Shown here piece after piece: positions 1 to 45,834 of a DNA stretch of 45,834 nt. The stretch is from positions 32,502 to 78,335 of the forward strand of contig DYSW01000005.1 of assembly GCA_020726285.1 (NCBI GenBank), in the 5' to 3' direction. The notes beneath the pieces are model-generated. The model made no database searches, had not been told where the DNA came from, and was given only the letters and a program-made list of their open reading frames with translations. The stretch's first letter is position 1, and each line of letters opens with the position of its first letter. This DNA is from Melioribacter roseus. GTDB taxonomy: Bacteria; Bacteroidota; Ignavibacteria; Ignavibacteriales; Melioribacteraceae. A program made the position numbers and the translations under genes.

Positions 1-227
1 TGTATTAACCTTCGTGGAATTTCTAAAGCTAATAATAAATGCTTGGTCATCACCTTATATTATTAGTAAATATGATGTGTTTATAGATTTTTCAATTCTT
101 GAAGTTGTTTAAGCTAAACAGAATATTTGATGGAAAGGTAATAATCATAATTGGCTTAGAATTTAATTAAATATTCGTCAGTTATTTTTTTGATTTAGTT
201 TTTGGTAAAATTCTTCTTTAAAATAAA
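1..227. other. Left-edge stretch without a recognisable gene
   Basis: A+T-rich DNA with no recognised gene. One plus-strand frame is open from the window edge (base 2) to a TAA at 110-112, giving about 36 residues. It could be the tail of a gene lying to the left, but it matches nothing I know and could equally be chance. No RNA gene or repeat is visible. Confidence 0.3.
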
Positions 228-253
228 AATAACCCCATGGGATTGGGGTTATT
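228..253 (-). terminator. Rho-independent terminator closing the lipid gene run
   Basis: A 9-bp perfect stem (AATAACCCC at 228-236 pairs with GGGGTTATT at 245-253) encloses an 8-nt loop. Read on the minus strand, the hairpin is followed by a T-rich tail (TTTTATTTT). It lies about 40 nt past the stop of the LpxH-like gene, so it probably ends the whole leftward transcript. Confidence 0.75.
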
Positions 254-290
254 CTAAAGCAAGTAATAGGAGTGAGTGAGTTACAAAAAT

Positions 291-1130
291 CTATTTAAAA
301 TCTCCGATGTGTACCGAAACTTCTTTTGCCATTTTGTCGGTAAAGCCGATGAAAGTCGCTGGATTAAGAGTCCAACTACCGGAATTAAAATATGTTATTC
401 CGTCTCTTTCAATTGTTTCGGCATGGTGTGTATGTCCACAAATTACAATATCAGCTTTTTGTTTTTTGGCATATAAAATTGCGCGGTTTCTTACAATTTC
501 AATATTTCTTAAAAATGCTTTTGAATTTCTTTTTAACCATGAACTTAATCGCATTCTTACAGGATCAACGTGAATGCTAAGTCTGTAAAGGTAATCGGCA
601 ATATCAGAAATAATTGGGTGTTTGCTTGTAAAAACATCAAAAACATCGCCGTGCAAAGTAAGAACTTTCTTTCCGTTCCAATCGAATGTGTATTCGTTAA
701 AAACTTTTATCCCAAGTAATTGAGTTAACAAATCGGAAAAACCATCATGATTTCCTCTAATCCAGATTACTTCTGCGTGATTTTCTCTGTCTGTTAATTT
801 TCTCAATTTCCCTAAAATTTTCCAATGCGATCTATTTAATCTTTGCATATTAATTGAATCAAATACATCGCCATTTATTATTAATCTATCAAAACTTATG
901 TTATTTAGAAAATCAAGTAACAATTCTGTTCTCGTTACATTGCTTCCAAGGTGAATATCACTAATTACAATTGTATTGAAATGTTTTACTGGTTCACCAA
1001 AATATTTTTCCCAAGTTGGCGATTTCTTTTCTTTGATGAAATCTTCAATAAACTTGTCGCTTTTTTCTTCGTGAACTAAATAACCAGATTCATAAACATT
1101 ATTAAATACTTTAAGATTTCCTTCGAACAT
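291..1130 (-). CDS. LpxH-like calcineurin-family metallophosphoesterase
   Basis: A 279-residue metallophosphoesterase. The family's dinuclear metal-site motifs appear in order: DIH (58-60), GDVFD (87-91), GNHD (126-129), HGD (160-162) and CGHTH (231-235). The spacing and the HGDVFD block resemble UDP-2,3-diacylglucosamine diphosphatase (LpxH/LpxH2), which cleaves the pyrophosphate of the lipid A precursor at the inner membrane. There is no signal peptide, so the protein is cytoplasmic or membrane-peripheral. It is the last gene of a leftward run of lipid-related genes, and its ATG overlaps the stop of a 47-residue ORF (TAATG). Family membership is clear. The substrate is inferred: it could be the lipid A intermediate or another lipid pyrophosphate or phosphate made by this locus. 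Confidence 0.85.
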   Translation of the reverse strand: MFEGNLKVFNNVYESGYLVHEEKSDKFIEDFIKEKKSPTWEKYFGEPVKHFNTIVISDIHLGSNVTRTELLLDFLNNISFDRLIINGDVFDSINMQRLNRSHWKILGKLRKLTDRENHAEVIWIRGNHDGFSDLLTQLLGIKVFNEYTFDWNGKKVLTLHGDVFDVFTSKHPIISDIADYLYRLSIHVDPVRMRLSSWLKRNSKAFLRNIEIVRNRAILYAKKQKADIVICGHTHHAETIERDGITYFNSGSWTLNPATFIGFTDKMAKEVSVHIGDFK

Positions 1131-1273
1131 TAAATTATTCCTTTTATTTTAACAAAAATTCTATCTAAACCGAATTTCAATAATGAAATGGTGAATTTTA
1201 GAAATGATTTTTTTCCAGGGAATAAATCACTTTGTTGTAAATTTAGAGCGGAATTTACTGTTTGTTGTAACAT
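1130..1273 (-). CDS. Small 47-residue protein nested between GT21 and LpxH-like genes
   Basis: I do not recognise this protein. An ATG at 1273-1271 opens 47 codons ending with TAA at 1132-1130. The start lies one base after the TAA of the upstream glycosyltransferase (TAA-A-ATG) and is preceded by AGGAG with ideal spacing. The stop overlaps the ATG of the downstream phosphoesterase (TAATG). This exact fit, with a ribosome site inside the upstream gene's end, is the pattern of a translationally coupled operon gene. The first half is polar (begins MLQQTV). The second half (residues about 22-47) alternates Lys/Arg with Leu/Ile/Phe, suggesting a basic amphipathic helix that could lie on a membrane. 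There is no signal peptide and no Cys. Its role is unknown; a regulator or partner of the neighbouring lipid enzymes is only a guess. Confidence 0.6.
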   Translation of the reverse strand: MLQQTVNSALNLQQSDLFPGKKSFLKFTISLLKFGLDRIFVKIKGII

Positions 1274-1274
1274 T

Positions 1275-2420
1275 TTATTCTCCTAATGCCGGTTCTAACA
1301 TCGACATTTTACCAATTTTTACTTTATTTTCTCGCCATTTAACTTTTCCGCTAACAAATGGAGTAATCCAAACGGCAACCATAGCCAAATCTTTTGGGAT
1401 TATTTGAAGAAATTGGAACCATTTAATATCGCTTTGTAAAATTTTTGCTGTTGCAAAATCAATTCCAATTTTGAATAATGTAACTGAAATAAATTGTTCA
1501 ATTCCTAAAACACTCCACATACTTAGCATTAAAATTAGGCTATTAAAAATCGGGTTAGCAAGAATTTCCATTATATAATGCGGAAAATCTATGTTTTTAC
1601 GCATTTTTGCCCAACGTGTGTGGCGATTGAAAAACTTTTCGAATGAAATATTTTCGTTTGGATTATCAACAATTGTAGTTGAATTTTTCACAATATAACC
1701 CGCTTCTTTTACCAATTTCCCAATCATAAAATCTTCAGCCAGATAATTTCTTAAACCAAATAAACCGCCTATTTCATCAAGAACTTTTATCGGCATCAAA
1801 ATTGCCTTTCCAACTACAATTTGAATATCTGCCATTGCTGATGAAAAAAAGATATTCGGTGCAATAAAATTGTTTAAATGAAGATTTTCCCAAATTGATG
1901 CTGTGTTTTTAGCCGAAGTTCCGCGAATTGTTGCGGTAATTGCTCCGACATTTTCTTCCGAATAAAAATCGGAGACTAATTTTGTTAGGAAATCTCTATT
2001 AACTTTTGTGTTGCTATCGCTAATAAGTATCATTTCTCCGCTAACTTGCTCGTACATATTGTACATGTTATTTACTTTTGGATTTAAGCCAAGTGCAAAG
2101 GAATCTATTACTAATTTACTTTCAATTTTTGTGTGTTTAGATTGAACTTTTTTTACTACTGAAATAACATTATCGGATTGAGATTGAACGCCAAAAATGA
2201 TATCGTAATTTGGATAATCTAATTCAAAAAATGAATTAAGATTTTCTTCGATGTTATCATCAATTCCTTTTAATGGTTTTAGGATTGTAACTTTTGGCGA
2301 GTAGTTGATGTGCTGAATTTGGTTTTTCATCTTATTTCTGAAGATAAAATACGCACCGAACAGATGAAGAATTCCTACGGAAATCATTGTTATTAAAACT
2401 ATTTCAATAATTGATTGCAT
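1275..2420 (-). CDS. Ceramide-glucosyltransferase-like glycosyltransferase (GT21 family)
   Basis: A 381-residue processive-type membrane glycosyltransferase. An N-terminal membrane segment (residues about 5-27) is followed by a GT-A catalytic domain with the D1-D2-D3 plus (Q/R)XXRW signature of glucosylceramide synthases: Asp54/55, DSN (135-137), ED (229-230) and RHTRW (266-270). C-terminal hydrophobic segments (about 290-360) follow. Known relatives transfer a hexose from UDP-sugar to ceramide, diacylglycerol or hopanoid lipids at the inner membrane. It lies 79 nt after the GH1 gene and one base before a small ORF, so it is probably co-transcribed. The acceptor lipid cannot be read from sequence; ceramide, diacylglycerol and an HpnI-type hopanoid role are all possible. 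Confidence 0.85.
   Translation of the reverse strand: MQSIIEIVLITMISVGILHLFGAYFIFRNKMKNQIQHINYSPKVTILKPLKGIDDNIEENLNSFFELDYPNYDIIFGVQSQSDNVISVVKKVQSKHTKIESKLVIDSFALGLNPKVNNMYNMYEQVSGEMILISDSNTKVNRDFLTKLVSDFYSEENVGAITATIRGTSAKNTASIWENLHLNNFIAPNIFFSSAMADIQIVVGKAILMPIKVLDEIGGLFGLRNYLAEDFMIGKLVKEAGYIVKNSTTIVDNPNENISFEKFFNRHTRWAKMRKNIDFPHYIMEILANPIFNSLILMLSMWSVLGIEQFISVTLFKIGIDFATAKILQSDIKWFQFLQIIPKDLAMVAVWITPFVSGKVKWRENKVKIGKMSMLEPALGE
1280..1284 (-). promoter_or_regulatory. Shine-Dalgarno site for the 47-residue ORF
   Basis: The minus strand reads TAGGAGAATAAAATG. AGGAG lies 6 nt before the ATG of the small ORF and inside the last codons of the glycosyltransferase gene. It is the main argument that the short frame is translated. 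Confidence 0.65.
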
Positions 2421-2499
2421 GTTTATTTTTTTTATGCAAAATTATTCGTTGTAAGTGGCTTTGGTGTGTATAATGTGTGAATTTTAAGTTTATTAAGAG

Positions 2500-3759
2500 T
2501 TACATTTTTGTTACTATATCAATTATTCGTTTGTAATCTTTTCCGCTTGGTTTTAATTTTCGCAAATTCCCATTTTTATAGTCGACAAAAACAAGTCCGA
2601 AACGCTTTTCTTTTCCTTCTAACCATTCGTAGTTGTCGAATAAACTCCAATAAAAGTATCCTTTAATTTTTGCACCTATCGATAATTCCTTTTTCACTAC
2701 TTTAACATGATCATAAATATATTTAGTTCTTAAAATATCGTCCTGCGTTGCAATTCCATTTTCAGTTATATAAATATCTTTTTCAGTTGATTTTACAAGT
2801 CTGATAATTTCTTTCAATCCTTTTGAATAAATTTCCCAACCCATATCAGTTTGCTGTTTTTTGAAATAAATATAAATAGGCGATTTGATACTAAATCTGA
2901 ATTTTACATGTAATCTGTAATAATAATTTATTCCCCAAAAATCAATTTTATCGTTTAATTCTATTTTCTTTTTATAACTAATTAGAGGTGGGAACTGAAA
3001 ACTTAATTCGTTTTTTTTGAACGCTTCAAGAAAAATTTTATTAAAATAAGTGTTCACTCTGTTTACTAAACCTTTATCAAAAAGGGAAAAAGTATTGCTT
3101 TCCTTAAAAACAATAAAATGTTTGGCTATTCCAACTTGTGCTTCGGGTCTTTTTGCTTTGATATAATCATAAACGCAAACATGCGCTTGCATCATATTGT
3201 AAAGAACTTCCATTGTTTGCGAAAGTTTTGCTTTTGCAGGAGGAAATTTCCCGGCACCATAAGCAGCCAAAGCCCAAACAACTGGTTCATTAAATGTTAC
3301 CCATAAATTGATTTTGTCAATAAATTTATCAACAATTAATCTAGAAAATTTGCAAAACGATTGAATTACAGAACTTTCATTCCATGGCGATATTTCGTGC
3401 AACCAAATTGGATTTGAAAAATGATGAAGTGTTAACATTGGTTCAATATTATTTTCCAACAAGAAATCAATCATTTGTTCATATTGCAAAATTGCAGAAT
3501 AATCAATTTTGTCTGGTTCAGGAAAAATTCTTGCCCACTCTATTGAAAATCTGTAGGAATTTGCACCAGTTTGTTTGATAAATTCAAAATCATTTCTCCA
3601 ATTTTTCCAATGGTCAATTCCATTATTATAAAGAATTTCTTTATCTGATTTTTTGAATAATCCTAATCGTTCCCATTCAGTAAAATCGTTTTGAATATCA
3701 CCTTCAATCTGAAACGCAGATGTAGAAACTCCCCAAAGGAAATCATTCGGAAAACTCAT
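2500..3759 (-). CDS. Glycoside hydrolase family 1 (beta-glycosidase)
   Basis: A 419-residue (beta/alpha)8 barrel enzyme of GH1. The N-terminal signature FPNDFLWG is followed by the acid/base motif TFNEP (155-159, Glu158) and the nucleophile motif ITENG (331-335, Glu333). A C-terminal WSLFDNYEW segment lines the sugar-binding site. Both catalytic glutamates are present, so it should be an active retaining beta-glycosidase. It has no signal peptide and is predicted cytoplasmic. Its ATG directly abuts the TAG of the PAP2 gene (TAG|ATG), implying translational coupling. The lipid-gene setting suggests it may act on a glycolipid or its headgroup and not on dietary sugar; that is inference, and family 1 specificities (glucoside, galactoside, 6-phospho-sugar) are not resolved. 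Confidence 0.9.
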   Translation of the reverse strand: MSFPNDFLWGVSTSAFQIEGDIQNDFTEWERLGLFKKSDKEILYNNGIDHWKNWRNDFEFIKQTGANSYRFSIEWARIFPEPDKIDYSAILQYEQMIDFLLENNIEPMLTLHHFSNPIWLHEISPWNESSVIQSFCKFSRLIVDKFIDKINLWVTFNEPVVWALAAYGAGKFPPAKAKLSQTMEVLYNMMQAHVCVYDYIKAKRPEAQVGIAKHFIVFKESNTFSLFDKGLVNRVNTYFNKIFLEAFKKNELSFQFPPLISYKKKIELNDKIDFWGINYYYRLHVKFRFSIKSPIYIYFKKQQTDMGWEIYSKGLKEIIRLVKSTEKDIYITENGIATQDDILRTKYIYDHVKVVKKELSIGAKIKGYFYWSLFDNYEWLEGKEKRFGLVFVDYKNGNLRKLKPSGKDYKRIIDIVTKM

Positions 3760-4299
3760 CTAAAAAACTATCCACAACCCAAATTGTGCTGAATAAAGAC
3801 CTAAAATAATTCCAAATAAAACATCAGTTGGAAAATGAACACGTAAATAAATTCTTGAAATTCCAGTTAAAATTGCCCAAATGTACAAAACCGAAGTTAA
3901 ATCAGAAAATTGATGAGAAAGAATAGCCGCAACAAGAAATGCTGCTGCTGTATGGCCAGAAGGAAAACTATATTTGTCGGGTGGTTGAATCAAATGATTT
4001 AAATTTTCAACTTTATCAAAAGGTCGCATTCTTCTAAATGAATTTTTAACGATTTTATAGATTGATAGTTCAATTGCAAATGCGGCGAGTAACGCGATTC
4101 CATAATCAATTCCTTCAGAACCTAATAGGAAGATTTCAATTATTCCTATTATTCCATAAAGATAACCATCGCCAACTTTTGTTAATATCTTAAAAAATAC
4201 ACTCAGACTGATTTTTTCTTCAATTTTTGCAAGAAAAAGCAAAAATCTTAAATCGACTGCGAAGATATTGTTACCAATTATTTTTAAGTTATCTAACAT
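3760..4299 (-). CDS. PAP2-family membrane lipid phosphatase
   Basis: A 179-residue integral membrane phosphatase. The three PAP2 signature motifs are intact: KX6RP (Lys85 to Pro93), PSGH (113-116) and SRX5HX3D (Ser148, Arg149, His155, Asp159). His155 is the expected nucleophile and His116 the acid. Hydrophobic segments surround the motifs, placing the active site at the periplasmic face of the inner membrane. Relatives dephosphorylate phosphatidate, undecaprenyl pyrophosphate, phosphatidylglycerol phosphate or lipid A. It is the first gene of a leftward run (PAP2, GH1, GT21, small ORF, LpxH-like) and sits downstream of the terminator that follows the acyltransferase. The substrate is unknown, but the context favours a lipid phosphate feeding the glycosyltransferase. 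Confidence 0.9.
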   Translation of the reverse strand: MLDNLKIIGNNIFAVDLRFLLFLAKIEEKISLSVFFKILTKVGDGYLYGIIGIIEIFLLGSEGIDYGIALLAAFAIELSIYKIVKNSFRRMRPFDKVENLNHLIQPPDKYSFPSGHTAAAFLVAAILSHQFSDLTSVLYIWAILTGISRIYLRVHFPTDVLFGIILGLYSAQFGLWIVF

Positions 4300-4384
4300 A
4301 TTTTGTCCATTTTACCTTGCAAGTTTATTAAAACCTTGTTAACTATGTATTAACAGACTTTTAACAAACAATTAATGTAAAAAG

Positions 4385-4415
4385 TAAACCCGCAGATGTG
4401 AAAACCACGGGTTTA
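4385..4415 (-). terminator. Hairpin terminator after the OlsF-like gene
   Basis: TAAACCCG (4385-4392) pairs with CGGGTTTA (4408-4415) across a 15-nt loop. On the minus strand the stem is followed by CTTTTTA. It lies just past the acyltransferase stop and separates it from the PAP2 gene. Confidence 0.6.
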
Positions 4416-4436
4416 GTTGAAGTGAGATTGTGGGGT

Positions 4437-6248
4437 TTATATAATTTCAGTGTGAGAAAGTTCGATTTTTTTAGATAGAGCATTATGGTAATTATGATAA
4501 AGTATTATACCTTCGTTTGTAAAGTACTTAGCAAGTATTTTGGGGTCAGTTTTAAGTAAATCAACTACAATCATTCCATCTAAAGATGAATTAAAAAGTT
4601 CATCGCGGTTGAAACTTAAAAATTTAGCACCAAGTTTTAAGTATTGCTTAATTAAAATTGGAATTTTATCATGTAGCGGATCTATGTCGGTAATCAATTC
4701 CTCTAATTCGTGAATTTCATCAACACTTTTCCCTGTAACTTCGTTCAATTTTAACCTAAGTGTATCGCCACGTCTGGGTTTTACAAATGATTTTAATTCA
4801 TTATCATCATGATGTGTTTTGAGATATTCAATCATATATTTTTGTGAAAATGGATGATATGAATTGCTGATTGAAACAGGTCCGAAGAGAAATCTGTAAT
4901 TTGGGTGTTGAACAATAAACACTCCAATACCACGCCACAAAAGGAATAGTGAATTATGTTTTTTTTGATATTCAGCCGAAATAAATGAACGTCCCATTTC
5001 GATTGAAGGAGATATTTTGTTAAAAAACTTACTTTTTATTCTAAATAATGTGGTGATGTAGAATCCACTAATTCCAAATTTATTTATGATAGTTTCCGAA
5101 AGTCCGAGTCTATAAGCTCCAATAATTGCTTTGTTTGCAGAATCCCAAGCTACTAAATGAATGTAATGTTCGTCAAATTTATCCAAATCGATTGAAGTTC
5201 CAGTGCCTTCATTAACTAATCGAAATGTTTTTTCTCTTTCAATTCCGATTTGTGTAAGTAAATCTGGAATTTGGAACGAATATGAATAAAACACAAGAGA
5301 TTCTTTTTGTTTTAGAAGAATTTGATTTTGAGGGATTTTTTCAATCTCATCGCATAGTAAATCTGTTGGAATATCTTTTTGAATTTCTTCGTTTGAGATT
5401 GGCGAATTATCGTTTAGATTTTGGGATATTGAAACACCACGATATTTCAAATTGTATGTTCTTCGGCGTAAATAGTCTAACTTTTCATCAATTGAATTGT
5501 ATTTAGACAAAGTTGATGGCAAAATTTCATTTCCCACAAATACATTAAAGCGTTTATTTTGTTTATTAATTAGTTCAAACGGTAAACGTAATGTTCGTAA
5601 AACTGGATGAATAATGCCCATAATTTGAAATGCGACAGAATTCTGTCCATCAAAAAACATTGGAAATACAGGAACATTTAGTTTGTTGATTAATTTCCCA
5701 ATATTTGTTTTCCAAATTGGGTCAGTAATTTTATTTTTATGGATTTGATAATGAGAAACAACGCCAGCTGGAAAAATTACAAGTAATCCGCCATTTTGTA
5801 CATATTCAATTGCTTTTTTTAGCGCTTTAACATTCTCTTTAAGAGAATCTTTCCCTTCAAAAACATCTACAAAAATGAATTCATTTTCCAATTCAGGAAA
5901 TATTTTCAAAAAGCTATTTGCCAGAATTTTATAGTCTTTCCGAACTTTTTGTAGTATAGAACTAACAAACAAGCCTTCTATTCCACCAAATGGATGATTA
6001 GCGACAATAATTGCTCCACCATTTTTAGGGATTCTTGCGAGATCTGATTCTGAAAGAATTACAGAAACATTAAGAGTTTGTAGTGCTTGTTCTACAAAGT
6101 TATCATTAGATACAGAAACGATTTCGCTGTATTTTTTATCTAAATAATTAATTCCAATTAGCGCCGAAAAAAATTCGCCAATTGTGTTTCTTACAAAACC
6201 ATCTACCTTTAATAACCTAAAAAAGTTATCCTTAATAGAATAACGCAT
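4437..6248 (-). CDS. OlsF-like bifunctional acyltransferase (PlsC-type plus GNAT/hemolysin-type)
   Basis: A 603-residue fusion. Residues about 50-270 form a PlsC-like acyltransferase with the block-I motif NHPFGG (84-89) and a FPAG block (about 160). Residues about 310-540 form an acetyltransferase-like domain of the PF13444 (OlsB/hemolysin) type, with the MGRSFI and WRGIG blocks typical of that family. This order matches OlsF of Serratia and Flavobacterium, where one polypeptide N-acylates ornithine and then O-acylates the lyso-lipid to make ornithine lipid. Synthesis of an aminolipid at the inner membrane is therefore the likely role. Other two-domain acyltransferases of unknown substrate share this architecture, so the amino acid is inferred. 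It is transcribed alone, ahead of the PAP2-GH1-GT21 run. Confidence 0.8.
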   Translation of the reverse strand: MRYSIKDNFFRLLKVDGFVRNTIGEFFSALIGINYLDKKYSEIVSVSNDNFVEQALQTLNVSVILSESDLARIPKNGGAIIVANHPFGGIEGLFVSSILQKVRKDYKILANSFLKIFPELENEFIFVDVFEGKDSLKENVKALKKAIEYVQNGGLLVIFPAGVVSHYQIHKNKITDPIWKTNIGKLINKLNVPVFPMFFDGQNSVAFQIMGIIHPVLRTLRLPFELINKQNKRFNVFVGNEILPSTLSKYNSIDEKLDYLRRRTYNLKYRGVSISQNLNDNSPISNEEIQKDIPTDLLCDEIEKIPQNQILLKQKESLVFYSYSFQIPDLLTQIGIEREKTFRLVNEGTGTSIDLDKFDEHYIHLVAWDSANKAIIGAYRLGLSETIINKFGISGFYITTLFRIKSKFFNKISPSIEMGRSFISAEYQKKHNSLFLLWRGIGVFIVQHPNYRFLFGPVSISNSYHPFSQKYMIEYLKTHHDDNELKSFVKPRRGDTLRLKLNEVTGKSVDEIHELEELITDIDPLHDKIPILIKQYLKLGAKFLSFNRDELFNSSLDGMIVVDLLKTDPKILAKYFTNEGIILYHNYHNALSKKIELSHTEII

Positions 6249-6328
6249 ATAAACCTCGCAATCTGGGATAACAAACTAAGTTGCGATTCTTAACAGATTG
6301 TAAAGTTTATGTTAATTGAATGTTAATA

Positions 6329-6739
6329 TTAGTGAGTTAACTCTTCAAATTGGTTAATTAAAGTTCCATTCAATAACTTATCGATTACTACATCAGTATT
6401 GTCAATTTCGGTCATAATTACTTTGATTCCAGCTTCAGTAAAATGAAAGTACGCTCCACGTCCCATTCCTCCGGCAATAAGAATATCACAATCAGAAATT
6501 TGAGCAGTCATTTTAGCATGTTTGTCCTGTGCTTCTTGACTATGTCCGTGGAATTGATGGTTTTCTTCATCATGGTTATTATTATGTGAGTGTGATGAAT
6601 GTTCGTGAGCAGAAAATCTATCTCGAATTTCTTCATCAATAACTTTTGCATTTTCAATATTATAGATTTTATAGAATTGAGATCTTCCAAAATGTTTGCT
6701 AACTAAAGTTTTGTCGTTTGTAACTATTGCTACTTTCAT
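6329..6739 (-). CDS. NifX/NifB-type dinitrogenase iron-molybdenum cofactor-binding family protein with His-rich insert
   Basis: A 136-residue protein of the PF02579 fold (NifB C-terminus, NifX, NafY, MTH1175). It opens MKVAIVTNDKTLVSKHFGRSQ, the usual first strand and HFGR loop. After an acidic/His-rich insert (residues about 45-75, ten or so His) it continues with the DILIAGGMGRGA block that ends the fold. Family members bind iron-sulfur or Fe-Mo clusters, but many occur outside nitrogen fixation, and no nif gene is visible here. The insert could bind Zn, Ni or Cu. It is monocistronic, with the OlsF-like gene downstream on the same strand after an 80-nt gap. A metal-cluster carrier or metal-storage role is likely; the exact metal is unknown. 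Confidence 0.8.
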   Translation of the reverse strand: MKVAIVTNDKTLVSKHFGRSQFYKIYNIENAKVIDEEIRDRFSAHEHSSHSHNNNHDEENHQFHGHSQEAQDKHAKMTAQISDCDILIAGGMGRGAYFHFTEAGIKVIMTEIDNTDVVIDKLLNGTLINQFEELTH

Positions 6740-6856
6740 GTTGACCTTAGAATTTGATAATTAATAAAATATTTTTTTTAATAAACAATTTTTCAAAAAT
6801 ATTTGAAAATAAAAAGAAACTTTTTATTTTTGTTTCTCTTTTTTAAGAAAATAGTC

Positions 6857-6928
6857 GGGTGCGTAGCTCAGTGGTAGAGCATCTCCCTTTTAAGGAGAGG
6901 GTCGGTGGTTCGAGACCACCCGCGCTCA
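6857..6928 (+). tRNA. tRNA-Lys (anticodon TTT)
   Basis: A complete 72-nt cloverleaf. The acceptor stem GGGTGCG/CGCGCTC has two G-T wobbles. The D stem is GCTC/GAGC, the anticodon stem TCTCC/GGAGA with loop CTTTTAA (anticodon TTT at 6889-6891), and the T stem GGTGG/CCACC with loop TTCGAGA. The discriminator is A and the CCA end is not encoded. A strong terminator follows at once. Confidence 0.95.
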
Positions 6929-6931
6929 CAA

Positions 6932-6967
6932 AAACCCTTGTAAGTAAAAACTTGCAAGGGTTTTTTT
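6932..6967 (+). terminator. Rho-independent terminator after tRNA-Lys
   Basis: AAACCCTTGTAAGT pairs with ACTTGCAAGGGTTT (14 bp including one T-G wobble, loop of four A) and is followed by a run of T. It lies 3 nt after the tRNA. Confidence 0.9.
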
Positions 6968-7025
6968 GTTTATAGTTACTTCTTGTTGAAATTATCTTCA
7001 TAAAATTTAAATAATTAGGCTTTAT

Positions 7026-7535
7026 ATGCTTTTAGCAGAACACTTTATCAAAAACTTAAATTTAGAAAAACACATTGAAGGTGGTTACTTTAGGGAAATT
7101 TTCAGAAGTAATAAAACTTTTACCATTGATGAATTACATGATGAGCGATCGCTTGCTTCTACAATTTATTTTCTTCTCAAATCTGGAGAGTTTTCAAAAT
7201 TCCATAGGCTGAAGTTTGATGAAATTTGGTTTTTCCATTTTGGTTGTCCGATTATTATCCATAAAATAGATGAAGATGGTAATTATTCAACTGAAATACT
7301 TGGGATTAATTTTGCAAATAACGAAAATCCACAAATCTTAATACCAGCAAATACAATATTTGGCGCCGAACCATCTTGCGAATCTGGATTTTCTTTAGTC
7401 AGTTGCATGGTTTCACCGGGATTTGATTTCCGTGATTTCGAAATATTTGATGAAAAGTCATTGCAAAATCAATTTCCAGAACATTCTGAAATTATTCACA
7501 AACTGAATGGGAAAAATAGGAATTCAAGACTTTGA
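7026..7535 (+). CDS. Cupin-superfamily DUF985 protein
   Basis: A 169-residue single-domain cupin of the DUF985 (PF06172) type. It shows the family opening HIEGGYFREIF (residues about 17-27), the STIYFLL strand, HRLKFDEIWFFH (about 59-70), and the closing SCMVSPGFDF block (about 129-138). Members are small beta-barrels, some of which bind nucleotide-sugar-like or other small ligands; no enzymatic reaction is firmly assigned to the family as far as I know. It is a lone gene between the tRNA-Lys terminator and a hairpin shared with the convergent subtilase. The family call is firm, the function unknown. Confidence 0.85.
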   Translation: MLLAEHFIKNLNLEKHIEGGYFREIFRSNKTFTIDELHDERSLASTIYFLLKSGEFSKFHRLKFDEIWFFHFGCPIIIHKIDEDGNYSTEILGINFANNENPQILIPANTIFGAEPSCESGFSLVSCMVSPGFDFRDFEIFDEKSLQNQFPEHSEIIHKLNGKNRNSRL

Positions 7536-7560
7536 TTGGAGAGCAAATTTTACAATAAAT

Positions 7561-7591
7561 TTACCTTCGAGGAAACAAACCTCGAAGGTAA
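7561..7591. terminator. Perfect 12-bp hairpin between convergent genes
   Basis: TTACCTTCGAGG (7561-7572) pairs perfectly with CCTCGAAGGTAA (7580-7591) around a 7-nt A-rich loop. It sits between the stops of the convergent cupin and subtilase genes. Neither side has a long T run, so it could act as a bidirectional terminator or an mRNA 3'-end stabiliser. Confidence 0.6.
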
Positions 7592-7611
7592 ACAAAGATT
7601 TTTCTTTACAA

Positions 7612-10506
7612 TTATTTTATTAGAACCATTTTTCTTGTTTCTGAAAATAAACCACTTTGTAGTTTATAGAAATAAATTCCTGATGGTAAATTACTCGCAT
7701 TAAATTCAACTTTATAATTTCCTGCAGTAAGTGGTTTATTTAGTAATTCCACAACTTTCTGACCAAGTAAATTGTAAACTTGTAAAGAAGCCATTTTTTG
7801 AGTTTCTAAACTATTTGGAATTGAAAACTTAATTGTAGTTGTTGGATTAAATGGATTTGGATAATTCTGATGCAATGCAAATTTTGATGGAATTTCAGTT
7901 TCATCTGAATTTTCTACATAAGGTTTACCAATATCAACTAAATTAAAATCATCTAAATACCAACCAAGCTTTTCGATGCTTGAATCGGTACCAAAATCAA
8001 ATCTGAATTGAACGATATCTCCAGTATTCAAAATATTATTCAAAGTAAAAATCCCTTCCTTCCAAGTTGAAGTTTCACCTGTAAAAGCGGGTTCACCACC
8101 AATTGGATTTTCCCAACCAGTGCTAATTTCATCATCATAACCACCAACTGGCGTTATAATTTCAAATGCCCCATTATTGACAGACATTTTCACGTTTCCA
8201 CCATCATAACCGCTTTCAATTTGATACCAATGCCAAAATGTAAGTTGCGGATTCTCGCCAAAAACTGTGTAGCTTTCTGTTAATAATGAAGATAAAGTAA
8301 GTTCTGAATAATTTTCTAGTAAAACAGTTCCCCAAACAGTTGAACCACTGTGTGCCCCGGGAGTTGCATTCGGATTTCCCCATTGCCATTCGTTATCATA
8401 AGTGAAATTTCCGTTATCAAGTTCAAAATCTTCTGAAATTAATTCAAAAGCACCAATTTCGAATTCATAATTTCCATTTTCTGGAAGATTAACTACGTTT
8501 GGAATATTCGCAACGTCAGTAACAACAATTCGATATTGAATTAAATCTCCAATACTTACTTGATTGCTTTCGATTGGAAGAGTTCCAACAAAGTTCGAGT
8601 TTTTGGTTGAATTGAGTTCGAAAGAAATTACGGTGCCAGAATTTACTGAACAATAACCAACAACACTTAAAATACCGATGTTGTCTGTAGCGTTCACAGC
8701 AATTTGAATTGGAAATTGAGATAACGCAACAACTGAAATTGGTGTATGCGATACTTCAGGTTTTAATGTGTCTGCAGAAACTGAGAATGAAAAAAATTCA
8801 TTTGGTGCATTTGTTGGTAAATAGCTTGGAATATTTGATGAACTACTTCCTTTTAAATAATAATTTATAGTTGAATTTTCAAAACTTGGTAAAATTGCAC
8901 TATAAGTTGAACCAGAAACATAAGTAAACTGAACAGAATCTTTTGATTGGAAATTATCAGATGAAAAAATAACAAAGAGTGAACTAACTTCAACTCCAAG
9001 ATTTGAAGAAAAATCTGCCAAAATTTCATTTATTCTATTTGGATCTTCAGTATCAGAAAGTGGAGAATGCGAAATTTGAACTCGGAAATAATTTACTGCA
9101 TCAAGTGCATTTAAAATTCCCCAGCCGTATTCTCTATTTGGTGAAGTGCTATTATCTGCAGTTTCACGAAGTGCATCGCGAACTTGCATTGGTGTTAGAT
9201 TTGGATTTGCTCCAACAACCAAAGCCGCAACTCCAGCTGAAAGCGGACAACTGAATGAAGTTCCACTTGATGAAGTATAACTAGTTGAACTATATGGACT
9301 TGCGACATAAACACCTGAACCCATTGCCATAATATCTGGTTTGGTTCTTCCATCAATAGTATTTCCAACGCTGCTGAATCCTGTTCTTTCTCCATCAGAA
9401 TAAACAGCGCCAACTGCTATCACGCTATCGCCATCTGAAGGGGCGCCGAGTGTGTTGTGGGAATCATATCCTTCATTTCCTGCAGAATTTACAACAACAA
9501 TTCCTCGTTTTACAGCCAAATCTGCTCCAATTGTAATTGTTGCTGTATTTCCATCCATATCTTCCCAAGTATAACCAGGGTAACCGAAATCCATTCCGAT
9601 ATAACCGAGTGATGTTGAAGTTACATCAACGCCAATTGAATCTGCCCATTCAAGTGCTGCAATCCAATTATCTTCTTCTGCTGGAGTTTCAGAATCAGTA
9701 TTTTCTGTTTTTGCGAGAATAAAACTAGCACCGTATGCAGGTCCGATTAATTCTCCGTTTGCAAAACCTCCAATAGTCGATAAAGTTTCAGTTCCATGCG
9801 AACCTTCGCCCATATCATCTTCGTCATCAACATTGTTATCATTATTTACAAAATCATAAGAAGCGATAATATTCATATTGTTAAATGCTTCGTGTTCAAG
9901 ATTGTTGAAACCTGCATCGAAAACTCCAACCACAACACCTTGTGCGGAAAATCCCAATTGATGAACAGCTGGCACATTTATTTGCTGTAATTGTGTATAA
10001 GAAAAACCATAATCCAAATCCAAAGTGCCTTTTGGGACTGTTTTCTGTGGTTGAAATGATGAAGATTTTTCAGTATCTCTTTTATTCTTAAATAATTTTA
10101 CAATATCAATTTTCTTTACAAAATCGAGTTTGGCAATTTCTTCAACTTGTAATTTCGTTAAGTATGCAGTAATTGCGTTAAACCATTTTATTCGATGATG
10201 AATTTTTATCCCTTTTTCAGTCAATTTTGTAATGTAATTTTGATTGATTGGCAAATCATAATTATCAATCCAAGTATTTCCGCCACCAACTTTTGCACGG
10301 CGTTGTAATGATTTTTTACTAACAACTTGTTCTGGATTTGAAAAATATTTCAGATTATCTGAACCTTTGTCTGTTAGATAAATCCACACTTTTACTTCAT
10401 CATTTTTTGAGTGATTAAAATAATTGCGGAGATTTTCTGTGATTTTTACTTCTTGCGACCAGACAACTGAAATCATTAATAAGTAAAATAATGCTATTTT
10501 TTTCAT
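7612..10506 (-). CDS. Secreted subtilisin-like serine protease with T9SS type-A sorting tail
   Basis: The start is set at 10506 (964 residues). From there a clean signal peptide begins (MKKIALFYLLMISVVWSQ) behind an AAGG site; the longer frame would run into the upstream PhoH gene. An inhibitor-like propeptide (about 20-135) precedes an S8 catalytic domain with Asp197, His237 (GSHGT), oxyanion Asn343 and Ser417 (GTSFSCP). All triad residues are present. Then come Ig-like beta segments, a MAM/immune-inhibitor-like jelly-roll (about 685-850), and an 80-residue tail starting YPNPFNPTT and ending KMVLIK, the form recognised by the type IX secretion system. The mature protease is expected on the cell surface or released. 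Probable role: extracellular protein degradation. Confidence 0.92.
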   Translation of the reverse strand: MKKIALFYLLMISVVWSQEVKITENLRNYFNHSKNDEVKVWIYLTDKGSDNLKYFSNPEQVVSKKSLQRRAKVGGGNTWIDNYDLPINQNYITKLTEKGIKIHHRIKWFNAITAYLTKLQVEEIAKLDFVKKIDIVKLFKNKRDTEKSSSFQPQKTVPKGTLDLDYGFSYTQLQQINVPAVHQLGFSAQGVVVGVFDAGFNNLEHEAFNNMNIIASYDFVNNDNNVDDEDDMGEGSHGTETLSTIGGFANGELIGPAYGASFILAKTENTDSETPAEEDNWIAALEWADSIGVDVTSTSLGYIGMDFGYPGYTWEDMDGNTATITIGADLAVKRGIVVVNSAGNEGYDSHNTLGAPSDGDSVIAVGAVYSDGERTGFSSVGNTIDGRTKPDIMAMGSGVYVASPYSSTSYTSSSGTSFSCPLSAGVAALVVGANPNLTPMQVRDALRETADNSTSPNREYGWGILNALDAVNYFRVQISHSPLSDTEDPNRINEILADFSSNLGVEVSSLFVIFSSDNFQSKDSVQFTYVSGSTYSAILPSFENSTINYYLKGSSSSNIPSYLPTNAPNEFFSFSVSADTLKPEVSHTPISVVALSQFPIQIAVNATDNIGILSVVGYCSVNSGTVISFELNSTKNSNFVGTLPIESNQVSIGDLIQYRIVVTDVANIPNVVNLPENGNYEFEIGAFELISEDFELDNGNFTYDNEWQWGNPNATPGAHSGSTVWGTVLLENYSELTLSSLLTESYTVFGENPQLTFWHWYQIESGYDGGNVKMSVNNGAFEIITPVGGYDDEISTGWENPIGGEPAFTGETSTWKEGIFTLNNILNTGDIVQFRFDFGTDSSIEKLGWYLDDFNLVDIGKPYVENSDETEIPSKFALHQNYPNPFNPTTTIKFSIPNSLETQKMASLQVYNLLGQKVVELLNKPLTAGNYKVEFNASNLPSGIYFYKLQSGLFSETRKMVLIK

Positions 10507-10549
10507 AAAAGACCTTATATGTAAATTGTTAAAAATTTTGTTTTTCATT

Positions 10550-11893
10550 TTACAACAAATTGCTTGCAATTTCTGCCAATTCTGAGCGTTCGCCTTTTTC
10601 AAGATTTACGTGTGCGTAAAGTTTTTGTCCTTTGAATTTATCAATTAAATAGGAAAGTCCGTTGGATAAAGTATCCAAATATGGATGATCTATTTGATAA
10701 ATATCGCCCGTGAATACAATTTTTGTGCCTTCTCCAGCGCGAGTAATTATTGTTTTAATTTCGTGTGGAGTTAAATTTTGTGCTTCATCAACAATAAAGA
10801 AAATTCGTTGCAAACTTCTTCCTCTAATATAACTCAAGGGCTCAATAACTAATTTGTTGTCTTTTACCATATTATTAATTGTCATATTTTGAGTATCAGT
10901 TTCTTGGAACTGATCTTGAATAACTTTAAGATTATCCCAAAGCGGTTGCATATATGGACCAATTTTGCTTTCAACATCGCCAGGTAAAAAACCAATATCT
11001 TTGTTGCTCAAAGGAATAATTGGTCTGCTAATATAAATCTGACGGTAATATTTTCGCACGTGCAACGCACTTGCCAAAGCTAAAAGTGTTTTACCAGTTC
11101 CTGCTTTTCCAGTGAGTGAAACAAGTGGAATTGAGTTGTTAATTAATGCTTGAATTGCAAAAGTTTGTTCAGCATTTCTTGGTTTGATTCCATAAACTGA
11201 TTCTTTGTCAATTCTGTTAACAAGTTGCATAGTGTTATCTATTTGGCTTAAAACAGAACGATTCTGATTTCTTACAATCAGAAATTTATTGGGAACAATT
11301 TCTTGTTTGGAATTTTTTGAAAATTCATCAATTGTAATTCCATAAGGATGTTCATAGAATTTTTTAAGCACTTCATCTTCGAAATTTTCTATTGTTTCTT
11401 TTCCAGTGTAAAGTTCATCAACACTACCAACTCGGTCTGTTGTGTAATCTTCAGCTTCAACGCCAATCGCTTTTGCTTTCATTCTGAGATTTACATCTTT
11501 TGTTACCAGAATAATTCTCTCCTTTTCAGAAGATAATTTTGTTAGTTCAGTGCAAACGCTTAAAACCCGATGATCTGTCGTGTCTTCGCGAAAAGCTGAA
11601 CGAATCTCTTCAGATAAACCTTTTGTGATAACAATTTTAACCTTTCCTTTGCCTTTCCCGAGTGAAATTCCACCATTAAAAATGTTGTTTCCACTTATTT
11701 TATCAAGTGTTCTTGTAAATTCTCGAGCATTTAGATTTATTACTTGCGTCCCTTTCTTGAAATGATCAATTTCCTCTATAACTGCAAGCGGAATTATTAT
11801 ATTATTTTCTTCAAATTGATGAATGCAAGTTGGGTCGTGAAGAATAACATTTGTATCTAAAACAAACGTTTTAGGTAACTTTTTAGGTGCCAT
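10550..11893 (-). CDS. PhoH-family ATPase with N-terminal PIN domain
   Basis: A 447-residue PIN-PhoH fusion (PhoH2/YlaK type). The N-terminal PIN nuclease domain carries the conserved acidic residues (Asp13 in VLDTNVI, Glu40/41, Asp133). The C-terminal P-loop ATPase has Walker A GKAGTGKT (262-269) and a Walker B VDEAQN segment (about 368-373). Characterised PhoH2 proteins unwind and cleave RNA, so an RNA-processing role in the cytoplasm is likely. The gene runs leftward, 43 nt ahead of the subtilase start, and could be co-transcribed with it, although no functional link is apparent. Nothing in the sequence looks degraded. Confidence 0.9.
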   Translation of the reverse strand: MAPKKLPKTFVLDTNVILHDPTCIHQFEENNIIIPLAVIEEIDHFKKGTQVINLNAREFTRTLDKISGNNIFNGGISLGKGKGKVKIVITKGLSEEIRSAFREDTTDHRVLSVCTELTKLSSEKERIILVTKDVNLRMKAKAIGVEAEDYTTDRVGSVDELYTGKETIENFEDEVLKKFYEHPYGITIDEFSKNSKQEIVPNKFLIVRNQNRSVLSQIDNTMQLVNRIDKESVYGIKPRNAEQTFAIQALINNSIPLVSLTGKAGTGKTLLALASALHVRKYYRQIYISRPIIPLSNKDIGFLPGDVESKIGPYMQPLWDNLKVIQDQFQETDTQNMTINNMVKDNKLVIEPLSYIRGRSLQRIFFIVDEAQNLTPHEIKTIITRAGEGTKIVFTGDIYQIDHPYLDTLSNGLSYLIDKFKGQKLYAHVNLEKGERSELAEIASNLL

Positions 11894-11957
11894 AAAAAAC
11901 TCTTGTTATAATTTAAGATGTGCAAAGATAATAAACTCAAGTTTCTCAAAAAACAAA

Positions 11958-11980
11958 AAAGGCTACATATTGTAGCCTTT
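11958..11980 (-). terminator. Terminator after the 64-residue gene
   Basis: AAAGGCTACA pairs with TGTAGCCTTT around a 3-nt loop. On the minus strand it is followed by TTTTGTTTTTT. It lies 24 nt past the stop of the small gene and separates it from the PhoH gene. Confidence 0.8.
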
Positions 11981-12003
11981 AAAAAATTGAAATTCTATTT
12001 GAA

Positions 12004-12198
12004 TTACGTCCAATTGACAATAAAAGAATCTAACCAAGATTGTTGTTTGTAGAATTTCCCAGGTATTTGGTTTGTAATTCCATGTGATTCCAAAATTGCC
12101 AAAGCTTTTTTTTTGAACAAGCTCGTTCCTTCAACAACAGAAAGAACAGTTTCTCCATTTACTTCTACATTTGATGCAAATGCTTTAAATTGTGCCAT
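12004..12198 (-). CDS. Small 64-residue protein of unknown function
   Basis: The start is set at 12198 because GGAG lies 6 nt ahead of this ATG; an upstream in-frame ATG at 12222 lacks such a site. The protein begins MAQFKAFASNVEVNGETV and ends with a Trp-Leu-Asp-Ser-Phe segment near the C-terminus. It is soluble, with no signal peptide, membrane segment or Cys. The N-terminal half recalls a family of longer cytosolic proteins (FKAFxxxVEVNGxTVLSVV), so this could be a shortened member; I cannot confirm that from memory alone. It is monocistronic with its own terminator and is divergent from the secreted protein gene at 12315. Confidence 0.65.
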   Translation of the reverse strand: MAQFKAFASNVEVNGETVLSVVEGTSLFKKKALAILESHGITNQIPGKFYKQQSWLDSFIVNWT

Positions 12199-12314
12199 TT
12201 TTACTCCATATATAATTAACAACCACAGAACTTCTGTTCCATAAAGAATTATCGATTAACCAAAATAATTTTTTAATTTTTTATAAATTTTTTGAATGAT
12301 TATCTTTACAAACA

Positions 12315-13562
12315 ATGAAAATAATAATTCTACTTCTACTACCACTTTTTATTTCTGCTCAAGCAAAATTGCTTATTCCGATGGATTTTACACAAGAAAA
12401 CCATTTAAAAGCTTATGGAATTACTTTTAATTGGGTTGCTGAAAATAACATAGCCGATTGGTTGCTTAATTACAAAGGTGGCTCATTCATTTTCGATTAT
12501 TCAGAAAATTTGGCACAAATCTGCAGAATAAAAGGCGTTACTTTTCAACAAATTAATCAAAATGAAGCAATTGATATTTATACTTTTGTTCAAGATGAAA
12601 ATCAAAATATGGAAGTCGTTCGACTTGAAAAATCCCCTAAAATTGCGGTTTATGTTCCTCATAATTTTCAACCTTGGGACGATGCTGTAACTTTGGCGTT
12701 AGAATATGCCGAAGTGAAGTATGACAGAATTTGGGCGACAGAAATTCTTACAAATAAACTTGAAAATTACGATTGGCTTCACCTTCATCACGAGGATTTT
12801 ACTGGACAATACGGAAAATTTTATTCCGCATTTCGGACTGCTCCTTGGTATATTGAGCAACAAAATTTGTACGAATCTGAAGCAAAATCGCTTGGATTTT
12901 CAAAAGTTAGCGAAATGGAAAAAGCAATTGTTCGAGAAATAAAAAGTTTTGTCGGGAATGGTGGATTTCTTTTTGCAATGTGTTCTGCAACCGATTCTTA
13001 TGATATTTCACTTGCAACTCAAGAAATTGATATTGCCGATTGGATGTTTGATGGAGATGGAATTGATTCCGATATTTCTTCTAAACTGAACTTTGAAAAC
13101 ACTTTCGCTTTTACAGATTTTAAGATTGAAGAAAATCCACTTATTTATGAATACAGTGATATTGATATTCAACAAATTGAAATTGGTTCAGAACAAAACG
13201 ATTATTTCACTTTGTTCGATTTTTCAGCAAAATATGACCCAGTTCCAACGATGTTGACACAAAATCATTTGAATGTTATTCACGGATTTATGGGACAAAC
13301 AACAATGTTTCGAAAAGAATTAATCAAAAAATCTGTAACAATTCTTGCCGAACGCGAAGGAACAAACCAAATTCGTTATTTGCACGGAAGTTTTGGGCGA
13401 GGAACTTTTACTTTTTATGGCGGACATGATCCCGAAGATTACAGACATGCCGTTGGTGATCCGCAAACAGAGCTTTCATTATTCAAAAATTCGCCTGGTT
13501 ATCGATTAATTTTAAATAATATTCTTTTTCCTGCAGCTAAAAAGAAAAAACAAAAAACTTAA
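12315..13562 (+). CDS. Secreted protein of unknown function (family often labelled 'asparagine synthetase B')
   Basis: A 415-residue protein with an N-terminal signal peptide (MKIIILLLLPLFISAQA). After cleavage comes a conserved opening (LLIPMDFTQENHLKAYG). A central part (residues about 115-240) resembles a class I glutamine-amidotransferase-like Rossmann region (KIAVYVPHNFQPWDDAV, then GNGGFLFAMCSATDS with Cys near a nucleophile-elbow position). A C-terminal GHDPEDY segment follows. Bacteroidota homologues are commonly annotated asparagine synthetase B, but I see no Cys2 glutaminase start, no PPi-loop ATP site, and the protein is exported, so that name looks wrong. An FAH-family gene follows 11 nt downstream in the same direction. 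Function unknown. Confidence 0.7.
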   Translation: MKIIILLLLPLFISAQAKLLIPMDFTQENHLKAYGITFNWVAENNIADWLLNYKGGSFIFDYSENLAQICRIKGVTFQQINQNEAIDIYTFVQDENQNMEVVRLEKSPKIAVYVPHNFQPWDDAVTLALEYAEVKYDRIWATEILTNKLENYDWLHLHHEDFTGQYGKFYSAFRTAPWYIEQQNLYESEAKSLGFSKVSEMEKAIVREIKSFVGNGGFLFAMCSATDSYDISLATQEIDIADWMFDGDGIDSDISSKLNFENTFAFTDFKIEENPLIYEYSDIDIQQIEIGSEQNDYFTLFDFSAKYDPVPTMLTQNHLNVIHGFMGQTTMFRKELIKKSVTILAEREGTNQIRYLHGSFGRGTFTFYGGHDPEDYRHAVGDPQTELSLFKNSPGYRLILNNILFPAAKKKKQKT

Positions 13563-13573
13563 AAAGGAATTCA

Positions 13574-14224
13574 ATGAAAACTATTCAATTTGAAAATCAG
13601 ACGATAAATGTTGGAAAAATTGTTTGCGTTGGCAGAAATTATGTGGAACACGCAAAAGAACTTGGCAACGAAGTACCAATTTTTCCATTAATATTTCTTA
13701 AACCAGCGTCAAATTTAATTTTTAGCACCGAAAAGATTCAACATCCCGATTATTCCCACGAAATGCATCACGAAGTTGAGCTTGTTTTACTAATTGGCGA
13801 AAACATAAAGAACGCTGATGAAAATCAAGCGAAATCAGCAATTATGGGATTTGCAGTCGGATTGGATATGACTTTACGCGATATTCAGGATGAATTGAAA
13901 AAGAAAGGTCATCCTTGGACACTTGCGAAATGTTTCGATACTTCTGCTGTTGTATCTGATTTTCTGTCTGCTCAAAAATATCAGTACAAAGGGAATGAAA
14001 AAATTAGCTTATCCGTAAATAATGAATTACGTCAAAATTCCACACTTGATTTGATGATTTTCAATATAGTGGAAATTGTAAAATATATTTCATCAAAAAT
14101 GACACTCGAAAAAGGCGATTTAATCTTTACAGGGACACCAAGCGGAGTTAGTAAAGTAAAAATTGGTGATAAACTTGTCGGTGAAATTGAAAATATTGGT
14201 AAATTAGAAACCGAAATTATATAG
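13574..14224 (+). CDS. Fumarylacetoacetate hydrolase (FAH) family protein
   Basis: A 216-residue single-domain FAH-fold enzyme. It begins with the VGRNYVEHAKELGN segment (residues about 20-33), followed by a metal-binding Glu pair in HHEVELVLLIG (about 69-79) and the Asp of GLDMTLRDIQ (about 97-106). The GDLIFTGTPSGV motif (about 181-192) closes the active site. Relatives hydrolyse acylpyruvates or decarboxylate oxaloacetate using Mg or Mn. It is 11 nt behind the secreted protein gene and 27 nt before fbaB, so the three are probably co-transcribed. The fold is firm; the substrate (acylpyruvate, oxaloacetate or another 2-keto acid) is not. Confidence 0.88.
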   Translation: MKTIQFENQTINVGKIVCVGRNYVEHAKELGNEVPIFPLIFLKPASNLIFSTEKIQHPDYSHEMHHEVELVLLIGENIKNADENQAKSAIMGFAVGLDMTLRDIQDELKKKGHPWTLAKCFDTSAVVSDFLSAQKYQYKGNEKISLSVNNELRQNSTLDLMIFNIVEIVKYISSKMTLEKGDLIFTGTPSGVSKVKIGDKLVGEIENIGKLETEII

Positions 14225-14251
14225 AATATTAACTAAACTTAAGAGGTATAA

Positions 14252-15307
14252 ATGCTCGATATTAATAAAATTAGTGAATTACTTGGAAGTGATTCTGAAA
14301 ATCTACTAAACCATAAAGCTATTTTCCCGGCTGAAAGTTTAACACTTCCTACATCAACTTTTGTTGATGATGTTTTTATGCATTCTGATAGAAACATCAA
14401 TGTGTTAAAAAATCTACAATGGATGTTTAATACTGGAAGATTAGCTGGAACTGGCTACCTTTCAATTCTGCCTGTTGATCAAGGAATTGAACACACTGCG
14501 GGCGCATCTTTTGCCCCAAATCCAGCATATTTTGATCCTGAAAACATCGTAAAATTAGCAATCGAAGGTGGTGCAAATGGAGTTGCTTCAACACTTGGAG
14601 TTTTGGGAATGGTCGGAAGGAAATATGCTCATAAAATTCCATTTATTGTAAAAGTTAATCACAATGAATTATTAACTTATCCAACAAAATATGACCAAAT
14701 TATGTTCGCAAGCGTAGAACAAGCTTACGATATGGGTGCAGCAGCAATTGGTGCAACAATTTATTTCGGTTCTGAAGAAAGTAGTCGCCAGATAATTGAA
14801 GTTAGCGAAGCTTTCCAATACGCACACGAACTTGGAATGGGAACAATTCTTTGGTGCTATTTACGTAATTCAGCTTTTGCTACAAAGGAAAAAGATTATC
14901 ATGTTGCTTCAGATACAACTGCGCAAGCAAATCACCTTGGAGCAACTATTCAAGCAGACATTGTGAAACAAAAGCAACCAGAAAACAATGGTGGTTTCAA
15001 AGCTGTTGGTTTTGGGAAAACACATCCAAAAATGTATACAGAATTAAGTTCAGACCATCCAATTGATTTAACAAGATACCAAGTAATAAATTCATACATG
15101 GGAAAAGTTGGATTAATAAATAGCGGTGGCGCTTCTGGCGAAAACGATTTAGCGCAAGCGGTTGCGACTGCAGTTATCAACAAACGTGCTGGCGGAATGG
15201 GATTAATTTCTGGTAGAAAAGCATTCCAAAAACCAATGAAAGAAGGCGTTGAACTTCTCAATGCAATTCAAGATGTTTACTTAACAAAAGAAGTTACTAT
15301 TGCTTAA
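14252..15307 (+). CDS. fbaB: Class I fructose-bisphosphate aldolase (FbaB/DhnA type)
   Basis: A 351-residue aldolase of the archaeal-type class I family. It cleaves fructose-1,6-bisphosphate to dihydroxyacetone phosphate and glyceraldehyde-3-phosphate through a Lys Schiff base. Markers are PVDQGIEH (residues about 73-80), the [11 protein letters not shown] strand (about 134-144), the [11 protein letters not shown] loop (about 170-180) and the [10 protein letters not shown] segment (about 231-240), whose Lys is the expected Schiff-base residue. The phosphate-binding glycine stretch [10 protein letters not shown] lies near 290. A well-formed SD (AAGAGGT) precedes the ATG. With the phosphofructokinase gene 2 kb away on the other strand, the window holds two consecutive glycolytic steps. 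Confidence 0.93.
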
Positions 15308-15390
15308 TTTGATGTTAGCCAATAGTGATGAGTTATCATTGAAATTTAAATAGCTTTAACTTTTTAACTCTTAACTCTAAACTTTTAACT

Positions 15391-15420
15391 AAAAAAGACG
15401 GTTTTTTAACCGTCTTTTTT
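15391..15420 (+). terminator. Rho-independent terminator after fbaB
   Basis: AAAAAAGACGGTT pairs with AACCGTCTTTTTT around a TTTT loop. Both flanks are suitable for termination in either direction, but only the rightward gene (fbaB) lies upstream. The 80 nt before it hold several imperfect TTAACT repeats. Confidence 0.9.
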
Positions 15421-15458
15421 TATAGAAATGCGAAATTATCGCCGAAATTGAGCTTAAA

Positions 15459-16625
15459 ATGAATATTTTTGAAAAAAAAAGTCGAATTATAATTAATTGT
15501 CCACTACGTGCAGTCCCATTTTTAAGAGAAGAAGTTTCCGAATTGGGATTTAATATTAAAAGTGAATCGCAAACGCACGTTGAAATTTTCGGTTCAATGC
15601 AAGATGTTATGTTTCTAAATCTTTCCTTAAGAACAGCACATCGTGTACTTTTTTATCTCGATCAATTTTACGCAAAAAACCCTGACGAATTATATCGAAA
15701 TTTCAAAAAAATCACATGGGAAGATTATCTTTTCCAAGATAGTTATTTTAGTGTTTCTTCAGCAGTAAGCCACCCGACCATAAATGATACACGTTTTCCG
15801 AACATAAAATGTAAAGATGCAATTGTAGATAGAATGCGTGAAATATACGGCAAACGACCAGATTCTGGTTCTGAAAGAAAAGGGGCAATGATTTATTTTT
15901 ATTGGATGGAAAATCACTGCGAAGTTTTTTTTGATACTTCAGGCGTTTCATTATCAAAACGAAACTATCGAAAAATTCCTTATTTAGCTCCTATGCAAGA
16001 ATCACTTGCTGCTACAACATTACTAGCTGCAAATTGGAACGGTGAAGGAAATTTTATCAATCCAATGTGCGGAAGCGGAACATTGGCAATTGAAGCAGCC
16101 TTAATCGCACTTAAAAAAGCTCCAGGTTTGTTAAAAGACAATTTTGCATTTATGCACTTAAAAGGTTATGATGAAAGGATTTGGAGGAAAATCAGATCAG
16201 AAGTGAAAACACAAAGTGTGAATAATTTTAAAGGGAAAATTATAGCAAGCGATATAAGCTTAGAGGCTATAAATGCGGCAAAACAAAACGCAAAAACCGC
16301 AGGAGTTGATCTCTTAATTGAATTTTCTCAATGCGATTTTCGTGAGACTATAATTCCAGATGGAAGTGGAATTGTCTTTTTTAACCCGGAATATGGTGAA
16401 CGTTTGGGTGAAGAAAAAGAATTAGAAGAAGTGTATGAATCAATTGGAGATTTCTTCAAACAGAAATGTACAGGTTACATGGGATATGTTTTCACTGGAA
16501 ATTTTAACCTTGCAAAAAAAATTGGATTGAAAACTAAACGAAAAATCCCATTCTTTAATGGTTCAATAGATTGCAGATTATTAGAATATGAACTTTATTC
16601 GGGAACGAAAAAAATCTATCACTAA
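15459..16625 (+). CDS. THUMP-domain class I SAM-dependent RNA methyltransferase (RlmL/YpsC-like)
   Basis: A 388-residue RNA methyltransferase. Residues about 1-160 form the N-terminal ferredoxin-like and THUMP RNA-binding region. The Rossmann domain has the SAM-binding motif NPMCGSGTLAIEAA (about 200-213) and an acidic loop at the end of strand two (ASDIS, about 263-267). Its catalytic motif IV reads NPEYGER (about 309-315), where most relatives have NPPYGER. RlmL-type enzymes make m2G in 23S rRNA, and related THUMP enzymes modify tRNA G6 or G10; the target here is not decided by sequence. It is monocistronic behind the fbaB terminator. Confidence 0.88.
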   Translation: MNIFEKKSRIIINCPLRAVPFLREEVSELGFNIKSESQTHVEIFGSMQDVMFLNLSLRTAHRVLFYLDQFYAKNPDELYRNFKKITWEDYLFQDSYFSVSSAVSHPTINDTRFPNIKCKDAIVDRMREIYGKRPDSGSERKGAMIYFYWMENHCEVFFDTSGVSLSKRNYRKIPYLAPMQESLAATTLLAANWNGEGNFINPMCGSGTLAIEAALIALKKAPGLLKDNFAFMHLKGYDERIWRKIRSEVKTQSVNNFKGKIIASDISLEAINAAKQNAKTAGVDLLIEFSQCDFRETIIPDGSGIVFFNPEYGERLGEEKELEEVYESIGDFFKQKCTGYMGYVFTGNFNLAKKIGLKTKRKIPFFNGSIDCRLLEYELYSGTKKIYH

Positions 16626-16805
16626 ATAGGACAAAAAATTATTGATATAATTTTCAATAAATATCAGAAGACAATAAATTGAGTTTTTGCTGTAAATAGA
16701 AATTACGGAATACCTAAATATGTTTCATCTGTTATTAAATCGCTTGTTAAAGTAAGGAATATAATTCGGCTCAATAGATGATGTTAATAAAAAACCTCAG
16801 TAGTA

Positions 16806-16836
16806 TTTATAAAAACAAATTTTTTGTTTTTATAAA
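16806..16836 (-). terminator. AT-rich hairpin downstream of tRNA-Cys
   Basis: A 14-bp A/T-rich palindrome (TTTATAAAAACAAA with its complement, 3-nt loop) lies 10 nt past the tRNA-Cys 3' end on the minus strand. It is a plausible terminator, but the low G+C of the stem makes it weak. Confidence 0.45.
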
Positions 16837-16845
16837 AATATTTAG

Positions 16846-16916
16846 AGGCGACGACCGGATTCGAACCGGTGATCAAGGTTTTGCAGACCACTGCCTTACC
16901 ACTTGGCCACGTCGCC
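16846..16916 (-). tRNA. tRNA-Cys (anticodon GCA)
   Basis: A 71-nt cloverleaf on the minus strand. The acceptor stem is GGCGACG/CGTCGCC, the anticodon loop CTGCAAA (GCA), the T stem ACCGG/CCGGT with loop TTCGAAT, and the discriminator T, as expected for Cys. The anticodon stem GTGGT/ACCTT contains a T-T mismatch at the second pair and a G-T wobble at the first. CCA is not encoded. Confidence 0.94.
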
Positions 16917-16935
16917 AAAAAAAGAACAATAACAA

Positions 16936-16959
16936 AAAAATCCACCGAAGTGGATTTTT
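16936..16959 (-). terminator. TTCG-loop terminator between tRNA-Asp and tRNA-Cys
   Basis: On the minus strand AAAAATCCAC-TTCG-GTGGATTTTT forms a 10-bp stem capped by a stable C(TTCG)G-type tetraloop and followed by more T. It lies directly after tRNA-Asp and before tRNA-Cys, so it may reduce read-through between the two. Confidence 0.75.
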
Positions 16960-16960
16960 G

Positions 16961-17034
16961 CGGGGCCGACGAGGCTCGAACTCGCGACCTCCTGCGTGAC
17001 AGGCAGGCGTTCTGACCAACTGAACTACAACCCC
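16961..17034 (-). tRNA. tRNA-Asp (anticodon GTC)
   Basis: A 74-nt cloverleaf on the minus strand. The acceptor stem is GGGGTTG/CGGCCCC, the anticodon stem CCTGC/GCAGG with loop CTGTCAC (GTC), the T loop TTCGAGC, and the discriminator G, which is the Asp identity base. CCA is not encoded. Confidence 0.94.
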
Positions 17035-17098
17035 ATATCAATTTCATAAAGAAACTGATGTAAATCTAAAACATTTTATTTCTTTTAGCAAATAGTTT

Positions 17099-18205
17099 TT
17101 AAAATTCTTCAGTACAAAAATTTACTCCTACTGCTTTTGCTGCTTGAACAGCTTGACAACCAGGGCTTACTAATTTTTGCTTACTTATTGCCTCTTCAAT
17201 TGCAACACTACCAATAAGCGAACCCTTTAGAGCAACCATCCTTCCAAACTTCTTTTTCATTGCTAATTCAATAGCATAAGTACCAAATTTAGTTGAAAGT
17301 ATTCTATCGTAAGGAGTTGGACTTCCTCCTCGTTGCAAATGTCCGAGAACTGTATATCTTGTTTCCAAGCCAGTATTTTCTTCAATTTGTTTAGCAACTA
17401 ATTCGGCAATTCCGCCAAGTTGAATTGGGTCAGTTCGTTTTTTATCTTTTCCCTTAATAACTAAATTTCCTCCCTTTGGTTTTGCTCCTTCTGCAACACA
17501 AACAATACTGAATCTTTTACCAAGCATATGTCTTTGAATTACTTTTTCATAAACAATATCCCAAGAAAACGGGAATTCTGGTAACAAAATAATATCTGCG
17601 CCACCGGCTAATCCGCCATTAAGTGCAATCCAACCAGCATACCTTCCCATTGTTTCTAGAACAATTACTCGGTGATGCGATGACGCTGTTGTATGTAATC
17701 TATCTAAGGCTTCCGCTACAACATAAACCGCAGAATCATGCCCAAAAGTTACGTCAGTTGCTTCGAGATCGTTATCAATCGTTTTTGGAACTCCAACAAC
17801 GTTCAAACCCATTTCTCCAAGTTTTTTTGCGATATGCATTGTCCCATCGCCACCGATTGCAATTAAGGCATCTAATCCCCAAGCATCGTAATTTTGAATA
17901 ACATTTTTTGATCTATCAAAAATTTGTATTTCGTTGCCTACTTTTTCTGGCCAGTGAAAAGGGTCACCTTTGTTGGAAGAACCGAGAATTGTTCCTCCCT
18001 GTGCTAAAATTCCAGAAACATCTTTATTGTAAATTAAATTACCTTTTCCTTCAACAAATCCTTCAAAACCATCGTGAATTCCCCAAACGTGCATTCCTTC
18101 ATCGTGGGCTGGTTTTGTTACTCCGCGAATAACTGCATTCAACCCTGGACAATCGCCACCACCGGTTAGAATTCCAATTCTTTTTATATTATTGCTTTTA
18201 GCCAT
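17099..18205 (-). CDS. pfkA: 6-phosphofructokinase
   Basis: A 368-residue phosphofructokinase that phosphorylates fructose-6-phosphate to the 1,6-bisphosphate. Motifs are GILTGGGDCPGLNAVIRG (residues about 11-28), GGDGT (about 117-121), PKTIDNDL (about 139-146, catalytic Asp) and the METMGRYAGW substrate loop (about 184-193). Gly follows GGD at the position that discriminates donors, which favours ATP over pyrophosphate, because PPi-dependent enzymes usually have Asp there. The length fits the longer bacterial (group III-like) enzymes and exceeds E. coli PfkA by about 50 residues. It is transcribed alone, leftward, toward tRNA-Asp. Confidence 0.92.
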   Translation of the reverse strand: MAKSNNIKRIGILTGGGDCPGLNAVIRGVTKPAHDEGMHVWGIHDGFEGFVEGKGNLIYNKDVSGILAQGGTILGSSNKGDPFHWPEKVGNEIQIFDRSKNVIQNYDAWGLDALIAIGGDGTMHIAKKLGEMGLNVVGVPKTIDNDLEATDVTFGHDSAVYVVAEALDRLHTTASSHHRVIVLETMGRYAGWIALNGGLAGGADIILLPEFPFSWDIVYEKVIQRHMLGKRFSIVCVAEGAKPKGGNLVIKGKDKKRTDPIQLGGIAELVAKQIEENTGLETRYTVLGHLQRGGSPTPYDRILSTKFGTYAIELAMKKKFGRMVALKGSLIGSVAIEEAISKQKLVSPGCQAVQAAKAVGVNFCTEEF

Positions 18206-18251
18206 TTATAATCCAAAATATTTTTTATAACGTTTCAAGATAATCGATTTT

Positions 18252-19151
18252 CTAAACTATTTTTAAATAATTTTTGAAATGTAGTTTACAAATTCGTGCC
18301 AAATTTTGTTTTCCATATTTGTTTGCTAAATTTTGAGCTGTTTTTGTTGTTTCGTTTCCGCCACCTTTAGGTAATTCAATTCCCTTGTTCTTCAAATTTT
18401 CAAACCAAATTACTACTTCGGAACGTGCAATAATAGAAGCGGCTGCAACAGCAATATATTTTTCAGCTTTTGTTTCTTGAATTGTAGTTACGTTTTCTCG
18501 CTTTAATTCCAAATTTCGTTTGCTGAATTTGTCAGTGATTACAAAATTTGAGTTAAATTTTTCAATCAATTTATTTGCTACATTTGAATGTAATTCAATC
18601 AAAATCTTGTTAATATTTTTTACTTTGGAATATTCAACATTATATTCTGCAGGCAAAAGAATATTGTATTGATAATTCTCCGGGAATGCTTCGTCGATAA
18701 TTCTTCTAATTTGCTGAATTTGTAAATCGCTTAATAATTTGCTGTCTTTTACTCCAATTTCTTGAAGTTGTTTACTAATTTCTGGTGTTGTAAAAAATCC
18801 GGCGACAACTATTGGACCGAAAAAATCACCTTTGCCCGATTCATCAGTTCCTATGTACGAATTTGCAATTTCAATTGGTTTTTCTTCAAATAACTTTTCT
18901 TGTGAAAATATTTCATCTGTAATTATTCTATATAAAGAAGATGTTTCTCTTCCTTGTAGAATTGTTTTTACACCATTTTTGCCAAAATATACTAATATTT
19001 TCACTTCAGATTGTAATTCTGCTACCGTTACTTCAAAATGATATTTTTTTTCATTCGGTGAAGTTACTTCCAATTCTGGAAATTTTTTCCGAATATTAAA
19101 TATTTGACTTTCAAGTGTTTTTTTAGCAATATTTTTTATCGTTTGTTGCAA
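18252..19151 (-). CDS. rnhC: Ribonuclease HIII
   Basis: A 299-residue RNase H type 2 enzyme with the RNase HIII architecture. An N-terminal TBP-like substrate-binding domain (about 1-90) is followed by the catalytic domain, whose signature is DESGKGD (103-109). Gly-Lys-Gly in this loop separates HIII from the DExG form of HII. Further acidic residues lie in GVKDSKLLSD (about 143-152) and near SNFVITDKF (about 216). It cleaves RNA in RNA-DNA hybrids in the cytoplasm. Its start is 40 nt from that of the divergent PPIase gene, so the promoters are shared or back-to-back. It is 46 nt upstream of pfkA on the same strand. Confidence 0.93.
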   Translation of the reverse strand: MQQTIKNIAKKTLESQIFNIRKKFPELEVTSPNEKKYHFEVTVAELQSEVKILVYFGKNGVKTILQGRETSSLYRIITDEIFSQEKLFEEKPIEIANSYIGTDESGKGDFFGPIVVAGFFTTPEISKQLQEIGVKDSKLLSDLQIQQIRRIIDEAFPENYQYNILLPAEYNVEYSKVKNINKILIELHSNVANKLIEKFNSNFVITDKFSKRNLELKRENVTTIQETKAEKYIAVAAASIIARSEVVIWFENLKNKGIELPKGGGNETTKTAQNLANKYGKQNLARICKLHFKNYLKIV

Positions 19152-19191
19152 TCTTCGTATTTTTCCGAATAAAAATTTGAGTTACAAATTT

Positions 19192-20835
19192 ATGAATCAA
19201 AAACTAATTATTTTCAAACAAATCAAACCAAAACTCTTTTTTTCATTTTTCTTTTTTATTTCTACAATTTTTCCTCAAACTATTGCAACTGTTAATTCAA
19301 TTGAAATTCCTTTTGAAGACTTTAAAAATCGATATGAAGATTATCTTATTGCCACTGGAATTAAAGATACTTACGCAAATAGGACCCAAATATTAAATAA
19401 TATTGTTACTGAAATTCTACTTGTTAATTATTCGGACAATCAATCTATCTTGAATGATGAGGAATTTCAAAGAGAAAAAAAGTGGATTGATAATCAAACG
19501 CAACTTGCTTTTTTAATGGATCAAGAAATTTTTGCAAAGCTTACTGCATCCGAAGAAGAATTGCGCGAAGCATTTCTTAAGATGAATCAGAAAGTAGAAG
19601 CACGTCATCTTTATGCTGAAACTGAAGAAGAGGCATGGGAATTATACAATCTTCTGCAAAACGGCTCAAGTTTTGAATTGCTTGCAAAACAAGTTTTTTC
19701 TGATTCAATTCTGCAAAAAAATGGTGGTTATTTGGGATATTTCACTTGGGGAGATTTTGATCCAAATTTTGAACAAGTTGCATATTCACTACCGATTGGA
19801 GAAATTTCAAAACCCGTAGAAACTGAACAAGGATTTAGCATAATTCGCGTTGAAAACCGCATTACAAATCCTATTATTCCAGAAAATGAATTTATTAACA
19901 AAAAAAAGCAACTTGAGCGATTAGTAAAAATCAACAAAAAACGATCAGCTCAAAAAGAATATTTAAATAATCTGATTGAATTGGACAATATTCAAATTAA
20001 TGAAAATGCGTTAGAAAATTTGTTTACTAACTTCAACTTGAAGACAAATGAAATTCAAATTGAAAATGAAGAAATTGTAGCAAATCATAACGGAAAAACA
20101 TTCACAAACAAGCAAATTTTAATTAGAATTAGTGAATTACCATATCACGAAAAGTTAAAAATTGAAAGTAAGAATGATCTAAAAATTTTTATTAAAGGAT
20201 TTTATTTGAATGATGAATTGCTGCGAATTTCATCCGAGAAAGGCTTTGACAAAATTAAATATGTTACGAAAAAGAATAAAGTTCAGAATACAAACCTTTT
20301 TATGAAATACAAACAAGTCGAAATTGTATTAAATACTGATTTAAGCGATTCGACAATTCAAGAATTTTACAATCAATTTCAAGAATACTTTTCAACTAAA
20401 ACTCTTTATAATGTACGCGAAATTCTTGTAAAAAAGAAATCTGAAGCTGATAATATCTTTTCAGAATTACAAATTGATAGAAATAAATTTGGTGAGTTTG
20501 CAAAAAAGTATTCATTAAGAAAAACAACTTCTGAAAAAAATGGCGAATTTGGATTTGCCTCAATTGAAAAATTTGGATTGTTAAAAAAGGAAATTCACAA
20601 CGCAAAAATTGGGGAATTAATCGGACCAATTGAAATTCAAGGTTATTTTGGAATTTTCGAATTAATCGATAAAATTGAAAGCAAACCAATTCCAATGAAC
20701 GAAATTCAAAATCAAGTAGAATCTGCCGCTAAATTCTTCTACAGAAAGGAAATAATTAAAAGATTTTCAAAAAATCTGTTTGACAGCAACAAGATAGATA
20801 TTAATTATAGCTTGTTGAAGGATTCAGTTTTCTAA
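19192..20835 (+). CDS. Secreted peptidylprolyl isomerase with two parvulin domains (SurA/PpiC-like)
   Basis: The start is set at the ATG at 19192 (547 residues); the frame is open to a TTG 15 nt earlier. A signal peptide or N-terminal anchor (about 8-28) is followed by a SurA-like N-terminal helical part. The first parvulin domain (about 130-220) contains a GGYLGYFTWGDFDPNF segment, and a second, more degenerate one (about 395-485) contains NGEFGFAS. Such proteins act in the periplasm as chaperones for outer-membrane beta-barrels. The gene directly precedes a TonB-dependent receptor and a PorV-like barrel, which are possible clients. A 74-nt gap separates it from the receptor. Confidence 0.85.
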   Translation: MNQKLIIFKQIKPKLFFSFFFFISTIFPQTIATVNSIEIPFEDFKNRYEDYLIATGIKDTYANRTQILNNIVTEILLVNYSDNQSILNDEEFQREKKWIDNQTQLAFLMDQEIFAKLTASEEELREAFLKMNQKVEARHLYAETEEEAWELYNLLQNGSSFELLAKQVFSDSILQKNGGYLGYFTWGDFDPNFEQVAYSLPIGEISKPVETEQGFSIIRVENRITNPIIPENEFINKKKQLERLVKINKKRSAQKEYLNNLIELDNIQINENALENLFTNFNLKTNEIQIENEEIVANHNGKTFTNKQILIRISELPYHEKLKIESKNDLKIFIKGFYLNDELLRISSEKGFDKIKYVTKKNKVQNTNLFMKYKQVEIVLNTDLSDSTIQEFYNQFQEYFSTKTLYNVREILVKKKSEADNIFSELQIDRNKFGEFAKKYSLRKTTSEKNGEFGFASIEKFGLLKKEIHNAKIGELIGPIEIQGYFGIFELIDKIESKPIPMNEIQNQVESAAKFFYRKEIIKRFSKNLFDSNKIDINYSLLKDSVF

Positions 20836-20909
20836 AATTACAAATAAACAATAAAAGAACTCTATATTAATTCTTTACAAAAAAACCATAATTCATATTT
20901 GGAGCATTC

Positions 20910-23582
20910 ATGAATAAATTTACAATTGTGTTACTTGCATTCTTTGTAAGCACTTCGTTCATTTTGGCGGGTAGCACAGGCAAATTAACCGGAAAAGTGA
21001 TTGACGAAAAAACGAAGGAACCTCTTCCTTTTGTTAATATCACTATAGAAGGTACGATGCTTGGTGCGGCATCGGATATTGATGGTAATTTCGTGATATT
21101 GAACATTTCTCCTGGAAAATACAAGGTGAAATTTCAATATGTCGGATTTCAATCAAAATTAGTAGAAGGTGTTTCAATTTCAATTGATTTAACAACTCGA
21201 TTGGATATTGCTTTAAGCGAAGAATCTGTTGAACTTGGCGAAGTAGTCGTTCAAGCTGATAGAAAAGGTTTGCAAAAAGATGTTACTTCATCGCAAGCAT
21301 TAGTTTCTTCGGATGATATTGAAAACTTACCCGTCGCAGAACTAAATGATATTCTGGAATTACAAGCTGGCGTAACAAAAGGAGCCGGTGGCGATTTTCA
21401 CATTAGAGGCGGTAGAACAGAAGAAATTGCCTACAATGTAAACGGAATTTCAATTACAGATAGTTACGATAATAGTCGCGGAATTGAGCTAGATAATAGT
21501 TCCGTTCAGGAATTACAAGTAATCTCGGGAACATTTAACGCTGAATACGGAAATGCAATGTCTGGCGTTATTAATACCGTAACCAAAGAAGGTGGAAGTG
21601 ATTTCCATGGTAATTTTGAAGTTTATGGTGGAGATTATCTAAGCAATTTTACAAATATTTTCTGGAATGTTGATGCAATCAATCCAATTGGAAATGCTCA
21701 AGCAAGTTTAAGCGGTCCAATCTGGGGAAATACATTAAAATTCTTTATCAATGGTAGATATAATTTTAGTGAAGGCTACCTTTATGGCAAAAGAGATTTT
21801 AATATAGATGGTTCAGAAGGAGACGGTGAATATGTTGCTATGAATCCTAGTTCGCGATATATGGGATTAGGAAATATTACTTATTTCCCAATAAATGAGC
21901 TGAAAATTAACATTGAAGCCCTTTATTCTAATCAAGAATATAAAGATTATAATCACGGATTTAAACTTAATCCAGATGGCGATGTAACAAAATATTCCGA
22001 AGCATTAACAACAACACTCAGTTTAACCCACACACTTTCATCACAATCTTTTTACACGTTAAAAGTATCTTATTTTAGCAAAAACTTCAACGAATATTTG
22101 TATGAAGATCCTTACGATTCAAGATATTTACATCCTGATTCATTAAGCACAGTCGGTTATGCGTTTATAAGTGCTGGAACAAATTTGCACAGATTCTATC
22201 GGGAAACAAATTCATTATTGGTTAAAATTGATTACACAAACCAATTTAATCAAAACCATTTAGTAAAATTTGGGTTAGAAGGAAAAATTGATGAACTACA
22301 ATTTGACGATTATTCACTCGAACCAAAAAAAATAGACGGCATCCCAGTCGAACCATTTCAAACTGCAATTCCTGAAGAAAGTTCAATCGCCCGCCAAAAA
22401 TATGACGCATCACCTATTTCGTATGCAGCATATATTCAAGATAAAATTGAATTTGATCAAGTAATTATCAATTTTGGCGTTCGATTTGATTACTTTGATT
22501 CACGTGGTCATATTCTTGCCGATCCAACAGATCCAAATATTTATAATCCACTCAGAAGTTGGCTAGATACATTATCTATCTCCGATAGAGAACAATATTT
22601 CTATAAAGATGCGTCAGCAAAATATCAAATTGCTCCACGTCTCGGAATTGCTTACCCAATAAGTGATGTTGGTGTTTTCCACTTTTCATACGGACAATTC
22701 TTCCAAATTCCAACTTTCAACAGACTTTTTGACCGTGGCGATTATAAAGTTCCAGAAACTGGTTCAACCGGTTCACCATTCGGAAATCCTAATTTAAATC
22801 CACAACGCACAACAATGTACGAAATTGGCTTCCGTCAAAGTTTTATGGAAGATTTTCTAATAGATGCAACTTTATTCTACCGTGATATTCGTGATTATGT
22901 AACTTCCGGACCAATGATTGAAACTATGAACGGCGTTACATATTCTATTTTCACTAATAGAGATTATTCAAATGTTAAAGGATTTACTCTCTTCTTTCAA
23001 AAAAGATTTAATAATTATTATTCATTCGATTTGAATTATACATTCCAATTTGCTGAAGGAAGCGCCTCAACACCTGAAGAAGATTTCTATTCACAAAGAG
23101 ATAATTCAGAACCAACACTTTATCTTCTTCCATTAGATTGGGATCAACGCCAAATGCTAAATGCATCACTTTTTGTCGGAAACCAAACAATGGGCGGTTC
23201 ACTTCTTGCAAGATATGGAACCGGGTTACCTTATACACCAAGTGTAACTCAATTTACTGCTGATAGAGGTTTAAGTTCAGGATTCACAAGTAATAGTGCA
23301 AGAAGACCAGACCAATTTTCATTAGATTTGAAATTGCATTACAACCTGGAATTTGCAGGAAATACTGTTACATTTTTCGCAAGAATATTTAATTTACTCG
23401 ATGCTCGCATTATTACAAATGTATTTTCAGACACAGGGTTACCAGATGCAACAACCGAAGCACAAAGTTTAATTGGTGTTGTTGATCCAAACAGACCAAA
23501 CACAATTGAAGACTATTTAATTCGACCTTGGAATTACGAGCAACCTCGTCAAATTCAAGTCGGTTTCAGTTATAATTTTTAG
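20910..23582 (+). CDS. TonB-dependent outer-membrane receptor with carboxypeptidase-regulatory-like domain
   Basis: A 890-residue outer-membrane transporter or receptor. A signal peptide (MNKFTIVLLAFFVSTSFILAG) is followed by a CarboxypepD_reg-like beta-sandwich (about 25-105), a plug domain (about 115-225, including GDFHIRGGRTEEIAYNV and NAEYGNAMSGVINTVTKEG), and a 22-strand-type barrel ending in an aromatic residue (GFSYNF). The layout is typical of SusC-type and related receptors of the FCB group. It is followed by a secreted Ca-binding-like protein starting about 20 nt downstream and then a PorV-family gene. No SusD gene is present, so a polysaccharide uptake role is not supported; the substrate is unknown. 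Confidence 0.9.
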   Translation: MNKFTIVLLAFFVSTSFILAGSTGKLTGKVIDEKTKEPLPFVNITIEGTMLGAASDIDGNFVILNISPGKYKVKFQYVGFQSKLVEGVSISIDLTTRLDIALSEESVELGEVVVQADRKGLQKDVTSSQALVSSDDIENLPVAELNDILELQAGVTKGAGGDFHIRGGRTEEIAYNVNGISITDSYDNSRGIELDNSSVQELQVISGTFNAEYGNAMSGVINTVTKEGGSDFHGNFEVYGGDYLSNFTNIFWNVDAINPIGNAQASLSGPIWGNTLKFFINGRYNFSEGYLYGKRDFNIDGSEGDGEYVAMNPSSRYMGLGNITYFPINELKINIEALYSNQEYKDYNHGFKLNPDGDVTKYSEALTTTLSLTHTLSSQSFYTLKVSYFSKNFNEYLYEDPYDSRYLHPDSLSTVGYAFISAGTNLHRFYRETNSLLVKIDYTNQFNQNHLVKFGLEGKIDELQFDDYSLEPKKIDGIPVEPFQTAIPEESSIARQKYDASPISYAAYIQDKIEFDQVIINFGVRFDYFDSRGHILADPTDPNIYNPLRSWLDTLSISDREQYFYKDASAKYQIAPRLGIAYPISDVGVFHFSYGQFFQIPTFNRLFDRGDYKVPETGSTGSPFGNPNLNPQRTTMYEIGFRQSFMEDFLIDATLFYRDIRDYVTSGPMIETMNGVTYSIFTNRDYSNVKGFTLFFQKRFNNYYSFDLNYTFQFAEGSASTPEEDFYSQRDNSEPTLYLLPLDWDQRQMLNASLFVGNQTMGGSLLARYGTGLPYTPSVTQFTADRGLSSGFTSNSARRPDQFSLDLKLHYNLEFAGNTVTFFARIFNLLDARIITNVFSDTGLPDATTEAQSLIGVVDPNRPNTIEDYLIRPWNYEQPRQIQVGFSYNF

Positions 23583-23602
23583 TGAAATTTTTTGGAGAAA
23601 TA

Positions 23603-26600
23603 ATGAATAAATTTTTGAAAACAATACTTGTAGCATTTTTAATTGTTTTCCTTCCACTCGCAGTTTTTGGACAATACGTACCAGGTACTGAACGTGGTGA
23701 TTCCGGAAAACGAGGAAATGCTCAAATGGAAGGAAATAACATCCGAACATCCATCTTTAATTTTGGATGGACCGGAAGAACAGATGGAACACTTCCTTTA
23801 GATGTTCAAACACCTTATGAATGGCCTAAAAATACAGGTCAAGTATATTTAGCTTTAACAGCAATTTTTGTGGCTGGAGAAGTTACTGACGATAATGGTC
23901 AAATCATAAAAATTGTTGATCTTCCCAACGGGAGAAATGCACCTGACGGAAGTAGCTGGAATTTTGAACCAGTTCCAGGATATTATAATGAATCGAGAAC
24001 TGAACGCTCAATAGCCACAAGTGTTGATGAAACAACTTGGCCTGCATTCTGGCCCGATAAAGAAAATGATGAAATTGACCCAGGTTGGGCAGGAAGTTGG
24101 AACGGACTTGGTGGAAAAGACGATTTTCGTGCTGATCAAGAAATTTTTTATCGTTCCTCAGATGATAAATACGATAGATATACAACATACTTTCCTGATA
24201 CAACAGATTACACAAGAAAAGGCTTAGGAATTTTACTAGATGTTAGAACTTTAGCTTGGTCACAAATTCTTGTTCAAGATGCAATTTACATTCTTCATAA
24301 CGTAAAAAATGATGGAACAAAAGATATTCCAAAAGGAGCTATAACGGCTTGGCACGCCGATTTTGTTGGTGGAAATGGCGATTCTCAAGATGACTTTTCA
24401 GAATTCGATTTGCTACTCGACGTTGCATTCAGTTATGATAAAGATAACCGAGCTCCAGATTTTGGAAGTGATCCCGTTGGAATAGTTGCACAAGCATTTT
24501 TGGAAACTCCAGGAAATTCCGATGACCGCGTTGATAACGATGGTGATGGTGAAGTTAACGGACCAAAAGTAAGCGAAGAGCTACTTGTGGGTGAAAATGT
24601 TGACAACTTATTGGATGATAACGAAAACGGTTTGATTGATGAAAACGAAACACACATTCCATTCGGAGTTCAAGTTGGAGTTACTTTTGCTGATAGAATT
24701 GATCAAAATAACAATGGCGAAGACGGAAGTCCTATAATTACTCAAGAAATGATTGATCTAGCATCAACTGACCAATGGAAACGTTGGCCTAACTCTCCAT
24801 TTTTTGATGCAATTCAAGATGGTCAAGTGCATTTACTAATGGTTGATGCCGATGATTTAGGAATGAAATTCTCTGATTTTATTGACAACAACAATAATGC
24901 AGAAGAAGGAAGTCCAACAATTACTCAAGAAATGATCAACCAAGCAAGCACAGACACTTATTTTCGTTACAAATTAGACAATGGTTTAATTCTTTATAAT
25001 GTTATTCAATCTACACTTGGTTTAGCTTATGCAGACGGAATTGATAATAACAATAACGGTGCAATTGATGAAAATATAGATGAGCAAATTGACGAAATGG
25101 TTGACGAATCCCGCGAAAACGGAATAGATGAAGACGGCGATTGGAACGTTCTAACAGATGACGTTGGCGTTGATGGAGTTGCCGGAACAGGAGATTACGG
25201 CGAAAATGATGGAGTTCCTACTTCAGGAGCAAGATTTAATTTGCCAGGCGAACCAAATGTTGACGTTACTGACGTTTCAGAAACTGACCAAATTGGTATT
25301 ACAAATGCTCAATATGAACCCGCTGGTGCATATAACTTCAGCACAATTAGTGATGCAGAACTTTGGTTCAAATTTATGCGACCAGGACTTTTTTATAATC
25401 CACAAGAAGTTGTTGCTGGTGAATACGATTTATTCATTTCTTCAAGCTATTTCCCAATAAAATCTGGACAAACAGAACCAATTTCTGTTTCTGTAATTTT
25501 AGCAAATGGACCAGTTTCAGATCCCGATGCGGCATTACGTAAAGCCGAAATTCAAAGGAAAAAATTACGTGTTCAAGAAACTTATGAAAACGATTATCAA
25601 TTTGCTAACGCTCCGTTTGCCCCAAATGTTACTGCCATCCCTGGTGATAATCGTGTAACATTACATTGGGATGATATTGCAGAATCATCATTTGACGATT
25701 ACATTGACAAAATAGGTGGAGATGGAAATGACTTTGAAGGTTATAAAATCTATCGTGCTCAAGATCCCGCCTTTTTAGATCCGTATGTAATAACAAATGG
25801 ATATGGAAACTTAGTTTTTAGAACACCAATTGCACAATTTGATTTAGTTGATGCTTATTCCGGATTTGATTCTGTTGGAATTGATGGAGTACATTACTAT
25901 CTTGGTGATAACACTGGGTTAAAACATTCATTTGTTGATTCAACCGTAAAAAATGGTTTTACATATTATTATGCTGTAGTTGCTTACGATTTTGGTTATC
26001 CTACTGGAAATATAATCCCTTCAGAATCACCGATTCGAATTAGCTTACAATCTGATGGAACAGTTAGAACTGGTCCGAACGTAGTGAAAATAGTTCCATC
26101 GGTTCCTGCCGCAGGTTATGTTCCGCCAACACTTGGTGTTTTGGAACATACTACAGGAACAAGTACTGGACAAATTACTTCAGTAATCATAGACATTAAT
26201 CAGATTTTAGATGGAAATGTTTATGAAATTTCTTTTGAAGATACATTAAAAATGGCAAGTTCAACTACCGTCCCAGATACTTTAACAACTAAAAATTTCA
26301 CATTAGTTAATACTACTTCCGGCGATACTTTAATTAACCATAGCTCTGATATTCTAAGCGATGAACAACCTTTAACAGAAGGATTTAGACTTAGTTTTAC
26401 GAATGAAGATAGAGTTGAAATTAATACTAGTGAATCTGGCTGGTCATCAGATAGCATTCAGACCTACATTTTTGAAAAATTCAAATCTTCAGTTGTTACC
26501 GATCCAAAAGGAAGTGAACGCCCGAACGATTACATAATTTCTTTTTATGACGAATCTGGCGCTGATACTTCAACAGCTTATAGATTATTTAATACAAATT

Positions 26601-27250
26601 GGCCATCACAACCAGTAAATTTTAAAGTTTACAATATCAGTGAAAAGCGATATGTTGACTTTGTATTTATAGATCTCGATACAAATGGTGGTCCAGGTAC
26701 TTTTTCTGCCTTAAGAACAAAAAAAGACAGAATTATTTTCCTTGAACCTAATTCGATTAACGAATTAATTATAACTTGGACAAATTATCTATCTGGTGAT
26801 ACAACGGGTGCAAAACAAATTCCACAAGAAGGTGATTCTCTTATTGTGAAATTGAAAAAACCATTCTTATCTTCAGATAAATTTACGTTTGTTGCTTCTG
26901 CCGGAACGATTGATGAAGCAAAGGCAAAAGACGCTTTAGATGATATTAAAGTTGTTCCAAATCCATACGTTGCTCAAGCAAGTTGGGAAGTAAAAAATCC
27001 TTTCAATAGCGGACGTGGACCACGTTTATTACAATTTATTCACCTACCCGCTCAATGTACTATCAAAATATTTACCGTTAGCGGTGAACTTGTAAAAGAA
27101 ATTGAACACAATACAGCTTTTGCTGATGGAACAGAATATTGGGATATGCTAACAAAAGATAATCTTGGTATTGCTTACGGAGTTTATGTTTTTTATGTAG
27201 ATGCTCCGGGAATTGGGACAAAAATCGGCAAGTTTGCCGTTATTAAATAA
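23603..27250 (+). CDS. Large secreted protein with Ca-binding-like acidic loops and sorting-type C-terminus
   Basis: I do not recognise a named family. The start is set at the ATG at 23603 (1215 residues) because GGAG lies 6 nt ahead and a signal peptide follows (ending AVFGQ). Residues about 305-540 hold at least five acidic DxDxDG-like loops (DNDGDG, DDNENG, DQNNNG, DNNNNG, DEDGD), resembling thrombospondin-3 or dockerin calcium loops. Two of them are followed by a duplicated GSPxITQEMI segment. A fibronectin-III-like part (about 680-820) comes next. The last about 95 residues open with VVPNPYVAQ and end KIGKFAVIK, like FlgD/T9SS type-A tails. Probably exported by T9SS and attached outside, working with the receptor before it and the PorV-like protein after it. 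Confidence 0.8.
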   Translation: MNKFLKTILVAFLIVFLPLAVFGQYVPGTERGDSGKRGNAQMEGNNIRTSIFNFGWTGRTDGTLPLDVQTPYEWPKNTGQVYLALTAIFVAGEVTDDNGQIIKIVDLPNGRNAPDGSSWNFEPVPGYYNESRTERSIATSVDETTWPAFWPDKENDEIDPGWAGSWNGLGGKDDFRADQEIFYRSSDDKYDRYTTYFPDTTDYTRKGLGILLDVRTLAWSQILVQDAIYILHNVKNDGTKDIPKGAITAWHADFVGGNGDSQDDFSEFDLLLDVAFSYDKDNRAPDFGSDPVGIVAQAFLETPGNSDDRVDNDGDGEVNGPKVSEELLVGENVDNLLDDNENGLIDENETHIPFGVQVGVTFADRIDQNNNGEDGSPIITQEMIDLASTDQWKRWPNSPFFDAIQDGQVHLLMVDADDLGMKFSDFIDNNNNAEEGSPTITQEMINQASTDTYFRYKLDNGLILYNVIQSTLGLAYADGIDNNNNGAIDENIDEQIDEMVDESRENGIDEDGDWNVLTDDVGVDGVAGTGDYGENDGVPTSGARFNLPGEPNVDVTDVSETDQIGITNAQYEPAGAYNFSTISDAELWFKFMRPGLFYNPQEVVAGEYDLFISSSYFPIKSGQTEPISVSVILANGPVSDPDAALRKAEIQRKKLRVQETYENDYQFANAPFAPNVTAIPGDNRVTLHWDDIAESSFDDYIDKIGGDGNDFEGYKIYRAQDPAFLDPYVITNGYGNLVFRTPIAQFDLVDAYSGFDSVGIDGVHYYLGDNTGLKHSFVDSTVKNGFTYYYAVVAYDFGYPTGNIIPSESPIRISLQSDGTVRTGPNVVKIVPSVPAAGYVPPTLGVLEHTTGTSTGQITSVIIDINQILDGNVYEISFEDTLKMASSTTVPDTLTTKNFTLVNTTSGDTLINHSSDILSDEQPLTEGFRLSFTNEDRVEINTSESGWSSDSIQTYIFEKFKSSVVTDPKGSERPNDYIISFYDESGADTSTAYRLFNTNWPSQPVNFKVYNISEKRYVDFVFIDLDTNGGPGTFSALRTKKDRIIFLEPNSINELIITWTNYLSGDTTGAKQIPQEGDSLIVKLKKPFLSSDKFTFVASAGTIDEAKAKDALDDIKVVPNPYVAQASWEVKNPFNSGRGPRLLQFIHLPAQCTIKIFTVSGELVKEIEHNTAFADGTEYWDMLTKDNLGIAYGVYVFYVDAPGIGTKIGKFAVIK

Positions 27251-27274
27251 TTGAAAATTTTAGGAGAATACAAA

Positions 27275-28300
27275 GTGTTTAAGAAAAATATATTTCTCGG
27301 CTTTATTCTAAGTTTTCTGCTATTCAATTTCGGATTTTCGCAAACAATCTCGAAAACCGGAACAATGGCAGCAAAATTTTTAAGCGTTGGAGTTGGAGCC
27401 AAAGGAATTGCTATGGGAAGTGCCGTTACGGCTACAATGGACGACCCTTCTGCAATGTATTGGAATCCAGCTGGAATTGCCAACACACAAGAATTTAACG
27501 GACTTTTTACATTCACAAAATCATTTGCAGATATAAATCTAAACTACACCGCTGTTGCTTTCCCTGTTGATAATTTCGGTGTTGTGGGAATTAACGTAAC
27601 GTCCATTGATTATGGTACAATGGATGAAACAACTGAAAATTATCCAGATGGTACAGGTTTAACATTTACAGCTGCAAGTTATGCATTTGGTGTAACTTAT
27701 GCCAATTACATAACTGAACTTTTTGCATTTGGAATAAATGTAAAATACATCCGTGAAAACATTTCGAAATCGGCTTCTGATGGTTTGGCTGTTGATATTG
27801 GAACAAACTTCTTAACCCCATTTTGGGGATTAAAGTTTGCAACAAGTATTTCAAATTACGGAACAAAAATGCAAATGTCTGGCGAAGATTTATTAAAACG
27901 CCTCGATTCAGATGAAACTACTGGCGGTAATAACGAATCTGTTGATGTTTACCTTGCTACCGATTCTTTTGAACTTCCACTTCGATTGCAACTTGGTTTA
28001 GCTAAAGATTTCATTTTTAGCGAAGATTACAGACTTACACTCGCAACTGATATAATCTACCCAAACGATAATTATCCTTGGATGAATGTCGGAGCAGAAT
28101 TATCATTACTTGATGAAATTGTGCAAATCCGTGGTGGTTACGAAACATTATTTTTAGAAAATACTCAAAAAGGTCTAACCGCTGGCTTTGGGATAAATTA
28201 TGATGATTTCGGATATTTCGGAATGAATATTGATTATGCATATCAACAATTCAAAGATCTTGGAGACATACACTCATTTGGAGTTGGTTTAAGATTCTAA
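27275..28300 (+). CDS. PorV/PorQ-family outer-membrane beta-barrel protein
   Basis: The start is set at the GTG at 27275 (341 residues): AGGAG lies 8 nt ahead, and the signal peptide (FKKNIFLGFILSFLLFNFGFSQ) begins there. The mature N-terminus carries the family hallmark FLSVGVGAKGIAMGSA and DDPSAMYWNPAGIA (about 30-65 after the start), as in PorV and PorQ and UPF0164. The rest is amphipathic beta strands ending in GVGLRF. PorV shuttles type IX cargo to the cell surface. This copy follows a putative T9SS cargo by 24 nt, so it may serve that protein specifically. A dedicated PorV elsewhere in the genome cannot be excluded. Confidence 0.88.
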   Translation: MFKKNIFLGFILSFLLFNFGFSQTISKTGTMAAKFLSVGVGAKGIAMGSAVTATMDDPSAMYWNPAGIANTQEFNGLFTFTKSFADINLNYTAVAFPVDNFGVVGINVTSIDYGTMDETTENYPDGTGLTFTAASYAFGVTYANYITELFAFGINVKYIRENISKSASDGLAVDIGTNFLTPFWGLKFATSISNYGTKMQMSGEDLLKRLDSDETTGGNNESVDVYLATDSFELPLRLQLGLAKDFIFSEDYRLTLATDIIYPNDNYPWMNVGAELSLLDEIVQIRGGYETLFLENTQKGLTAGFGINYDDFGYFGMNIDYAYQQFKDLGDIHSFGVGLRF

Positions 28301-28319
28301 GTCTTCCCTTTTTTTCATT

Positions 28320-28353
28320 AACCTCTCTTGAAGCAATTTAAGAGAGGTTTTTT
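28320..28353 (+). terminator. Terminator after the receptor-PorV gene set
   Basis: AACCTCTCTT pairs with AAGAGAGGTT around a 10-nt loop and is followed by TTTTTT. It marks the end of the plus-strand envelope block and lies between the convergent PorV-like and ispH genes. Confidence 0.85.
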
Positions 28354-28368
28354 ATTTTAAAAAATGTT

Positions 28369-29550
28369 CTAATCGCAAAATGAGATAATTTTATTTATAA
28401 CCTTTTCGATTTCAGAATCTGGACAAGATGCTCCCGCAGTTAGTGCAATCTTCGGCAATTGATATTTCGATAAAAATTGTAAATCAACTTTCATCGTTTT
28501 TGTGTGAATATCAAAAAAGTGAATTTCGCTTTTTGATTTAATTTCACTCGCATTCTTTATAAAGTAGGTTGACATTTTTTCATCTAATATCTTAACAAGA
28601 TGTGTTGTGTTTGAGCTATTGTAACCACCAACAACAATAGAAATATTTGCATCTAAATTTAACAATTCTTTAGTAGCGGTTTGATTATCGTTCGTGGCGT
28701 AACACAAAGTATCGCGAGTATCAGCAAAATGCTCTGATATTTTTTCATCCCCAAACTTTCTAATCATTGTTTGTCGTAAATATTCTGTGATTTCTAATGT
28801 TTCTTCAGCCAACATAGTTGTTTGGTTTACAACTCCAATATTATTTAGATCATTATTTACATCGAAATTCTCAGAAATCTTTGAACCAAATTTTTCAAAA
28901 AACTCTTTTTCCGATTTACTTCCCAGAATTACTTCTGCAAGAAATTTTGCTTCATCTAAGTTTAATAATGTGATAGCTTTTCCGTGAATTTCTGTATGAG
29001 AAAATGTTGCTCGTGTTTCTTCATGTTGAGCTTTTCCATGAATAATTGTTGTAAAGTTATTTAGTGCTATTTCTCTACTTCTATTCCAGACTTTCTCCAC
29101 AAAAGGACAAGTTGTGTTAAATTGCAAAGGATTGATTCCCTTTTCCTTAAGTATATTTTCTGTGGAAATTGTTGTCCCAAACGCTGGAATTATTACAATA
29201 TCTTCCGAAGTAATTTCTTCCCAATTAATCAAATTATTTCCATAAGTATCCTGAAGAAACAGAATTCCATTTTCTACTAAATCTTTATTTACATCTGGAT
29301 TATGAATCATCTCACTAAGTAAAAATATCCGTTTCCCATGATTTTCGTTCAAGGTTTTGTATGCAATTTCAATCGCATTTTCCACCCCGAAGCAAAATCC
29401 AAAATGCCGAGAAAGATAAAACGTAACGTTAGAATAATCTAGAATTGTAGGCGAAAAATCGCGTTTCATTCTGTCATTTTGTTTACGTTCAAGTTTAATT
29501 TTTGTTATAAATTCACTTCTGAATTTATTTGGAACATCAAATTTTCGCAT
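28369..29550 (-). CDS. ispH: 4-hydroxy-3-methylbut-2-enyl diphosphate reductase
   Basis: A 393-residue IspH. It catalyses the last step of the MEP isoprenoid pathway, reducing HMBPP to IPP and DMAPP at an iron-sulfur cluster. The three cluster cysteines are in place: Cys53 (FGFCFGVENA), Cys148 (NTTCPFVEKVW) and Cys283 (TLCYATNDNQ). The substrate-binding HxG and SEMIHNP segments lie at about 79-84 and 171. At 393 residues it is the long form seen in cyanobacteria and some other phyla, with about 45 extra N-terminal residues. It is divergent from prfA with 75 nt between starts. Confidence 0.93.
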   Translation of the reverse strand: MRKFDVPNKFRSEFITKIKLERKQNDRMKRDFSPTILDYSNVTFYLSRHFGFCFGVENAIEIAYKTLNENHGKRIFLLSEMIHNPDVNKDLVENGILFLQDTYGNNLINWEEITSEDIVIIPAFGTTISTENILKEKGINPLQFNTTCPFVEKVWNRSREIALNNFTTIIHGKAQHEETRATFSHTEIHGKAITLLNLDEAKFLAEVILGSKSEKEFFEKFGSKISENFDVNNDLNNIGVVNQTTMLAEETLEITEYLRQTMIRKFGDEKISEHFADTRDTLCYATNDNQTATKELLNLDANISIVVGGYNSSNTTHLVKILDEKMSTYFIKNASEIKSKSEIHFFDIHTKTMKVDLQFLSKYQLPKIALTAGASCPDSEIEKVINKIISFCD

Positions 29551-29625
29551 TTATAACTCGTTTTTGAAAAGGCAAATTTGCATAAATTTTTAATTATATT
29601 CACAATCTTAAAAATTTAGGTTAAA

Positions 29626-30702
29626 ATGGATTTTATAGCGAAATTACAAGAAGTAAAGAACAGATTCGATAAAATTATGGTAGAATTATCAAGTCCGGAT
29701 ATACTATCTGACCAAAAAAGAATGATAGAATTAAGCAAAAAAAGAAGTGAATTAGAAGAAGTTGTTATTACTTTTGGACAATATCAAAAAGTTAATCATG
29801 ATGAATTAGGAAATCTTGATATTATTCAAAATGAAAAAGATAGTGATATTGTTGAACTTGCCGAAGCTGAATTAGAGGATTTGCGTATTAAAAAAGCCGA
29901 TTTGGAAGAAAAAATAAAATTCTTACTAATTCCCAAAGACCCAGATGATGACAAAAATGTTATTTTGGAAATAAGAGCTGGAACCGGTGGCGATGAAGCT
30001 GGACTTTTTGCAAATGATTTATTTAGAATGTACACCCGATTTTGCGAAAAAATTGGTTGGAAATACGAGCTTATCGACATTAACGATATGGGTGGAGTTG
30101 GTGGTATCAAAGAAGTTATTATGTCAATTGCCGGAAATGGAGTTTATGGCGATTTGAAATTTGAGAGCGGCGTTCATCGTGTGCAACGAGTTCCCGCAAC
30201 CGAAGCAAGTGGTCGTTTACATACTTCGGCTGCATCTGTTGCGGTTATGCCAGAAGCCGAAGATGTTCAAGTTGATGTCGACCAAAATGATTTGAAAATT
30301 GATGTTTACAGAAGTGGTGGTGCTGGTGGACAAAATGTGAATAAAGTTGAAACAGCCATCAGAATTACACATATTCCAACTGGCATTGTTGTTCAATGTC
30401 AAGATGAACGTTCCCAATTAAAAAATCGTCAGAAAGCAATGAAAGTACTTAATGCACGTTTGTATGATGCAAAATTACAGGAACACAACAAGGAAATTGC
30501 CGACCAACGTAAATCGATGGTAAAAAGTGGCGATAGAAGCGATAAAATCCGCACTTACAATTTTCCTCAGAATAGACTCACCGACCATAGAATTGGGCTA
30601 ACTTTGTATAGTCTTTCAACAATAATGGATGGAGATTTGGAAGAAATTATTGAAAAATTAAAGTTAGCTGATAGAACTGAAAAACTAAAAACTGAAGATT
30701 AA
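29626..30702 (+). CDS. prfA: Peptide chain release factor 1
   Basis: A 358-residue class I release factor that recognises UAA and UAG. The GGQ catalytic motif sits in [11 protein letters not shown] (about 227-237). The anticodon-like tripeptide region [14 protein letters not shown] (about 185-198) has the Pro-Ala-Thr that defines RF1 against SPF in RF2. The length and the N-terminal coiled domain are normal. Its TAA overlaps the reversed stop of the sugar-transferase gene (TTAA at 30699-30702), so the two genes converge with no spacer and no hairpin terminator. Confidence 0.95.
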
Positions 30703-31535
30703 GCGGTTTTCTGATTTTCGCCTTTGTTGATGTGTATAATCTTTATCGAATTATTTAATTTTTCTTCGCGGGAAAGTGTTTGTGAATTAACCCAATAATT
30801 TTCGGGAATTTGAATTGAATATGATGTTGGGAGTGCTTCCAATTTTTTAATGATTTTCTTCTGCGATTTTATTAATGGATTTATCACAAAACTTGTTGAT
30901 GAGAAAATGAAAGTTGATAAATTCTTTTTTGTGGACTGATTCGGAAGAATTGCGTCGGAGTTTTTTCCTTTTAAAAAGATAACAAACGTTTGAATGAATA
31001 AATATAAATCTAATTTTACTGACTTATTATATTCATAAAGCAAATCAAGTTCTACTAAATTCTTAATTCCTTCGTTTCTATCACCAAAAAGTTGCCAAAG
31101 TCCAGTTAAACCAGGTTTGGATTTGATATTTTTTCTCAAACTATAATAATAAGGTGATTGTTCTTTAAGTAATTTCAAATCAGAAGTCATAAATGGACGT
31201 GGACCAATGAAACTCATTTCCCCAAATAAAATATTATAGAGTTGTGGAATTTCATCCAACCCAGTTTTTCGTAAAATTTTGGAGAATTTAGTAAGGTGAT
31301 TTTGTTGCTCAGTTTTAAGAAATGCGTTTGTTTCTTCAGAAGTTGATAAGAACTTTTTTAATGTTTTGAATTTTACGATGCGGAATTTTCCGTTATTTAG
31401 TGTTATTCCCCTTTCTTGAAAAAATATTGGAAATTCTTGTAAATCTAAAGCCAACCCTAAAAAAATCAAAAATTGCAATGGAATTGTTAATACAATTAGA
31501 ATTAATGAAATTAATATATCGAAAACTCTTCGCAA
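30699..31535 (-). CDS. Bacterial sugar transferase (undecaprenyl-phosphate sugar-1-phosphate transferase type)
   Basis: A 278-residue member of the PF02397 initiating transferases. One N-terminal membrane segment (about 7-29) precedes the catalytic core with [14 protein letters not shown] (about 50-58), the acidic pair in [23 protein letters not shown] (about 95-117) and KPGLTGLWQ (about 140-148). It lacks the four extra N-terminal helices of WbaP/WcaJ and is closer to the short PglC-like form. It should load a sugar phosphate on undecaprenyl phosphate to start surface-glycan synthesis. The start is TTG, directly after the TAG of purM, so it is translationally coupled. A 60-residue C-terminal extension after the core is unexplained. 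Confidence 0.87.
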
Positions 31536-32531
31536 CTACTGAATTTCTCCAATTATTTTACATTCAAAATTAAGTGTTTTTGACAAATTAAATATGTGAT
31601 TTACATCATCCTTGGTAACAATAGCAATTAAACCAATTCCAAGATTGAAAACATTTCGCATTTCTTCATCAGAAATTTCGCCTTCTTTTTGAATTAATTG
31701 GAAAAGTGCAGGAATTTCCCACGAACTCCAATCAATCGCAATTTTATGTTCAACTGGAACAACGCGTTTTGTATTTCCAATTATTCCGCCACCTGTAATA
31801 TGTGAAAAAGCTTTTATCTCCAAACTGTCTTTTAAAATATTTATTAATGATAAATATGATTTATGAACTCGAAGAAGTTCTTCTCCAAGTGATAATTGCA
31901 AATCTGGAGATTTGTATTCTACAGAAAGTCGCTCAAAAAGAACATTCCGAGCAAGTGAATATCCGTTTGTGTGTAATCCGTTTGAAGCAAAGCCAATTAA
32001 CACATCTCCTTTTGAAACGGAATTACCATTAATTATTTTGGATTTTTCAACAATTCCTACAATTGTTCCAGACATATCGTAATCTTTTTCTGCATAAATT
32101 CCCGGCATTTCAGCAGTTTCACCGCCTATCAGCGAAACTTCATTTTCTTTACAAGCTTTTGCAAAGCCTCCAATAATTTCTTGCGATATTTTTAGATTCA
32201 ACTTTCCAAATGCAAGATAATCTAAAAAATAAAGTGGTTTTGCTCCGCCAACTGCAATATCATTTACACAATGATTTACCAAATCTTGCCCAACCGTGTT
32301 GTGAATATCCATTTCTATTGCAATTTTCAACTTTGTTCCAACACCATCAACACTTGAGACTAACACTGGTTCTCTGTAATCAGATAAATCCAAACTATAA
32401 AATGCTCCAAAAGAACCAAGTCCAGTTAAAACATTTTTATTAAATGTTTGTTTTACAACATTTTTTATGTTATTTACCATTTGTTCGCCGGCTAAAATAT
32501 CAACGCCGGAATCTTTGTACGATTTTGCCAT
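31536..32531 (-). CDS. purM: Phosphoribosylformylglycinamidine cyclo-ligase
   Basis: A 331-residue AIR synthetase, performing the fifth step of purine synthesis (FGAM to AIR with ATP). It starts with DSGVDILAGE (about 7-16) and has the GVGTKLKIA loop (about 64-72), GGETAEMPG (about 136-144), SNGLHTNGYSL (about 183-193) and the HITGGG block (about 244-249), all characteristic of PurM. The length is standard. It is divergent from hrcA with 109 nt between the starts. The stop TAG is immediately followed by the TTG start of the sugar-transferase gene, an unusual partner for purM. Confidence 0.95.
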   Translation of the reverse strand: MAKSYKDSGVDILAGEQMVNNIKNVVKQTFNKNVLTGLGSFGAFYSLDLSDYREPVLVSSVDGVGTKLKIAIEMDIHNTVGQDLVNHCVNDIAVGGAKPLYFLDYLAFGKLNLKISQEIIGGFAKACKENEVSLIGGETAEMPGIYAEKDYDMSGTIVGIVEKSKIINGNSVSKGDVLIGFASNGLHTNGYSLARNVLFERLSVEYKSPDLQLSLGEELLRVHKSYLSLINILKDSLEIKAFSHITGGGIIGNTKRVVPVEHKIAIDWSSWEIPALFQLIQKEGEISDEEMRNVFNLGIGLIAIVTKDDVNHIFNLSKTLNFECKIIGEIQ

Positions 32532-32640
32532 ATTGTATTAAATTTTCTAAAATTAAGAAACTGAAGTTAAGGAAAAGCATCGTATTGTTCGTAAAAAAAG
32601 TTCATTTTTTGTAAGTTTACAAAGCTAATTTAAAAGATTA

Positions 32641-33690
32641 ATGTTAAAAGAAATATTAAAAGAACGCGAAAAATCAATTTTGCGATATGTGATTCACCAA
32701 TATATTCTAACCGCAACTCCGGTTGGATCGAGAAATATTGCAAAAAAATATGAACTCGGTCTTTCGCCAGCAACAATTAGAAATATTATGGCTGATTTAG
32801 AAGATTTAGGATTTCTCAATCACCCACACACTTCTGCTGGAAGAATTCCAACCGATTTGGGTTACAGATTTTATGTTGATTCGTTAATGCCAAAAATTTC
32901 TCTTGACCAAAATGAAAAAAACTTTATTGATGCCAATCTAAAAACCGCTGTTTCTGACAAAGATATTATTAAAACAACTGCCGAATTACTAAGCACAATC
33001 ACACATCAAATTGCGTGTGTAACTTATCCGCAATTTGAAGAAGCAAAACTGAAAAAAATTCAAATTGTTCAACTTTCAACTTCTCGAATATTAATTGTAA
33101 TTGAAGTTTTCTCTGGTTTAGTTAGAACAATTACTCTGGAAATTAGCACAAAAATTGAAAAAAAGGAACTTCAAGTTATTGAAAAGTTGTTGAATCAGCG
33201 ACTTACAGAACTTACTTTTAAGCAAATTAAAGAATCGTTTCCAGAACGATTTCGCGACAAAATGAACACTTCTTTGCAGCCAATTATTAGATTATTTTTG
33301 GATTCTTCCGACAAAATATTTTCTGATAATAACGATGACGAAAAAGCTTACATTTACGGAGTAAAAGAAGCACTTTCTCACCCAGAATTTCTGGGAACAG
33401 GAAAATTTGGTAGCATTATTGAATTAATTGAGAATAAAGATGTAATTATTCATTTAATTCAAGAATCTAGTAATGATATTCTTTTTTCGACAAATATTTC
33501 TATCGGACAGGAAAGAAATGACAAAAATTTTGAAGATTATAGCCTCATTTCCAAAAAATATAAAGTCGGCGAAATTAATGGTTCTTTGGGTATAATTGGT
33601 CCGACAAGAATGGAATATTCCAAAACTGTTGCTGTAATTGAATATCTTGCAGAACAAATATCAAAAGAAATGAAAAGATTAAGTAAATAA
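32641..33690 (+). CDS. hrcA: Heat-inducible transcription repressor HrcA
   Basis: A 349-residue HrcA repressor. The N-terminal winged-helix domain carries the highly conserved GLSPATIRNIMADLEDLGFLNHPHTSAGR stretch in two halves (recognition helix about residues 38-52, wing about 55-68). A GAF-like dimerisation core follows. HrcA represses chaperone genes at CIRCE operators with help from GroEL. No CIRCE (TTAGCACTC-N9-GAGTGCTAA) is visible in the 109 nt before this gene. It is first in an hrcA-grpE-dnaJ set; grpE starts 15 nt downstream behind an AGAGAG site. Confidence 0.94.
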   Translation: MLKEILKEREKSILRYVIHQYILTATPVGSRNIAKKYELGLSPATIRNIMADLEDLGFLNHPHTSAGRIPTDLGYRFYVDSLMPKISLDQNEKNFIDANLKTAVSDKDIIKTTAELLSTITHQIACVTYPQFEEAKLKKIQIVQLSTSRILIVIEVFSGLVRTITLEISTKIEKKELQVIEKLLNQRLTELTFKQIKESFPERFRDKMNTSLQPIIRLFLDSSDKIFSDNNDDEKAYIYGVKEALSHPEFLGTGKFGSIIELIENKDVIIHLIQESSNDILFSTNISIGQERNDKNFEDYSLISKKYKVGEINGSLGIIGPTRMEYSKTVAVIEYLAEQISKEMKRLSK

Positions 33691-33705
33691 ATAAGAGAGA
33701 TAAAT

Positions 33706-34269
33706 ATGAGCGAAAAAAACAATCAAAATGAAGAATTAGAAATGGAAAACGAATTGAATAAACCAGAAGAAACAGAAAATACTGAAACATCTGAAGAAAA
33801 CTTGGATTTTAAAAAGCAAATTGAGTTACTAGAAGAAGACATAATAAGAATGAGCGATTTGCTTAAGCGAAAAGCCGCCGAATTTGAAAATTATAAAAGA
33901 AGGACAGAAAATGATTTGTCGTTAATGTTCAAATACGCTGGCGAAGATTTGTTAAAAAAAGTACTTCCTATTTATGATGATTTAGGACGTTCGCTTCAGC
34001 ACACAGAAGAAACAGAAGATTACAAATCATTAATTGATGGAATTAAATTGATTTACAACAATTTTACTAAGCAACTTGAAGAAGCAGGAATTCAAAAAAT
34101 TGACCCAAAAGGAGAACAATTTGATTTCAATTTTCAAGAAGCTCTCCTTCAACAACCATCAACAGAAGTTCCAGAAGAAACCGTTTTGCAAGTTGTGGAA
34201 ATCGGTTATTTGTACAAAGATAAAGTTATAAAACACGCAAAAGTAATTGTAAGTACCGAAGCAAATTAA
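33706..34269 (+). CDS. grpE: Nucleotide exchange factor GrpE
   Basis: A 187-residue GrpE. An acidic disordered N-terminus (about 1-35) is followed by a long coiled-coil dimerisation helix with KRKAAEFENYKRRTEND (about 51-67), and the beta-domain with the EVGYLYKDKVIKHAKVIVS-like ending (about 165-183). It releases ADP from DnaK. It sits between hrcA and dnaJ, but dnaK itself is absent from the window. Confidence 0.94.
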   Translation: MSEKNNQNEELEMENELNKPEETENTETSEENLDFKKQIELLEEDIIRMSDLLKRKAAEFENYKRRTENDLSLMFKYAGEDLLKKVLPIYDDLGRSLQHTEETEDYKSLIDGIKLIYNNFTKQLEEAGIQKIDPKGEQFDFNFQEALLQQPSTEVPEETVLQVVEIGYLYKDKVIKHAKVIVSTEAN

Positions 34270-34279
34270 AGGAAATTAG

Positions 34280-35419
34280 ATGGCAAAAAGAGATTATTAC
34301 GAAATACTTGACGTAACCAAAAATTCTACAAAAGATGAAATCAAAAAAGCTTATAGAACTTTAGCTATGAAATATCATCCAGATAGAAATCCCGATGATA
34401 AAGCAGCAGAAGAAAAATTTAAAGAAGCAGCAGAAGCTTACGAAGTTTTAAGTAGTGATGATAAAAAAGCAAGATATGACCAATACGGTCATGCTGGAAT
34501 GGGAAGTAATGGTCAAGGTTTTGGCGGTTTTTCAGACATTAATGATATTTTTAGCCATTTTTCTGATATTTTCAGTGGCGGTGGAAGTAGTGGCGGAAGC
34601 GGTTCTATTTTTGACGATTTTTTCAGTAGTGGACATTCGCAACGCGGAAGGCGACAATCAACTGGAACGCCAGGTTCTGATTTAAAAGTTACAATTAAAC
34701 TTAAAATGGAAGAAATTGCAACCGGAACCACAAAAAAAGTAAAAATTAACAAATTTGTTTCTTGTACTTCTTGCAATGGAACCGGAGCAAAAGACAATAA
34801 TTCTTTCCATACTTGTTCTGTTTGCAACGGAAGTGGAGAAGTTCGACAAATATCTAAATCAATGTTTGGTCAATTCGTTAATATTACAAGTTGTAAAAAT
34901 TGTAATGGAACCGGAAAAGTAATTTCATCACCTTGTTCAACTTGCCGAGGCGAAGGAAGAATTCAAAAAGAAGATATTATTAAAGTTAATGTTCCCGCTG
35001 GAGTTAGTGATGGAAATTATCTTACTTTACATGGACAGGGAAATTCTGGGAAAAATGGCGGAAAAGCTGGCGATATTATTGTGATTTTCCGTGAAGAACC
35101 ACACGAATTTTTCAAACGTAGCGAAGACGATGTTGTTTATGAATTATTTTTAAGCTATCCTGAAGCGGTCTTAGGAACTGAAGTTGAAGTTCCAACTTTA
35201 ACGGGAAAAGCTAAATTAAAAATCCAACCTGGAATTCAACTTGGTAAATTATTACGTATGAGACACAAAGGAATTCAGCATTTAAACAGACACGGTTCTG
35301 GCGACCAATTAGTAAAAATAAATATTTGGATACCCGAAAACATTAACAATTCTGAACGAAAATCGCTTGAAGATTTGATAAACCAACCAAATATCAAAGT
35401 ACCAACGCAACACAGATGA
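34280..35419 (+). CDS. dnaJ: Chaperone protein DnaJ
   Basis: A 379-residue class I J-protein that stimulates DnaK ATPase. The J domain with HPD (33-35) is followed by a Gly/Phe-Ser-rich linker (about 70-125), four CxxCxGxG zinc-binding repeats ([32 protein letters not shown]; about 160-225), and the C-terminal substrate-binding domains ending near 365. All zinc ligands are present. It starts 10 nt after grpE, and its TGA overlaps the ATG of the comEA-like gene (ATGA). Confidence 0.95.
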
Positions 35420-35886
35420 AAAATTTATTCAGGAAGATTGGATTTACTGATTCTGAATTAAAAATTGTGCTTTTTCTTGTTTCTGCCATTTCTTTTGGAC
35501 TTTTGCTCAATTTTTTAAATTATAAAGATCAAAGTAAACCAATCTACGATTATACTAAACAAGACAGCTTATTTGATAGTTACGATTCTTTGAAAATCCT
35601 TAATTCTTCAGTAATTGAAAGTAATTCAAAAAGTACCACAAAACCAATCACTAAAAATTTGCAAATAAAAAGAAATAGATTTTCTGAAACTAATACGTTA
35701 AATATTAATTTGGCGACTCAAAAAGATTTGCAAGATTTACCAGGGATTGGAGAAAAAACGGCTATTTTAATATTACAAAAAAGAAAAGATTTAATGAAAT
35801 TTACTAAAAAAGAAGATTTACTTAAAGTAAAAGGAATTGGTAAAAGTAAGTTTGATAAAATTAAAAATCTTATTTCAATAAATTAG
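35416..35886 (+). CDS. ComEA-like helix-hairpin-helix protein with membrane anchor
   Basis: A 156-residue protein. A single membrane helix (about 17-37) is followed by a low-complexity Ser/Lys linker and two helix-hairpin-helix motifs ([12 protein letters not shown] about 106-117, [12 protein letters not shown] about 138-149). This is the ComEA layout, a periplasmic DNA-binding receptor for competence. In Bacteroidota many short HhH proteins of this type exist with unclear roles. The start codon overlaps the dnaJ stop by four bases (ATGA), so translation is coupled. A DNA-uptake role is possible but not shown by neighbours; no comEC is in the window. Confidence 0.8.
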
Positions 35887-35949
35887 TATCCATTTCTACC
35901 GATTATTTTTTAAACGAAACTTATTCTTCATCAAATAAATCTTAAACAA

Positions 35950-36807
35950 ATGAAATTGATAAACTCAAAAACTTGTATAGAATTTTCAAACAACCAACTT
36001 CTTTCATTCCAATTTGACTTTTCTCAAGGTATGTTTGCTCCGAATAACATATTCGACAAACCAATTGAGGCTAATTTATTTTCAATGAAAAATGAAATTG
36101 AATTAATTAACAATTTGGAAGAATTATTTGAAAACACAACTATTGTCGGCGATGTTTTACTGATTCTACCCGCTAGATTATTCAATATTCTAACTTTCCC
36201 GCTTGAAAAAAAATTGCTTAAAGATGAAATTAAATTACAAGTTAACTTTGAAGTAGAATTACATACTGGCGAAAATCCCGAAAAATTCATTAAAAATCAC
36301 ATTTTAATTGGTAATAATTCAAATCCCGAAGTTGCAGTTTTCTATTTACAAAAAGATATAGTTTTGAGATTACACAAATTTGCGGCTCGAAATAATTGGA
36401 ATCTAAAATTGATTGAACACCCAGCGGTTTCAGCATGGAATTTTGCCAAAAGTTGCGAATCTTATGAAAAAGGGAATATTTTTATTTACCGTGATAATGA
36501 AGTATTAGTTTCAATAATTTCAAATTCTGGTAAAATAATGCAAATTAATTCTGAAAATGTTAAGCTTCATGATATTAATCAAAGAGTAAACGAAAAACTT
36601 CTTTTATCTCGAAAATTCTTTGAAAATTCATCCGATTTTACCGCTTGCTGTTTTGAAAGAAACCAAAGTTTGATAGAAGAAGGTGTTTTCCAGCCGATGA
36701 AATCAAAAACTGAGAAATTAGCAAAACTAATTGATTTACAACATCTAAAAGCATATAACTTAAATAACTTTTTCTCGTTACTTGGGCTGTTGTTTAGGAA
36801 TAGTTGA
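35950..36807 (+). CDS. DUF3822-like protein (actin-fold related, unknown function)
   Basis: A 285-residue soluble protein without signal peptide or membrane segment. It has the alternating strand-helix pattern of the PilM/ASKHA-type fold and ends with FFSLLGLLFRN. Its position directly before rsmD and coaD matches the DUF3822 family, which I recall in this place in Bacteroidota; the family assignment rests on this context and general appearance and is moderate. The TGA overlaps the rsmD ATG (TGATG). It lies 63 nt after the comEA-like gene. Function unknown; a link with type IV pilus-like machinery is only suggested by the fold. Confidence 0.6.
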   Translation: MKLINSKTCIEFSNNQLLSFQFDFSQGMFAPNNIFDKPIEANLFSMKNEIELINNLEELFENTTIVGDVLLILPARLFNILTFPLEKKLLKDEIKLQVNFEVELHTGENPEKFIKNHILIGNNSNPEVAVFYLQKDIVLRLHKFAARNNWNLKLIEHPAVSAWNFAKSCESYEKGNIFIYRDNEVLVSIISNSGKIMQINSENVKLHDINQRVNEKLLLSRKFFENSSDFTACCFERNQSLIEEGVFQPMKSKTEKLAKLIDLQHLKAYNLNNFFSLLGLLFRNS

Positions 36808-37355
36808 TGCGAATAATTTCTGGGTATTTACGTGGAAGAACAATAAAAGTACCGAATTCAAAAGGAATTCGCCCAACAACTGAAAAAAATCGTGAAGCAA
36901 TTTTCAACTTTTTACGTAACATTTTTGTGTTTGAGGAAGCAACTATTCTTGATATTTATGCTGGTTCGGGAGCATTAGGATTTGAAGCATTAAGTCAAGG
37001 AGCAAAAAAAATTACGTTTATCGAGCAAAATTATCAAATTTATCAGAACATAATTTTTAATGCGACTGAATTAGGCGTGTTAGAATCTGTTGAAATTGTG
37101 AAATCGGATGCTGTAAAATTCGCAAAACGCACAAATTCTCAATTCGATTTAATTTTAGCTGACCCACCATTTTTTAAAAATGATATTTACCTTGTTTTTG
37201 AAGAAATATTTAAGAGAAATTTACTAACCGAAAACGGTTTATTAATTATTGAACGTTCAATTCAAACGGAATCAGAGGATATAAAAGTGTTTCAAAAAGA
37301 ACCAATTAAAAAATTGGGTGATAGTTTGATTTATAAATTTGAAAATGGAGATTAG
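36807..37355 (+). CDS. rsmD: 16S rRNA (guanine(966)-N2)-methyltransferase RsmD
   Basis: A 182-residue RsmD. It opens with RIISGYLRGR and RPTTEKNREAIFN, the family start. The SAM site is DIYAGSGALGFEALSQGA (about 48-65), and motif IV is DPPFF (about 116-120), for base methylation. It modifies G966 of 16S rRNA. The start is set at the ATG at 36807, which overlaps the upstream TGA; a TTG three bases earlier is less likely. Six nt separate it from coaD. Confidence 0.93.
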   Translation: MRIISGYLRGRTIKVPNSKGIRPTTEKNREAIFNFLRNIFVFEEATILDIYAGSGALGFEALSQGAKKITFIEQNYQIYQNIIFNATELGVLESVEIVKSDAVKFAKRTNSQFDLILADPPFFKNDIYLVFEEIFKRNLLTENGLLIIERSIQTESEDIKVFQKEPIKKLGDSLIYKFENGD

Positions 37356-37360
37356 TTTTT

Positions 37361-37858
37361 ATGAAAAAGGTTATTTATCCTGGAATGTTTGATCCTGTTA
37401 CAAACGGACATATCGATGTAATTCGTAGAGCAATTGACTTATTCGATAAAGTAATTGTTACTGTGGGGAAAAATCCAGCAAAAACGGGAATGTTTACCGT
37501 TGATGAACGTGTCGAAATGTTAAAAATTAGTTTAATTGGATATCCAAATGTTGAAGTTGTAGCTTTCGACGGTTTAATTGTAGACCACGCTCGGAAAATT
37601 GGAGCAGTTGGAATAATTAGAGGTTTGCGTGCAATAACAGATTTTGAATATGAATTCCAAATGGCACTAATGAACCGCAAACTTGCTGATGAAATTAAAA
37701 CAATATTTTTAATGCCACACGAAAAATACACTTACTTGAACTCAACAATAATCCGAAATCTTGCAATGTTCGGTGGAGAAGTAAACCAATTTGTGCCGCC
37801 TATCGTTCAGCAAAAATTAAAAGAAAGATTCCATGAAAAATACGCAGCACGGGAATAA
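37361..37858 (+). CDS. coaD: Phosphopantetheine adenylyltransferase
   Basis: A 165-residue CoaD, the penultimate step of coenzyme A synthesis. The nucleotidyl-transferase motif is TNGHIDV (about 15-21), and the second ATP-binding motif LNSTIIR is at about 127-133. The GLRAITDFEYEFQMA block (about 90-104) binds phosphopantetheine. It is the normal length. It is 18 nt before an NDP-forming acyl-CoA synthetase in the same run. Confidence 0.95.
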   Translation: MKKVIYPGMFDPVTNGHIDVIRRAIDLFDKVIVTVGKNPAKTGMFTVDERVEMLKISLIGYPNVEVVAFDGLIVDHARKIGAVGIIRGLRAITDFEYEFQMALMNRKLADEIKTIFLMPHEKYTYLNSTIIRNLAMFGGEVNQFVPPIVQQKLKERFHEKYAARE

Positions 37859-37875
37859 TCAAAATAATAGAGAAA

Positions 37876-39951
37876 ATGATGAAAAATTCAATCAGTAATT
37901 TCTTCTATCCAAACTCAGTTTGTGTTGTTGGAGCTTCTTCAAAAGAAAAAAGTATCGGCTATGAAATTCTAAAATCAATAAAAACATACAACTATTCTGG
38001 CAATGTTTTTCCTGTAAATCCCAAAACAACCGAAATTTTAGGATACAATTGCTTTTCATCTATTCAGAAAATTCAAGAAAAAATCGATTTGGCTTTTGTT
38101 GTTGTAGCAAAACAATTTGTGATGGATTCTGTAACAGAATTGATCGCAAAAAATGTGAAATCAATTGTTGTAGTAACTGCGGGTTTTAAAGAAACTGGAG
38201 AAGAAGGAAAACTTGCTGAAATGGAATTGCTTCAGCTTGCAAGAAAACACAATGTGAGGTTGGTTGGTCCGAATTGCATGGGAATTATCAATGCAAATTC
38301 TAAAATTAGATTAAATGCTACTTTTGTTGCAGAAAAACCAGAATACGAAGCCGTTGGATTTCTTTCGCAAAGTGGCGCTTTAGGTGCGGCAGTTATAAAT
38401 TCCCTTCGCGAAACTGACATAAGATTTGCACATTTTATTAGCGTTGGCAACAAGGCAGACATCAATGAAATTGACTTGCTCAAATTCTGGGAAAATGATA
38501 AATCAATCAAAATTTCAACTTTTTATTTAGAAAGTTTTGTTGATGGTTTTTCGTTTATTGAATTTTTCATTTTAGGAAAATCAAACAAACCCACATTAAT
38601 TCTGAAAGCTGGTAAATCGCAAGCTGGAATGAAAGCGGCTTCATCGCACACAGGAGCTTTGGGCACCGAAGACAGAGTTGTAAATTCGGTAATGAAGCAA
38701 TTTGGAATTATTCGTTCAGACACAATTACACAAATGTTTAATTCAGTAAAAGGATTTTTGAATTTTCCTAAACCAAAAGGAAATAGAATTGCAGTTGTAA
38801 CAAATGCTGGTGGACCAGCAATTTTAGCTGTTGATTCTCTCGAAAAAAATGGTCTCATTCTTGCTGAATTATCACAAAAAACGATTGATAGATTAGAAAA
38901 AGTTGTACCGAAAGAAGGGGCAAAAGGAAATCCAATTGATTTACTTCCTGGTGGAACTTGGGAAATGTATAAATTGGCTAATGAAATTGTTCTAAAAGAT
39001 GAAAATGTGGACGCAATAATTTCAATTTTTGTTGAACCCGTAATGGTTGAACCACTTTCTGTAGTTGAATCTGTTAATTCTATAAAATCACAGAAACCAA
39101 TTTTTCAAGTTGTAATGCCTTTACCAGAATTTTGGTCGAATTACAAACAAAATTCCCAATTTGGAACACCAATCTTTAGAAACCCGGAAGAACCCGCAAA
39201 AATTATTTCAGATTTGCTTCTTCATTTCGACAGAAAATTGAAAATCCAACTAAACAAAGAAGAATATCAAAAACAAAGAATTCTGTTAGACTCCAAAATG
39301 TTAAAAGGAAAAGATTTTCTTAACGATTTAGAATTACAAAAAATTGTCAATAAATATAAACTACCAATTTCTAACGGAATTGTAATTCCAAATAAAGAAA
39401 TCTTGTCAACAAAAATTGAGAATTATCCAATTGTAATTAAAGGAATTAATTCGCAAACAACTCATAAATCCGACTTTGGCGCCGTTGAATTGAACATAAA
39501 AAATGAAAAGGAATTGATTACAGCTGTAAAATCAATAAAAGAAAGAATGCAAAATCATCACTTAATTCCAGAATCATTTTTAATTCAACCTTTTCATAAA
39601 GGTAGATTTGAATTACTTATTGGTGGATTTCGCGATTCCAGTTTTGGACCAATGATAACATTTGGTTTGGGTGGAAAATATGTAAATTATTTTGAAGATT
39701 TTGCGATGCGTTCAGCATTCGTAACATCTGATGAAATTAGAGAAATGATTTTTGAAACAAAAATTGGTGCAATTCTTAAAGGAGTTCGTGGTGAATCGCC
39801 AATTGAGATCGATCATCTTATTTCCATAATTTCAAATTCTTGCAAAATGTTACGAGAAAACAAAAATTTGCTGGAATTTGATATAAATCCACTGATTGTT
39901 ACAGAAAATAATGAATTAGTAATTGTGGATTTTAGAATTAAACTAAGTTAA
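37876..39951 (+). CDS. NDP-forming acyl-CoA/acetate-CoA ligase (fused alpha and beta parts)
   Basis: A 691-residue fusion. The order is CoA-binding domain (starts NSVCVVGASSKEKSIG, about 13-28), succinyl-CoA-ligase-like domain with the phospho-His segment AASSHTGALGTEDR (about 253-266), and an ATP-grasp domain (about 470-690). This is the acetate-CoA ligase (ADP-forming) arrangement. It interconverts acyl-CoA plus ADP and Pi with acid, CoA and ATP, so it can make ATP from acetyl-CoA or branched-chain acyl-CoA. The acyl specificity is not visible. Two consecutive ATG codons begin the gene; the first is used here. Confidence 0.9.
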   Translation: MMKNSISNFFYPNSVCVVGASSKEKSIGYEILKSIKTYNYSGNVFPVNPKTTEILGYNCFSSIQKIQEKIDLAFVVVAKQFVMDSVTELIAKNVKSIVVVTAGFKETGEEGKLAEMELLQLARKHNVRLVGPNCMGIINANSKIRLNATFVAEKPEYEAVGFLSQSGALGAAVINSLRETDIRFAHFISVGNKADINEIDLLKFWENDKSIKISTFYLESFVDGFSFIEFFILGKSNKPTLILKAGKSQAGMKAASSHTGALGTEDRVVNSVMKQFGIIRSDTITQMFNSVKGFLNFPKPKGNRIAVVTNAGGPAILAVDSLEKNGLILAELSQKTIDRLEKVVPKEGAKGNPIDLLPGGTWEMYKLANEIVLKDENVDAIISIFVEPVMVEPLSVVESVNSIKSQKPIFQVVMPLPEFWSNYKQNSQFGTPIFRNPEEPAKIISDLLLHFDRKLKIQLNKEEYQKQRILLDSKMLKGKDFLNDLELQKIVNKYKLPISNGIVIPNKEILSTKIENYPIVIKGINSQTTHKSDFGAVELNIKNEKELITAVKSIKERMQNHHLIPESFLIQPFHKGRFELLIGGFRDSSFGPMITFGLGGKYVNYFEDFAMRSAFVTSDEIREMIFETKIGAILKGVRGESPIEIDHLISIISNSCKMLRENKNLLEFDINPLIVTENNELVIVDFRIKLS

Positions 39952-39978
39952 ATTTTGAAAAATAATAAAGGAAAGATA

Positions 39979-40410
39979 TTGGAAACAAAAACTGCACACA
40001 TCAAACAATTAAACGGAATAACTCTCGTAGGCAAAACCGATACAAATCATTGGATTACAATGGACGGACCAGAAGATTTTGGCGGAAGTAATGCTTCTAT
40101 TCGACCAAAAGAATTAATTTTGCTAAGTCTTGGCGGTTGCACATCAAGCGATGTAATTGCTATTTTACAGAAAAAACGGATAAAATTAGAAAAATTTGAA
40201 ATGAACATTTCCGCCGAAGAAACTGACGAACATCCAAAATATTATAAATCCATAAATCTTGAATATGTTATTTATGGAAAAGGAATTAAGGAAGCAGATG
40301 TTCAAAGAGCAATTGAACTTTCGCAAGATAAGTATTGCGGAGTTACTTTTATGTTAAAATCAGTTGTCCAGATTACTCACAATTTCAGAATTGTTGAAAC
40401 TGAATCTTAG
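39979..40410 (+). CDS. OsmC-family peroxiredoxin-like protein
   Basis: The start is set at the TTG at 39979 (143 residues) because AAAGGA lies 6 nt ahead; the frame is open to another TTG at 39955. An OsmC fold with both redox cysteines is present: SLGGCTSSDV and DKYCGVTFML. The family reduces organic hydroperoxides through these cysteines. It follows the ligase gene closely and ends in a strong terminator, so it is probably the last gene of this transcript. Confidence 0.88.
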   Translation: METKTAHIKQLNGITLVGKTDTNHWITMDGPEDFGGSNASIRPKELILLSLGGCTSSDVIAILQKKRIKLEKFEMNISAEETDEHPKYYKSINLEYVIYGKGIKEADVQRAIELSQDKYCGVTFMLKSVVQITHNFRIVETES

Positions 40411-40419
40411 TTTTTTTGT

Positions 40420-40447
40420 GAGCGACTTTTGTCGCTCTTTCTTTTTG
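40420..40447 (+). terminator. Terminator after osmC-like gene
   Basis: GAGCGAC pairs with GTCGCTC around a TTTT loop and is followed by TTTCTTTTT. It ends the long hrcA-to-osmC run and separates it from lnt. Confidence 0.85.
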
Positions 40448-40549
40448 TGGCAATTTGTTTTAAAATTACGTAGCAGCAAACAAAACGAAATCTTGAATTA
40501 ATATAAATATGTAATTTTGCATAATCTTTTTCATTTTTTGGAGATTCAT

Positions 40550-42181
40550 TTGCAAATTTGGTTAAAACATAAAGACACATTCCTTGTTGTTTTGAGTGGA
40601 ATTTTAATGGGTTTTGCTTTTCCACCGCTCAGATTTTACCTTTTCTCGTTTGTAGGGTTAATTCCTCTTTTTTGGGTGATAAACAAACGAAATTCTTTAC
40701 TTGAAATTAATAAAGCAATGTATGTTTTCGCTTTCATTTTTAACTTAATAACCCTTTATTGGGTTGGAAGTTGGACAGAAGAAGCCGATAAATTTTTGAT
40801 GATTTCTGGTGTTGTTTTGATGTTTTTTAATCCAATTCTATTTTTAATTCCATCAACAATTTATTATTTCATTCAGAAAAAAATTGGAAAAACTTACGCC
40901 TTTTACTTACTGCCTTTCTTTTGGGTAAGTTTTGAATATCTTTACACAGTAACGGAATTTCGTTTTCCTTGGCTACTAATTGGGAATTCTCTTGCCTTCT
41001 TTTCTTCATTTATTCAAATTGCGGATATTATCGGAACTTTCGGACTTTCGCTTGTGGTTCTTCTATCAAATTCAATTTTCTTCCTAATTTATTATGATTA
41101 TCAGAAAAATAGAGAAGTTGACATTAAAAGATTAATCTTGCCATTAGTATTTTACCTATTTACAATTGGTTATTCTTACTACACAGAAAATAAAAATTAC
41201 GACACAAGCAAAAAAATTAAAGTTGGTTTGATACAACCAAATCTTAATCCGTGGGAAAAATGGGCTGGGAAAAATGTTTCTGAGCAAGTTGAAGAATATC
41301 TTTCGCTCTCGAAATCAGCAGTGAAAAAGGAGGCAAAATTAATTATTTGGCCTGAATCAGCATTGCCTGTTTATTTATCTTCAAATAAATATCGAAATGA
41401 AAAAAGAAGAATTCACAAATTTACTGACACAAACAAAATATTTATTTTAACTGGAATGCCCGATTTTAATCTCTATTCGGGAAATGAAGCTCCGCAATTC
41501 GCAAAAAAAATTGAAAATACAGGTTTGTCATTCACTTCATTTAATTCAGCCTATTTATTTTCACCGCAAAAAAGAGAAGTTCAAGAATATCATAAAACTA
41601 TGCTTGTTCCATTTGGCGAAAAAATTCCTTATGTAGAATATCTTCCTTTGCTTGGCGATTTATTTAAATGGGAAGTTGGAATTTCAAGTTGGAACATTGG
41701 TGATGGAGCAAAAAATTTTGAAATAATCCGAGAAAACGATACAATTTCCGTTGGAACTGCAATTTGTATAGAATCAATTTATCCAAATTATATTGCTGAA
41801 TTTACAAAATTAGGAGCAGAATTTTTGGTTGTAATTACAAATGATAGTTGGTATGGATATTCCAGCGGACCTTTTCAACATCAAGCATTTAGTGTTTTGC
41901 GGGCAATTGAAAATCGCAAATATATTGTTCGAGTTGCAAATGGTGGAATTAGTACTGTAATTAATCCCAAAGGTGAAACTTTGAGAATTTCAGAATTATT
42001 TACAAAAGATGTATTAACAGCAAAAATTTTTACAAACAAGCGACAAACTATTTTTGTTCAATTTCCGATGATGATTCCTTTGCTTAGTCTATCAATTACC
42101 TTTTTAGCAATTATTTTTACATTATTTGGAAAAACAATTATTAATAAAAATTCTTTCGAGGAGAATTATGAAAAAAATTAG
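40550..42181 (+). CDS. lnt: Apolipoprotein N-acyltransferase
   Basis: The start is set at the TTG at 40550 (543 residues) because GGAG lies 6 nt ahead; the frame is open 33 nt further upstream. N-terminal membrane helices (about 10-200) are followed by a nitrilase domain. The Lnt triad is present: Glu in LIIWPESALP, Lys in YHKTMLVPFGEK and Cys in GTAICIESIYP. A closing hydrophobic segment follows. It N-acylates the N-terminal Cys of lipoproteins at the periplasmic face of the inner membrane, in line with a Gram-negative envelope. Its last 14 nt overlap the next gene. Confidence 0.92.
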   Translation: MQIWLKHKDTFLVVLSGILMGFAFPPLRFYLFSFVGLIPLFWVINKRNSLLEINKAMYVFAFIFNLITLYWVGSWTEEADKFLMISGVVLMFFNPILFLIPSTIYYFIQKKIGKTYAFYLLPFFWVSFEYLYTVTEFRFPWLLIGNSLAFFSSFIQIADIIGTFGLSLVVLLSNSIFFLIYYDYQKNREVDIKRLILPLVFYLFTIGYSYYTENKNYDTSKKIKVGLIQPNLNPWEKWAGKNVSEQVEEYLSLSKSAVKKEAKLIIWPESALPVYLSSNKYRNEKRRIHKFTDTNKIFILTGMPDFNLYSGNEAPQFAKKIENTGLSFTSFNSAYLFSPQKREVQEYHKTMLVPFGEKIPYVEYLPLLGDLFKWEVGISSWNIGDGAKNFEIIRENDTISVGTAICIESIYPNYIAEFTKLGAEFLVVITNDSWYGYSSGPFQHQAFSVLRAIENRKYIVRVANGGISTVINPKGETLRISELFTKDVLTAKIFTNKRQTIFVQFPMMIPLLSLSITFLAIIFTLFGKTIINKNSFEENYEKN

Positions 42182-42845
42182 TATTCTTTTATTCTTGTCA
42201 ATTTTTTCGCAAGCAATTTATTCACAAGATTATAAAGTTGGCGATCACGAACTGCTTGCAATGCCAACTGCTTACACAATGCCTGCAGGAAATGCCTACT
42301 TTACAGATTATGAATTGATTTTACTCAATTACTCTTATGCAATTTCTGATAGAACACATCTTGGCATATTTACCCTTTTTCCATTTACAATTGATTTTAT
42401 TGAAACCTTTTCAATTGGTGTGAAACAGAATTATTATCAAGATGAAAACTTAGCGGCGGCAGCGACTCTTACTTTAACGCCCAAAAATGACTTTTTAACT
42501 CTTGGAAATGTAATAAGTTATAAATTCAATAAAGCAAGCTTTCATCTAAATTTAAACTATCTTAAATCCTATTCAAGTTCAGAAAACTTAGCTGAAAATG
42601 ATGAAATTCTAGTTGGAATTGGCACAAAAATTAATACGAGCAAAAGTATCGCTTTAATTATGGAATATTATTCATCCTCTGAAATCTTATCATTTAAGGA
42701 AACTGGTGGATTGATTAATTTGGGATTGAGAATTTCTTCAGAATACTTCAGCTCTGATATTGGATTTTTTCGACCAATACAAAATGATATGGGTGATGAC
42801 TTTATCGCTTTTCCTTTCTTGAAATTTTCATATTATTTTCATTAG
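42168..42845 (+). CDS. Secreted, probably outer-membrane beta-barrel protein
   Basis: I do not recognise a family. The start is at 42168, with GAGGAG ahead and a signal peptide (MKKISILLFLSIFSQAIYSQ); 225 residues. After that come repeated amphipathic strands (alternating hydrophobic and polar, aromatic-rich) ending FLKFSYYFH, as in outer-membrane barrels. The start lies inside lnt (14-nt overlap in a different frame), so the two are translationally coupled. It could be a lipoprotein-pathway partner or simply a co-transcribed barrel. Confidence 0.7.
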   Translation: MKKISILLFLSIFSQAIYSQDYKVGDHELLAMPTAYTMPAGNAYFTDYELILLNYSYAISDRTHLGIFTLFPFTIDFIETFSIGVKQNYYQDENLAAAATLTLTPKNDFLTLGNVISYKFNKASFHLNLNYLKSYSSSENLAENDEILVGIGTKINTSKSIALIMEYYSSSEILSFKETGGLINLGLRISSEYFSSDIGFFRPIQNDMGDDFIAFPFLKFSYYFH

Positions 42846-43057
42846 AAAATATGATTTACAAGAAAGAGCTATTGTTCCAACTTTAGTATTTGTAATTCTA
42901 ACCTCCTTTTGCAATACATTACGAAATGATAACCAATTGCCAATCTCCAATTATTAAGTTAATATTTCATGATTTCTTCTCAATATTGCTTATTACATTC
43001 AAAAAGGATAATTTTGACAACTATTTTTTGAAAACTAAAAATCTTTAAGAGGATTAA
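42846..43057 (+). other. Intergenic region before sucC
   Basis: 212 nt without an ORF or RNA gene. It probably contains the sucC promoter: TTGACA at about 43014 lies some 45 nt before the sucC ATG, but no convincing -10 box stands at the expected spacing. AAGAGGA just before the ATG is the ribosome site. Confidence 0.3.
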
Positions 43058-44221
43058 ATGAAGATTCACGAATATCAAGCAAAAGAAATTTTAAAGAAGT
43101 ATGGAGTTTCAACACCAAAGGGAAAAGTTGCCTTTTCAGTTGAAGAAGCTTCCGATGCCGCAAAAGAACTTGGTGGAAAAGTTTGGGTTGTAAAAGCTCA
43201 AATTCACGCAGGTGGACGGGGAAAAGGTGGCGGTGTTAAAGTTGCAAAAGGAATAGCTGAACTAAATAAATATGCAAAGCAAATCTTGGGAATGACACTT
43301 ATCACTCATCAAACTGGTCCTGAAGGAAAAGTTGTAAAAAGATTGTTGATTGAAGAAGGAATCGATATCGATAAAGAACTTTATGCTGGAATTGTTTTAG
43401 ATAGAGCACAATCTAAAAATGTATTTATGGTTTCTACCGAAGGCGGAATGGAAATCGAAAAAGTTGCTGAAGAGTCTCCAGAAAAAATTCTTAAAGTAAC
43501 AATTGACCCAATAATAGGAATGCAACCTTTCCATGCCCGCCAATTGGCTTTTGGACTTGGATTGGAAGGAAATCAATTTAAAAATGCAGTTAAATTCTTT
43601 ATTGCTCTTTATAAAGCATACGAAGAATCTGACGCTTCGATAGCAGAAATAAATCCTTTAGTTGTTACAAAACAAGGTGATGTTTTAGCACTTGATGCAA
43701 AAATGAATTTTGATGATAACGCACTTTACCGTCAACCAGAAATTCTTCAATTTCGCGATTTAGATGAAGAAGAACCGCTTGAAATTGAAGCAAGCAAATT
43801 CGGTTTGAATTACATCAAACTTGATGGAAACGTTGGCTGTATGGTTAATGGAGCGGGACTTGCAATGGCAACAATGGATATTATCAAACTTGCAGGTGGC
43901 GAACCAGCAAACTTTTTAGATGTTGGAGGAACAGCAAACAAAGAAACCGTTGCAAATGGTTTTAAAATTATTCTTTCTGATGCAAATGTTAAAGCAATTT
44001 TGATTAATATTTTCGGCGGAATTGTTCGTTGCGACCGCGTTGCTCAAGGTGTAATTGATGCTGTAAAAGAAGTTAATGTTACAATTCCAATTGTTGTTCG
44101 TTTAGATGGAACAAACGCAGTTGAAGGCGCCAAACTTCTTAAAGATTCGGGATTAGAATTCTCTGTTGCTATGAATCTTAAACAAGCTGCGGAAAAAGTT
44201 ACTGAAGTTTTAAAAGCTTAA
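43058..44221 (+). CDS. sucC: Succinyl-CoA ligase (ADP-forming), beta subunit
   Basis: A 387-residue SucC. It opens [17 protein letters not shown], followed by the ATP-grasp domain with the nucleotide-binding [16 protein letters not shown] segment (about 46-61), the EINPLVV metal-site stretch (about 195-201) and the C-terminal CoA-ligase domain with [13 protein letters not shown] (about 321-333). With SucD it converts succinyl-CoA to succinate with ATP formation in the TCA cycle. sucD is not directly downstream; a terminator and an unrelated secreted protein follow. Confidence 0.95.
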
Positions 44222-44242
44222 AAATTATTTATTATTTGAATT

Positions 44243-44278
44243 AGCCTGAATTCATTCTAATGAAATTCGGGCTTTTTT
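44243..44278 (+). terminator. Terminator after sucC
   Basis: AGCCTGAATT pairs with AATTCGGGCT (one T-G wobble) around an 11-nt loop and is followed by TTTTTT. sucC is therefore probably transcribed alone. Confidence 0.85.
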
Positions 44279-44290
44279 ATAGGGGCAAAC

Positions 44291-45834
44291 ATGAAAAAAA
44301 TATTCTTCCTTTACTTTTTATTACTTATTGATGGAAATTTTGCTCAAGATTCACTTTATTACAGAAATTTGAAATTCCAAGCATTTGAGGAATCGCTAAT
44401 TCCAATTCGTCCAGGAAAACCAAATGAATTTCCATTTTGGAACGAAAAATCCACAATGTTTATTTATGCACCATCATTCAATTTTAACAATTCAAGTTGG
44501 GTAATCCAAACTCCAGAATATTATAAATACACAGCTTTTTCGTTTGAAAATAATACAGAATATACTTTTAATGCAAATTCGCCATTTCAATCAATTTCAC
44601 CAATTTGGGATAAAATTCCAGCGGGAAAAATCTACCTTAAAGTTGAGGCTTTAAGCAACGATGAAAAAATTTTTAATCTTGCTGGAAGTAGAATTTTTTA
44701 CAAATCTGAACCATTTTCACCGCCTTATCCAAATGCAAAATATGATTATCAAACGGCATTTGAAAAAGGATTAAATTTTCAGATAAACCAAATTCACATG
44801 CAAAATTGGTTAAAAGAAGCAAAACCAGATCATCAAAATCATCAACTTTATTGCTATTCGGCTTTGGAAGTCGGAAGTGTTATAAATTCAATGATTTTAT
44901 ATCACAAACACTTTCCAAGCGATGAAAAATCAATCCAAATTGCACAAACTGCTGCTGATTATCTAATTAAAAATTCTGAAAAAATAGGAAAACCACTCGA
45001 ATTTTTTCCACAAATTTATGAAGGAAAAGAACTTTCGGCAAATAGATTTAGTGATGAAATGATAATTACAGAACCTTCGTCAACCGCAATAAGTTATCTT
45101 GAACTTTATGAAATTACTAAAAATGAAAAGTATTTTAATGCAGCGGTAAATATTGCAAAGACATATAAAAAAAATCAGTTGGAAAATGGAACTTGGAACA
45201 TTAGGATTGAAAAAAACACTGGCAAACCAACAACTGATGAGCTTTGCATTCCTATTAGAATTGCAGATTTTATGGATATTTTAGTCAATAAATATAATTT
45301 AAGTGAATTTGAGCAAGTTAAAGCAAAAGCGATAAATTGGATTTGGGAGAATCCGATGAAAACTTACAATTGGACTGGACAGTTTGAAGATGTTGAAGCT
45401 CAAAAAATGTACGCAAATCTAACAAAATATGAAGCCTCGTGGTTTGCTCAATATTTGTTCAAAAATTCAGATAAAGATAGTAATTACATAAAGTTAGGAA
45501 AAGAATTAGTTGCATTTTGCGAAGACCAATTTGTCGTTTGGCAAAATCCTAAAATTTATGATACTTGGGGAAATTCATCAAAAAGTTGGCGAACGCCTTC
45601 TGTTTTAGAACAATATGCTTGCTACGTTCCCATTGATGCAAGTTTAGTTCAAATGATAGACACATTTCTATCAGCATTTACAGCTACAAAAGAACAAATT
45701 TACTACGAAAAAGCAATTGCTTTAGCAAACAGCATAGTAAATGCTCAAGACGAAAATGGTAAAATTGCAACATTTTGGGCTAGTGGATTTCACGAATTTT
45801 GGAATAATTGTATGGTAAGCGATTTGCAAATGCT
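44291..45834 (+). CDS. Secreted protein with helical-toroid-like repeats, cut by the window end
   Basis: An ATG at 44291 opens a frame with no stop up to the window edge (514 codons seen). The protein starts with a signal peptide (MKKIFFLYFLLLIDGNFAQ), then a beta-rich N-terminal part (about 20-140). From about 150 on come repeated helix pairs with Trp/Tyr-rich loops (for example KKNQLENGTW and VNAQDENGKIATFW) typical of (alpha/alpha)6 toroid glycosidases, lyases or epimerases. I cannot name the family. A role in polysaccharide breakdown outside the inner membrane is plausible. The C-terminus, where a sorting tail might lie, is missing. Confidence 0.75.
   Translation, partial: MKKIFFLYFLLLIDGNFAQDSLYYRNLKFQAFEESLIPIRPGKPNEFPFWNEKSTMFIYAPSFNFNNSSWVIQTPEYYKYTAFSFENNTEYTFNANSPFQSISPIWDKIPAGKIYLKVEALSNDEKIFNLAGSRIFYKSEPFSPPYPNAKYDYQTAFEKGLNFQINQIHMQNWLKEAKPDHQNHQLYCYSALEVGSVINSMILYHKHFPSDEKSIQIAQTAADYLIKNSEKIGKPLEFFPQIYEGKELSANRFSDEMIITEPSSTAISYLELYEITKNEKYFNAAVNIAKTYKKNQLENGTWNIRIEKNTGKPTTDELCIPIRIADFMDILVNKYNLSEFEQVKAKAINWIWENPMKTYNWTGQFEDVEAQKMYANLTKYEASWFAQYLFKNSDKDSNYIKLGKELVAFCEDQFVVWQNPKIYDTWGNSSKSWRTPSVLEQYACYVPIDASLVQMIDTFLSAFTATKEQIYYEKAIALANSIVNAQDENGKIATFWASGFHEFWNNCMVSDLQM

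Follow-up and report, generated by a model that had tools for sequence, protein, structure and literature searches.

The window examined here (a stretch of 45,834 nucleotides from Melioribacter roseus, contig DYSW01000005.1 of assembly GCA_020726285.1) contains near its beginning an operon-like run of minus-strand genes in the order PAP2-GH1-GT21-ORF-PE, where ORF stands for a 47-codon open reading frame at the junction between a GT21 glycosyltransferase gene and a phosphoesterase (PE) gene. Read 5' to 3' along the minus strand, its features are:

3760..4299 (-): PAP2 phosphatase gene (PF01569, 87 bits), abutting the GH1 gene
2500..3759 (-): glycoside hydrolase family 1 (GH1) gene (PF00232, 294 bits), part of the operon-like run
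1275..2420 (-): HpnI-like GT21 glycosyltransferase gene, 381 aa (Pfam PF13506, 129 bits; TIGR03472, 227.8 bits against a cut-off of 310)
1280..1284 (-): AGGAG, Shine-Dalgarno-like site of the ORF, from sequence and present also in G001, a metagenome-assembled genome of the same genus
1130..1273 (-): 47-codon ORF, 47 aa (MLQQTVNSALNLQQSDLFPGKKSFLKFTISLLKFGLDRIFVKIKGII), probably belonging, in shortened form, to a family of small membrane proteins linked to GT21
1139..1143 (-): AAGGA, Shine-Dalgarno-like site of the PE gene, from sequence, lying inside the ORF
291..1130 (-): calcineurin-like phosphoesterase (PE) gene, 279 aa, LpxH/YfcE-like but below the family cut-offs
226..255 (-): terminator-like hairpin with a 12-pair stem and a T-rich tail, directly 3' of the PE gene

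The operon probably ends at this hairpin. A gene for an OlsF-like bifunctional acyltransferase with GlsA- and GlsB-like halves (window 4437-6248, minus strand; 378 bits against a cut-off of 620) lies upstream of the PAP2-GH1-GT21 run and points to ornithine- or glycine-type aminolipids beside the glycolipid genes. It is separated from the PAP2 gene by an intergenic inverted repeat (window 4300-4436; AAACCCGCAGATGTGAAAACCACGGGTTT), possibly a terminator. The GH1 gene (window 2500-3759) makes for an odd combination, a sugar-removing enzyme sharing a run with the sugar-adding GT21, and GH1-like genes likewise adjoin GT21 and phosphoesterase genes at two Calditrichota loci (L056 and L057). Elsewhere, a large secreted subtilisin-like protein has a C-terminal end (window 7612-7885) with matches at several sites of the G001 contig, as expected for a shared secretion-sorting domain.

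The sequence-only reading of this DNA had proposed an overlooked small gene in the GT21-PE slot on the basis of four features, all of which are present on the minus strand: 1) a GT21 stop and an ORF start that lie a single base apart (TAA-A-ATG, GT21 ending at 1275 and the ATG beginning at 1273); 2) the AGGAG 6 nt 5' of this ATG, within the final GT21 codons (TTA GGA GAA TAA); 3) an open frame of 47 codons; 4) an overlap of the ORF stop with the PE start, the final A of the TAA being common to both (TAATG). The opposite, plus strand contains many stops over the same span. Dinucleotide shuffling of the inner 138 nt between a fixed start and a fixed stop leaves the frame open in 3.1% of cases, a figure that precedes any demand for a length divisible by three or for flanking signals; the length of the ORF is thus uncommon, which on its own is not decisive. 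In codon usage it ranks at the 19th percentile of windows from real genes and, among spurious ORFs, would stand in the top 5-6%; the protein has no match in Pfam or NCBIfam. A frameshifted remnant encoded in alternative frames was considered and rejected, as stops interrupt both of the other frames and neither has an obvious membrane stretch.

When relatives were searched with the 47 residues, a single close ortholog emerged, in G001, which is 87% identical, has identical junctions and shows no indels in 144 nt; beyond it there was only noise, and phage and plasmid records yielded nothing meaningful. The window and G001 ORFs differ by 10 substitutions in 144 nt, distributed 3/3/4 over the codon positions, and 6 of the 10 alter the protein, with S8F, P19T, T28I and D37V being non-conservative. 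The substitutions had been expected to be mainly synonymous if the gene were real, and between these two genomes the opposite is seen. In the neighbouring genes about 69% of changes are at third positions, against which four or fewer of ten in the ORF has a P of 0.05. The dN/dS between window and G001 is 0.05 for PE, 0.14 for GT21 and about 0.37 for the ORF, where, on ten changes, it is indistinguishable from neutrality in an underpowered two-sequence test. Divergence of the ORF (7.0%) does not differ from that of nearby intergenic DNA (9.7%; P 0.38), and in 58% of cases ten randomly placed substitutions do not close the frame. Given the missing third-position bias, a dN/dS not separable from neutrality and the intergenic level of divergence, this pair does not demonstrate coding selection. 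The frame, the Shine-Dalgarno site and both junctions are nevertheless kept in the two species, whose neighbouring genes are 13-17% diverged at third positions.

In six other Melioribacteraceae (G061, G022, G098, G060, G071 and G039) PE lies within about 40 nt of GT21 with no ORF between them, and in three further genomes of the same genus (G002-G004) neither GT21 nor PE was matched. Relatives lacking the frame had been named beforehand as what would speak against a gene, and taken literally these six are such relatives; yet their direct junctions can also be read as losses. Near relatives alone would have branded the ORF spurious, and it was by tracing the neighbouring enzyme into other phyla that a family came into view.

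Loci were gathered through a phosphoesterase profile and then through GT21, into Calditrichota and KSB1. In Calditrichota and one KSB1 genome a small protein of 54-76 aa is encoded directly behind GT21 at eight loci (L054, L055, L056, L057, L060, L096, L098 and L099), often in the GT21-PE interval, on the same strand and at offsets of about 0 to 68. The eight members form a near-gapless alignment with invariant M1, N8, L11, N12 and L39, leave-one-out profiles give each of them 29-57 bits, and synonymous differences exceed nonsynonymous ones in the pairs tested. They share an N-terminal helix with an N-x-x-L-N motif, followed after a short turn by a single helix of membrane type, the last residue of which is usually acidic. 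Among 40 Calditrichota genomes, nine have GT21, and the family (E < 1e-17) occurs in seven of these, always adjoining GT21, and in none of the 31 genomes without it (Fisher P 1.9e-6). Four of the eight loci (L057, L096, L098 and L099) have the small gene behind GT21 with no LpxH-like phosphoesterase found after it; the linkage is therefore to GT21 and not to the LpxH-like enzyme. KSB1 genomes beyond G124 had neither the phosphoesterase nor the small family, a class-wide search returned more distant GT21s without such a small gene behind them, and in 97 relatives the family was met elsewhere only as partial, helix-only matches. A distant ninth member (L130:1471-1677, minus strand; profile-pair P 1e-7) lies behind genes for a GT4-type glycosyltransferase and PAP2 rather than GT21, a context suggesting that the small protein can accompany another glycosyltransferase. 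Full-length members gave only sub-threshold matches in Pfam and NCBIfam and none in PHROGs or among PDB chains, and a literature search found no description of a GT21-linked small family. Judged from these comparisons, the predicted one-helix proteins behind GT21 are an undescribed family, covered by none of the curated families searched.

Several lines of evidence connect the window ORF to this family. It carries all five invariant columns (M, N, L, N, L) in order, the last four as N7, L10, N11 and L31. The motif M-x(3,7)-N-x-x-L-N occurs in 8 of 8 members and in both window-clade ORFs, as against 1 of 734 null ORFs and 0.09% of shuffles (P ~0.0009), the mean similarity of the window ORF to the family has a P of 0.0005-0.01, and a separate profile-pair comparison gives P 0.0009 with the register unchanged; these tests are mutually non-independent, and the motif was spotted by eye before testing, with the columns fixed from the family alone. 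The slot agrees as well, the ORF lying directly behind GT21 on the same strand at an offset of +1 with a Shine-Dalgarno-like site at the GT21 end, and its junction anatomy recurs in the family: L060 starts on the GT21 stop (TAAATG) and L055 overlaps the next start. Further likenesses are the N-x-x-L-N near the N terminus, an aromatic-G-hydrophobic pattern near the helix end and a predicted helix-turn-helix. The predicted structures of L054 and the window ORF share this outline at low confidence (pLDDT 69-71), and the agreement is not independent, since the alignment used for the window prediction contained the family. On the other side, the ORF has 47 rather than 54-76 aa, lacking seven membrane-helix residues, which the alignment bridges with a 7-residue gap, and one residue near the N terminus, and its profile score is at noise level: the full-family HMM gives it 5.6 bits, rank 12 among about 736 and below the best null ORF (10.2), where true members score 29-57. 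In the window's own genome the family profile has no match at E 0.01. Taken together, membership is supported but not proven, and we regard descent of the window ORF from the GT21-linked family as likely.

The comparison also bears on the character of the protein. Its C-terminal half had been described as a basic amphipathic stretch that might lie on a membrane surface; the basic character holds, but the amphipathicity is ordinary, with 37% of random ORFs equalling or exceeding the maximal hydrophobic moment of the whole ORF and 38% of its own shuffles reaching that of the C-terminal half. A surface-lying amphipathic helix is thus not borne out, and the relatives have instead one hydrophobic helix of membrane type. 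For the transmembrane helix of about 20 residues expected of a family member, the maximal hydropathy declines from 1.9-2.8 in the family to 1.83 in the G001 ortholog and 1.18 in the window ORF, the helix of which is shorter and less hydrophobic than that of the family and has K and D within it. In the GT21 tree the window clade groups with the ORF-less Melioribacteraceae (99/97), and their joint fork with the family-bearing Calditrichota GT21s has support of 92/95. One reading of this is a simple history in which the family would have been present in the ancestor that these GT21s share, lost in the sister lineages and shortened in the window genus; alternatively, it may have been transferred with the operon.

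In light of the same-genus ortholog, the gene-like codon usage and the small-protein family in the equivalent slot in other phyla, the proposal of an overlooked small gene gains support, and we consider the ORF at 1130..1273 to be a real small gene, probably once functional and possibly functional still. The explanation that we favour, with the balance of chances about even, is that it is a translated gene of the PAP2-GH1-GT21-ORF-PE operon from the GT21-linked family, that this family supplies an accessory or regulatory subunit of GT21, and that the window copy is shortened and weakly constrained.

The relaxed constraint makes decay a serious rival, one that we hold to be rather unlikely: the ORF would derive from the same family, a working protein would no longer be made, and the locus would be heading for the direct GT21-PE junction of the six sister genomes. 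The shortened, less hydrophobic helix with its internal K and D, the lack of third-position bias with four non-conservative replacements, and the absence of the slot from the sister lineages all fit such a remnant, as does a frame that chance would often have left open anyway; what it accounts for less well is that frame, Shine-Dalgarno site and both junctions are intact in two species in spite of the third-position divergence of their neighbours, with codon usage still gene-like and no indel. A chance or lineage-specific spacer ORF from outside the family, serving at most the translational coupling of PE to GT21 with the peptide sequence being irrelevant, appears unlikely to us. While the weak family-profile score, the likelihood that AT-rich sequence of this kind stays open, the intergenic level of divergence and the TAATG overlap would all be compatible with a spacer, it leaves unexplained the invariant columns and motif kept in order, the gene-like codon usage and the match of slot and junction anatomy with family members; moreover, PE has its own Shine-Dalgarno-like site, so that coupling is not obviously required. 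A reading of the stretch as an RNA element and not a gene (a leader, an attenuator or a regulatory structure), which would suit substitutions that fall on all codon positions in the manner of non-coding DNA, was rejected as highly improbable, there being no Rfam match and folding no better than that of shuffles (z -0.1).

Returning to the favoured reading of a translated GT21-linked small gene, a protein with one helix whose gene adjoins and co-occurs with that of a membrane glycosyltransferase would most simply be an accessory or regulatory subunit of the enzyme. We propose that the small protein would be translated, inserted into the membrane and bound to GT21, the family most likely serving this membrane-bound enzyme as a bitopic subunit, accessory or regulatory, with translational coupling keeping its output in step with that of GT21. 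In the window genus, where about seven residues of the membrane helix appear to have been lost and constraint is weak, its activity may be reduced. The earlier suggestion of a small partner or regulator of glycolipid enzymes is reasonable by inference in so far as it concerns GT21; its extension to the LpxH-like enzyme does not survive the four loci at which no PE was found behind the small gene. More tentatively, in Calditrichota, KSB1 and some Ignavibacteria alike the one-helix family could serve a GT21 glycolipid synthase as a subunit, either obligate or regulatory, with the window representing its miniaturisation or loss while the enzyme is kept. The object of interest is accordingly the GT21-linked family more than the window copy.

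What is known of GT21 enzymes comes largely from ceramide glucosyltransferase, HpnI and processive glycolipid synthases. If the small proteins are subunits of GT21, these enzymes gain a small partner such as other membrane glycosyltransferases have. IcaD and PgaD are small membrane partners of the GT2 synthases IcaA and PgaC; they resemble what is proposed for the window protein in being small membrane partners in an operon for a membrane glycosyltransferase, and differ from it in being larger, in having two membrane helices and in having a polysaccharide synthase as partner. A precedent for control by a small protein is HfiA of Caulobacter crescentus, with 65-68 aa, which binds and inhibits the glycosyltransferase HfsJ (PMC3900383). 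HfiA has a long hydrophobic stretch, no known domain and a cell-envelope glycosyltransferase as its target (PMC3900383), and is likened to the family in mode and not in descent. Its target HfsJ is of the WecG/TagA type, unlike GT21, to which we infer that the family binds.
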